Origin: Planctomycetota bacterium
Lineage (GTDB): Bacteria; Planctomycetota; Phycisphaerae; Sedimentisphaerales; Anaerohalosphaeraceae
Reading direction: 5' to 3'
Assembly: GCA_019456225.1 (NCBI GenBank)
Contig: VRUI01000042.1
Location: forward strand, 1-43,453
Length of the DNA stretch: 43,453 bases
Part shown: in pieces, positions 1 through 43,453 of the stretch
How the letters are laid out: the number at the start of each line of letters is the position of its first letter
Position numbering within the stretch: the first letter of the stretch is position 1
The notes under the pieces: model-generated
Seen by the model: the letters and a program-made list of their open reading frames with translations, nothing else
Databases searched by the model: none
What the model was told of the DNA's origin: nothing
Translations under genes and position numbers: made by a program

Positions 1-527
1 TCGTGCACAGAACCGCTTGTAATGCGTACAAAAGTGGGTATAGAGCCTTTCAGGTCCATCAGCGTATGGAGCTTTACTGCACTTTTGTGCTTGCGATGCT
101 GAGCCCAGGGAAACAGTGACAGGCATAAATCGATAACTGTTGCGTCCAAGGCGTAGACGGTATTTTTCAATGTAATGCCGAAGTCTTCGTCGGCATAAAG
201 TTGCCTTGCTTTGGAAATCAGAATTTGTGCAAAGTCGTGATATATTCGCCAATCTCTTTTTTCGTTGGTGTTGGCTAAATTGTTCCGAGAGACTTTCCCA
301 CGGAAACCGCAATGATAGAGTTTTTGCTGGAAAGCTTTTAAACAGATTTCGATATCCCTTAGGCTTTGGCGATAAGTTAGCTGGGCAAAAGCCATGGTTA
401 GAAATTGGTCGAAACATGAAAAAGATTTGACTCGATAATTTCCGTTGTAACGATTGACGCAGGCTCTGAATTGATGCTTTGGAATGAAATCGAGTATTTG
501 TGAAAACACTAATCGTTCCTTGTACAT
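1..527 (-). CDS. IS4-family transposase, N-terminal 175 residues (cut by window edge)
   Basis: Reading leftward from ATG 525-527 gives 175 codons with no stop before the window edge. The start of the protein matches the N-terminal domain (DUF4372 type) of IS4-family DDE transposases: motifs such as KSFSCFDQFLTMAFAQL (residues 35-50), the GKVSRNNLANTN stretch (78-89) and YALDATVIDL (125-134), where D128 should be the first Asp of the DDE triad. The rest of the catalytic domain is outside the window. The start was chosen for homology; AGGAG lies 11 nt upstream. An out-of-frame ATG lies closer to that AGGAG but opens a different frame. This is a recognition from family memory; whether the copy is intact cannot be judged here. 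Confidence 0.88.
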   Translation of the reverse strand, partial: MYKERLVFSQILDFIPKHQFRACVNRYNGNYRVKSFSCFDQFLTMAFAQLTYRQSLRDIEICLKAFQQKLYHCGFRGKVSRNNLANTNEKRDWRIYHDFAQILISKARQLYADEDFGITLKNTVYALDATVIDLCLSLFPWAQHRKHKSAVKLHTLMDLKGSIPTFVRITSGSVH

Positions 528-667
528 TGGCCATAGTTCTCCTAATAGACGATAGTAATATATCGCTGTAGGATAACAGCCAGTTCAAGTCGATAACAGT
601 TGTTTTTTGTTGTAACATCATATAGTTTAAATAGTTATATTAAAAAGGTCCCAAGTTAATGGGACAG
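1..667 (-). mobile_element. IS4-family insertion sequence, partial; right end tentative
   Basis: The transposase fragment defines the element. About 120 bp upstream of its start there is a GTCCC-N8-GGGAC palindrome at 648-665 that could lie at the IS terminus, but without the opposite end no terminal inverted repeat or target-site duplication can be matched. Treat the boundary as a guess. Confidence 0.4.
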
Positions 668-884
668 TACTGAGTCAGATTCTGTAATGAGATGCTACGA
701 TATTTGGGTCGATAGGGCAATAGGTGGTAGTGGAAAACTGGTTCTCTGGAAATTATGGTGGGTGGGGTGGTGAAATTGGTAGTGGTCGTCAGAAAAGGGG
801 AGAAGGAAGGATTTAAAGTTCTTTTTGAGAGAGAAAAGGGGCTAAATCTTATAACATTCCTTATAACATTAGCACTTTCAGACA
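668..884. other. Intergenic, no gene seen
   Basis: AT/GT-rich sequence between the presumed IS end and the tRNA terminator. An 81-codon minus-strand reading frame covers it (640-885), but it is low-complexity (Ser/Pro/Thr/Tyr-rich) with no ribosome binding site and no family resemblance, so it is not called. Confidence 0.5.
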
Positions 885-917
885 CAAAAAAACCCCGTTA
901 TCAATACGATAACGAGG
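885..917 (-). terminator. Rho-independent terminator after tRNA-Glu
   Basis: On the minus strand a 10-bp stem (908-917 with 893-902, one G-T pair, 5-nt loop) is followed directly by eight T residues (892-885). It lies 8 bp beyond the tRNA 3' end and would also end the ferredoxin transcript. Confidence 0.88.
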
Positions 918-925
918 CTTTCCAA

Positions 926-1000
926 TAGTCCCAAGGGGATTCGAACCCCTGTTGCCGGGTTGAAAACCCGGTGTCCTAGGCCCGACTAGACGATGGGACC
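926..1000 (-). tRNA. tRNA-Glu (anticodon UUC)
   Basis: A full cloverleaf can be drawn: acceptor GGTCCCA with TGGGACT (one G-U pair at 1-72), anticodon stem CCGGG/CCCGG around the loop TTTTCAA giving anticodon TTC, and T-arm AGGGG/CCCCT with TTCGAAT loop. Discriminator base is A and no CCA is encoded, so CCA would have to be added by the tRNA nucleotidyltransferase. The 5' end lies only 16 nt after the ferredoxin stop codon, with no promoter visible between them. Confidence 0.96.
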
Positions 1001-1016
1001 ACTTAATTTTTTGCGA

Positions 1017-1190
1017 CTACTCCATTGTGATTGCTTCAACGGGGCACTCGTCTACACATACTGCACAATCAACACAGTTATCTTCATCAATAACGGCTTT
1101 GTCGTCTTCCATCTTGATAGCTTCGCTTGGGCATGAATCAAGGCAAGACTCACAACCGGTGCAAGTATCGGCATCTATTTTAGCTGGCAT
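1017..1190 (-). CDS. 2[4Fe-4S] ferredoxin, 57 aa
   Basis: A small bacterial (clostridial-type) electron carrier. The reading frame contains two canonical cluster motifs, CTGCESCLDSCP near residues 10-21 and CVDCAVCVDECP near residues 40-51, each CxxCxxCxxxCP, which together bind two [4Fe-4S] clusters. No signal peptide, so it is cytosolic. The start ATG 1188-1190 has AAAGGA 7 nt upstream. The gene precedes tRNA-Glu by 16 nt and shares its terminator; a plausible promoter lies at 1236-1264. In this contig it could serve the 2-oxoacid:ferredoxin oxidoreductase or the ETF complex, but that partnership is inference. The acidic, compact sequence is typical of the family. Confidence 0.95.
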   Translation of the reverse strand: MPAKIDADTCTGCESCLDSCPSEAIKMEDDKAVIDEDNCVDCAVCVDECPVEAITME

Positions 1191-1235
1191 AATTATATTC
1201 CTTTCAAAAATACATATGTTTCAACTGAAGGCGAG

Positions 1236-1264
1236 AGCATACAAAAAAATCCCCCACAGTTCAA
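1236..1264 (-). promoter_or_regulatory. Putative sigma-70 promoter for ferredoxin-tRNA-Glu
   Basis: Minus strand: TTGAAC (1264-1259), 17-bp spacer, TATGCT (1241-1236). Transcription would start near 1229, about 38 nt before the ferredoxin ATG. Each hexamer matches consensus at four of six positions. Confidence 0.5.
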
Positions 1265-1334
1265 TAGTTTTCTTTGAAAAATTGCATAATTATTGAAAAA
1301 ATCAACAAAACCTCAAATCCTGTCGGCAATTCTG

Positions 1335-1345
1335 CCCCCCCCCCC
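1335..1345. repeat. Homopolymer of 11 C
   Basis: Uninterrupted C11 (G11 on minus) in the spacer between the stop of the exported HEAT/TPR-like gene and the ferredoxin promoter. It lies in no called gene. Length may be error-prone in sequencing. Confidence 0.9.
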
Positions 1346-1373
1346 GATAACCCGTTGGCGAATATCCAGCTCT

Positions 1374-3779
1374 TTATTTGCTTTTTAACAGCGACTCTGC
1401 AAGCCGCCGAACATTCAAATCAGGGTCATTTTTCGCCTTCCACTGCAAAACCGGCAAAAATCTGTTTCCCTGGGTAATGGAAAGCATATGCAAAGCAACC
1501 ATTCTTACGGGCCACTTTGAATGGTTGAGATTCTCAGAAACAACCTTTGTGATCTCAAAATCCACCGGAGGCCGAAAATCAAGCAAATGAGATATCCCCG
1601 CCGTCTTTATCATCCAGTCATCGTCGGCAATATTTTTTCGGATCGCACCGGTCAAAACAGACCGCTGAACAGGGACAATACGATATTTACCACCGAACCG
1701 GTTTTTTGTATACTGCTCGCTGAATAGCCCCGTAAACAGCTGCCCGGACCGAATCTTCTGCTTGAATCTGCCTTTTGAAAGTTCGTTCAAGCTTCTGAGC
1801 AGATACCTGTTGTTAACCTTGACCCCGGGGCGACGCAGCTTCTTGATAATCGGACCGACCCCTTTTACAGAGCTTGCAACATTACCCTTCTGGTCGACAA
1901 CAGGGTCAAGATAGACTGTAAATTTGATCTCCACAGATGCCTGCGGACTGGCCCCAAGGATCCGGCGCAAACTACCAGTCATCACTTTAAGCGGAACCAA
2001 AATATGCCCGCCTCCTTTAATGGGCGAACCGGGGCGGATCTTTTTCGATATCAGTTCATGGATATTTGCCTTGATGTCACCGCTTATCTCCGCGTCAACA
2101 CGAATATTCCCCTTGAAGGGCCCCTTATCAAAGATCACCAGCGGCTCAGTCCATTTATTAGATATCAAAAGCTTTACCTCTGGCTCGGTCCCGAAAGAAA
2201 TATCCGTACTTGCCATAACGAGCCTGGCCGAAATAATATCCTCCTGACGGACAAATTTCGGAACGATGCCGCCGGGAAAACTCAACTTAAGAGCCTTGAT
2301 GATCTCTCCGGAGTTATCTATAGCTTTATACTCTGCTGACAAATCCTTGAGTAATTCTTTAGCCTTATCGGCAACGAAAGAGCGCTCTGACATTCTTACT
2401 GCATACTGTAGTAATTCCGCTGCACTCTTGGAATCTCCTTTTCGAAGTTCAGCAAGAGCCCTCCCAAGAGCGGCAATCTGGTTCACCTGATAAAGAGGCG
2501 TCACCCGGCCTTTCCTTTTGTTCTGATTTTCCGTCAGTAATAATGTCGCCCTTTCGAGCTTTGGCTTGTCATCTTCCGTGGAAGCGGACTGCTGTGCAAT
2601 CGTAAACCCAAGCATCGCTTTTGTATCGATAGAATTGGGGTCATTGGTATAAGCCCTGTTTGCCAACGTCATCGCTTTTGCCGGATCAGGCGAAACAAAG
2701 CTATAGAACCACGCAGCCTGCATATCATTGACATTGGAAGAGTTCGGTTCCGTAGATTTAATCTTATCCTCGATATTTGCCAGTATTTGCTCGCCAAGAG
2801 CCTTGTTAGACATTTTAAATGCGGCTTTGGCTGCGATCGATTCAAGCTTGACGTCAAAATAACCGGCGTCTCTGGCAATGTTCAGAATCTTTAGACACTC
2901 TCCATAGCGTTCCTTTGTACAGTAGCTCGAAAAAGCCCACGGAACATAGGCCGAAGACTCATAAGCCTCATCGCCTTTGAGGTAGTGATGAAGTTTGCTC
3001 CAGTGCTCGTACCCCTGACAGGCAACATCATGCAAACCAGCTCTACCGGCATACACAGCAAACAGTAAGGCTAAATCGATATCCATTGGACTGGCCGTCA
3101 TAGAAAATCGTATATTCCTGACATACATAGAAGGCGGCATTGACCTGCCGGCGTACCTAAATGTCTTTGAGAGACTCAAAAACGCTTCGGTGTTATAAGG
3201 ATCATGCCGGACAGCTTTCCTGAAAAGTGAATGTGCTTGGACAGCACTGCCGCGAACACCCTTGACGGCCAGCAGAAGACCCAACCGTGTTGACAGATCG
3301 GAATTAAGTACAAGGTTTCGCTCGCCAACCCTACTCAAAAGGTCCGAAAGAATCTCCTGATGCTCATCACTGGAATCGTCACCTTCGAGAAAATGCGACA
3401 CTGCCCTTCCGGCAACGAGGATATCGGCATCTCTGCCGCAATACCCCTCAAACGCACGGCGGATCCATTTATCATATTTATCATCGCCAACGAGCGAACT
3501 GGCATTAAGAATTGTTTCATTGACCTTAGCTGACTTCTGATCGAGTTCTGAGGCGGCGACAAGAAAAACCATCGCCTGCTCAACCTGCTTGGCGCTTGCC
3601 CCGCGCCTGTTCAATATCTCGAAACCGATATCATGAAATAACCCCGCGACAAACTGAGAATGGAGTTTTTTGCCCCGATCAACCTCATCGCCGCAAACGA
3701 AACCAGTACCGCAGCAGAGCAGTAACAAAAGGATTGATAATAATTTAACCCTCAAAAATAACATACTTTTCACACCCAT
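1374..3779 (-). CDS. Exported TPR/HEAT-like repeat protein, 801 aa, function unknown
   Basis: The N-terminus is a clear signal peptide: short basic stretch (residues 1-11), a Leu-rich hydrophobic core (about 12-24) and a small-residue region ending near VCGDE, so the protein is exported. Residues about 60-480 are Ala/Leu-rich helical segments resembling TPR/Sel1-type helical hairpins (for example the stretch with FRKAVRHDPYNTEAFLSLS near 190). About 500-650 looks beta-rich (LVMASTDISFG, VEIKFTVYLDPV). The last 80 residues resemble HEAT repeats (KWPVRMVALHML, NDPDLNVRRLAESLL). No catalytic motif was recognised. A second start, Met6, sits at the beginning of the same signal peptide. A distant counterpart in style, not sequence, is the HEAT protein at 14990-17506. 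Likely a periplasmic scaffold or binding protein; function unknown. Confidence 0.8.
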   Translation of the reverse strand: MGVKSMLFLRVKLLSILLLLLCCGTGFVCGDEVDRGKKLHSQFVAGLFHDIGFEILNRRGASAKQVEQAMVFLVAASELDQKSAKVNETILNASSLVGDDKYDKWIRRAFEGYCGRDADILVAGRAVSHFLEGDDSSDEHQEILSDLLSRVGERNLVLNSDLSTRLGLLLAVKGVRGSAVQAHSLFRKAVRHDPYNTEAFLSLSKTFRYAGRSMPPSMYVRNIRFSMTASPMDIDLALLFAVYAGRAGLHDVACQGYEHWSKLHHYLKGDEAYESSAYVPWAFSSYCTKERYGECLKILNIARDAGYFDVKLESIAAKAAFKMSNKALGEQILANIEDKIKSTEPNSSNVNDMQAAWFYSFVSPDPAKAMTLANRAYTNDPNSIDTKAMLGFTIAQQSASTEDDKPKLERATLLLTENQNKRKGRVTPLYQVNQIAALGRALAELRKGDSKSAAELLQYAVRMSERSFVADKAKELLKDLSAEYKAIDNSGEIIKALKLSFPGGIVPKFVRQEDIISARLVMASTDISFGTEPEVKLLISNKWTEPLVIFDKGPFKGNIRVDAEISGDIKANIHELISKKIRPGSPIKGGGHILVPLKVMTGSLRRILGASPQASVEIKFTVYLDPVVDQKGNVASSVKGVGPIIKKLRRPGVKVNNRYLLRSLNELSKGRFKQKIRSGQLFTGLFSEQYTKNRFGGKYRIVPVQRSVLTGAIRKNIADDDWMIKTAGISHLLDFRPPVDFEITKVVSENLNHSKWPVRMVALHMLSITQGNRFLPVLQWKAKNDPDLNVRRLAESLLKSK

Positions 3780-3869
3780 ATAACCTAATCACCAATGTTG
3801 CCCCCAGCAAACATAAACCCATAATACCAAGAAAACCAGTAAAAGTCAAGAATCAACTCATTCCATCGG

Positions 3870-5435
3870 TCATTTGGTATCTTTTTTCCGCCGAACAACG
3901 AGCGAAAGGCCTTCGTTTCGCATCAAAACCGCACAAGTATAGTAGATTACTACCGAACAAAAAACCACCGCGATAAGCCGCAGAATATCAAACTTCAGTC
4001 CGCCGGCCCCTTTTGGAAGGTTACGCATCAGCCAGAGCACTCCGCCTGAAACGGCTGCCATCAAAATCGTCGCCGCCACGGTCTTCAAAACAGTCGCCCC
4101 CAGACCCTGCATAAACGAATGCCCGATCCGTTTGCGAAGCGCCGTCACAAGAATAACAACCTGCAGATATGAACAGATCGCCGTAGAAAGAGCCAGCCCG
4201 CCGGTCCCCATAACCCAGATCAGCGAAAGGTTAAGCACAACATTGACGCACACAGCAATTATCGCACTGTACATCGGCGTCTTGGAATCCTGCATCGAAA
4301 AGAATGCCCTGGTCAATATCTGCTGCGAAAAGAAACCGCAAAGCCCAATCGCATACCACGAAAGCGTCATCGCCGTAACTGCTGTATCGGCACTGGTAAA
4401 CTTACCATGCTCAAACACTGCAGCAACTACCGGACGGGCAACCAGGATCAACCCCGCCGTCGCAGGCACCGCCAGAAACGCCGCCCCGCCGATCCCGCGA
4501 GAGACTGTCTTTGCCAGACCGTCATAATCCTTCTTCGCCGACATGGCGCTCATAACCGGAAAGATCGCGGTGGCAAGCGATATCCCGAAAACCCCCAACG
4601 GAAGCTGATACATCCGCTGAGCATAATAAAGGTTGGAAACCGCCCCCCATCCCAGCGGATAACCGTCTTCACTGGAAAACCCCAACGCGATAAGATCGTC
4701 GGCAAGCGTATTGATCTGCGTAACGGTCAGACCGATTATCATCGGCCCCATCATTATAATGATCTTTTTGAACGCCGCCGAATGAACATCCCATGCGGGC
4801 GCAAGTTTGAAATGAGCTTTGCGCAGGGGCGGTATCTGGATACCGATCTGAACCAGCCCAGCGAAAAGAACTCCGCATGCGACGAAATAGATCTGCCGGC
4901 CCTGTTGCATCTTGAAAACCCCGCCCGAGAGAAACAGGCAGGATATGATTATGATATTAAGAACGATCGGTGCAGCCGCCGGAGCCGCAAAATGCCTGTT
5001 TACCTGCAAAATCCCCGCAAGTATCGCCACCAGGCAAATAGCTATCATATACGGAAGCATCACAGAGCAAAGCTTAAGACCGACGCGGGTGCCCTCATTG
5101 GCGGCGAAAAACTTATAGTAGACCCAGACGAAACATTCACCGGCAAGGACGATCGACAAAAGCAGCACCGCGACTACTGTAAGGACAGTGCACGCAAGCC
5201 GCCTTGCCGACTCGGGATCTTTATGGAGCTGCTCGCTGTAGACCGGGATAAACGAAGCTGCCGCCGCCCCCTCGCCAAACAGACGTCGCGAAAGATTCGG
5301 AACCTTAAAACCCATAGTCCACGCCGTCATCAACCACCCGGCACCAAGAAAATGAGCAAATGCCATATCGCGCAGCATACCAAACACCCGACTAAGAGCG
5401 GTAAGACCGGCAATCTGACGAAATCCCTTAACCAT
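3870..5435 (-). CDS. murJ: Lipid II flippase MurJ (MviN family), 521 aa
   Basis: Integral membrane flippase of the MOP superfamily that moves lipid II across the inner membrane for peptidoglycan synthesis. Hallmarks: GLTALSRVFGMLRDMAFAHF at the start of TM1, the FKVPNLSRRLFGEGAAAASFIPVY signature just after, then about 14 hydrophobic segments through the C-terminus. The length is normal for the family. The frame is open back to 5522 through a TTG, but ATG 5433-5435 is preferred because AGGGA lies 8 nt upstream and the family N-terminus begins there. It follows rpoD by 170 bp with a strong terminator between, so it probably has its own promoter. Presence of murJ supports a peptidoglycan wall, as now accepted for planctomycetes. 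Confidence 0.95.
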   Translation of the reverse strand: MVKGFRQIAGLTALSRVFGMLRDMAFAHFLGAGWLMTAWTMGFKVPNLSRRLFGEGAAAASFIPVYSEQLHKDPESARRLACTVLTVVAVLLLSIVLAGECFVWVYYKFFAANEGTRVGLKLCSVMLPYMIAICLVAILAGILQVNRHFAAPAAAPIVLNIIIISCLFLSGGVFKMQQGRQIYFVACGVLFAGLVQIGIQIPPLRKAHFKLAPAWDVHSAAFKKIIIMMGPMIIGLTVTQINTLADDLIALGFSSEDGYPLGWGAVSNLYYAQRMYQLPLGVFGISLATAIFPVMSAMSAKKDYDGLAKTVSRGIGGAAFLAVPATAGLILVARPVVAAVFEHGKFTSADTAVTAMTLSWYAIGLCGFFSQQILTRAFFSMQDSKTPMYSAIIAVCVNVVLNLSLIWVMGTGGLALSTAICSYLQVVILVTALRKRIGHSFMQGLGATVLKTVAATILMAAVSGGVLWLMRNLPKGAGGLKFDILRLIAVVFCSVVIYYTCAVLMRNEGLSLVVRRKKDTK

Positions 5436-5544
5436 AACAAACATCCCTGAAAACAAACAAAACAACAACCGCCGGAAATTATAAGCCATTTCATAAAAGA
5501 AGTCGATTAATAATTCTAACAATACAAGAATTTAAGGCACCAAA

Positions 5545-5582
5545 CAAAAAAAGGGCCGCAAGCAAAACCTGCAACCCTTTAA
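5545..5582 (-). terminator. Rho-independent terminator after rpoD
   Basis: On minus: a 13-bp stem starting AAAGGG and ending CCCTTT (with G-T pairs) and a short TTTTG loop, followed by a run of T. It separates rpoD from murJ. Confidence 0.85.
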
Positions 5583-5607
5583 AAATTTCAATTTAAGCAA
5601 TAATGCT

Positions 5608-7488
5608 CTAAGCCGTCTTGTGATCGAGGAACCCTTCCAGCTTTCTTGACCGGACGGGGTGCTGTAGTTTGCGGATCGCCTTGGCCTCTACCTGACGCAC
5701 ACGTTCGCGGGTTACTTTGAAGATTCGGCCTACCTCTTCGAGAGTATAAGTATACCCGTCGCCGATTCCGTAGCGCAGTTTGATGATCTCTCGCTCTCTG
5801 TATGTCAGCGTCTTAAGCACATGCTCGATACGGTCTTTCAGCATTTCCTGCGTAGCCGACTTAATAGGCGAATCGACACTTTCATCTTCGATAAAGTCGC
5901 CGAAGTAACTGTCCTCGCTGTCGCCGATGGGCCGGTCAAGACTGAAAGGATGCTTTGAAATCTTAAGCACGCGCCGCGTCTCCGAAACGCTCATCTCTGC
6001 TTCTTTGGCGATCTCTTCGATAGTAGGCTCGCGCCCAAGTTCCTGCAGCAGATTCTTACTGATCGTCCGCAGCTTGCTCATCGTCTCGATCATATGCACA
6101 GGAATACGGATCGTCCGCGCGTGGTCTGCGATCGCACGAGTGATCGCCTGCCGAATCCACCACGTAGCATAAGTACTGAACTTATATCCGCGCCGATACT
6201 CATATTTATCAACGGCCCGCATAAGCCCCGTATTGCCTTCCTGGATAATATCAAGAAAACTAAGCCCGCGGTTGCGATACTTCTTAGCGATAGAAACCAC
6301 CAGCCGCAAATTACCGCCGGAAAGCTGCCGCTTAGCCTCTTCGTACTCAGCATAAACAGTCTCGATCACACGCAGCCGCTTATCAAGCTGCTTGGGCGTC
6401 TCAAGCACAAGATCCTGCATACCGTTGATCTCCTGCTTCATAACCTCGATATCCTCTTCGCCATAATCCCGGTTAGGGCCGGCCTCGATAACACCTTCGA
6501 TCTGATGGACCTTCTTCTGGATACCCTGAAGTTTAATCATCATAGGCTGGATGCGGCTGGTACGCAGACTAAGCTCTTCAAGCAAAGTAGCGATCTTACG
6601 CCGATTCCTGTGTATCTGCTTAACATCTTTCTTAATAACCGAAATATCGTCGCACTTCAAAGTACCCGCAAAAATCTCAGCATTACGCTCAAGCAGCATC
6701 CGGGCCGTTTCGAGATTCAGAGGGAGTCGGCACTTAACAACACTGCGAATAAGGTTCTCTGTCGTAGACATCTTCATAGTACGGTCGAAAGGAAGCAGCC
6801 CTTCATGTACCTGCTGCAAAATCTCCATGCAGCTCTGAGCACAAAAATCATTCTCCAGAACCTTACGCCGAAATGCCAGCCGCGTAAGCTCGATCTTACG
6901 GGCAAGACTGATCTCCTCGCTGCGCTTGAGCAAAGGGATCTCGCCCATCTGCGTAAGATACATACGAACAGGGTCGTCGATCCGCTTGGCATCGGCATCT
7001 ACAAGAGTCCCTTCAAGTTTCTTGTCGTCCTTCTTACTCGTCCCAAGCTCGGCCTTGGATTCATCCTCGGCAAAATCACCTTCGTTCAGCTTGGCAACGT
7101 CGGCTTCATCAAGGATCTTCACACCAAGCTCATCAAGAGTCATCAACAAGCTATCAAGCCGGTTAGGAGTAACAGCCTCATCAGGCAGCCGATCGTTCAT
7201 CTGCTCGTAAGTGAGATACCCGTTCTTCTTACCCATCTCAATGATCAGCTTGATCGCATCGGTAACCGCCTCTTCAGCAGCAGCGGCAATAGCCGCACTC
7301 AGGGCAATGTCTTCGGCAGAAGGAGCAGCTTCCCCGTCGCCGGCGCCTTCGACCGCGGCACCTTCAACAAGCTCCTCGTCGACATGTTCATCGGTTGTGT
7401 CAATATTGGCAGCCGCATCTTTGGAAACACCCGTATCAGGTACTGCAGCAACCTTTTTAGCTTTGATTTCTTTTTTCTTGTCTGACAT
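5608..7488 (-). CDS. rpoD: Primary sigma-70 factor RpoD, 626 aa
   Basis: Housekeeping sigma factor. Order of parts: Ala/Glu-rich tail (1-75), region 1.1-like (about 75-130), region 1.2 ([17 protein letters not shown], 171-187), a large non-conserved insert (about 200-385), region 2 (393-465, with the [19 protein letters not shown] core and the [18 protein letters not shown] -10/melting helix at 436-453), region 3 (470-540) and region 4 (555-612, HTH with [20 protein letters not shown] at 582-601). All DNA- and core-binding parts look intact. It lies 47 bp after dnaG in the classical macromolecular-synthesis order, with no rpsU. Start ATG has GAAGG 8 nt upstream. Confidence 0.97.
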
Positions 7489-7535
7489 AAATAGCCTTCA
7501 AAATTCCATTTCTATCTTTTTCGTTAACACTACAA

Positions 7536-9281
7536 TTAAGCATTCGTCATTCGCCGATGTTTCGTAACACTGCGAAGATACTCGTCCTCATTTTCACTTT
7601 TCATCGCCTCTATTTTTCTATTAAAACGGCCCTCATGCATATAACTTTCAATAAATGCAAGAGAACCCTTAAGCCTGTCTCTAACATCGCCCTTGCTATT
7701 GGCAACTTCACTCATCCCAACAAGAACGCCCGATGCTTCGACACTTTCGATCCTGCCTATAAGCTCAAGCAGATCGAACTCGCTGCCGGAACCAAGCATC
7801 TCAAACAGGGGCGAGGCGATCTCACGCAAAACAGGCACACTAAAATCTGCCGCCTTCATAACCGCCGAAACCTTGTTATATAATTTCGGAGCACAAACCA
7901 GCACTTCGATTATCTCATACTGAGCCTTGGCAAACTTGCCCTGCCCAAGATTAACACTGACAACCGTCTGATCCCGTACTGCGTAACTGGCATTACGAGA
8001 CGCCCTGCTGTTCATTTGATGGATAAGACGCTCGATACTCGCCGCATTCATCCCGACGATCGACGAGAGCTTGCTGATGACCAAACCGCGTGCAAGGTCA
8101 TCGATCTTGCCGCCCTGCATACCGGCAACAACAGTCCGAAGATACTCTTCGACTACAGCCTTCTTATCGACAATATTATCGCTGCCTTCAAGACCGCCAA
8201 CAAGCCGGGCCCACTTAAACTCCATAACATCGTCGGCGCTTTCAACCATGGACTCAAAAGCGGCGCGCCCCGAAGAAAGCAAATAATCACAAGGATCCTT
8301 ACCGTCCGGTGCAAACGCCAGCTTAATATCAATATTCTCAGAAAGACAAACCTCAAGCGCCCGGTTCGCCGCCGACATACCCGCGACATCGCTGTCAAAA
8401 ACAAGAACGATCCGCTTGGCATAACGCCGCAATATCCGAACATGGCCAACCGTCAAAGAAGTACCCAAAGTAGCGACTACATTACTGACGCCGAACTGGT
8501 GACACATAATCACATCGGTATAACCTTCAACGACAACAGCCGTCCCGCTGGACGAAATCTCATGCCTTGCCTTATCAAGCCCGTACAACGAATAGCTCTT
8601 ATCGAAAAGAACCGTCGCCGGCGAGTTCATATACTTAGCCGGATCATCGCCAAGCGTCCTGCCGCCAAACCCGATTATCCTGCCCGTCACATCAATGATC
8701 GGAAACATCAGCCGATTGCGAAACTTATCATACATCCCTTTTCCGCCGTCGCGGCTGACCGCGACACCGCCGTCAACCATCAAAGACGGTGGGATCTTCG
8801 TCCCGCCGGCCGCCTTGACAAGCCCGTCCCAACTGTCGCGGGCAAAACCAATACCCCACGCCTCAACAGAATCTTTGCTGATCTGACGCTGCTCGACATA
8901 CTTACGAGCCGACTTGCCTTTCTGTTCGTCCTTATAATTGCCTACCCACTGCTTTTGGGACCACTCATTAAGCCTGGCAAGAATTTTAGGATCAATATCC
9001 TTAATCTCATGCCCGGTCTCGCTGCTTATACGCCTTCTGGGGCGTTTTACGTTTTCAACCTTGATCCCGACCCGCTCGCCAAGCCGCTCGATCGCCTCGG
9101 GAAAACTCAGATTTTCACGCATCTGAACAAACTTAAAAACATCACCACCTGCACCGCAGGCAAAGCACTTAAAAAGCTGCTTAGCCGGGCTAACATACAT
9201 ACTAGGCCGATGATCCTGATGAAAAGGACAAATACCGACCCAGTCCTTACCCTTGCGTACAAGATTAAGGTGTTCACCCAC
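7536..9281 (-). CDS. dnaG: DNA primase DnaG (true start probably upstream at 9338)
   Basis: Replication primase that makes RNA primers for the replisome. Seen: the zinc-binding motif (C18, H21, C39, C42 counted from the GTG at 9279-9281), core primase region, Toprim domain with EGYTD (252-256) and DSD (296-298), and a C-terminal helicase-binding region. The first ATG/GTG/TTG in frame is this GTG, but the 18 codons just upstream still read as a conserved DnaG N-terminus (DESVKNQIRQATDIVDLV), bounded by a TAG at 9351-9353. The only initiator-like codon before that stretch is an ATT at 9336-9338, with GAGG 9 nt upstream. The real protein therefore probably starts at ATT or another rare codon, giving about 600 aa. 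First gene of the dnaG-rpoD unit. Confidence 0.95.
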   Translation of the reverse strand: MGEHLNLVRKGKDWVGICPFHQDHRPSMYVSPAKQLFKCFACGAGGDVFKFVQMRENLSFPEAIERLGERVGIKVENVKRPRRRISSETGHEIKDIDPKILARLNEWSQKQWVGNYKDEQKGKSARKYVEQRQISKDSVEAWGIGFARDSWDGLVKAAGGTKIPPSLMVDGGVAVSRDGGKGMYDKFRNRLMFPIIDVTGRIIGFGGRTLGDDPAKYMNSPATVLFDKSYSLYGLDKARHEISSSGTAVVVEGYTDVIMCHQFGVSNVVATLGTSLTVGHVRILRRYAKRIVLVFDSDVAGMSAANRALEVCLSENIDIKLAFAPDGKDPCDYLLSSGRAAFESMVESADDVMEFKWARLVGGLEGSDNIVDKKAVVEEYLRTVVAGMQGGKIDDLARGLVISKLSSIVGMNAASIERLIHQMNSRASRNASYAVRDQTVVSVNLGQGKFAKAQYEIIEVLVCAPKLYNKVSAVMKAADFSVPVLREIASPLFEMLGSGSEFDLLELIGRIESVEASGVLVGMSEVANSKGDVRDRLKGSLAFIESYMHEGRFNRKIEAMKSENEDEYLRSVTKHRRMTNA

Positions 9282-9551
9282 CAGGTCTACAATATCAGTA
9301 GCCTGGCGTATCTGGTTTTTAACGCTTTCATCAAAAATATCAAAAAACCTCTATCACTTACAAATATAACGAAAAAACCAGTCCGCAGGATGCACCCTGT
9401 CCGCACTGTATTAATCTGAAAAAAATTGCGAGAAACCACGCTTAAAGAAATAAGACCTGAAAAGCCGTAAAAAGGTTCCATTAAACCGACGCCCCCACAG
9501 CAATAATAAAAATCACTAATAAATAATAAATCGAAAAGGGTCGTACACTAA

Positions 9552-9579
9552 AGTATAGCCAAAAATAGGGAAAAGTCAA
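9552..9579 (-). promoter_or_regulatory. Strong sigma-70 promoter upstream of dnaG-rpoD
   Basis: Minus strand: TTGACT (9579-9574), 16-bp spacer, TATACT (9557-9552); start expected near 9545. This leaves a leader of about 200 nt before the presumed dnaG start, holding no convincing gene. A second TTGACT lies 5 nt further upstream. Confidence 0.75.
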
Positions 9580-9665
9580 GTCAACTGGCATGAAAACGGC
9601 CTTATCAGTGTTATAAAGCCGAATAATTAAAAAGATGGACACCTGGTGGACAAGACACAGCCTTA

Positions 9666-10349
9666 CTACGAACAAAGACCCTGCAGTTGCTCAATAGTTA
9701 GATCGGCCAGGTGGTTTGACGTCATTTCACAGAATGGCTCCAGAAGTTCCTCCGGATATGTATTTGTAACGCCGATCCGCCTCATTTTCGCCGCCCCTGC
9801 CGCCTCGAGTCCCCAGTGCGAATCCTCTACTGCCAGGCACTGATGAGGTTTGATCTCTCCATCGCAGGTACTGTTGAGTTTCTCCAGGGCCAGAAGGTAC
9901 CCCTCAGGGTCCGGTTTACCCCTGGCAACATCGTCAGCTGCGACGATAAACTCAAACGCATCCGAAAACCCGCTCATCGAAAGCATTGTTTTGATCTCTC
10001 CGATCAGTGCACCTGAGCAGATCGCCATTCTGATCGAATTTTGCCGAAGCATCCCGATAAGCTCCGCTGTCCCATCGATGATGGAGCTTTCACTGATCGC
10101 AAGTTTATCAAAGAACTCGCCCTTTCGCCTGATCAGATCATCATAGTCCGAAAGCCCCATCCCGAGATTATAATCCTTATTGATTACCCGAACACAGTCC
10201 TTATCGCTAAAACCAAGATAATCGGAATAATACTTCTCTTTGCCGATCACAACACCATGTCTTTCGAGAGCAAGGTTGAAAGCCTTCAAGTGCAAAGGCT
10301 CAGAATCAGCAATAACCCCATCAAAATCAAATATAACAGCCCGCAACAT
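9666..10349 (-). CDS. HAD-superfamily phosphatase / beta-phosphoglucomutase-like, 227 aa
   Basis: HAD subfamily I hydrolase. Motif I is FDFDGVIAD near residues 6-14 (nucleophile Asp and general-acid Asp), followed by a helical cap, motif II ICSGA, motif III Lys in ARGKPDPEGYLLA, and motif IV VEDSHWGLEAA. This arrangement fits phosphoglycolate phosphatases and beta-phosphoglucomutases; substrate cannot be told from sequence. The start ATG 10347-10349 is preferred over one six codons upstream because GGAG lies 7 nt before it. It is downstream of the acyl-CoA dehydrogenase operon but separated by a terminator and repeats, so it is likely a separate unit. Confidence 0.88.
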   Translation of the reverse strand: MLRAVIFDFDGVIADSEPLHLKAFNLALERHGVVIGKEKYYSDYLGFSDKDCVRVINKDYNLGMGLSDYDDLIRRKGEFFDKLAISESSIIDGTAELIGMLRQNSIRMAICSGALIGEIKTMLSMSGFSDAFEFIVAADDVARGKPDPEGYLLALEKLNSTCDGEIKPHQCLAVEDSHWGLEAAGAAKMRRIGVTNTYPEELLEPFCEMTSNHLADLTIEQLQGLCS

Positions 10350-10367
10350 AATAAATCTCCAAATCAA

Positions 10368-10530
10368 ATACTAAATTCTAATATCTAAATCCTAAACAAA
10401 TTCAAAATACTAATTACCGAAATCCAAAACCCCATTCTGCCACAGTCAGAAATGTTTTGTGCATTTGAATTTAGATATTAGTGCTTGTTTAGGATTTAGA
10501 ATTTAGTGTTTAGTTATTGACCAACAAGCA
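10368..10530. repeat. AT-rich short repeat region with inverted copies
   Basis: Units like AATATCTAAATCC and TAGATATTAG, AGGATTTAGAATTTAG appear in opposite orientation on the two sides of a unique centre (10420-10465). No gene is seen. It is another variant of the short-tandem-repeat spacers found throughout the window. Confidence 0.7.
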
Positions 10531-10534
10531 CACA

Positions 10535-10561
10535 AACAAAAAAACCCGCCAAAGACGGGTT
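10535..10561 (-). terminator. Rho-independent terminator of the etf-acyl-CoA dehydrogenase operon
   Basis: Minus strand: AACCCG (10561-10556), loop, CGGGTT (10548-10543), then a T-rich tail. It lies about 85 bp after the acyl-CoA dehydrogenase stop. Confidence 0.8.
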
Positions 10562-10579
10562 CCATTTTTATTAATTAAA

Positions 10580-10639
10580 TAGCCTCGGCCGAAAGGCCGA
10601 ATCCAAAATTAGTAATTAGTAATTCGTAATTAGTAATTG
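10580..10639 (-). repeat. 3' composite element (tandem repeat plus hairpin) after acyl-CoA dehydrogenase
   Basis: Read with the gene: tandem AATTACTAATTACG-type repeat beginning 4 bp after the stop, then the hairpin TCGGCC-TTT-CGGCCGA followed by GGCT and an AT-rich stretch. Same design as the elements after etfA and etfB. Confidence 0.85.
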
Positions 10640-10643
10640 CTTT

Positions 10644-12446
10644 TTACAACTCCTCCGGCACCGGCCCAACAATCGCCTCGTATGCACTGAACGTCGACTT
10701 ATCCCCGCTGCCGATAGCATCGAGTTTGGCCAGCATCTTCGGGTAGTTCTTCGTAACATACCTGAAAGCTACGATCTTCTTACGGTCGACCATCTTCATC
10801 GTCTGGCCCTTTGCGTCTCCGTTATCGGCAACGGCTACGTCCATATCAACCTTACTGGACGCCTGACCGCAGAACAGGAAGCTGTTAACCAGGTAGATTC
10901 CTATATCGACGATATCCTTGGCATAAAGATCCATATATTCGATGCCGTTATCCTTAACGAATGGTACTCCCTCAAAAAGCTTATCGGCAACTTCCGAAAG
11001 GATATCAAGCAATTCCTTGACACTTTCGTCATATTCCATTGCCTTAAAGTCTTCCAGGTATTTCTCAAGCGTCCCGCCGCAAACACCGCGTACAGCCGCG
11101 ACGCACTGAAGCTGGCTGGTGCCTTCATAGATCGTCGTGATCCGCGCGTCCCGGGCATACCGCTCACACGGATAGTCACGCATAAACCCGCTGCCGCCGA
11201 GAACCTGAATGGAATCGTAAGCGACATAGTTACACATCTCCGAGCAGTAGTACTTACTCATCGGGGTGATCATAGACGCCACTCTTTTGATCTTGCGGTA
11301 TCTCTTCTTGATCGCTTTGGCCTCAGCTTTATCCAGTGAAGCATCTTCAAGTTTCCTGCCAAACCCAATTTCAAGGTCGACGATCCGGCTCGCTTCATAG
11401 AGCAATGCTCTCGACACTTCGATCTCGATCTTCATATCGATAACCATATCGCGAACAGCCGGAAGTTTTTCGATCGGCACACCAAACTGTTCCCTGCTCG
11501 CCGCATAGTCGCGTGCGACGCGGAATGTCGCTTCTGCCAGACCGAGCGACTGACCGGCGATACCGATCCTTGCACCGTTCATAAGAGCCATTACATAAGT
11601 AACCAGCCCGCGTTGTCTTTCGCCGATAATCTCACACGGCGTATTGTCAAAGAAAAGCTCGCAGGTCGGCGAACCGTGAATTCCAAGTTTGTCTTCGATA
11701 CGGCGAACACTAACTGTCGGCCCGGGCTCGCATACGAACAAGCTAAGTCCAAGCCCGCCGTTTCTTTCCGGCTCGCTCTTTGCAAGAACAAGCAGAACCT
11801 CGCCACAGCCGTTGGTAATAAAACGCTTAACCCCGTGGAGGATCCAGTTACCGTCATCGTCCTGGAAAGCTTTAAGCTTACAAGCCTGCAGGTCCGAACC
11901 GGCATCAGGCTCGGTAAGAACCATGGCCCCGGTAAGTTCACCTCTGGCAAACTCGTGGAGATACTTCTGCTTGATCTCTTCGGACGCGAAGAAGCTGATC
12001 GTTCCGGCGATCCCCTGCAAACCGAAAATATTCATAAGAGAAGCATCGCCGCGAGAGACGATCTCGATCGCGCTCGAATAGATTGTCTCAGGGAAATTAA
12101 GCCCGCCAAACCGATGCGGAAGCGTAAAGCCCATAACGTCAGCCTTAGCCAGCGCATCAAGCGACTCGGCAATACCGTCGGCATACTTGACAGTGCCGTC
12201 TTCAAGATGAGTCGTACCCTGACGGTCGATATCCTCGCCGCGGGGAGCGATGAAATCACCGCTAAGCTCGCCAACAGAGTCAAGAACCATCTTATAGTTC
12301 ACAGCCGCTTCTTCACCGTCGACAGGTGCGTTATCAAACTCACCGGCAAACTTAAAACCCTGCTCAGCCAACTCAGCGAGTTCGCCAAGATCCATGTGCT
12401 GCAGCAAAAACTGAATATCTTCATTATCTCTATAAAAATTAGCCAT
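10644..12446 (-). CDS. Acyl-CoA dehydrogenase family protein, 600 aa
   Basis: FAD-dependent acyl-CoA dehydrogenase. Seen: N-terminal helical domain with an extra 60-70 residues before the usual start, the FAD/substrate strand motif VLTEPDAGSDL, the middle beta-domain, the C-terminal four-helix domain with GGSGFMRDYPCERYARDARITTIYEGTS, in which Glu of IYEGTS is the expected catalytic base, and a C-terminal extension of about 130 residues (LLDILSEVADKLFEG and on). The 600-residue size matches the long FadE-like/DUF-extended subfamily rather than the 380-residue short-chain enzymes. It is last in the etfB-etfA-dehydrogenase operon, so electrons pass between it and the adjacent ETF. Substrate unknown. 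Start ATG has GGAAG 9 nt upstream. Confidence 0.92.
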   Translation of the reverse strand: MANFYRDNEDIQFLLQHMDLGELAELAEQGFKFAGEFDNAPVDGEEAAVNYKMVLDSVGELSGDFIAPRGEDIDRQGTTHLEDGTVKYADGIAESLDALAKADVMGFTLPHRFGGLNFPETIYSSAIEIVSRGDASLMNIFGLQGIAGTISFFASEEIKQKYLHEFARGELTGAMVLTEPDAGSDLQACKLKAFQDDDGNWILHGVKRFITNGCGEVLLVLAKSEPERNGGLGLSLFVCEPGPTVSVRRIEDKLGIHGSPTCELFFDNTPCEIIGERQRGLVTYVMALMNGARIGIAGQSLGLAEATFRVARDYAASREQFGVPIEKLPAVRDMVIDMKIEIEVSRALLYEASRIVDLEIGFGRKLEDASLDKAEAKAIKKRYRKIKRVASMITPMSKYYCSEMCNYVAYDSIQVLGGSGFMRDYPCERYARDARITTIYEGTSQLQCVAAVRGVCGGTLEKYLEDFKAMEYDESVKELLDILSEVADKLFEGVPFVKDNGIEYMDLYAKDIVDIGIYLVNSFLFCGQASSKVDMDVAVADNGDAKGQTMKMVDRKKIVAFRYVTKNYPKMLAKLDAIGSGDKSTFSAYEAIVGPVPEEL

Positions 12447-12472
12447 ACTAAAAACTTCCGTAATAAATTAAA

Positions 12473-12531
12473 CAGCCTCGGCCGAAGGCCGATTCCAAAA
12501 TTCGTAATTCGTAATTTGTAATTCGTAATTG
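12473..12531 (-). repeat. 3' composite element after etfA
   Basis: Tandem repeat of AATTACG/AATTACA units beginning at the etfA stop codon, then the hairpin TCGGCC-TT-CGGCCGA, GGCTG and TTTAATTTA. It lies inside the operon, between etfA and the acyl-CoA dehydrogenase gene. Confidence 0.88.
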
Positions 12532-12538
12532 ATTTTAA

Positions 12539-13567
12539 TTACACTTTCTCTTTAATCGCATTGATCATCATAGGAATAACAACATTCAGATCGCCAACGA
12601 TCTTATAATGAGCTATGCCAAAGATAGGAGCATCCGGATCGTTATTGATCGCGATGATCTTTTTGCTGTCGCTCATACCCGCCATATGCTGGATAGCCCC
12701 GCTGATACCGGCGGCGATATAGAGGCTCGGCCGAACTGTCGTTCCCGTCTGTCCGATCTGATGATCGCCGTCGATAAACCCGAGGTCCGACGCCGCGCGA
12801 GTCGCACCAGGAGAAGCGCCAAGACAATGGGCAAGATCCCAGATCAACTTGAAATTATCCTTACTGCCGACACCCGCCCCGCCGGCTACGATAACACGTG
12901 CAGCCTTGAGGTTGACTTTCCTCTTCTGGCGATGTTCTTTAAGGATCTCGATAGCCATATCATCAATACTGATCGAAATATCGCCTTTGACCACTTCTGC
13001 CTTGTTAGCCACATTCGGTTCGGGCATTGGCATAACACCTTCACGAACTGTCGCCATCTGCGGCCAGCGGTCATAGTTAATGATCGTCGCGATAATATTT
13101 CCGCCAAACGCCGGACGAATCTGCAGAAGCAGTTTTTCATAAGTCGTATTGGTTTTCTTAACCTCATGGTGACCGATCTGCAGATCGGTGCAGTCAGCGG
13201 TCAGCCCGGCCTTTGCCGCACTTGCAACACGAGGAGCAAGATCACGCCCGCAAGCGGTAGCGCCATACAGAACGATCTGAGGCTTATGCTCTTCGATCAG
13301 CTGACAGATAACTTTTGTATAAGTATTAGTCTGGTAGTGCTCAAGATGAGGATTCTCGGTAAGATAAACCTTGTCAGCGCCATATTGACCAAGCATTTCG
13401 CAAAGGCCCGAGACACCGTCACCAATAAGAACCGCACCAAGCTTAACACCAAGCTCATCGGCAAGCTCTCTACCCTTGCTAAGCAGCTCGACAGGCACAT
13501 CTTCCAAAGCAGACGCATGCTGCTCGGCAAAAACCCAAACCTCACCCTGTTTATTAACTTCAATCAT
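12539..13567 (-). CDS. etfA: Electron transfer flavoprotein alpha subunit, 342 aa
   Basis: Alpha subunit of the heterodimeric ETF. The N-terminal domain pairs with EtfB; the C-terminal FAD-binding domain is clear: VIVAGGAGVGSKDNFKLI, LGASPGATRAASDLGF, then IGQTGTTVRPSLYIAAGISGAIQH and AINNDPDAPIFGIAHY, the standard FAD-contact motifs. Length is normal. It sits 80 bp after etfB and is followed by an acyl-CoA dehydrogenase, the same set as in butyryl-CoA dehydrogenase/Etf and caffeyl-CoA reductase/Etf complexes. AAGGGA lies 8 nt before the start. Cytosolic. Confidence 0.95.
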   Translation of the reverse strand: MIEVNKQGEVWVFAEQHASALEDVPVELLSKGRELADELGVKLGAVLIGDGVSGLCEMLGQYGADKVYLTENPHLEHYQTNTYTKVICQLIEEHKPQIVLYGATACGRDLAPRVASAAKAGLTADCTDLQIGHHEVKKTNTTYEKLLLQIRPAFGGNIIATIINYDRWPQMATVREGVMPMPEPNVANKAEVVKGDISISIDDMAIEILKEHRQKRKVNLKAARVIVAGGAGVGSKDNFKLIWDLAHCLGASPGATRAASDLGFIDGDHQIGQTGTTVRPSLYIAAGISGAIQHMAGMSDSKKIIAINNDPDAPIFGIAHYKIVGDLNVVIPMMINAIKEKV

Positions 13568-13590
13568 ACTAAAAATCCCTTATAAAATAA

Positions 13591-13643
13591 AAAGCCTCGG
13601 CCAAAGGCCGAGTCCTTAATTCGTAATTAGTAATTCGTAATTA
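13591..13643 (-). repeat. 3' composite element after etfB
   Basis: Read with the gene: AATTACG tandem units 6 bp after the etfB stop, then the hairpin CTCGGCC-TTT-GGCCGAG followed by GCTTTTTATTTTAT, which resembles an intrinsic terminator or attenuator inside the operon. Confidence 0.87.
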
Positions 13644-13648
13644 TGGCT

Positions 13649-14560
13649 TTAGCCAATTGTGTGTTCGACAATCAGTTCATGGATCATCGATTCGATGCCC
13701 CCTTGATCTGGCTGGACTTCTTTACTGTCTTTTGCTTCAAGCACTACGCTCATTATGCGGTGAACCTTTGTCGGCGAACCGTCTCTGCCGCACCACTGGC
13801 GGTCGGCTTGAAGAAAGTCAAGGTCCCACTGCTCTATCAGTAAACCCTTTTCCTTCAAAGAGTTACATTTTGCTTCGGCAAGTTTGGCCTTTTCGTCATC
13901 GCTAGCATCGGCATTATCAGCGGCAATTTGGGCAGCAACTTCGATGGGACTCATCGCTTTTTTATACTTCATCATTTTCCTGCCAACACCAACGCGCGGG
14001 TAGTTTGCTTCTTCGATTACGGTTCCCAGAACCGGCAGAGCAGCTTTTACCTCTTGCCAGCCGTTGCCTATGTTTCTTTTGGCTGTCAGGGCACCGTCCT
14101 TGATGTCTATAAGTTCTTCTATATACGTCACTTGCGGAATCCCAAGCTTTTCGGCTAGCTGCGGGCCAACCTGGGCAGTATCGCCATCGATAGCCTGCCT
14201 GCCGCACAGAACGACATCATAATCCATCTTTTTGACAGCACAGGAAATGATGTAACTCGTTGCCAGCGTGTCACTTGCGGCACATCCGCGGTCGGTGATC
14301 AAAACAGCCTTATCAGCCCCGCGATAGAGCGACTCCCTTAAAATTGTGGCCGCAGCCGGCAGTCCCATGGTAACTACTGTTACAGTGCCGCCGAAACGGT
14401 CCTTTATTTCCAGCGCAAGTTCGAGTGCGTTTAGATCTTCGGGGTTGAAGATCGCCGGTAATGCGCCGCGGTTTACGGTGCCGTCTTCGTTCATCGCCTG
14501 GCCCGTAATTCTTTTGGTATCAGGGACTTGCTTAACAAGTACTACACAATTATATCCCAC
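13649..14560 (-). CDS. etfB: Electron transfer flavoprotein beta subunit, bifurcating-type, 303 aa
   Basis: Beta subunit of ETF. Motifs: VKQVPDTKRI near the start, NPEDLNALELAL, RGADKAVLITDRGCAASDTLATS, and CGRQAIDGDTAQVGPQLAEKLGIPQVTY; GSPTKV near residue 260. These residues closely resemble EtfB of electron-bifurcating Bcd/Etf complexes, in which EtfB carries the bifurcating FAD and binds NADH. That it bifurcates is inference from motif similarity. It is longer than the typical 260 residues because of an Ala/Asp/Lys-rich insert near 205-235. The start is GTG 14558-14560 with AGGAG 7-8 nt upstream. First gene of the operon. Confidence 0.93.
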   Translation of the reverse strand: MGYNCVVLVKQVPDTKRITGQAMNEDGTVNRGALPAIFNPEDLNALELALEIKDRFGGTVTVVTMGLPAAATILRESLYRGADKAVLITDRGCAASDTLATSYIISCAVKKMDYDVVLCGRQAIDGDTAQVGPQLAEKLGIPQVTYIEELIDIKDGALTAKRNIGNGWQEVKAALPVLGTVIEEANYPRVGVGRKMMKYKKAMSPIEVAAQIAADNADASDDEKAKLAEAKCNSLKEKGLLIEQWDLDFLQADRQWCGRDGSPTKVHRIMSVVLEAKDSKEVQPDQGGIESMIHELIVEHTIG

Positions 14561-14614
14561 TTATTAACTCCTTGTGAGCGAAATTTCGGTTACTGTTATT
14601 TAGACAATTTGCAC

Positions 14615-14642
14615 AGTTTAGCTAAATTGAACGACATGTCAA
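14615..14642 (-). promoter_or_regulatory. Promoter of the etfB-etfA-acyl-CoA dehydrogenase operon
   Basis: Minus strand: perfect TTGACA (14642-14637), 16-bp spacer, TAAACT (14620-14615). Start near 14608 gives a leader of about 48 nt with the GTG start and its AGGAG. Confidence 0.65.
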
Positions 14643-14946
14643 CTAAAAAAAAACAGTTTAAATTCAAGACATAAAGACATTATAGATATTTCCCACCTGT
14701 GGTTTTGGGGCAAAGTATGGCTAAAAAACAGCCGAAAAACTTCAAAAAAACTCAAAAAAACACTTATATTGAAATTTTTCACCAAAAATGCGCGTTTTTG
14801 AACGTTTTTTGACACCTAAAAAAGGGGGAAACTAAATTCAACAAAGGTAGTATACCTGCTTTACGGGCATAGTGACAGGTGACAAGTGCGAAGGTTTGAA
14901 AGTAAGAAAAGTTTGAAATGTGCGAAAGGTGATAAGCGAAAGGCGT
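14643..14946. other. Intergenic, AT-rich, no gene seen
   Basis: Poly-A/T-rich sequence, then (14870-14946) a low-complexity run of GAAAGG/GTGCGAA/TTTGAAA units lying 3' of the minus-strand HEAT-repeat gene, similar in kind to the other tandem-repeat spacers. Confidence 0.6.
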
Positions 14947-14989
14947 AAGCTAAATTGCCTATCTTCCGGAAAGGGTACCCGGTTCCCTT
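14947..14989. repeat. Dispersed repeat, copy 1 of 3 (core TTCCGGAAAGGGTACCCGG)
   Basis: About 43 bp beginning AAGCTAAATTGCC; nearly identical copies occur at 18742-18786 and 19821-19865. This copy abuts the stop codon of the HEAT-repeat gene on minus; the other two follow queG sequence on plus. Confidence 0.92.
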
Positions 14990-17506
14990 TTACCAGCCGA
15001 ATGGGTTCCATAGCCATTTTCCGTCGATCTTTATCATGAAGACTTTCAGGTCTCCATTTTCGGTTTCAGTTTCTCCACCGGCTTGAGGTATATGCCTGGC
15101 ATAGATTTTGGCGGTGGAGGGGATGGCGAATGTTACGGTTGCGGCAGTTACTTTTTTCTTGTCCGCGGCGGTTACCTTTTGCGGTTTCGGCAGGAAGCTG
15201 TCGAACCTTGCCTGCATTGTTGTTTCGCCGGGATTGCCCTGGTAATCCTTTACGGTGACCTTGACCAGTATATCCTTGCGGCCGTTTAAGCCAGCCTTGT
15301 CAACATCTTCAAGCAATCGCTTTTCCTGCTGCATCGCCTTGTCAAACTCGGATTTCATCCTCTCCATCTTGCCCGGCGGAATCGCCCTGCCGTTATCGGC
15401 TAACAGTTTGTCGATCCCATCGAATTTACCGGCGAGGACTAATTTAGACACCTTATCATAAGCGGCGCGGGCCTGGGTAAGAGCGTCCTGCACCAACGGG
15501 TCATCAGTCATGCCGGTAAGAGTTATTTTATTTGCAGGCTTTGCCTCAATATTGACAGGTGCGGGTTTATCATGTGTTGGCATCTGCCGATAATACTCAG
15601 GATCAGATATTGCAATGAGTGCGTCAATTTCTTTTTTATGTTTCCAATAGCCTAAAGTTATACGCCTGTCCAAGGCAGTTCTTTTAATACTGCTCGGACC
15701 GATGTTGACGCTATAGGCGTCAGTCTCTGCGTCTATTGTCTGACTGAATGGGAAACTTTTTTTCGAGCCGTATTTGTCGTCGGCTACCATCTTAAAAGCC
15801 TTGACAGTATAATCCTCCAGGGAATAGCTGCAAACATTAGAAAGAAACGAGCCGCTTCCGCGACGACTAACGGTATCTTCTGAGCCTGGAAGCTTGATAT
15901 ATTCAACCATATCCCTGAAAAACTCCTCTGCTCCGTCAATGTCGCGTCTTATCACTACACCCGTGAATTTGCCAAGGTATACCATTGTTGCAAAACCGGG
16001 TTCCTTTTGCAAAACAAAGTTCTTTACAAATTTAAGGTCCTCGGAATTGCCGACATAGGCAAGCAGATCAATAGCTTTACCGATCTGTTTGTCGGTCCGT
16101 TTGTCGATGCGTTTATCGGTGGATAGAGCGGTTTTCAAATACGACAACAGGTACTTACGAATTGCCGGGTTAATCCGATTGAAAGCAAAGTCATCGATTG
16201 TATACATTTTCTCACCAAATACCGGCACTAAAGATTGTTCAATAGTAAGATATTCGCTCGGGGGTTTTCTTTTTCTATCTTCGATCGTTGCCAGAAACTT
16301 TTTATATTTTTGGTATTCATCTGCAAGGCAGTCCTGAAGTAATTTTGACTTGCAGGGCTGAGCGGGCAATTCCGGCATTTGATAACCCAGAGATTTGAAT
16401 ACTCTTGCAAGATTTCCAGGTACAATCGGGTTTGGGTGATTTATCAGTGCAGCTTGCAAAGTATCCTTTATTTGATCGAAATACACCTTGTTTTTTAGCA
16501 AAACCGTTTTACTTGTCAATGCATTAACGGCTTTGCCCCGGACAGGAATGGAGCGGTCAAACATGGCATAGGTCAGATGCTGATAAATCTCTTGCTGAAA
16601 TTCCTGTTTCCTTATACCTGATAATGCGTATAACGCTTCAATTCTGATCTGTGCATGATCGTTTTTCAGCAAATGCCAGCAAAGTATATCAAATATCTTC
16701 CGCGATATTCTCGAGGGGTCACGAACATAACGCGATGTGGGGTCATGAACGATCATCCTGAGAGCATGTTTATAGCCTTCCAATGCCAACTCATCTAATA
16801 AATCTATTGATTCCGGCAGAAAATCGCCTAATGCAAAGATCGCGGCATTTCGCTGAACGAGGCTATCGGTTCTCGCGATCTGCATACAGCGAGCCATCGC
16901 CCGAGCGTTTGTCAGGCCGGCGATCTCCATCGAAATAGCCGCTTTCGCAACGCCCCTGTTTTCTGACTTTCGCAATCGGGACAATATCGTTTTGTCTTTG
17001 AATTTGCCTAATTCCTGAGCAACTCTTTTGCCAACAGCATAATTTGTTTTGACATATTTCTGTGGGACTTGTTTGGGGATGACGGGGCCTTGTCCATCTA
17101 AAATTTCGAACAGGGCTTTAATTTGCTCTGACTCAGACTTTTCTCTATTGGATATTTTGTAAATCGCGATCGCATATTCGCCGCTGGCATCACGACTGAA
17201 ACCCGGGTACTTTTTGTGACTTATCCCCTCCCAGCCGCCGCCGCGGAGGTTCATCTCATTCAGCGTCTTTATTGCCGAGCGACCGCCGTGGTCGGCAAGA
17301 TATCTTGCCGCGGTGATCTTGTGAGGAGCGATGAACTTCTTAAGCATCTTGATGACGGCCCTGGTGTCCTTTTCGGCTATTGCCTTATCGATCTCTTTTT
17401 TCTGTTTTTCGTAAACACCCTTTTTATATACCATCGGGCTGGCAAAGACGGGGGAAAGCGAAAATAAAACTACCGCAGCGACAAAACATCTCCTTGCATG
17501 TATCAT
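14990..17506 (-). CDS. Exported HEAT-repeat protein, 838 aa, function unknown
   Basis: A signal peptide is visible (basic start, hydrophobic AAVVLFSLSP core, Ala-Ser before a likely cleavage near residue 22). Helical HEAT-like repeats cover about residues 40-370: for example NAAIFALGDFLPESIDLLDELA, AQIRIEALYALSGIRKQEF and IPVRGKAVNALTSKT. A later helical region (about 640-720) contains conserved-looking Asp/Lys segments, and the C-terminal 110 residues are beta-rich (DILVKVTVKDYQGNPGE, TVTFAIPSTAKIY) and end in KWLWNPFGW. No enzyme motif was recognised. AAGGA precedes the start by 6 nt. It appears monocistronic. It may be a periplasmic scaffold; function unknown. Confidence 0.82.
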   Translation of the reverse strand: MIHARRCFVAAVVLFSLSPVFASPMVYKKGVYEKQKKEIDKAIAEKDTRAVIKMLKKFIAPHKITAARYLADHGGRSAIKTLNEMNLRGGGWEGISHKKYPGFSRDASGEYAIAIYKISNREKSESEQIKALFEILDGQGPVIPKQVPQKYVKTNYAVGKRVAQELGKFKDKTILSRLRKSENRGVAKAAISMEIAGLTNARAMARCMQIARTDSLVQRNAAIFALGDFLPESIDLLDELALEGYKHALRMIVHDPTSRYVRDPSRISRKIFDILCWHLLKNDHAQIRIEALYALSGIRKQEFQQEIYQHLTYAMFDRSIPVRGKAVNALTSKTVLLKNKVYFDQIKDTLQAALINHPNPIVPGNLARVFKSLGYQMPELPAQPCKSKLLQDCLADEYQKYKKFLATIEDRKRKPPSEYLTIEQSLVPVFGEKMYTIDDFAFNRINPAIRKYLLSYLKTALSTDKRIDKRTDKQIGKAIDLLAYVGNSEDLKFVKNFVLQKEPGFATMVYLGKFTGVVIRRDIDGAEEFFRDMVEYIKLPGSEDTVSRRGSGSFLSNVCSYSLEDYTVKAFKMVADDKYGSKKSFPFSQTIDAETDAYSVNIGPSSIKRTALDRRITLGYWKHKKEIDALIAISDPEYYRQMPTHDKPAPVNIEAKPANKITLTGMTDDPLVQDALTQARAAYDKVSKLVLAGKFDGIDKLLADNGRAIPPGKMERMKSEFDKAMQQEKRLLEDVDKAGLNGRKDILVKVTVKDYQGNPGETTMQARFDSFLPKPQKVTAADKKKVTAATVTFAIPSTAKIYARHIPQAGGETETENGDLKVFMIKIDGKWLWNPFGW

Positions 17507-17618
17507 TCTCTTCCTTTCTGATTAGCAGCATTTTAGATATCTGTATTAATTGATGGTTTCGGTCAATATAACCGATTCATGCGAGACTTTCAATGTTAAT
17601 CTGTATTGCTGGCGTTTT

Positions 17619-17647
17619 TATCCCTGCGCTTGCGCTTCGGGCTTTTG
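17619..17647 (+). repeat. CCCTGCGC dispersed repeat, copy 1
   Basis: TATCCCTGCGCTTGCGCTTC followed by GGGCTTTTG. Same orientation on plus as all other copies (17739, 26109, 28484, 31586, 37691, and a partial at 37651). Confidence 0.9.
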
Positions 17648-17738
17648 TTTGTCGCTTTGCGAGTCGGAATTAAAAGGCGGACACATTGGTCCGCCCTTGC
17701 GTAGTTTTCTCATTCTTTATTATCTTTGTTAGCGTTTT

Positions 17739-17787
17739 ATCCCTGCGCTCGCGGTGTTACCGCTTTTTGTGAGCTTCGGGCTTTTAT
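17739..17787 (+). repeat. CCCTGCGC dispersed repeat, copy 2, interrupted
   Basis: Starts ATCCCTGCGCTCGC and ends GCTTCGGGCTTTTA but carries about 20 extra bases in the middle that make a GCGGTGTTACCGC hairpin. It lies in tandem with copy 1. Confidence 0.8.
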
Positions 17788-17803
17788 TTCTTTGGTTTTT
17801 TTG

Positions 17804-17809
17804 TATAAT
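17804..17809 (+). promoter_or_regulatory. Perfect -10 element TATAAT just before queG
   Basis: TATAAT ends 6 nt before the queG ATG at 17816, placing the expected transcription start at or next to the A of the start codon. No good -35 hexamer and no ribosome binding site are visible, so the transcript may be leaderless. Confidence 0.5.
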
Positions 17810-17815
17810 TGGTTT

Positions 17816-18748
17816 ATGGATATTACTTCGTTGATAAAAGATAAGGCTCTTGCGGTTGGGTTTGACCTTGTTGGGGTCACTACTGCCGATGCGGTGGATG
17901 ATCTGCATGTTGGGCATTTGACCGAGTGGCTTGACTGCGGGTATGCTGCGGATATGGGGTATATGCATCGCAATTTCGAAAAGCGGGTTGATCCCGGTAC
18001 GCTGCTTGGGGGGGCGAAGTCTGTTGTTTGTGTCGCGCTGAACTATACGCCTGAGACACAGTTCGATGACAATCCTGAGATCGCCAGGATCGCTAACTTC
18101 GCTTTGTATGAAGACTATCATGGTTTTATGAAGGACAGGCTTGGCGAGCTTGCGGCGTTTCTTGTTGAGACAACAGGTGACGGGGCGAGGTTTAAGATAT
18201 GTGTTGATTCTGTGCCGCTGCTTGAACGGGCTTTGGCCCAGCGAGCCGGTATCGGGTTTATCGGGAAAAACCGGATGCTGATCAACCCGGATTTTGGTTT
18301 GCAATTGCTGCTCGGCGAGATCATTACGACGGTCGAACTTACACCGGACAAACCGATGGAAAAAACCTGCGGAGAATGCGACAAATGCGTGTGGGCGTGC
18401 CCGACCAGGGCGATCAAATCGGCAGGCACGATAGACGCGAGAAAATGCATCAGCTACCAGACGATAGAGAATAAAGGCGAGATACCCGATGACATTGCAA
18501 GGTTCGTCGGAAACAATGTGTTCGGCTGTGACAGGTGCATCGACATCTGCCCATACCAGAAATTCGCAAAAGAAAAGGCCGCTAAAAACAAACTGTTCAA
18601 GTTCCACCCCCAAAGACAAAACCTGAAACTGAAAGACATCCTCGAAATGGACGAAAAGCAATTCGAAGAAATATTCGGCGACTCATCGCTCAAACGAACC
18701 GGCCTGCAAAAGATAAAAGCAACGATCCGCAAATGCACGGCAAGCTAA
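17816..18748 (+). CDS. queG: Epoxyqueuosine reductase QueG, 310 aa
   Basis: Catalyses the last step of queuosine synthesis in tRNA, reducing epoxyqueuosine to queuosine; a cobalamin-dependent iron-sulfur enzyme. Seen: the catalytic-Asp region CVDSVPLLERALAQRAG (Asp131), FIGKNRMLINP, then the two cluster motifs CGECDKCVWACPTRAI (185-200) and CISYQTIENKGEIP followed by FGCDRCIDICPYQKFA (237-251). Length fits the short QueG form without a C-terminal HEAT domain. The frame is open further upstream to 17726, but family alignment begins at MDITSLIKDKA. There are no other queuosine genes in the window. The 3' part is duplicated downstream (19648-19820). Confidence 0.95.
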   Translation: MDITSLIKDKALAVGFDLVGVTTADAVDDLHVGHLTEWLDCGYAADMGYMHRNFEKRVDPGTLLGGAKSVVCVALNYTPETQFDDNPEIARIANFALYEDYHGFMKDRLGELAAFLVETTGDGARFKICVDSVPLLERALAQRAGIGFIGKNRMLINPDFGLQLLLGEIITTVELTPDKPMEKTCGECDKCVWACPTRAIKSAGTIDARKCISYQTIENKGEIPDDIARFVGNNVFGCDRCIDICPYQKFAKEKAAKNKLFKFHPQRQNLKLKDILEMDEKQFEEIFGDSSLKRTGLQKIKATIRKCTAS

Positions 18749-18786
18749 ATTGCCTATCTTCCGGAAAGGGTACCCGGTACCGTTTT
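18742..18786. repeat. Dispersed repeat, copy 2 of 3, overlapping the queG stop
   Basis: AAGCTAAATTGCC to CCGTTTT. Includes the queG stop codon (TAA within GCTAAATT). Confidence 0.92.
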
Positions 18787-18875
18787 AATTCCAATTCCAA
18801 TAGAACAAATCCTTTAAAGGTTAAGTAGAAAACAATAAACACAGTATAAATGGTTTTTAAATGGGGGTATAAATC

Positions 18876-19646
18876 ATGAAATCGACGAGTTTCATTGCTA
18901 AAATCGTTGTAGTTAATATGGTAATTTTGGCTATCATGTCAGCAGCATCAGGTGCTCTTCCAGACCCTGGCATGGAAATTAATCTGGGAAATACTGCTTT
19001 AGTTATTACTGACCCGCAGAACGATTTTCTCAGCCCGGAAGGTGTCACCTGGGGATTAGTGGGAAAGAGCGTTGTGAAGAATAATACGGTTGAAAATCTT
19101 GACAGACTCTTCAAAGTTGCCAAGCAAGCCGGAATCCCTGTCTTTATTTCGCCTCACTATTATTATCCTACCGATAGTGGGTGGAAATTTGGAGGCGCTT
19201 TAGAAGAACTGATGCACAATATTAAGATGTATGACCGCAAGGGACCGCTTAATCTTGAAGGATTTGAAGGTTCCGGTTCGGATTGGCTTGATCAATACAA
19301 AAAATACATAGAGGATGGGGAGACAATTGTTACAAGTCCCCATAAAATCTACGGCCCGGAAACGAACGATCTTGTTCTTCAGCTTCGCAAACGCGGAATT
19401 GATAAAATAATTCTGGGCGGGATGTCTGCAAATCTATGCACTGAATCTCACATGCGAGAGTTGATCGAACAGGGATTTGAGGTAGCCGTCGTTGCAGATG
19501 CTACCGCCGCGGCCCAGATGCCGGAAGGCGATGGATATGCCGCCGCTTTGATAAATTTCCGGTTCATCGCAAGTAAAGTCTGGACGACTGACGAGGCTGT
19601 TAAGAGTATTTGGAAAGCTTTTGAAACGGAACATTCCAAAGATTAA
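18876..19646 (+). CDS. Exported isochorismatase-family cysteine hydrolase, 256 aa
   Basis: Isochorismatase/nicotinamidase-fold hydrolase with an N-terminal hydrophobic segment (residues 8-26, ending ASGAL) that looks like a signal peptide, unusual for this mainly cytosolic family. Catalytic triad by position: Asp46 in ITDPQNDF, Lys157 in SPHKIYG, Cys188 in SANLCTESHMREL; the cis-peptide GGMSANLC context is typical. Substrate not predictable (amide or vinyl-ether hydrolysis are known in the family). GGGGG lies 8 nt upstream of the ATG. The gene sits between intact queG and a decayed duplicate of the queG 3' end, so its position reflects a duplication or insertion event. Its last codons run into the duplicate. 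Confidence 0.9.
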   Translation: MKSTSFIAKIVVVNMVILAIMSAASGALPDPGMEINLGNTALVITDPQNDFLSPEGVTWGLVGKSVVKNNTVENLDRLFKVAKQAGIPVFISPHYYYPTDSGWKFGGALEELMHNIKMYDRKGPLNLEGFEGSGSDWLDQYKKYIEDGETIVTSPHKIYGPETNDLVLQLRKRGIDKIILGGMSANLCTESHMRELIEQGFEVAVVADATAAAQMPEGDGYAAALINFRFIASKVWTTDEAVKSIWKAFETEHSKD

Positions 19647-19647
19647 A

Positions 19648-19829
19648 TGTATTAGCTGACAGACAATATTAAATGAGGTCGAGATTCCCGAAGAACTTGC
19701 TATGTTCGTCGGGAATCTCGCCCTTCGGCTGTGACAAATGCATTGGCATCTGTCCGTACTGGAAATTCGCAAACGAACCGGCCTGCAAAAAATAAAAGCA
19801 ACAATCCGAAAATGCACGGCAAGCTAAAT
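19648..19829 (+). pseudogene. Decayed duplicate of the queG 3' end
   Basis: Sequence parallels queG 18448-18750: the ATTAGCTGACAGAC, GAGATTCCCGAAG and GTCGGGAA stretches match the intact gene with scattered substitutions, then GGCTGTGACAAATGCATTGG and TGTCCGTACTGGAAATTCGC match the second cluster motif. About 124 bp (equivalent to 18571-18694) are deleted at a short CAAA microhomology, which shifts the frame, after which CGAACCGGCCTGC to GCACGGCAAGCTAA resumes. No function as protein expected. Confidence 0.9.
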
Positions 19830-19865
19830 TGCCTATCTTCCGGAAAGGGTACCCGGTACCGTTTA
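19821..19865. repeat. Dispersed repeat, copy 3 of 3
   Basis: Same 45-bp unit as 18742-18786 and nearly identical to it, as expected if it was carried along in the queG duplication. Confidence 0.92.
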
Positions 19866-20053
19866 ATTCCCGAAAGAGAACATTACCCTGTACGCAAAGC
19901 AGCTAAAGAGGCTATTGACTCAATCAATAGACGCCATACAAAAAGATCGTATTAGACGCCAAAAGTTCGGTAAGGCTGACAAATAATTCAAAAATCTTAG
20001 AAAAACTATTAACGCAGCCTGTCTTTAGCACACGCAGTCAATTCTCAAACGCC
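19866..20053. other. Spacer with possible coding debris
   Basis: A plus-strand frame (from about 19872 to a TAA at 19984) reads as a Lys/Gln-rich helical peptide (ENITLYAKQLKRLL, then DAIQKDRIRRQKFG) without a start codon or ribosome binding site. It may be the tail of a lost gene. The remaining bases show nothing. Confidence 0.35.
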
Positions 20054-20539
20054 TCAAACCAGCTCAAGCTCCATAAAAACCGCATCATCTTTTGGACTAT
20101 CCTCGTAAGGGGCAATCTCCTGAAAGCCTAAAGATTTGTACAATTCATATCCTTCCCGCATTCTTTTAAGCGTGTGAATTCGCATCCGTTCATAGCCGAT
20201 TATCTGTGATTGATTGATCACATGCAATGCCAGCTCCCTGCCAATTTTCAGCCTGCGAAATTTCGGAGAAACATACAGTCTTTTCATTTGACAGGTATTA
20301 GTGCCATACTTTTCAAGAGCAACGCACCCAGCCGCTTTTCCATCATGTATTGCCAAAAGCAAGCATCCGTCAGGAGGTCCAAAGTCATCAAGCAAGTTCT
20401 CTAACTGCCCACAAGCCTTTTCAACTTCCTTTATATGACTGGGCCCATCAAATTCGGACCATGATGCAACATATTCTTTGATAAGTCCTTTTACGGCCTC
20501 AATATCCTCGTTAGTCTCAACTAGATAAATTTTTAGCAT
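20054..20539 (-). CDS. GNAT-family N-acetyltransferase, 161 aa
   Basis: Acyl-CoA-dependent acyltransferase of the GNAT fold. Seen: strand beta4 CQMKRLYVSPKFRRLKIGRELALHVI, where RRLKIG is the acetyl-CoA pyrophosphate-binding (Q/R)xxGxG/A motif; then RIHTLKRMREGYELYKSLGF, the usual C-terminal helix and strand. Substrate unknown. The frame continues upstream to 20614, but the family start MLKIYLVETNE (ATG 20537-20539) is preferred. It is the third gene of a compact minus-strand group with the methyltransferase and the PNPOx-like gene, probably co-transcribed. Confidence 0.88.
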   Translation of the reverse strand: MLKIYLVETNEDIEAVKGLIKEYVASWSEFDGPSHIKEVEKACGQLENLLDDFGPPDGCLLLAIHDGKAAGCVALEKYGTNTCQMKRLYVSPKFRRLKIGRELALHVINQSQIIGYERMRIHTLKRMREGYELYKSLGFQEIAPYEDSPKDDAVFMELELV

Positions 20540-20620
20540 GATTAATCCGTTTGGTTTTAAATTGTTTGTCCAAAGACACATTCCAAGTCTTGGCCCTGTT
20601 TCAGTAATACTCAACAGCCT

Positions 20621-21400
20621 TTACTTCTTAGCGAAAACATTGATCCTTCGAAAAGTTTCAAAATATCTTCCGTCATCTAGGATCGTTTCTTTGACCATTC
20701 TGTCTACAACCGTATCCCGAAAAGCATTTTTATCCGGCCCGTCGATGTATTTCAGGAAAGGTACTAAACACGGCTGATCGATCCATCCGATCATGGTGTC
20801 TTTATCTCGAAAAAACCTGTCGGCATTTTCACCCCATACTTTTGCTTCCTTGAAACTGGACGCCTCTAACAGCTTTTCATACTCGCCAAGGGTTGGCATA
20901 AACCATGGCCAATCAAAGTTATTAAAGTAACCGGCATATTTCTTTTCAGCCATTATCTCCGGCACCACCTTATTTAAGGCAGAACAATTTCCGTCACCGG
21001 CAAAATTAAAACGCACTATTCCATCAGCTTTCAACGCTTTATACACATTCCAAAGCAATCTACTGTGATCCATGATCCAATGGAGTGTTGCGTTGGAGAT
21101 CACAACATCGAATTGGTTTTTGAAAACGATTTCGTTGATATCCATAAGGTTGAATCGCAGGTTTTGTGCTTTATAAGTTTTCTCTGCCAGGTCGATCATA
21201 CTCTGCGACGCATCGATACCGATTACATCTCCGTCAGGAACAAGTTTTGCCAATTGAGCGGCCATGCTGCCCTCGCCGCAGCCGAGGTCCAGTATCTTTT
21301 CATTGCCGACAAGGTTTAATTCCCAGATCAACTTCGCCCCCCACTCCTTTTGGCGAGTTGAGGCCTTTCTGTATTTCTCCGCATCAAAGTCAAATGCCAT
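20621..21400 (-). CDS. Class I SAM-dependent methyltransferase, 259 aa
   Basis: Motif I ILDLGCGEGSMAAQL and motif II acidic residue in VIGIDASQSMIDLA, then motif IV DVVISNATLHWI. The layout resembles trans-aconitate 2-methyltransferase (Tam)-like enzymes, but the substrate cannot be assigned. ATG 21398-21400 is chosen because AAGGAG lies 6 nt upstream; a TTG five codons earlier overlaps the previous stop. It follows the PNPOx-like gene by 11 bp. Confidence 0.9.
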   Translation of the reverse strand: MAFDFDAEKYRKASTRQKEWGAKLIWELNLVGNEKILDLGCGEGSMAAQLAKLVPDGDVIGIDASQSMIDLAEKTYKAQNLRFNLMDINEIVFKNQFDVVISNATLHWIMDHSRLLWNVYKALKADGIVRFNFAGDGNCSALNKVVPEIMAEKKYAGYFNNFDWPWFMPTLGEYEKLLEASSFKEAKVWGENADRFFRDKDTMIGWIDQPCLVPFLKYIDGPDKNAFRDTVVDRMVKETILDDGRYFETFRRINVFAKK

Positions 21401-21411
21401 TTTTTTCTCCT

Positions 21412-21867
21412 TCAACCCGACTGTTTTCCTGTCATACTTTCTATTTCTACCTTTATGATTGCTATGTTCTCAATGGCATTTGCCGAATATTCGAAACTGC
21501 CATCTGAATACTGCCGCATAAGAACATCAAGCCCCTTGCGTTTGGATTCGGTATCGTCAATAAACACAGCCGTTCCGAAACCGATAACGCTTTTGTACTT
21601 TATATCCCATTTGCACGCCTTATCAGCTTCTACAAGCTCACAGTCAACCTCAGCTTCAAAGCACACGTTGTTATTTCGTCTAAGAATGTCAATCTTTTTA
21701 CCCTGACCGGAAGTATGAAAATACAACGCATTGTCTGCGTACCCAAAACACACAGGAACCACATAAGGCCGCCGGCCATCACACAAACCCAGCCTGCAAA
21801 CTTTGGCCCTGCTCAAAACGTCATTAATAACCGCAGCATCATTTTTTTGTTCATCTTTTTCACACAT
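21412..21867 (-). CDS. Pyridoxamine 5'-phosphate oxidase-fold flavoprotein (NimA-like), 151 aa
   Basis: Split-barrel flavin-binding protein. The order CRLGLCDGRRPYVVPVCFGYADNALYFHTSGQGKKIDILRRN-style motif (about residues 25-66, seen in pieces) is characteristic of the NimA/PNPOx-like family, with NNVCFEAEVD after it; VIGFGTAVFIDDTESKRKGLD is the usual second half. Such proteins bind FMN, FAD, F420 or heme; nitroimidazole reduction is known for some members. Cofactor and substrate cannot be read here. Start ATG has AGGTG nearby. Confidence 0.85.
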   Translation of the reverse strand: MCEKDEQKNDAAVINDVLSRAKVCRLGLCDGRRPYVVPVCFGYADNALYFHTSGQGKKIDILRRNNNVCFEAEVDCELVEADKACKWDIKYKSVIGFGTAVFIDDTESKRKGLDVLMRQYSDGSFEYSANAIENIAIIKVEIESMTGKQSG

Positions 21868-21963
21868 AATTCACCTGTATAAAAGTCCGTTGGCCCAAAG
21901 CCAATGTTTATATATTATTTCAATCCAAGTTTTTCGCCCTTTTTAGCTATCTTCGATTATCCA

Positions 21964-22401
21964 TCACATCTCATACCAATATATATAGACCAGGTACCCT
22001 TGATCAGTCTTTTCGACACCGACATTCATATACCTTACATTTGGCAGACTGACTTGCCCCCCATAAAATTTCTTGCCCTTGACATCCCACCACTTCAGTT
22101 CCTTCTTTTCGTAATGAGTGAAACCATCTTGAAATTTAGAAACATCGACAACCTTGGTATCAAATATTTCAGTCAGGTCCGACGATTTGCTCTTAAACTT
22201 AAACCAGATAGAACCATCAATACCGGAATCAAAAAGCATATACCCCAGCGGATCAATGTCAGCCGAAGATTTTAAGTACATCGCCGAACGACAGCGATCA
22301 ACCTGTGCCTTTGTCGGAGAAGTCGTAACCTCATCATCCCCAAAGTCCAGACAACCGCCAACCAAAACCGGGATCACAAAAAGAAGATACAACTTATTCA
22401 T
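21964..22401 (-). CDS. Predicted lipoprotein, 145 aa, function unknown
   Basis: Lipoprotein signal peptide: KLYLLFVIPVLVGG followed by Cys17 (lipobox LVGGC), so it is predicted to be lipid-anchored; no recognised domain follows. The mature part is rich in Lys, Asp, Trp and Tyr (ELKWWDVKGKKFYGG). AAGGA sits 7 nt upstream of the start. Same strand as the cluster below it but about 95 bp away. Confidence 0.75.
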   Translation of the reverse strand: MNKLYLLFVIPVLVGGCLDFGDDEVTTSPTKAQVDRCRSAMYLKSSADIDPLGYMLFDSGIDGSIWFKFKSKSSDLTEIFDTKVVDVSKFQDGFTHYEKKELKWWDVKGKKFYGGQVSLPNVRYMNVGVEKTDQGYLVYIYWYEM

Positions 22402-22726
22402 TAGAAAATCCTTTTAAAAACAGCTTAATTACAATTTATTATCCACGAAAGATATACAGTAAAATCACCGAATTAGCAATATCTAGTAAAAACTTCATGT
22501 ATGTAGTCGAAATAAGCCATCAAATATTACAGATTGTCTGCGTTTTTTTAAATGCAATTATTAGTTGGAATAATTCATTTAAGCAAAATTAAAGGTCCGC
22601 GATTTTATTATACCCTAAAAATAGCGACATTAAGGGGTATTGCGGACATTAAAAGAATTGCATCTGAAAAAGCGGTGAAGTAGCGATGTAGTTTTTTGAG
22701 GGTTTGGCTGGGCGAAATTCGAGGTA
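22402..22726. other. Intergenic, no gene seen
   Basis: AT-rich; contains no convincing open frame. A likely promoter for the lipoprotein should lie here but no hexamer pair stood out. Confidence 0.5.
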
Positions 22727-23788
22727 TTATGGGATCAGGAAGGTATCCTTGATGTCTTTCGGGACCTCTCGGCCGATGTAGACCTTTTTGTCTGTTGCCA
22801 TATAAATGTCATCGCCGGAAATTTTCCGAACCCTCTTATACAGGGCACTGCCGTCAAGGAATAGTATTACCTGTCCCTTTCTGTGGTTGGTGCTCATTGC
22901 TTTTCTGAGCTGGTCGCCGATGGATAGTTTCTTGAACTCTTCCCTGTTCGATGACGGCGATACGCCCTCAAAGATCGGGTTCAGATCGGCCATAATAACG
23001 GTACTGCCGTCCCACTGGCGTTTTGCGCGTTTGTCGGACATGAACATGTAGCTATAGCTGATATGCCGGCGTGATTTGAAATCTTTGAGCTTTTGGAGCT
23101 GCTCTTTTGTGTACTCGACCCTGACCCCGTCCTTGCGTCCGCCGCATACGAAATCAGCGGAATCGACATAGTCGCCCGTAACAAGCAGCCATAGGTGCCG
23201 CGTACCCGAATAGTTTGCCTTGCCCTGGTCGCCAACCATCCACCACGGGTCGCCTGCAACGGTAGCGACAGCTGGAAGGCTGCCATTATTATCCTTGCGA
23301 TACCGGTCAATTCCCTCGCCAACACGAAACATTCCGGCACTACAGGCGACCTGGCGGGCTTTGCTGCGCATGTGGTTAAGCGTCGGAAAAGCTAAGGAAG
23401 CGACGATCAAAAGCACACAGGCAACAGTGGCAACATCAGGAATGTTCTGCCAGAAACTCCTGAACCGCGTAATCTTGATATTTGAGGTACTGGCGGCAAC
23501 CTTCTCGCCTTCGGCGGCGAGGAGGGTCTGCAGGCGTGCATTCTCGGCTGACGAAGCGACCTTGAGCTTGTTTACCGTGATCTCTGAGAGATGGTCGGGA
23601 CAGGCGTCATGGGCCTCGTGGTCGACATGATCAAGGTGCTCAAGGGTGGCCTTAAGCTGCTCATAAAGGTCCCTTGCACGCGGATCGGTTTCGATTAATT
23701 GTTTCGCACTGTCTAAGTGCACATCTGTTCCACACTGGAAAAAATAGTCCAGAACCAGATCTTTTTCTTCTCGCCTTAACGTAATCAT
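22727..23788 (-). CDS. Anti-sigma-like membrane protein with pseudopilin-like periplasmic domain, 353 aa
   Basis: Translationally coupled to the ECF sigma gene (ATGA overlap at 23785-23788), which points to an anti-sigma role. Residues 1-105 are cytosolic and charged, with a His/Cys cluster HLDHVDHEAHDACPDH near 51-66 that could bind metal but is not a standard HxxxCxxC anti-sigma zinc site. One transmembrane helix (about 116-135, VATVACVLLIVASLAFP) is followed by a stretch (LNHMRSKARQVACSAG, then RYRKDNNGSLP) that resembles the start of type II pseudopilins and DUF1559-like planctomycete proteins. The C-terminal 200 residues are unclassified. Function of the pair is inferred from context. 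Confidence 0.8.
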   Translation of the reverse strand: MITLRREEKDLVLDYFFQCGTDVHLDSAKQLIETDPRARDLYEQLKATLEHLDHVDHEAHDACPDHLSEITVNKLKVASSAENARLQTLLAAEGEKVAASTSNIKITRFRSFWQNIPDVATVACVLLIVASLAFPTLNHMRSKARQVACSAGMFRVGEGIDRYRKDNNGSLPAVATVAGDPWWMVGDQGKANYSGTRHLWLLVTGDYVDSADFVCGGRKDGVRVEYTKEQLQKLKDFKSRRHISYSYMFMSDKRAKRQWDGSTVIMADLNPIFEGVSPSSNREEFKKLSIGDQLRKAMSTNHRKGQVILFLDGSALYKRVRKISGDDIYMATDKKVYIGREVPKDIKDTFLIP

Positions 23789-24408
23789 TCGATATTGTAG
23801 TCCCTATTTGACTCTTTCCACTTTTTAGTAAAATAGACGACCGCCGTATGAAGGCGGCTCTTAACCGTTCCAATTGGTATACTGAGTATCTCTGCCATTT
23901 GTTTGTAAGAAAATTGTTCAAAATATGCTAAAATTAAAATTCCACGCAGATTTCCCGGCATATTCGCTATAATCTGGCGAACTTGCACGGCAGTTTCTTC
24001 TTTCGAGGCGACATCTGAGGGGGTTGTCTTGTAGGAAGCGAGGAGATTTACCACATCATCGACCGAGACATTGCCGGAATCTGCGATCGCTCCGATGCTC
24101 GTTGAGGCGTTACGCTGCATCTTTCGCAGTGCATCCTTGGCCTTGTTGGCGGCAATGGTGAAAAGCCATGGGTGCAGCGGTCTGGAGGTGTCAAATTTGT
24201 CTTTGCTGGTGTAAAGCTGCAGGAAAGTCTCCTGAAAGACGTCCTCGACGAGGTCCTGGCGGTTTAGAAATCGCCTTAAAAATGCATAAAGAGGGTTTTT
24301 GTACCGCTCAACGATCTCGCGAAAGGCAGTTTCGTCACCGGCTTTGTACTGCTCAAGCAGTTGTGAGTCGGTCGGATCTTTAACATTTGTATTTTTTTTG
24401 TCTGTCAT
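23785..24408 (-). CDS. ECF-family RNA polymerase sigma factor, 207 aa
   Basis: Contains sigma region 2 (ETAFREIVERYKNPLYAFLRRFL, then LVEDVFQETFLQLY at about 54-67) and region 4 (IANMPGNLRGILILAYFEQFSYKQMAEILSIPIGTVKSRL spanning about 150-188) with a linker but no region 3, the ECF layout. Its stop overlaps the start of the membrane protein downstream, likely its regulator. No Shine-Dalgarno is visible. The promoter region has GGAAC (24466-24462 on minus), a possible ECF-type -35 suggesting autoregulation, not proven. Confidence 0.93.
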   Translation of the reverse strand: MTDKKNTNVKDPTDSQLLEQYKAGDETAFREIVERYKNPLYAFLRRFLNRQDLVEDVFQETFLQLYTSKDKFDTSRPLHPWLFTIAANKAKDALRKMQRNASTSIGAIADSGNVSVDDVVNLLASYKTTPSDVASKEETAVQVRQIIANMPGNLRGILILAYFEQFSYKQMAEILSIPIGTVKSRLHTAVVYFTKKWKESNRDYNIE

Positions 24409-24676
24409 TCTGCGTCGCCAAGCCCTGTATTACTCTAAATTCGGGCAGCTAGCACTGCCGCGTTCCAGTTTGCAGGGGCCTCAAACCCCTGCTACATATG
24501 TATTATCGGCCACCAATAAGGGGCTGTTAAGCTTATTATGGCTTAACCGGGGTCTGGATGGAAAAAACCGGCGCGTCATAACCATGATAAACGGCACAAG
24601 AAAGCTATTTGACAATATCAGCACGAAAGAACTGTTTTTTGGGCACCCACGAGGGGTGCCCCTACAGAATCACCAG
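24409..24676. other. Spacer upstream of the ECF sigma gene with hairpins
   Basis: Two inverted repeats: GGCAG-N6-CTGCC at 24444-24459 and GCAGGGG-N7-CCCCTGC at 24472-24492, near the GGAAC box. Further right, next to the cyclophilin stop, a GGGCACCC-ACGA-GGGGTGCCC palindrome (about 24641-24661) that has relatives at 27071-27118. No gene. Confidence 0.65.
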
Positions 24677-25171
24677 TTATACTCTGCGAACGGATTCTAT
24701 TGTTACCTGTTCTGTCGGTACGTCGTCGTGCGTTCCCTTGCGGCCGGTCTTTACTTTTGCGATCTCGTCGATTGTCTCGATTCCGTCTGTGACCTTTCCG
24801 AATACTGTATAGCCCGGGTTTGCAGGATCGGTGTAATCGAGGAACGGGCTGTCGACGAGGTTAACGAAGAACTGGCTTGTTGCGCTGTTGGGGTCGTTGG
24901 TGCGTGCCATCGCCAAAGTACCGCGTTCATTCTTTAGTCCGTTGTCCGACTCTATCGGGATCGGGGCATCGTTTGGTTTTTCCTTCATGTCGGGGTCCAT
25001 TCCGCCGCACTGAACCATAAAACCTGGGATGACGCGATGAAAAATTAGTCCATCAAAGAACTCTTTGTCGACGTAGCTGAGAAAATTTTTGGCCGTTACC
25101 GGCGATGCCTCTTCGTCGAGTTCGACTGTCATAGTTCCTTTGCTTGTTATCATTTCTACTTTGGTACTCAT
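24677..25171 (-). CDS. ppiB: Peptidyl-prolyl cis-trans isomerase, cyclophilin type (cytosolic), 164 aa
   Basis: Cyclophilin PPIase that speeds Xaa-Pro isomerisation. Key family residues: FFDGLIFHRVIPGFMVQCGG (Arg of FHR is catalytic), then [25 protein letters not shown] and YTVFGKVTDGIETIDEIAKV. No signal peptide, so cytosolic. Starts with MSTKVEM; GGAG precedes the ATG. It follows the lipoprotein cyclophilin on the same strand with an 88-bp gap, likely as a pair from duplication. Confidence 0.95.
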   Translation of the reverse strand: MSTKVEMITSKGTMTVELDEEASPVTAKNFLSYVDKEFFDGLIFHRVIPGFMVQCGGMDPDMKEKPNDAPIPIESDNGLKNERGTLAMARTNDPNSATSQFFVNLVDSPFLDYTDPANPGYTVFGKVTDGIETIDEIAKVKTGRKGTHDDVPTEQVTIESVRRV

Positions 25172-25236
25172 TTTTACTCCGGGTTTTAAATGTCTAATTT
25201 ATGGATACCGCCTTCGGCGGAAGCATTTTTATCAGC

Positions 25237-25258
25237 ATGGGCACAGCCCATCCTACCT
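25237..25258. repeat. GGGCAC-AGCCC palindrome of a dispersed family
   Basis: ATGGGCACAGCCCAT next to CCTACCTG, at the 3' side of the cyclophilin lipoprotein stop. Related unit GTGGGCACGGCCCACCCTACG occurs at 33851-33871 in a different spacer. Confidence 0.6.
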
Positions 25259-25259
25259 G

Positions 25260-25973
25260 CTATTTTTTAATTACTTTTACTGATTTTATTACTATTGGTT
25301 TTATGGGGCACAGCTTCATTGTAGCTCCCCTGCTCGAATACTTGTCGGTCGTTGGCACATTAACTATAGCCTCGGCAACTTTCATGCCTGTTACGACCTT
25401 TCCGAATACGGCATAACCGGCTGAGTCAGTGGACCCGTCAGGGTAAGTGATAACTTTGCCGTAATCGAGGCCGGCGCTATTGACTACATTGATAAAAAAC
25501 TGGCTTGTTGCCGAATTTGCCGGTCGTTTTCTGGCCATCGCTACGGTTCCGCGAAGATTACTCAGTCCGCCCTTAGCCTCGTTCTTAATAGCCGGGCGGG
25601 TTTGCTTTTCGACTAATTTTGGGGTAAACCCGCCGCCCTGGATCATAAATCCGGGCCATACACGATGAAAGAGAAGTCCGTCATAGAACCCATCGTTTAC
25701 ATACTGGAGGAAATTCTTAACGGTGATCGGAGCCCTTTCGGGATAAAGCTCGATGACGATCTCGCCCATATCGGTCACGATAGAAACACGCTCAAGAGCG
25801 GGCTTTACTTCGACAGGAGGAGCCTCTTTGACGACGGGGGCTTCCTTGACATCGGGGATGACTTCTATTTTCGGCGGTTCTTTGGCCTGATCTTCCTTAC
25901 ATCCGGCAATAAAACCGCAAAAAACCACTGCTAAAACAACAATAAAAAACCACGATACTAGATTACGAACCAT
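25260..25973 (-). CDS. Cyclophilin-type peptidyl-prolyl isomerase, lipoprotein, 237 aa
   Basis: Same fold as its neighbour but membrane-anchored: signal peptide ending FIAGC (Cys25) followed by a Glu/Pro/Val-rich linker (residues 26-62) and a cyclophilin domain ([55 protein letters not shown]). It probably assists folding of exported proteins. AAGGAG lies just before the start. The pair may have different compartments for the same activity. Confidence 0.93.
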
Positions 25974-26107
25974 ATTATTCTCCTTTCAAAATAGTTAACT
26001 GATCTATATATACACTGACTATGGGAAAAAAGCAATATTGAAATTATTGAAAAAAAGGGGCCGGTACTACCTGCGTTTGGGTATTTAGGCAATTTTGAGA
26101 ACTGGGG

Positions 26108-27037
26108 TTATCCCTGCGCTTGCGCTTCGGGCTCTTGTTCGGTTTTTTGTTTCAGGATCGCGGTGAGGGCCTGTTTTAGTTCCGGGTGTTCGAAAATGAA
26201 GCCGGAATCGAGCAGTACGCCCGGTTCTGCGCGGATGCTGGATAACAGGAGAACATTGGCTAGTTTTCCGAGCATTATCCGGGCGATCGGCGCGGGAATT
26301 TTTAAGAATTGCGGTTTGCCCAGGACCTTTGCCAGGATCTTTGTGAACTGGGTGTTGGTTACGGGATGGGGGGAGGCTACATTGACTGGGCCTTTGACAG
26401 ATTCGGTTGTGATTGCGTGTATTATGGCTCTTACGGCGTCGGTCCTGGTGACCCAGCTCCAGTATTGGTGTCCATCGCCAAAGATCGGGCCGAAACCGGC
26501 CTGGAAGGAACCGAGCATCTTGCTTAAGGGTCCACCTTTGCCTAAAACCATTGCAAAGCGGGCATTGACAACCCTGACTCCGCAGTTTTTCAGCGAATCG
26601 GATACCGCTTCTCTGTCTTTTGCTACCTGGGCGAGGAAATCGTTGCCGCATGGCTGGTCCTCGCGAATCTTGTTGTCGCCCCTGTCGCCGTAATAGCCGA
26701 TGCCGGATGCACTGAGGTAAACCGCGGGGCGGTTTTCAAGGCTCATGATGGCATCGCAAACGATCTTTGCGCCCTCTACGCGACTTTGGCGGATCTTTCG
26801 CATCTTCTTTCTGGTCCATCGGCCTGCTATGTTTTCGGCGGCGAGGTGGACGACGGCGGCGCAACCGTTGAAGGCAGACTTGTCGACGTAGCCTTCGTCC
26901 GGTGACCAGACAAAATCGTCCATCTCTTTAACACTGCTCTTGCGAACAAGTCGACTAACCTGATGGCCCTGACCCTGTAATTGCTCGACAAGGGCCGAAC
27001 CTATAAAGCCTCTTGAACCGCTGACCAGAATTTTCAT
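26108..27037 (-). CDS. TIGR01777-family NAD(P)-dependent epimerase (SDR39U1/YfcH-like), 309 aa
   Basis: Atypical SDR. Nucleotide-binding GSRGFIGSALVEQLQ at 7-21; active-site YYGDRG (LSASGIGYYGDRG near 110-122) and the SDR39U1-type signature WTRKKMRKIRQSRVEGAKIV; C-terminal LLLSSIRAEPGVLLDSGF, EHPELKQALTAIL. Cell role of this family is uncertain (YfcH/SulA proteins; epimerase activity is assumed). The last residues EPEAQAQG come from the CCCTGCGC dispersed repeat, so the tail is recent and repeat-derived. Start ATG has GGAG about 6-7 nt upstream. Confidence 0.9.
   Translation of the reverse strand: MKILVSGSRGFIGSALVEQLQGQGHQVSRLVRKSSVKEMDDFVWSPDEGYVDKSAFNGCAAVVHLAAENIAGRWTRKKMRKIRQSRVEGAKIVCDAIMSLENRPAVYLSASGIGYYGDRGDNKIREDQPCGNDFLAQVAKDREAVSDSLKNCGVRVVNARFAMVLGKGGPLSKMLGSFQAGFGPIFGDGHQYWSWVTRTDAVRAIIHAITTESVKGPVNVASPHPVTNTQFTKILAKVLGKPQFLKIPAPIARIMLGKLANVLLLSSIRAEPGVLLDSGFIFEHPELKQALTAILKQKTEQEPEAQAQG
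26109..26136 (+). repeat. CCCTGCGC dispersed repeat, copy 3, inside a coding end
   Basis: TATCCCTGCGCTTGCGCTTC then GGGCTCTTG; on the minus strand it supplies the last eight codons and the stop of the epimerase gene. Confidence 0.9.
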
Positions 27038-27070
27038 TTTGTTCTCCGATTTTATTTATTGTTTAAACGG

Positions 27071-27118
27071 CACGAGCACCCACAAGGGTTTTTTGGGCAC
27101 CCACAAGGGGCGGGCCTA
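27071..27118. repeat. GAGCACCCACAAGGG / GGGCACCCACAAGGGG direct repeats
   Basis: Two neighbouring copies of a CACCCACAAGGG unit, each near T6, just after the aldolase stop on minus. A related palindrome lies at 24641-24661 after ppiB. Confidence 0.75.
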
Positions 27119-27131
27119 CAGCGTTTATATT

Positions 27132-28202
27132 TTACGCGACTGTTACTTCATCGCATTGGTAGACGTCCTGTATTGCGTTTAGTATCTCGATTCCTTCGGC
27201 CATTGGTTTCTGGAATGCCTTTCTTCCGCTTATGAGGCCTATTCCGCCGGCCCGCTTGTTTATTACGGCTGTGTGGACGACTTGCCTGAGATCGTCTTTT
27301 CCGGATGGTCCCCCGGAATTTATCAGGCCTATCCTGCCCATGTAACTGTTTACCACCTGCCATCGGGTAAGGTCTATGGGATGGGCCGAATTAAGCTCTG
27401 TGTACATTCTCTCGTCGTACTTTCCGAATGTGTGGTCCTCGTTCATGGCCTTGTATCCGCCGTTGTCTATGGGGAGTTTCTGCTTGATGATATCTGCCTG
27501 GATCGTTGCGCCGATATAGTTTGCCTGTCCGGTGAGGTCGCTTGATGCGTGGTAGTCAATTCCGTCGATCTTAAACGCTTTGTTTCGCAGGTAGCACCAG
27601 AGGATTGCAGCCATGCCCATCTCGTGGGCGGCGTGGAATGCGGCGCTTATCTCGACGATCTGACGGCGGCTCTCTGGCGAACCGAAATAGATCGTTGCGC
27701 CGACTGCAACAGCGCCGAGGTCTTTGGCTTGCTTGACATTTGCAAAAAGCACCTGGTCGTGTCTGTTTGGGTAGGACAACAGTTCGTTGTGGTTTAGCTT
27801 TAGAATGAAAGGTATCTTGTCGGAATACTTTCTGGAAACGGCACCGAGGACGCCAAGCGTAGAAGCGACTCCGCTGCATCCGCCCTCTATGGCCAGCCGG
27901 ACGATGTTTTCAGGGTCGAAATAGGCGATGTTGGGAGCGAAAGATGCGCCTGCGGAATGTTCTATTCCCTGATCGACGGGCAGCAGTGAAAGGTAACCGG
28001 TTCCGGCGAGACGACCGGATCCGAAGAGGCGCTTTAGCGATGCAAGGACACCGGCGGGCCTATCGGTAATACTGAAAATCCGCTCTACCCAGTCATCACC
28101 GGGAATATGCAGATTGTCCTTAGATATTTTTGGGTGGTCAAAGCCGAGAAGGTAATCGGAATATTTCCCCAATTGCGAGGCGATCTTATCAATCATAGCC
28201 AT
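27132..28202 (-). CDS. fbaB: Class I fructose-bisphosphate aldolase (DhnA/FbaB type), 356 aa
   Basis: Schiff-base aldolase of the archaeal/DhnA type for glycolysis/gluconeogenesis: cleaves fructose 1,6-bisphosphate to DHAP and glyceraldehyde 3-phosphate. Seen: [19 protein letters not shown], the Lys-containing [68 protein letters not shown]. These match FbaB closely; length (356) is right. Cytosolic. AAGGAG 8 nt upstream. Monocistronic, with repeats on its 3' side. Confidence 0.96.
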
Positions 28203-28529
28203 GTATTTTTCTCCTTATGTTTTTCTAACAACCGAACAGTCAGCGAACGCATGTACTGAAGTACACCCTACGGTAATTTAGCAACCCCAAACAAAATGTC
28301 CATCACCGCCCCTTCAATAACAGTATCGGCAGGAAATGGTTTTTGGTGTAGAAAAAGGTAAAAATTTGGCCGAGAAAAAAGATTGGTTTTGGCGTCGGGC
28401 GGTTTGTTTTTTATATGGAAGATTGTGAGCTTGTCAGCCAATAGGAAATTTGTAAGGCTTTAGAGTATTTTGTACATTGTGATTATCCCTGCGCTCGCGC
28501 TTCGGGTTTTTGTTTGGAATGCATCTATT
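28203..28529. other. Spacer upstream of fbaB with a repeat
   Basis: No gene seen. It contains the CCCTGCGC repeat copy at 28484-28512, which lies 3' of the GH3 gene. No clear promoter hexamers were spotted for fbaB. Confidence 0.55.
28484..28512 (+). repeat. CCCTGCGC dispersed repeat, copy 4
   Basis: TATCCCTGCGCTCGCGCTTC then GGGTTTTTG. Lies about 18 bp past the GH3 stop codon. Confidence 0.88.
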
Positions 28530-30251
28530 TTACAGTTCGACCTGGGTCATTTCTATTGCCTGGTTTAGTTCCGGTTCTATTTCGGCCAGTGGCGTTCTTT
28601 CGGGGCAGAGTACTTTTTCTTTGGCCTGGAAAGTTCTGCTTCCGTTTTTGTTCATGGTTTTCTGGCATCTTTCAAACCAGCCGGTTCGCATAACAAATAG
28701 CACGGGGGCTGCTAACCGCATGGAGTCGCGTTTTCCTTTGTACTCGATATTTATACGCTTTAGATTTTCGTCAAAACTTACGAGAAAAGTCCTGCCTTTG
28801 TCTTGCGGGATATCGCCTGCGAATTCGACGTTTATGATATACCTGCTTTCGTCGAGGTCTGCTTCTGCTCTAAAGTGCAGAGCGGTAACTCCGGTTTCGG
28901 CGGCTGCGCGGTTGGTTGCGTCTATGACCTGGTTTGCGCTGAGTTTTTCGCCGGTCATGTTTGTCATGTCGCGGCCTTTGCGGACGAAGGTGATCTTTGG
29001 CGTATTGTTGTAATAGCCTTCGACCCTGACGATATCGTTTATATCGTAGCGATAGAGGCCTCCCATTGTTGTTATGAAGATGTAGTACTCGCCTCCGTCT
29101 TTGAGCTGGTCGGCTGTCAGGTAGTCCCACTTATCCGGTCTATCGGGGTTTGCCTGCTGCTGGGCGATATCTACGAACTCGTAGAAATTGGTGAGTATAG
29201 CCAGTGCGCCTGCGCTTCCATCGTCTGAAAGTGGTATCGAACAGCGTGCCTCGCTGGAGAGGTAGCCCCAGTCCCTGATTGGAATGTTTCTGTCGCCGTC
29301 CGGATTGAACCACTGGGGGAACTTTTCTATGTAGTGGCCGACGGTACCGCCCTTCCAGCAGGTGATTAGGGTAAGGTTCGGCCAGTAGTCGGCTGGGATG
29401 AGCAGGCCGGAGCGTTTACTTTTGAGATTGCTCAGGAACTCACTTCGTTTGCGGTTTGGATGTAAATACTTTTCAATCGAATCTCGAATGTCATCGGCTA
29501 TCGGGAATTTATGCGTCAAACTGCCGTCGCGGATATCGCGTATGATCTCTTCGCCGAACTCGTTGCCCTTTTCGCACATTTTCAGGATCGAAGACGGGTT
29601 GGCAGTGCTGATAACGGCGGCGTCCTGCTCCATCGCGATACGCATGACGGTGTAGTACTTTGCCTGGTAATCGGTGATCTCAAAGACGCGGTATGGGATG
29701 GCGTACCTCTTGCGGAAGATCGCGGGCATGTTCTTATAGATGCAGCCGGAGGTGGAGCCGTATGGGATTCCGGCGGAGGTGTAGCCCTCGACGGCTGTTG
29801 AGACGAGAGTGACGTTTACGCCCTTTCGCAGGTTTGGATAGGCGGTTAGCAGGTGGTAACCCCATATACTCATAACACTGCCGTGCTCTTTGCTGCGGCA
29901 GGTTGGTGTGACAATAATATATTTGGGAGAGCCCATTGTTCCGCTGGTGCGGGCGAACATCAGCGGCGGTTCTGCTGTCAAGACATTGACGGCGCCGGCT
30001 GCGACCCTTTCGATATAGTCCCTGATGTCTTCATAGGTTATGATGGGAACCTGTCGCTGGTAATCGGTGACTGACCGGATCTCTGAAAAACCGTATCTCC
30101 TGCCGTACTCAGTGTCTTTGTTCTTTTGGAGTATCGATAAAAGTTTGTCGATCTGCGACTGCGCCGGATCCATCGTTGCCTTATCGTATTTTCCGGCAAC
30201 GTGCTTTGCCTTCATCATTATCAGGCCTATTATCGTTTTTTCAATTGGCAT
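28530..30251 (-). CDS. GH3-family acyl acid-amido synthetase, 573 aa
   Basis: ANL-superfamily adenylate-forming enzyme of the GH3 family, best known in plants where it joins auxin or jasmonate to amino acids through an acyl-AMP. ATP-binding motif I is FARTSGTMGSPK (102-107 core). The C-terminal half has the GH3 signature GLYRYDINDIVRVEGYYNN, then KITFVRKGRDMTNMTGEKLSANQV, matching the typical TTxGLYRYxVGDVV and NTPQxxF regions. Bacterial GH3 substrates are largely unknown. It is the first of two minus-strand genes (enolase-superfamily enzyme just upstream, 35-bp gap) that face the PanE-like/SDR/hydrolase genes. Run of seven G before ATG acts as a strong Shine-Dalgarno-like sequence. Confidence 0.9.
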   Translation of the reverse strand: MPIEKTIIGLIMMKAKHVAGKYDKATMDPAQSQIDKLLSILQKNKDTEYGRRYGFSEIRSVTDYQRQVPIITYEDIRDYIERVAAGAVNVLTAEPPLMFARTSGTMGSPKYIIVTPTCRSKEHGSVMSIWGYHLLTAYPNLRKGVNVTLVSTAVEGYTSAGIPYGSTSGCIYKNMPAIFRKRYAIPYRVFEITDYQAKYYTVMRIAMEQDAAVISTANPSSILKMCEKGNEFGEEIIRDIRDGSLTHKFPIADDIRDSIEKYLHPNRKRSEFLSNLKSKRSGLLIPADYWPNLTLITCWKGGTVGHYIEKFPQWFNPDGDRNIPIRDWGYLSSEARCSIPLSDDGSAGALAILTNFYEFVDIAQQQANPDRPDKWDYLTADQLKDGGEYYIFITTMGGLYRYDINDIVRVEGYYNNTPKITFVRKGRDMTNMTGEKLSANQVIDATNRAAAETGVTALHFRAEADLDESRYIINVEFAGDIPQDKGRTFLVSFDENLKRINIEYKGKRDSMRLAAPVLFVMRTGWFERCQKTMNKNGSRTFQAKEKVLCPERTPLAEIEPELNQAIEMTQVEL

Positions 30252-30286
30252 TATCCCCCCCGTACCAATTTATTATTTATTATTGA

Positions 30287-31423
30287 TTATTTAAAAACCT
30301 CTATCATTTCTGTTTTGTATTTGTTTATTTTTTTTTCGTTTGGGTTTACTCCTATTCCCGGGCGGTCTATTCGTTTTGCCCAGCCGCCCGGACCTATGGT
30401 CATTGATGTCCTGGTGATGTCGTGTTTGAGCAGGAGGAATCCGTAGGAACCTTCGCACCACCTGATGTGTTTGCACCTGGTGGCGATGTGGCGGCCGGCT
30501 GCTGATAATATTGAGGTCTCTCCGACCTGTGCTCCCAGCTGACAGGCGAGACCGGCTTGTACGGCTTTGTGGTAGATCGCGGCCGAATTGATCAGCCCTC
30601 CGCATTTTGATACCCGGATATTGAAAACGTCGCAGGCTTTTTGGTCGATAAGTTTTTGGGCGTCTTCTATACTGCAAAGCGATTCGTCGGCGACTACATC
30701 GGTCAGTTTTGCGGCGGTGATTTCGGCCATGCCCTCATAGTCGTCGGCTGCGACGGGTTGCTCTACAGCGGCAAGATTAAATTTTTTCATCAACAACAAC
30801 TGGCGTATCGCGCGGTCGGCGCTCCAGGCGCAATTTGCGTCTATTCGCAGCGATATCGATGGCGGCAGGTGGTCTCTTATGCTTTTTAGCAGATGAAAAT
30901 TATCTTCGAGCGAGGGACCGACTTTGACTTTGATATCCTTGAAACCGAACAGCCGCATCGCCCTGGCGAATCTGCCTGCCTTTACAGGATCGTCAGTTGC
31001 GATGACTCCGCTATAGCGTACTTTGCGGCGAACGGGCGGGCCGATGACGTCGGCTGCGGATTTTGTGTAGGTCTTTCCGGCGAGATCGAGCAGGGCCAGT
31101 TCGGCTGCGCAAAATGCGGCTTGCTGGTTTTTGTTTATGTTTTTCAGTGCTGAAGAGAGGTACTCTGCGAGATGGTTTAAGTTTGAAAAACATTTTCCGA
31201 GCATTGGAGGTAAAATATTGTCTAAGAGTTCTCTCTTGACGGTATCGACAGTTTCGCCGGTGACATAGGGCCTTGGGCAGCACTCGCCGAATCCCATGTA
31301 GCCATTGCCGGCGATTGCGCAGACTATTACATTCGACGTAACCCTTCTGGCCGCGAGCGAGTGTGAAACACCAAAACGCATCGGTATTTCAATACTGTAA
31401 ATCCTGAAACCTGCGATCCTCAT
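30287..31423 (-). CDS. Enolase-superfamily enzyme, muconate lactonizing / dipeptide-epimerase subgroup, 378 aa
   Basis: Two-domain enolase-superfamily protein. Catalytic set: KxK with Lys165 and Lys167 (DIKVKVG), metal ligands Asp195 (RIDANCAW), Glu221 (AAVEQPV) and Asp246 (ADESLC), and opposite-face Lys273 (RVSKCGG). Having Lys on both faces fits the MLE subgroup (o-succinylbenzoate synthase, N-acylamino-acid racemase, dipeptide epimerase, cycloisomerase). The GAQVGETSILSAAGRHIA block is typical of that group. Substrate not predictable. It precedes GH3 in a probable operon, which is consistent with an N-acyl-amino acid or dipeptide product. N-terminal capping domain residues 1-130. Confidence 0.9.
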   Translation of the reverse strand: MRIAGFRIYSIEIPMRFGVSHSLAARRVTSNVIVCAIAGNGYMGFGECCPRPYVTGETVDTVKRELLDNILPPMLGKCFSNLNHLAEYLSSALKNINKNQQAAFCAAELALLDLAGKTYTKSAADVIGPPVRRKVRYSGVIATDDPVKAGRFARAMRLFGFKDIKVKVGPSLEDNFHLLKSIRDHLPPSISLRIDANCAWSADRAIRQLLLMKKFNLAAVEQPVAADDYEGMAEITAAKLTDVVADESLCSIEDAQKLIDQKACDVFNIRVSKCGGLINSAAIYHKAVQAGLACQLGAQVGETSILSAAGRHIATRCKHIRWCEGSYGFLLLKHDITRTSMTIGPGGWAKRIDRPGIGVNPNEKKINKYKTEMIEVFK

Positions 31424-31707
31424 TTTGATTTATTATTAACCCCCTTATTGTATGTCCAAATGGTTATCGTCATGTGGGCGTGTTGGCTTTGGTAAAAAAT
31501 TCTTGAAAACCGACACGGTCACCCGCAAGCTTAGTTCGAAGGTGCCATCCGATATTGGTTGGTTTTACGTTTTGCGTTGGGGTTTTATCCCTGCGCTTGC
31601 GCTTCGGGTTTTTATTTGGATTTTTTATTCAAGGGATGGCGGTTTTATGACGACTTGACGGTTAGTAATGTTTTGGGGATATACCGTTTAGCTCATCGGG
31701 GGGCTTA
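31424..31707. promoter_or_regulatory. Divergent intergenic region between GH3-enolase and PanE-like genes
   Basis: Holds the promoters of both arms. On plus, TTGACG near 31656 and TATACC near 31681 are spaced about 19 bp, a weak candidate. It also carries CCCTGCGC repeat copy 5 (31586-31614). A 68-codon plus frame (31452-31658) is not supported. Confidence 0.45.
31586..31614 (+). repeat. CCCTGCGC dispersed repeat, copy 5
   Basis: TATCCCTGCGCTTGCGCTTC then GGGTTTTTA. Confidence 0.9.
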
Positions 31708-32685
31708 ATGCCGGATACTATCTATATAATAGGCGCAGGCGCGATCGGGTCGCTGGTGGGGAGCTTTCTTACGAGGAAATTCGGCAAGGAAAAAGTCGTC
31801 CTCGTTGACGTCGACGAGGAACATATCGACGCTGCCCAAAAAAACGGGCTGAAAGTTTTTGACAAAGGGACCAAATCGCCGCGTCTGGAAACCGTCGATA
31901 TCAATATTACCAGTGCCGAGAAGATCGACAAGGCCAAACTGGAAAACGTGATACTGGCGACGAAATCATACTCGAACGATGAGGCACTTAAAGGGCTGAA
32001 AAAAGACATCCCGCTGCTGGTACTGCAAAACGGCTATGACGAAAGGCTTAACGAATTTCCGAACGCGGTCAGGGGAGTTGAGTTTGGATTTGCCTGTCAG
32101 ATCAAAGAGCCGGGTTACGTTTTCAATGCTGTAAAAGGCAAATACGTGATGGGGACATCGGCCGGTTTGACTACCCATGTTGCCGATTGGGCGGCGATGT
32201 TCAACGAATCCGATATCAAGGCCGACATGAAAGAAAATATCGACGGGTACATGTGGAGCAAACTGCTGATCAACTCGGCACTGAATCCGGTGAGCGCGAT
32301 AAAGAAATGCTCGTTTAAAGAACTGATAGAGACCGATGAATCAAGGGAGCTTTTTAAGGCACTTTACGTCGAGAGTTACCCGGTGGTTAAAAGAAAGGCC
32401 GATGAACTGAATCAGAAGCTTGGCAGTTTCATCGGGCCGCCTGATATTGCCAACTGGATCTTTAAAAAACCGTCGGTGTCGGACTTTTTGCTCAAAATGA
32501 TCGCCGGTAAATTCGGTGAGGTGGAAAGTTCGATGCTCCAGGATGTGCGAAAGAACCGCCCTACCGAGATCGATTTTATTAACGGGGCGATCGTGCGGCT
32601 TGGGAAGGAATATGGTATTGAAACACCGAAGAATGAATGGATCTGTAAAGAAATTACGAATTACGAATTACGAATTACGAATTGA
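31708..32685 (+). CDS. Ketopantoate reductase (PanE/ApbA)-like oxidoreductase, 325 aa
   Basis: NAD(P)-dependent 2-dehydropantoate 2-reductase-fold protein. Rossmann motif IIGAGAIGSLVG (residues 7-18) and the typical C-terminal helical domain (KLLINSALNPVSAIKKC near 190-206; DVRKNRPTEIDFINGAIVRLG, 275-295). Many PanE-family members act on other 2-oxo acids. Pantothenate synthesis partners are not seen next to it. GGGGGG precedes the ATG. The last ten residues, ITNYELRITN, are encoded by the AATTACG tandem repeat that spans the stop codon. It starts the plus-strand arm of the divergent group. Confidence 0.87.
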   Translation: MPDTIYIIGAGAIGSLVGSFLTRKFGKEKVVLVDVDEEHIDAAQKNGLKVFDKGTKSPRLETVDINITSAEKIDKAKLENVILATKSYSNDEALKGLKKDIPLLVLQNGYDERLNEFPNAVRGVEFGFACQIKEPGYVFNAVKGKYVMGTSAGLTTHVADWAAMFNESDIKADMKENIDGYMWSKLLINSALNPVSAIKKCSFKELIETDESRELFKALYVESYPVVKRKADELNQKLGSFIGPPDIANWIFKKPSVSDFLLKMIAGKFGEVESSMLQDVRKNRPTEIDFINGAIVRLGKEYGIETPKNEWICKEITNYELRITN

Positions 32686-32710
32686 GGATATGGCCTTTGG
32701 CCATGGCTAT
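32651..32710 (+). repeat. 3' composite element spanning the PanE-like stop
   Basis: Four tandem AATTACG units including the TGA stop, then the ATGGCC-TTT-GGCCAT hairpin. Oriented with the gene. Confidence 0.88.
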
Positions 32711-32726
32711 TTTATTGGGAGATATA

Positions 32727-33719
32727 ATGAAGAATCTTGTTACGGGTGCTACGGGTTTTGTTGGGAGTCATGTTGCTGAGAAATTGATCGCCGATGGTGA
32801 GCAGGTTATTGGGCTTGCTCGTGAGACGAGCGATACGACTTATCTGAAACATATCGGGGCGGATATTCGGTATGGCACGCTGACCGGGCCCGCTTCGCTG
32901 CATGAAGCGACCAAGGGGATCGACCGGGTCTTTCATGTCGCGGCGATGACGGAGGAGTGGATTCCGAAAGAGATTTCCTGGAAAATTAATGTCGAGGGGA
33001 CGGCGAACCTGCTTGATGCGTCTTTGGAAAACGGGGTTAAGAGATTTTTCTTTGTGAGCAGCCTGGCGGTGATGGGGTTTAAGAACCATTACAACACGGG
33101 GGTTAAGACCGACTATGCCAAATCGCATGACCCGTATATCGACTCGAAGATCGAGGCGGAAAAGCTGGTTTGGCGATTTCATAAGTTCGGGCTGCCTGTG
33201 ACGGTGCTTCGGCCGGGGTTTATGTATGGGCCGCGCGACAGGCGATTTTTGAAGAGGATCCTGAGCAAATTGGAAAGCAACGGGTTTATGTTCATCGGGC
33301 AAGGGAGTAATATGCTGAACCTGAATTATGCGGGGAATTTCGCTGACGCTGTGGCGGCCGCGGCACGGACGGAAGATTCTATCGGTGAGGCTTACAATAT
33401 CGCTAACGATGACAAGAGCCTTGACATGCAGACGTTTATCTATAAGGTTGCCGATCTATGGGGGTACCAGCGGCCGCAAAAGCATCTGCCGGTGGCTGTC
33501 GCTAAAATCGCTACAAGCCTTATGGAGGGGTCGGCGAAACTGCTGCATAAAAAAGAGCCGCCGCTGCTGACGAAAACACGACTGAAATTTCTGAGCCTGA
33601 ACCTGGAGTTCGATATCTCAAAAGCAAAAGAACAGCTTGGGTTTAAAAATAATGTGAATATTGACGATGGATTGTCGATCACGAAGCAGTGGATCGAGGA
33701 AAGCGGCGCTTATAACTGA
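32727..33719 (+). CDS. NAD-dependent epimerase/dehydratase (SDR, 3-beta-HSD-like), 330 aa
   Basis: Extended SDR with TGATGFVGSHVAEKLI at residues 5-20 and catalytic S/Y/K region (VSSLAVMGF then DPYIDSKIEAEKLVWRF). The C-terminal half (LNYAGNFADAVAAAARTED, SLDMQTFIYKVADLWG) is like 3-beta-hydroxysteroid dehydrogenase-type epimerases. GGGAG precedes ATG 32727, which is preferred over the ATG 45 nt earlier, since the extra residues come from the repeat. Middle gene of the plus arm. Exact substrate unknown; the family often reduces or epimerises sugar nucleotides or sterol-like ketones. Confidence 0.9.
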   Translation: MKNLVTGATGFVGSHVAEKLIADGEQVIGLARETSDTTYLKHIGADIRYGTLTGPASLHEATKGIDRVFHVAAMTEEWIPKEISWKINVEGTANLLDASLENGVKRFFFVSSLAVMGFKNHYNTGVKTDYAKSHDPYIDSKIEAEKLVWRFHKFGLPVTVLRPGFMYGPRDRRFLKRILSKLESNGFMFIGQGSNMLNLNYAGNFADAVAAAARTEDSIGEAYNIANDDKSLDMQTFIYKVADLWGYQRPQKHLPVAVAKIATSLMEGSAKLLHKKEPPLLTKTRLKFLSLNLEFDISKAKEQLGFKNNVNIDDGLSITKQWIEESGAYN

Positions 33720-33720
33720 T

Positions 33721-33871
33721 TAAAAAAAGAATATCCAATATCCAACACGGAATATCGAACAAGGAAGTAAAAGAGTACAGGCCTGAATGTTTTTTATTTG
33801 GTTATTGGTTATTCCTTGTTCGTTATTGGATATTCAAGACATATACAGCGTGGGCACGGCCCACCCTACGT
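33721..33871. repeat. Tandem-repeat spacer with GTGGGC-ACG-GCCCAC hairpin
   Basis: ATATCCA units, then inverted TTATTGG/TTATTCC units and a GTGGGCACGGCCCACCC hairpin at 33851-33866. It follows the SDR gene and extends to the hydrolase start. Confidence 0.75.
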
Positions 33872-33884
33872 GGATAATTATCTA

Positions 33885-34871
33885 ATGAAAACTCATCTTC
33901 CATTTACCTTTAGAGACGGACTTACTATCGACAGCGGCGAGTATAGAGAGCGTGCGTTGATCGAGTTGGAGCGGCTTCGGGAGAGGTGTGGGAGTTTGAA
34001 AACTATTATTCGTCTTGAGACTATTTTGGCCGAGCCGGTGTCTTCTTCGGATGATTTTGAGGTTGGTAGTTTTATGTCGGCCGGCGGACATGGTATTTAT
34101 TATAATAAGTGGAAGGTTGAATGTCCGGAGCATGTTTTTATATTTCTAAACGGGCTGGAAAGTCATGCCGGGTGGTTTGACGAGATGGCTGACGAGATTG
34201 CAGGCGAAAGGGTAAGGACGTATGGGCTGGACCGCAGGGGGTCGGGGCTAAACTGCAGCAGCAGCGGGAAATATCAGGATTGGATCGATGACGTAAAGGA
34301 TCTTGCAACAATCGCGAGAAATGAGAACCCGGTCGCTAAAATGCATCTTGTGTCAATATGTTTTGGCGCGAAGGTTGCGACGGCTTGTGCGATACAACAG
34401 CCGGGCAGGTACGACTCGCTTATATTTTTATCGCCGGGGCTTTCGGTTAAAGTGAGCCCTACACCGAAGGAAAAATTGCTGATCGGGATAGATAAACTGC
34501 CGCGGATGTATTTCAATATACGGACGCCGATCAAGAATGATGAAATGTTTACATCGCAGGGAAAAGCCCTCTACTTCCTCTATAACGACAAACTGAGAAC
34601 GCACTCGCCACGGGCAGGTGACTTTTACCAGGCGAGAATGATCGACTTGTACATTTCAAAAAATCTCGACAAAGTTACGACGCCGTCGCTGGCGCTGCTT
34701 GCCGGAAAAGACCGGGTTGTAAACAATAAGAAAACAATAAAGGCTCTTAACAAGTTCGGGCAAAAACCGAAAATTATCGAGTACCCGGAATCGGATCATG
34801 TGATTTTTTTTGGGAAGTCAAAGAATGAAATGAGACGGGATATTCTTAACTATTTGCAATCGCCGGCATAA
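33885..34871 (+). CDS. Alpha/beta hydrolase with Cys in the nucleophile position, 328 aa
   Basis: Serine-hydrolase fold resembling monoacylglycerol lipases: oxyanion region FIFLNGLESHAGWFDEMAD (residues 85-103), YGLDRRGSG, elbow HLVSICFGAKVA (154-165), acid Asp276 in GKDRVV, His305 in ESDHVIF. The elbow reads S-I-C-F-G, so the nucleophile is Cys159, as in dienelactone hydrolases, not Ser. ATG 33885 is chosen because an upstream extension to 33798 is made only of repeat sequence. Probably last gene of the PanE-SDR-hydrolase arm. Substrate unknown. Confidence 0.85.
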   Translation: MKTHLPFTFRDGLTIDSGEYRERALIELERLRERCGSLKTIIRLETILAEPVSSSDDFEVGSFMSAGGHGIYYNKWKVECPEHVFIFLNGLESHAGWFDEMADEIAGERVRTYGLDRRGSGLNCSSSGKYQDWIDDVKDLATIARNENPVAKMHLVSICFGAKVATACAIQQPGRYDSLIFLSPGLSVKVSPTPKEKLLIGIDKLPRMYFNIRTPIKNDEMFTSQGKALYFLYNDKLRTHSPRAGDFYQARMIDLYISKNLDKVTTPSLALLAGKDRVVNNKKTIKALNKFGQKPKIIEYPESDHVIFFGKSKNEMRRDILNYLQSPA

Positions 34872-35107
34872 ATAGAACCACGAATGGACACGAATTAGAA
34901 AAAGAATTTATCCGCCCGTCACTGCTGCCGGGTAGACTCCCTTCGGGAACGCAGCCAGTCCCCCTTTTTCCAGTTATCCTTGTATTTTACAGAACACACT
35001 AAAGACGCAACCGTAGTAACCTTAGAATCTTTGAGATTTTAATAATTTGATTTGAAACCGTATGCTAAACGGGATTGGAAAAAATATTAAGATCAAGGAA
35101 GAGACGA
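34872..35107. other. Convergent spacer, no gene seen
   Basis: Separates the hydrolase and korC 3' ends. It contains CCGGGTAGACTCCCTTCGGG near 34940. No supported gene. Confidence 0.5.
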
Positions 35108-35149
35108 AGACAGGGAAAAGCACCAGCAGGCTTAGCCCTGTCTTTTTTT
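35108..35149 (+). terminator. Strong Rho-independent terminator
   Basis: AGACAGGG (35108-35115) pairs perfectly with CCCTGTCT (35136-35143), with inner AAGC/GCTT pairing and T7 after. It is 236 bp past the hydrolase stop, on the same strand. Confidence 0.88.
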
Positions 35150-35154
35150 ATAAA

Positions 35155-35242
35155 ATAGCCTCGCCCGCAAGGGCGAAACATCAATTCGTAATTCGTAATT
35201 AATAATTCGTAATTATCAAACTGGCCAACGGTCAGTTTGACT
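35155..35242 (-). repeat. 3' composite element after korC
   Basis: Read with the gene: hairpin TCAAACTG-N8-CAGTTTGA at the stop codon, AATTACG tandem units, then TTCGCCC-TTGC-GGGCGAGGC and AT-rich tail. Same three-part design as after typA (40290-40386). Confidence 0.85.
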
Positions 35243-35786
35243 TTGTGACTGCTTTTATTCCTTCTACCAGTGCTTTTTTGTTTATTGTTATCAGTGCGGC
35301 TTTTTTCTTTGCGAAAAGCTGCTCTATGGCCTTGTCGATGCTCCTGGTTTTCAGTATGCCGGTTTTGGCGATGAACGCACCTAGAGCGACAACATTTGCG
35401 ACCCTTGCGTTTCCGAGCCAGCGGGCAATTTCGGCAGCTTCTACATGTACAACGTCCAGGTCTTCCCTTTCGACATCGCGGGTTATCATCGATGAGTTCA
35501 AAATCACAATGCCGTTTTTGGCGATCTGGCTCTCGAACTTATCGAGTGAGGGCTGGTTGAGAATTATGGCTACGTCGGGCTTGCTGACAAAGGGGCTTGC
35601 AATCTCGCTGTCGGAGATGACCACGGTCGCGTTGGCCGTTCCGCCTCGCATCTCAACGCCATAAGAAATCATACCGGCGACGTGTTTGTCTTCCATAACG
35701 CATGCGCGGGCGATGATATTACCGGTCAGGACGATGCCCTGGCCGCCAAAGCCGGCGATAACTATCTGGGTTGTTTTATCTGCCAT
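35232..35786 (-). CDS. korC: 2-oxoacid:ferredoxin oxidoreductase gamma subunit, 184 aa
   Basis: Gamma (domain III-type) subunit of the 2-oxoglutarate/branched-chain 2-oxoacid:ferredoxin oxidoreductase. Signature VIAGFGGQGIVLTGNIIARA near the start and SYGVEMRGGTANATVVIS. ATG 35784-35786 with AAGGA 8 nt upstream; it overlaps the korB stop by 11 bp, so the two are translationally coupled. Last gene of the operon. Confidence 0.93.
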   Translation of the reverse strand: MADKTTQIVIAGFGGQGIVLTGNIIARACVMEDKHVAGMISYGVEMRGGTANATVVISDSEIASPFVSKPDVAIILNQPSLDKFESQIAKNGIVILNSSMITRDVEREDLDVVHVEAAEIARWLGNARVANVVALGAFIAKTGILKTRSIDKAIEQLFAKKKAALITINKKALVEGIKAVTKSN

Positions 35787-36513
35787 CTTTTTCCTTAAAT
35801 ATCCCAAGCGGAAATACTGTCTTCATCTCCGTGTTAACAAAATCCAATCCCTGAACGGGTGTAAGCTTCCAGTCGGTCGGGCACATGGAAAGTACCTCGA
35901 CGAGCGAAAAACCCCGTCCTTCGATCTGATTTAAAAATGCTCTCTTAATAGCCTTCTTTGCCTTGATCGTGTCTCTGGCCGTGCTGACTGCGACACGTTC
36001 CAGGTACGTAACGCCGTCAAGATTGCTAAGCAGCTCACAGACCTTGATCGGTGGGCCTTCCTGGTTGTTGCCGCGGCCTGCCTCGGAGGTCGTCGAACTC
36101 TGGCCGAGCAAAGTGGTCGGTGCCATCTGGCCGCCCGTCATACCGTATATGGCGTTATTGATGAATATAACGGTGATGTCCTCGCCTCGGTTTGCGGCGT
36201 GGATCGTCTCGCCCATGCCGATAGCGGCAAGGTCGCCGTCGCCCTGGTACGTAAAGACAACCTTGTCGGGCTGGATGCGTTTAATCGCCGTCGCGACGGC
36301 TGGGCTTCGACCGTGGGCACACTCGATAATATCACAGTTGAAATAGTTATAGAGCAAAACCGCACAACCGACAGGCGCAGTGCCGATGGTCTTACCGCGG
36401 ACGTCAAGCTCTTCGAGGACTTCGGCGACAAGCCGATGGGCGATACCATGGCCGCAACCGGGACAGTAATGGGTCCTGACATCTTTTTGAGTTTCTTTAC
36501 GACAAAATTCCAT
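35776..36513 (-). CDS. korB: 2-oxoacid:ferredoxin oxidoreductase beta subunit, 245 aa
   Basis: Thiamine diphosphate-binding subunit. Motifs: HYCPGCGHG near 15-24, the ThDP/Mg loop GDGDLAAIGMGETIHAANRGEDITVIFINN (GDG to NN), GMTGGQMAPTT. It catalyses, with the alpha and gamma subunits, CoA-dependent oxidative decarboxylation of a 2-oxo acid with ferredoxin reduction. Substrate may be 2-oxoglutarate or 2-oxoisovalerate; the alpha subunit resembles VorB. AAGGA before ATG. Confidence 0.94.
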   Translation of the reverse strand: MEFCRKETQKDVRTHYCPGCGHGIAHRLVAEVLEELDVRGKTIGTAPVGCAVLLYNYFNCDIIECAHGRSPAVATAIKRIQPDKVVFTYQGDGDLAAIGMGETIHAANRGEDITVIFINNAIYGMTGGQMAPTTLLGQSSTTSEAGRGNNQEGPPIKVCELLSNLDGVTYLERVAVSTARDTIKAKKAIKRAFLNQIEGRGFSLVEVLSMCPTDWKLTPVQGLDFVNTEMKTVFPLGIFKEKDGR

Positions 36514-36531
36514 ATTAATTCCTTACTCAAA

Positions 36532-36558
36532 CAGCTAATAGCTAATTGCTAATTGCTA
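36532..36558 (-). repeat. Tandem AGCAATT repeat at the korA stop
   Basis: AGCAATTAGCAATTAGCTATTAGC starts right at the korA stop codon (36556-36558) and runs into the korA-korB gap. Confidence 0.8.
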
Positions 36559-37623
36559 TTTATAAATTTCTTCTATCTTTTCCAGGATCCCTTCAACCGA
36601 TGGGTACCAGCCGCCGCCTATGCCCTGGAACTCGACCGGTTTGCTGCACTGTATGGCCAGCTTTACGTCGTCGATGAACTGGCCGTTGCTCATTTCTACT
36701 ACCAGGAACTTGCGGACCGTTTTGGCTACTTCCATCATCGCCTTATCCGGGAATGGCCACACAGTAATCGGCCTGATAAGCCCGACCTTTAGCCCCTTGT
36801 CCCTGGCAATCTGTATCGCACCCTTAGCCACTCTTGCGGTCATTCCGTATGCGGCGATCACTACTTCGGCGTCTTCGGTCATGTAATTTTCTACAAGCTG
36901 AAGATCGGCAGTGATCTTTTCGTGCTTTTTCTGCATATTGATATTATGCGTAACAAGAGCGTCGGTCGGGTTGAGCATAAGGGTCTTAATGACGCGGGGC
37001 TCTCTGCCCTGGCAACCGTCGAGAATATAATCCTTTTTCGGAATTTTCAGGATCGGCTTATATGGGGTAAGCTCGACGGGTTCGGCCATCTGGGCGAGGA
37101 TTCCGTCGCCGAGTATCATTACCGGAATGCGGTAGTAATCGGCATAGTCAAAAGCGTTCTGGGTAAGCTTGTAAAGCTCTGGCAGTGTCGCAGGCGCTAA
37201 AACGATGAGGCGATAATCGCCGTGACCACCACCTTTTACGGCCTGGTAGTAATCGGCCTGGGAAGCACGTATATTGCCGAGGCCGGGGCCTCCTCGCTGC
37301 ATATTGGCGATGACGCATGGAAGCTCGCCGGCGGCGATATAACTGATGCCCTCCTGCTTTAGGCTGATGCCGGGCGATGACGAACTGGTCATGCATCGGG
37401 TGCCGGTTGCGGAGGCTCCGAAGATCATGCTGATTGCGGCAAGCTCGGACTCGGCCTGGACGAAAACTCCTCCGACCTCCGGCATGCGACGCGACATGTA
37501 TTCGGGGACTTCATTCTGCGGCGTGATCGGGTAGCCCGCAAAAAATCTACAGCCGGCCTGGATAGCCGCCTCGGACATTACCTCGTTACCTTTTAGTAAA
37601 ACTTTCTCTGTCTTTTTACTCAA
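36556..37623 (-). CDS. korA: 2-oxoacid:ferredoxin oxidoreductase alpha subunit (VorB/KorA-like), 355 aa
   Basis: Pyrimidine-binding alpha subunit. KVLLKGNEVMSEAAIQAGCRFFAGYPITPQNEVPEYM is the VorB/KorA N-terminal signature (residues about 8-45 in two parts), followed by TSSSSPGISLKQEGISYIAAGELPCVIANMQRGGPGLG. The sequence fits the 3-methyl-2-oxobutanoate (VOR) or 2-oxoglutarate (KOR) type. The start codon is probably TTG 37621-37623 with AGGAG 11 nt upstream; another TTG at 37630 overlaps the Shine-Dalgarno. Followed by korB. Confidence 0.93.
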   Translation of the reverse strand: MSKKTEKVLLKGNEVMSEAAIQAGCRFFAGYPITPQNEVPEYMSRRMPEVGGVFVQAESELAAISMIFGASATGTRCMTSSSSPGISLKQEGISYIAAGELPCVIANMQRGGPGLGNIRASQADYYQAVKGGGHGDYRLIVLAPATLPELYKLTQNAFDYADYYRIPVMILGDGILAQMAEPVELTPYKPILKIPKKDYILDGCQGREPRVIKTLMLNPTDALVTHNINMQKKHEKITADLQLVENYMTEDAEVVIAAYGMTARVAKGAIQIARDKGLKVGLIRPITVWPFPDKAMMEVAKTVRKFLVVEMSNGQFIDDVKLAIQCSKPVEFQGIGGGWYPSVEGILEKIEEIYK

Positions 37624-37650
37624 AACGATCAAAGCTCCTGTTACATTTTT

Positions 37651-37719
37651 GGCCCGGCGCTTGCGCTTAGGGCTTCTGTTTTTTTGTTTTTATCCCTGCG
37701 ATTGCGCTTAGGGCTTCCG
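37651..37719 (+). repeat. CCCTGCGC dispersed repeat, copies 6 (partial) and 7
   Basis: GCGCTTGCGCTTAGGGCTT (37658-37676) and ATCCCTGCGATTGCGCTTAG (from 37692), both with TTAGGG in place of TTCGGG. The second supplies the last codons and stop of the ferredoxin gene on the minus strand (KRKP-stop). Confidence 0.85.
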
Positions 37720-37923
37720 TTTAGCCTCTTTTAACTTAATGGCCAGGTCTGGACACATTTGCCAGCACAGACCGCAGGCGACGCACTTTTCCTTGTCGAT
37801 GATCGGATAGAAATTTCCCTGCTCGTTCATCTTTTCGCTCATCTTAATGAGTAGCTTAGGGCACTGGGGCACACACAGCCCGCAACCCTTGCAGCGATCA
37901 ATATCAACTTTAATGTCTGCCAT
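37708..37923 (-). CDS. korD: 2[4Fe-4S] ferredoxin subunit of the oxidoreductase (KorD-like), 71 aa
   Basis: Two CxxCxxCxxxCP clusters: CKGCGLCVPQCP (11-22) and CVACGLCWQMCP (47-58). It is first in the korD-korA-korB-korC order, typical of four-subunit VOR/KOR complexes, and passes electrons out of the alpha/beta core. AGG lies 8 nt before ATG. Its C-terminus (EAKRKP) ends within a dispersed repeat. Confidence 0.92.
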   Translation of the reverse strand: MADIKVDIDRCKGCGLCVPQCPKLLIKMSEKMNEQGNFYPIIDKEKCVACGLCWQMCPDLAIKLKEAKRKP

Positions 37924-38265
37924 AAAATAACCTGTAAATCCAGAGGCTCGTAATTATATGGGCAACTCGCCCACATGTTCAATTCTAACTAAAACCACCT
38001 ACAGTAACAACCTCAAAATTTATTCAAATTAAAACACCGGGTATTGCCGCAGAGTCAGCAGATCTATATGGGGCAGACAACAAGATGCAAAATTGCGGAA
38101 AAAAGCTTATTAGCAGCAAATAAAACGCTCTTTCAGACATAACGCGAGACATCTCCGCACCAAACCGCCATAAAACCTTGTAAAATAAAGCCTTACAAGC
38201 GGCACACCCCTTATAAACGCTTCGGTATACTCAGGTGCAACTTACATAAATATACCGCTTTTTTA
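37924..38265. other. Divergent spacer, no gene seen
   Basis: Between korD (minus) and typA (plus). A TGGGCAACTCGCCCA palindrome lies near 37959-37973. The typA promoter is at its right edge; no clear korD promoter was spotted. Confidence 0.55.
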
Positions 38266-38293
38266 TTGACTTTTGGGATTTTGGTGGTATTAT
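38266..38293 (+). promoter_or_regulatory. Strong sigma-70 promoter of typA
   Basis: TTGACT (38266-38271), 16-bp spacer, TATTAT (38288-38293); start near 38300, giving a leader of about 130 nt that contains the hairpins TGACC-TTT-GGTCA (38332-38344) and TCCGCC-ACG-GGCGGA (about 38367-38381). Confidence 0.78.
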
Positions 38294-38429
38294 GGTGCGA
38301 TTACATTGACCTGGAGGGTGTATTATCAAACTGACCTTTGGTCATTTTGTAGTCTTAGGTTTTTAGTCCGCCACGGGCGGATGTACCATTTTTAGTCGTC
38401 AGGTAATCTTTTTTTTTGGAATTTGTATT

Positions 38430-40286
38430 ATGGCAGTAGAGTATTTACGCAATGTTGCGATCATCGCACACGTTGACCATGGCAAAACTACGCTGGTTGA
38501 CCAGCTTTTGTACCAGTCGGGTATGTTCAGGAATTCCGACCTGGACAAACTGGCCGGCGGTCAGCATAACCTTATCATGGACTCCGATCCGCTTGAGCGT
38601 GAACGCGGGATTACGATCCTCAGTAAGAACTGCGCGGTAAACTATACGGATCCGGACGGCAAAGAATACAAGATCAACGTTATCGACACGCCCGGCCATG
38701 CCGACTTTGGCGGTGAGGTGGAACGCGTCCTGAAAATGGCCGACGGGGTAATGCTGCTGGTCGACGCCTTTGAGGGGCCGATGCCGCAGACACGCTTTGT
38801 TCTTAGCAAAGCTCTCGAACACGGGCTTAAACCTATCGTCGTGATCAACAAGGCAGACCGCCCGGATTCCAGGCCCGATGACGTCGTCGACGAAGTCTTT
38901 GACCTGCTTGTCCAACTCGATGCCGACGATGACGCACTGGATTTCCCGGTGATATATGCCTCTGCAAAGAACGGCTGGGCTCGCAAAGATATGAAAGACG
39001 GCAACGACAATATGCAGCCGATCTTCGAGGCAATAATTAACCATGTGCCCGTCCCGGATGTCGACGAGAATGCTCCTTTGCAGATGCTCGTTACCACGCT
39101 TGACTTTTCCGATTATCTTGGCCGCATCGCCATCGGCCGTGTCGTCGCGGGCAGTGTATCCCAATCCGAGATCGTCACCGTCATAGACCGTCAAGGCAAA
39201 CATACGCAGCAGAAGGTTGTAAAGCTGTACGGGTTTGAGGGGCTTGGCAAAAAGGACGTAGAGAAAGTAACAGCCGGTGACATCTGCGCAATCGCAGGGC
39301 TCAATCCGGTAGACATTGGAAATACTATCGCCTGTAAGGACGAACCGAAAGGACTGCCCGTTGTCGATATCGATGAACCTACCATGTCGATGACATTCCG
39401 TGTAAACGACGGGCCTTTTGCCGGTCAGGACGGTAAGTACGTTACCAGCCGACAAATCAAAGAAAGACTCGACAAAGAGCTTCAGCACAACGTCGCCCTC
39501 CGCGTAGAACCGGGCGAACGCGGCGAAGAGTTCAGGGTATCCGGACGCGGGTTGATGCATCTTGGCATCCTGCTGGAGAATATGCGGCGTGAAGGATACG
39601 AAGTTTGCGTTGGAAAGCCTAATGTGATTATTCGCGAGTTTGACGGGCTGCGTCAGGAACCGATAGAAACGCTCGTGGTTGACTGTCCCCGTGACTGCCA
39701 GAATTCGGTTATGAGTCTTATCGGCGACAGACGCAGCGAAATGGTCAGTATGGACGCTAAGAGCGGGGCCAGCGATTTTGTTCACATGGAATTTCGTATC
39801 CCGTCACGGGGGCTCTTCGGGCTCCATGCCAGGATGCTGACTGCGACACAGGGCAGAGCGATAATGCACCACACCTTCCTGCGGTACGAACCGATGAAAG
39901 GTTCCATCCCGCAAAGACAGGCAGGGGTAATGGTAGCAACCGATACCGGCACTGTCACCGCATACGCTCTCGACAGTTTATTCGACAGGGGATTTTTCTT
40001 CGTAAAGCCGGGCGAGCAGGTCTATGAAGGACAGGTTGTCGGCGAACACTGCAAAGACAAGGACTGCCCGGTAAATGCGGCCCGCGCAAAACAGATGTCA
40101 AATGTAAGAGCTTCCGGCAAGGACGATTCGGCAAAAGTCAGACCGGCAAGGATCATGAGCCTGGAAGCAACACTGGAGTACATACAGGCCGACGAACTCG
40201 CAGAGATATGCCCAAAATCAATACGGATAAGAAAAAGATTGCTCAATGAAGGCGACAGAAGAAAAGCGGCAAGAAAAGCGAGATAG
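38430..40286 (+). CDS. typA: Ribosome-associated GTPase TypA/BipA, 618 aa
   Basis: Translation-factor GTPase involved in 50S maturation and stress adaptation. G1 AHVDHGKTT (13-21), RERGITI switch, G3 DTPGH, G4 NKAD, then EF-G-like domains II, III and V and the TypA-specific C-terminal domain ([26 protein letters not shown] at 583-608). Length (618) is typical. Monocistronic on plus with its own strong promoter, long leader and composite 3' element. Confidence 0.97.
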
Positions 40287-40289
40287 TTC

Positions 40290-40386
40290 GTTCAAACTGA
40301 CCTGTCGGACAGTTTGAAATGAATAATGATTATTGTATAATGTATAATGATGGATTCGGCCTTACGGCCGAGGCTTTTTTATTTTA
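40290..40386 (+). repeat. 3' composite element after typA, terminator-like
   Basis: TTCAAACTG-N10-CAGTTTGAA hairpin, tandem TATAATG units, then TCGGCC-TTAC-GGCCGA followed by GGCTTTTTTATTTT, which looks like an intrinsic terminator. Confidence 0.88.
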
Positions 40387-40403
40387 AAAACAGGAGCTTG
40401 AAT

Positions 40404-40982
40404 ATGAAAGTTGTTGCGATAAATGGGAGTCCTCGTAAGGGTGGTAATACTGAGATCATGATCCGCAAGGTTTTTGAGCCATTGGAAAAAGCCGGGATCG
40501 AAACCGAGTTGATACAGGTTGGCGGCAAGTCTATCCGGGGATGTACGGCCTGCAGGAAATGCGGAGAAATGCAGAACCAGACCTGTATACAGAAAGATGA
40601 TCCTGTTAACGAAATCGCTGCGAAGGTGTTCGCCGCTGACGGTATTATTCTTGGCAGCCCGACATATTTTACCGATGTCACCTCTGAGATGAAAGCTATT
40701 ATTGACCGGGTTGGGTATATCGCCTATACGGGCGGCGGACTACTCAGACATAAAGTTGGCGCTGCTGTTGTTGCAGTACGACGCGGCGGAGCAATCCATG
40801 TCTTTGACACGATGAACCACTTCTTTCAGATCAGCCAGATGTTTATTGTCGGTTCTACGTACTGGAATATGTGTTACGGTATGCATAAAGGCGACGTAAA
40901 CCAGGATGAAGAAGGAATGGCGAATATGGTCGACATCGGCGAGTCTATGGCATTGCTGCTGGGCAAGCTTGAGAATGTATAA
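40404..40982 (+). CDS. Flavodoxin-fold NADPH-dependent FMN reductase / iron-sulfur flavoprotein, 192 aa
   Basis: Begins MKVVAINGSPRKGGNTEIM, the FMN phosphate-binding loop of the NADPH-dependent FMN reductase family. Residues 42-57 hold CTACRKCGEMQNQTC, a compact Cys motif like that of archaeal iron-sulfur flavoproteins (Isf). GGLLRHKVGAAVVAVRRGG is the second conserved block. Likely an electron-transfer or redox-stress flavoprotein. The ATG at 40404 has AGGAG 8 nt upstream; the frame extends upstream to 40347 through the typA element and is not used. Its stop codon lies within a TATAATG-type repeat. Confidence 0.9.
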   Translation: MKVVAINGSPRKGGNTEIMIRKVFEPLEKAGIETELIQVGGKSIRGCTACRKCGEMQNQTCIQKDDPVNEIAAKVFAADGIILGSPTYFTDVTSEMKAIIDRVGYIAYTGGGLLRHKVGAAVVAVRRGGAIHVFDTMNHFFQISQMFIVGSTYWNMCYGMHKGDVNQDEEGMANMVDIGESMALLLGKLENV

Positions 40983-41041
40983 TGTCTAATGTATAATGAT
41001 GAAAAGAGCCTATTCGGAGAGCTTGCGCTCTCGCGCTCCTG
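40976..41041 (+). repeat. 3' composite element after the flavoprotein gene
   Basis: AATGTATAATG tandem units spanning the stop codon, then a GGAGAGC-TTGC-GCTCTC hairpin. Oriented with the gene. Confidence 0.8.
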
Positions 41042-41085
41042 TTTGACGCCATAATTCTCTTTTAAATTCTGTGATTTATTCGTTG

Positions 41086-41115
41086 TTGACAAGTCTTTGT
41101 TTATCTATGTATTAT
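41086..41115 (+). promoter_or_regulatory. Sigma-70 promoter upstream of fucI
   Basis: Perfect TTGACA (41086-41091), 18-bp spacer, TATTAT (41110-41115); start near 41122, about 44 nt before the ATG with AAAGGAT before it. Confidence 0.75.
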
Positions 41116-41165
41116 GAACTGTCGATTAAACTAGAATCAGAGGTTCTTAGATAAAGGATAATATC

Positions 41166-42884
41166 ATGGCCAAAAAAACAACCGCAACCCGCCTTGCCGG
41201 GATTAAAAAACCAACCCCCAAAGCTCCTGTAATAGGTGTGTTTTCACCTTGCGACCCTCGCGTTGATGCCGATAGCAGACAACGTGCACAAAATATTATC
41301 GAGATGACCGCCAATACAATAAGCGGCCAGGTAAAGCTGCCTGACGGTACGGATGTTCCGGTGGTGTACTCTTCTGTGCTGATTGACAGCGAGGCTCAGG
41401 CCGACCTTGTCGCTGAGCAGTTCCGCAAAGCCGGCGTTAACATTCTCGTATGTGCACCGGACACATGGGCGTTTCCGCAGCTGACTACTATCTCGCTATT
41501 GCAGCAGTTCCCGAAAGATACGCCGATCAATATTACGTGCGGTAACAGCGGACCCAAGCCGGGCGTTGTTTATGCCCACGCGCTAGCCGGTGCGATCAGC
41601 CAGTATGGCAAGATGGTGCACCTCAATGTCGGTAACTGGCCGGATACCGGGATGAAGCCGACGATGAGCGCCCCTACCGCGACCGCTTTGATCGACTGGT
41701 GCTACGCGGCTGTTACGACAGTTTCGCTTAAGGGCAGGCGTGTGATGGTGTTCGGGCACGATTCTATGGGTATGGAAACCGCCCTGGCACACATCATTCC
41801 GACAAGAAATACATACGGAATCGAGATCACTCGGCTGGACATGAAATTGCTTGCCGACATGCTCGCCAAAGGCGCATACGACAAGAAGGAAGTTAAGGCA
41901 CTTCGTGCGTGGATCAACAGGAACGTCGGCAAACGGCTTGAACTGGAAACAGAAGCTGACAGCGATCGCTTTGATCAGTCGCTGGCTATGTACCTTATCA
42001 ACCGTGACCTAATGGATGAACTCAATGCCGTCGGTGGCGGGTTTATGAGCCAACTGGAATGGGGAAGCGATCCGAGGGGTCTGCCGCTGCCCGTAGCCGA
42101 CGCTATGGAATCGCTTTTTAACAGCACGTTCGACCATAACGGTAGAAAGGCTCCGCTGCCGTACGCGACCGAGGCGGATGTTCAGGGACTGCTGACTATG
42201 GTGTTTATGACGTATCTCAGCGGCGGCAACCCTCCGCTGTTTATGGACTTTAGAAAGGTGTGGGAGAACTGGGAGATTAAAGATCTTGCCAAACAGATCG
42301 GCGTTAAGGTTCCGGCAAAGGCTGACTATATCCTTAAGGGTCTCGTCGACGGCGATAACTCAGGCAGTGCTTCGTTTGACTGGGCGGCTATGCCGGGTGC
42401 GAGTATAAAGAATATTATGAGCGGTATCTCGATGCCTCTCGCTGACAGCGGGTATTTCCCGGGCGGCGGTAACAGCGTGACGTTTATGACGCCGGAAGGT
42501 ATCGATGGAATCGCCGGACGTCTCGCATACAGCAGCTTGACGGGGAAGTTTGGTATGATCTGGGACGAGGCTCATACGACGAGCGTTCCGGATAAGCTTT
42601 GCAAAGCTATGTGCGACCTGACGACGCCGGCATGGCCGCATACGTTTGTAGTCCCCAAATACGCCACCATGCTTGAATACAAGCAATATGCACCGGCAAA
42701 CCATTTCCACATGACCTGGAACCTGCCTGTCTCGCGTCTGCAGTACTGGATGGACCTGACGGCGACTTCAAGCATAACCCCATGGGCAGCAAGACCGAAA
42801 TTCGTAGAAGGAACCGACAGACCGCAACCGCTAATCCACCTGCTAAACGGCGGAGAAGAAGCGTATAAAAGCCTGATAAAGTAA
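41166..42884 (+). CDS. L-fucose isomerase-family protein, 572 aa
   Basis: L-fucose/L-arabinose isomerase-fold enzyme that interconverts L-fucose and L-fuculose (or a related sugar). The metal/active-site segments FMSQLEWGSDPRG, PYATEADVQGLLTMVFMTYLSGGNPPLFMDF and NHFHMTWNLPVSRL carry the Glu, Asp and His ligands expected for FucI. No fucose kinase/aldolase or transporter is next to it, so the sugar is not certain. Own promoter; a tandem GTAAGTG repeat overlaps its stop codon and a strong terminator follows. Cytosolic. Confidence 0.9.
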   Translation: MAKKTTATRLAGIKKPTPKAPVIGVFSPCDPRVDADSRQRAQNIIEMTANTISGQVKLPDGTDVPVVYSSVLIDSEAQADLVAEQFRKAGVNILVCAPDTWAFPQLTTISLLQQFPKDTPINITCGNSGPKPGVVYAHALAGAISQYGKMVHLNVGNWPDTGMKPTMSAPTATALIDWCYAAVTTVSLKGRRVMVFGHDSMGMETALAHIIPTRNTYGIEITRLDMKLLADMLAKGAYDKKEVKALRAWINRNVGKRLELETEADSDRFDQSLAMYLINRDLMDELNAVGGGFMSQLEWGSDPRGLPLPVADAMESLFNSTFDHNGRKAPLPYATEADVQGLLTMVFMTYLSGGNPPLFMDFRKVWENWEIKDLAKQIGVKVPAKADYILKGLVDGDNSGSASFDWAAMPGASIKNIMSGISMPLADSGYFPGGGNSVTFMTPEGIDGIAGRLAYSSLTGKFGMIWDEAHTTSVPDKLCKAMCDLTTPAWPHTFVVPKYATMLEYKQYAPANHFHMTWNLPVSRLQYWMDLTATSSITPWAARPKFVEGTDRPQPLIHLLNGGEEAYKSLIK

Positions 42885-42918
42885 GTGGTAAGTGGTGAGT
42901 GGTAAGTAGTAAGTGGTT
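42882..42918 (+). repeat. Tandem GTAAGTG repeat at the fucI stop
   Basis: Five to six units of GTAAGTG/GTGAGTG with the TAA stop inside the first. Part of the family of stop-codon repeats. Confidence 0.88.
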
Positions 42919-42926
42919 AAATACAA

Positions 42927-42977
42927 AACGCCGACATTGCTATTAAAATCAACAGCGATGTCGGCGTTATTTTTTTG
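42927..42977 (+). terminator. Strong terminator after fucI, possibly bidirectional
   Basis: AACGCCGACAT pairs with ATGTCGGCGTT (plus TGCT/AGCG inside), followed by ATTTTTTT. The other strand also has a T-rich run (TTTTGTATTT), so it may also stop the dapB remnant. Confidence 0.88.
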
Positions 42978-42993
42978 TTCTGATAATGAATAA

Positions 42994-43170
42994 CTATTCT
43001 ATTCCGAGTACGTTTTTCATTGAGTATAGTGCTGGTGTTTTGGTTGTTATCCAGTTTGCTGCTCTTACTGCTCCTCTTGCGAAGTTGTCTCTGTTGTGGG
43101 CGTTGTGGGAGATTGTTACTGTTTCTCCCAGTGCGCTGTAGATTACGCTGTGCTGGCCGGTTTTGACGCC
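42994..43170 (-). pseudogene. dapB: C-terminal remnant of dihydrodipicolinate reductase (DapB)
   Basis: Minus frame ending at TAG 42994-42996 reads AGVKTGQHSVIYSALGETV, ISHNAHNRDNFARGAVRAAN, TKTPALYSMKNVLGIE. This is the conserved C-terminus of DapB (lysine/meso-diaminopimelate synthesis): the G-x-H-x-v strand, the HxAxxRxxFAxGA helix and the YSMxDVLG end. A TGA at 43171-43173 interrupts the frame just upstream, where the catalytic domain should start, and the upstream sequence is unrelated to DapB. So this is a fragment, or a gene broken by rearrangement or assembly error. Confidence 0.82.
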
Positions 43171-43173
43171 GGC

Positions 43174-43380
43174 GATTCATGCAGCCACCACCACGGATAC
43201 GGAAACTTTTGGTCGTTGTCAGTAACATACATAATACGTTTTTGGAGCCACCACCAAAAAAAAGGGGGTCTTTTGTGTTGCTATTTGGTATTTGGATGAA
43301 AAAAATTTTGAGCTAAAAATGCGGTTTATCGCTATTTCAGGCCTGATAAAAGGGAATGGGAGGGCTATTTTTGCTTATCA
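43174..43380. other. Junction region between dapB remnant and group II intron
   Basis: A minus frame reads MYVTDNDQKFPYPWWWLHE before crossing into the dapB remnant in another frame; it resembles the DUF1559/pseudopilin-like proteins of planctomycetes. Two GGTGGTGGCT direct repeats (near 43177 and 43243) flank it. The rest (to 43380) is AT-rich and holds no gene. Confidence 0.45.
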
Positions 43381-43453
43381 TCGGGTAGGAGGCGGGATTG
43401 CTCCCGCCGTCCTCCCACACCACCGGGCGTACGGTTCCGTACCACGGCGGTTC
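43380..43453 (-). mobile_element. Group II intron, 3' end (domains V and VI), cut by window edge
   Basis: On minus, GAACCGCCGTGGTACGGAAC and CCGTACGCCCGGTGGTGTG form the domain V hairpin with the usual GGAAC-type tetraloop region; then GAGGACGGCGGGAGCAATCC and CGCCTCCTACCCGAT give domain VI with the likely branch-point A in CCTAC. The intron would end at about 43380 (CCCGAT). The reverse transcriptase gene and 5' end are to the right of the window. Confidence 0.82.

Follow-up and report, generated by a model that had tools for sequence, protein, structure and literature searches.

The window analysed here, a 43,453-nucleotide stretch of a planctomycete genome, carries five genes arranged as two divergent operons (Table 1). 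All five are real and intact, and the families that a preliminary description had given them are correct, every Pfam match lying well above its cut-off. Because of the N-termini of orthologues and the Rossmann motif, the starts of the SDR and hydrolase genes were corrected and most likely lie at ATG 32727 and ATG 33888, respectively. The same divergent topology is also found in two other genomes of the window's family (G002 and G013). Base composition was uninformative about a foreign origin (47–51% G+C in the cluster genes, 48% in the window), and a short repeat flanking the GH3–MLE pair was rejected as an insertion boundary, given that it occurs genome-wide (311 kb of the same genome sampled, window included). 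A role in anti-phage defence was also discarded, as the PADLOC matches are weak and solely to a MinD-like ATPase in the operon of a relative.

Table 1 Features of the divergent locus, in window positions
Feature	Position	Strand	Length	Matches and assignment
GH3-family acyl-acid amido synthetase	28530..30251	-	573 aa	Pfam GH3 5e-73, GH3_M, GH3_C
MLE-subgroup enolase-superfamily protein	30287..31423	-	378 aa	MR_MLE_C 3.2e-43, MR_MLE_N; predicted N-acyl-amino-acid racemase
Intergenic region separating the divergent operons	31424..31707	.	284 bp	ORF coordinates
PanE/ApbA ketopantoate-reductase-like protein	31708..32685	+	325 aa	Pfam 1.1e-29; accessory or housekeeping
Extended SDR, HpnA/OleD/3beta-HSD-like	32727..33719	+	330 aa	Pfam Epimerase 1.9e-38, 3Beta_HSD
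S33-type alpha/beta-hydrolase-fold protein (HYDA)	33888..34871	+	327 aa	Pfam Hydrolase_4 7.7e-28; candidate acyltransferase or amide/ester hydrolase

Linkage of GH3, enolase and hydrolase genes across genomes

A search for co-occurrence, suggested in the preliminary description, associates GH3 with MLE: the enolase is present in five of six GH3-positive relatives and in one of 51 GH3-negative ones (Fisher p = 8e-6, uncorrected for kinship and counted without the genome of the window itself). Physical linkage was found at 14 loci in 14 genomes, namely the window, G002 and G013 from one family, a genome of the same order (G043), six planctomycetes of other families (L031–L036), a Sumerlaeota (BRC1) contig (L009) and three from the cyanobacterial phylum (L010 from Dulcicalothrix desertica PCC 7102, L090 and L092). 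The two genes are directly adjacent in 13 of these loci and ~4 kb apart in the Sumerlaeota contig. In G+C-rich relatives, where longer spurious frames overlie MLE, the gene was located by translated searches.

The MLE-linked GH3s form one clade (SH-aLRT 95), in which 14 of 18 rows are MLE-linked, and OlsH-type GH3s form a separate one (support 100). The MLE tree recovers the same groups and is broadly congruent with the GH3 tree; the pair shares its ancestry as well as its location. The hydrolase HYDA belongs to this conserved set, because its orthologue adjoins the enolase in most planctomycete loci, including those of the six other-family planctomycetes; in three further planctomycetes (L120–L122) it adjoins MLE although GH3 is not adjacent. 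MLE is not obligatory for GH3, since four loci (L037–L040) hold a GH3 without a linked MLE. The GH3–MLE pair is therefore a recurrent module with a small, scattered and patchy distribution over several phyla, and GH3, MLE and HYDA are not together by chance adjacency. Neighbours without a common function could account for the variation of PanE and of a nitroreductase in G002 between clusters, and for the several GH3s of the phylum without a linked MLE, but linkage of the three genes across phyla and the agreement of the two trees contradict such an explanation for GH3, MLE and HYDA; for the set as a whole it is extremely improbable, although PanE may be such a neighbour.

Catalytic features and nearest relatives of the core enzymes

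In the window GH3, the N-terminal, middle and C-terminal domains all exceed their Pfam cut-offs, and the nucleotide-binding motifs RTSGTMGSPKY, GYLSSEARCSI and YRYDINDIVRV are intact and conserved across relatives. Judged by sequence, the protein is a member of the GH3 acyl-acid amido synthetase fold family, with a predicted ATP-dependent activity ligating an acid to an amino acid. Plant GH3s (JAR1, GH3.5, GH3.12) have the three domains and nucleotide motifs in common with it and are remote in sequence; the best solved relatives are JAR1/GH3 amido synthetases at ~1e-29, with JAR1 and GH3.15/GH3.12 covering about 1e-29 to 1e-24. The plant enzymes act on jasmonate, auxin and benzoates, and we know of no enolase partner for them. 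These matches would suit conjugation of a small aromatic or hormone-like acid in the manner of JAR1 or GH3.12, for detoxification or signalling, with the other enzymes releasing or modifying the conjugate. We consider this very unlikely: every GH3 match in the PDB is a plant enzyme, so the ranking says little, the bacterial gene contexts are lipid-like (see below), and fatty acids are the substrates of the bacterial GH3 that has been characterised (PMC12493201).

That enzyme, the planctomycete OlsH of Singulisphaera acidiphila, couples a free fatty acid to ornithine; OlsI, of the alpha/beta-hydrolase fold, O-acylates its product, and other GH3s may take other amino acids (PMC12493201). Membership of the OlsH/OlsI system was rejected for the window on the NCBIfam model, the GH3 tree and the OlsI profiles. 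The window GH3 lies in another clade and scores 105.5 bits against the OlsH equivalog cut-off of 620, and genome G000 has no OlsH match at E ≤ 1e-150. With OlsI profiles built from OlsH-G-I operons (L108–L111), the window clade of HYDA reaches a probability of 41% at 20% identity, which indicates superfamily kinship only and not orthology. The OlsG methyltransferase is absent from the window, and no methyltransferase of any kind is found in the cluster, which brings in, instead, a candidate racemase of the enolase type together with an SDR. The literature searched yielded neither a GH3–enolase partnership, a paper on this gene set nor a second study characterising a bacterial GH3 besides that on ornithine lipids (PMC12493201).

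The window enolase belongs, by its sequence, to the MLE subgroup of the enolase superfamily. The lysines on both faces noted in the preliminary description are present (K165-x-K167 on strand 2 and K273 on strand 6), together with the metal ligands D195, E221 and D246; these catalytic columns are conserved in a 15-sequence alignment, and the residues were checked in the window protein. The alignment also conserves motifs of the family's own: PRxYVTGET, QVGETxxLSAAGRH and EGSYG. The nearest structures are 2p88, 2p8b and 2p8c, which we take to be the Bacillus cereus N-succinyl-Arg/Lys racemase; a profile ranks 2p88 first (252 bits, and 142 bits with the single sequence), dipeptide epimerases next and muconate-lactonising enzymes behind. 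The B. cereus racemase is described in PMC4372640, and Lys/Lys racemases of the enolase family use N-acyl amino acids as substrates (PMC8142540). With N-succinyl- and N-acyl-amino-acid racemases (2p88 type; 1sja–1sjd) the window enolase shares the fold, the Lys/Lys acid–base pair and the metal ligands. It differs from the N-succinyl-amino-acid racemases in its partner, a GH3 ligase rather than an N-succinyltransferase, and in its own motifs; 2p88 is the nearest but a distant relative, and no equivalog model exceeds its cut-off.

The dipeptide epimerase half of the original proposal, whether for L-Ala-D/L-Glu or another dipeptide, is not favoured, because strand 8 of the window protein lacks the terminal DxD motif and the closest solved relative is 2p88. 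The window has E324-G-S at the position aligned with the D-x-D of the B. subtilis enzyme 1jpm. Cycloisomerisation and dehydration are also catalysed by MLE-subgroup folds, and these reactions cannot be told apart from sequence alone. A lactonising, dehydrating or eliminating enzyme, similar to muconate cycloisomerase or o-succinylbenzoate synthase and acting on the GH3 acid or amide to give a ring or unsaturated product, is unlikely. The best NCBIfam match of the window enolase is indeed the muconate/chloromuconate family (144 bits, below cut-off), and the strand-8 pattern E-G-S-Y-G-x-L-L-L presumably resembles that of cycloisomerases as well as that of 2p88; against this stand the profile ranking and the scanned window proteins, among which there are no aromatic-degradation or menaquinone genes.

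HYDA does have the Cys nucleophile ascribed to it earlier, in the motif S-I-C-F-G at residue 156, along with candidate Asp and His residues. The Cys is found only in the window's family, orthologues elsewhere in the phylum having Ser, and the nearest solved relatives are monoacylglycerol lipases (~1e-11).

The SDR and PanE genes

The SDR recurs in all three clusters of the window's family, with orthologues 78% and 67% identical in G002 and G013, respectively, and it has the motifs GATGFVG and YIDSK. Extended SDRs of the HpnA and OleD types are its best NCBIfam matches (169.5 and 159.6 bits), both below their equivalog cut-offs: less than half of that for HpnA and about a quarter of those for the OleD type, in which the 2-alkyl-3-oxoalkanoate reductase scores are 159.6 and 147.2 bits against a cut-off of 580. 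OleA, OleB and OleC were not noticed in the window.

PanE is weakly linked to the cluster, and the case for its proposed place as a pathway step is weak. The protein passes the TIGR00745 cut-off (189 bits against 141) and has the KLLIN and RPTE motifs. It is present in the family clusters of the window and G002 and missing from that of G013, which keeps its own PanE outside the cluster. The window copy is the sole PanE above cut-off in its genome, and PanB lies on another contig (C107). It is slightly more likely than not an ordinary ketopantoate reductase serving CoA biosynthesis outside the GH3 pathway, which is compatible with the scheme favoured below. It does, however, head the divergent operon in both genomes that have it, and most relatives possess PanB with no PanE above cut-off and therefore do without PanE.

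Lipid contexts and a proposed pathway

The neighbourhoods of related genes are lipid-like. In one relative, FA_hydroxylase and GH3 share a single 880-aa open frame beside an MLE, and patatin lies near GH3 in the Sumerlaeota contig and in L031–L036. A sister-group GH3 has two ketosynthases, FabA-like dehydratases and ACP alongside, and in L030 an ICMT/PEMT-like methyltransferase, with a homologue in L090, directly follows GH3. The clearest of these contexts (FA hydroxylase, ketosynthases and patatin) belong to relatives and not to the window itself.

We favour, with a probability of roughly 0.45, a patchy biosynthetic cassette with a conserved core of GH3, MLE enolase and alpha/beta-hydrolase that would make a racemised or D-form N-acyl, likely fatty, amino acid. 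We infer that GH3 would use ATP to activate a carboxylic acid, in all likelihood one of fatty or other lipid type, and couple it to an amino acid. The enolase would then shift the C-alpha proton between faces, with K167 and K273 as the putative acid–base pair and D195, E221 and D246 holding the metal, leaving the N-acyl amino acid as a racemate or in the D form. HYDA may act on the acylated product by transferring or removing an acyl group; transfer would be the likelier in the window's family because the nucleophile is Cys. The SDR could reduce or oxidise a keto or hydroxy group on the acyl chain, and PanE would be a variable neighbour, possibly with a housekeeping role only. The make-and-invert idea of the preliminary description thus survives in part: for the conserved set of three, the reading that assumes least is that an amide is formed and then inverted at C-alpha, whereas the dipeptide epimerase is not supported and the PanE step is weak.

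The same three core enzymes, acylating, racemising and hydrolysing, and linked in most loci, would also fit a stereo-conversion cycle like the N-succinyl-amino-acid racemase route: an amino acid acylated by GH3 would be racemised as its amide by MLE and then deacylated by the hydrolase, turning D to L or the reverse with no lipid end product. The nearest solved enolase relative, 2p88, presumably of the N-succinyl-Arg/Lys-racemase type, would suit such a cycle too. We give it a small chance, as it leaves the patatin, the FA-hydroxylase–GH3 frame, the ketosynthases and ACP, the ICMT-like methyltransferase and the SDR unexplained; known cycles, moreover, rely on an acyl-CoA transferase together with a metallo-hydrolase, not on GH3.

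Returning to the biosynthetic cassette, the recurrence of the GH3–MLE pair across several bacterial phyla makes it a probable marker of amino-acid lipids of a class not yet described. A more specific version is rather doubtful: the module, which occurs in three phyla or more, would make D-configured N-fatty-acyl amino acids that are then tailored by lineage-specific partners, including a Cys- or Ser-type hydrolase-fold acyltransferase, an SDR, a haem-oxygenase-like diiron protein, a fatty acid hydroxylase and a carboxyl methyltransferase. If so, its enolase would be, as far as is known, the first among the racemases of the enolase superfamily to act on membrane-lipid-type N-acyl amino acids.

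There are thousands of bacterial GH3 enzymes, and a clade of them linked to an enolase-type racemase candidate points to a class of products that can be tested for: N-acyl amino acids whose configuration is inverted or mixed. A GH3 adjoining an MLE with PRxYVTGET and QVGET offers a genomic handle with which to look for producers among planctomycetes, the Sumerlaeota and the cyanobacterial phylum. If the proposed pathway is true, stereochemistry would become an added variable in bacterial amino lipids, and an MLE subfamily so far without assignment would gain a physiological role.

Organization of the cassette

The five genes claimed in the preliminary description are all there with catalytic residues intact, in a source assembly (contig C91) of 4.45 Mb that is 96% complete. 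The GH3 (acyl-acid amido synthetase family) and MLE-subgroup enolase (MLE) genes, separated by 35 bp on the minus strand, face PanE, SDR and hydrolase genes on the plus strand across a 284-bp divergent intergenic region. Neither flanking gene is retained in related clusters, which sets the cassette limits at ~28530 and 34871.

The short repeat TATCCCTGCGCTYGCGCTTCGGG (≤3 mismatches; window copies mostly intergenic) has four further copies in ~270 kb sampled elsewhere in the same genome and is therefore a genome-wide interspersed repeat, denser in the window. AATTCGT heptamer arrays also lie between genes; that at 32652-32683 enters the 3' end of PanE and encodes its final residues, NYELRITN.

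Positions of features in the window and in loci of relatives
Feature	Position	Strand	Remark
TIGR01777/YfcH-type SDR beside two frames resembling peptidyl-prolyl isomerases	24677-27037	-	outside cassette
Class I aldolase	27132-28202		cassette flank
GH3	28530-30251	-	cassette
MLE	30287-31423	-	cassette
Hydrolase A	33888-34871	+	cassette
POR-type 2-oxoacid oxidoreductase	35232-35807		cassette flank
TATCCCTGCGCTYGCGCTTCGGG	17619, 26109, 28484, 31586, 37691		repeat
AATTCGT arrays	10607-10638, 12499-12530, 13618-13642, 32652-32683, 35183-35214		repeat
MinD/ParA ATPase, hydrolase A, MLE, GH3, hydrolase B, patatin	L031:6380-15150		conserved operon, also L032, L034, L035, L036, L009
Haem-oxygenase-like diiron protein (PF14518) immediately before MLE-GH3	L010:6036-9590; L090:6913-11139		two distant genomes
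GH3 of a neighbouring sequence group, beside two ketosynthases and an alpha/beta hydrolase	L041:8381-16881		also L043, L045, L120 (genome G748)

Co-occurrence and shared history of GH3 and MLE

The co-occurrence check proposed earlier was run for GH3 and MLE: of 58 relatives screened for the two, seven have GH3, seven have MLE and six have both. This association is more than chance (Fisher p=1.2e-6, or 8.5e-6 once the window's own genome is left out), although the genomes are related and these are not clean probabilities. Two same-order relatives carry both genes on separate contigs, and a profile search found the MLE subfamily in two further GH3 carriers. Within the family (35 genomes), only three reach the search thresholds for GH3 or MLE, and each of them carries both plus the hydrolase. 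The divergent arrangement is retained in all three, with GH3-MLE facing PanE-nitroreductase-SDR-hydrolase in G002 and MLE-GH3 facing SDR-hydrolase, without PanE, in G013; PanE and the nitroreductase are thus variable.

Ten more strong GH3 loci came from 392 genomes sampled across the phylum. Six of these (L031-L036, other planctomycete families) share the order alpha/beta-hydrolase A-MLE-GH3-alpha/beta-hydrolase B-patatin, the L033 locus being truncated inside hydrolase A. Upstream lie a MinD/ParA-type ATPase in five of the six and, in L031, L035 and L036, a ~540-aa protein without Pfam match, by its look possibly an M2/M3-type peptidase relative. A DUF445 gene lies downstream in L031, with a homologue in L036. 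L037-L040, four phylum loci from two genera, pair GH3 with hydrolase B but lack a linked MLE. Further afield, a Sumerlaeota contig (L009) carries MLE, a MinD/ParA-type ATPase, hydrolase, GH3 and patatin, and two loci of the cyanobacterial phylum, L010 and L090, have PF14518-MLE-GH3 in common (an ICMT-like homologue is downstream in L090); in L092, of the same phylum, MLE adjoins a single open frame containing FA_hydroxylase and GH3.

In the GH3 tree every MLE-linked GH3 falls in one clade (SH-aLRT 95; 14 of 18 rows MLE-linked), and OlsH, the published ornithine-lipid GH3, and its kin form a separate clade (100). The MLE tree gives the same groups: window, G002 and G013; other planctomycetes; and L010, L090 and the same-order G043. 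L008 and L092 sit on long branches of uncertain position in this quick GH3 tree, and the MLE tree does not resolve L009 or L092. On these trees, GH3 and MLE have mostly travelled together. OlsH-type genes above the curated cut-off are seen in other genomes of the phylum, in keeping with the planctomycete assignment given earlier. The MLE-hydrolase A pair is found in OlsH-carrying planctomycetes, one of which (G748) has a ketosynthase-ketosynthase-hydrolase-GH3 group ~3.6 kb upstream of the pair.

Predicted activities of the encoded proteins

The acid-base lysines and metal ligands of MLE are complete, and its motifs are E-G-S-Y-G-x-L-L-L (strand 8), Q-V-G-E-T (strand 7) and PRxYVTGET (N-terminal domain). 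By profile, 2p88 ranks first (252 bits), followed by dipeptide epimerases (221, 216) and muconate-lactonising enzymes (≤188); 2p88, 2p8b and 2p8c are, we presume, the B. cereus N-succinyl-Arg/Lys racemase. What PMC4372640 supports is that such a B. cereus enzyme was predicted, via docking against a homology model, and the Lys/Lys mechanism of N-acyl/N-succinyl-amino-acid racemases has been described (PMC8142540). The dipeptide-epimerase half of the original proposal is not supported, as the window MLE lacks the DxD motif that marks Ala-Glu epimerases.

The solved relatives of the window GH3 are plant amido synthetases, its three nucleotide motifs are retained and its score lies far below what the OlsH model requires; on these grounds it should form an acyl-adenylate and then an amide. 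It differs from OlsH in model score and clade. A characterised planctomycete GH3 takes free fatty acids (PMC12493201), and in relatives GH3s of this or nearby groups neighbour a fatty acid hydroxylase (in one frame), patatin, an ICMT/PEMT-like methyltransferase, or a pair of ketosynthases accompanied by ACP and FabA-like dehydratases. Because the window has no fatty acid hydroxylase, patatin, ketosynthase/ACP/dehydratase or methyltransferase genes, a fatty or lipid-type acid is for the window an inference, one that we consider fairly probable. The ketosynthase-GH3 loci, of which L041 additionally has FabA-like dehydratases, ACP and an aminotransferase (Pfam), resemble a GH3-terminated type II fatty-acid/polyketide cluster.

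Hydrolase A has S-[IL]-C-F-G in the window, G002 and G013, and [GA]-[LI]-S-W-G in every other orthologue checked; Asp and His candidates are retained, and the nearest solved relatives of the window protein are monoacylglycerol lipases, a further pointer to lipid. In this fold Cys nucleophiles occur in the acyl transferase PHA synthase and in dienelactone hydrolase, a precedent that leans towards acyl transfer without proving it. The O-acylating OlsI, in contrast, has a Ser motif, and the two are not orthologous. A transferase has close to an even chance; a hydrolase is only slightly less likely. For the SDR (GATGFVG, YIDSK; closest models HpnA/OleD-like, below cut-offs), the simplest guess at a substrate is an acyl chain bearing a beta-keto or beta-hydroxy group. 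PanE exceeds its model cut-off and, being the only such PanE in a genome with PanB elsewhere, may serve pantothenate. Most relatives have PanB yet no PanE above cut-off, so PanE is not essential in the family; its participation is doubtful.

A GH3 and an enolase-type racemase as one conserved multi-phylum module were not found in the published open-access papers searched. Already known are GH3-dependent amino-lipid synthesis, published in 2025, and, for far longer, enolase-type N-acyl-amino-acid racemases. Here GH3 would make the amide, which is probable, and MLE would act on it at C-alpha, for which the odds are slightly better than even. Loosely read, an N-acyl amino acid would be made and then inverted, with a probability of roughly 0.45.
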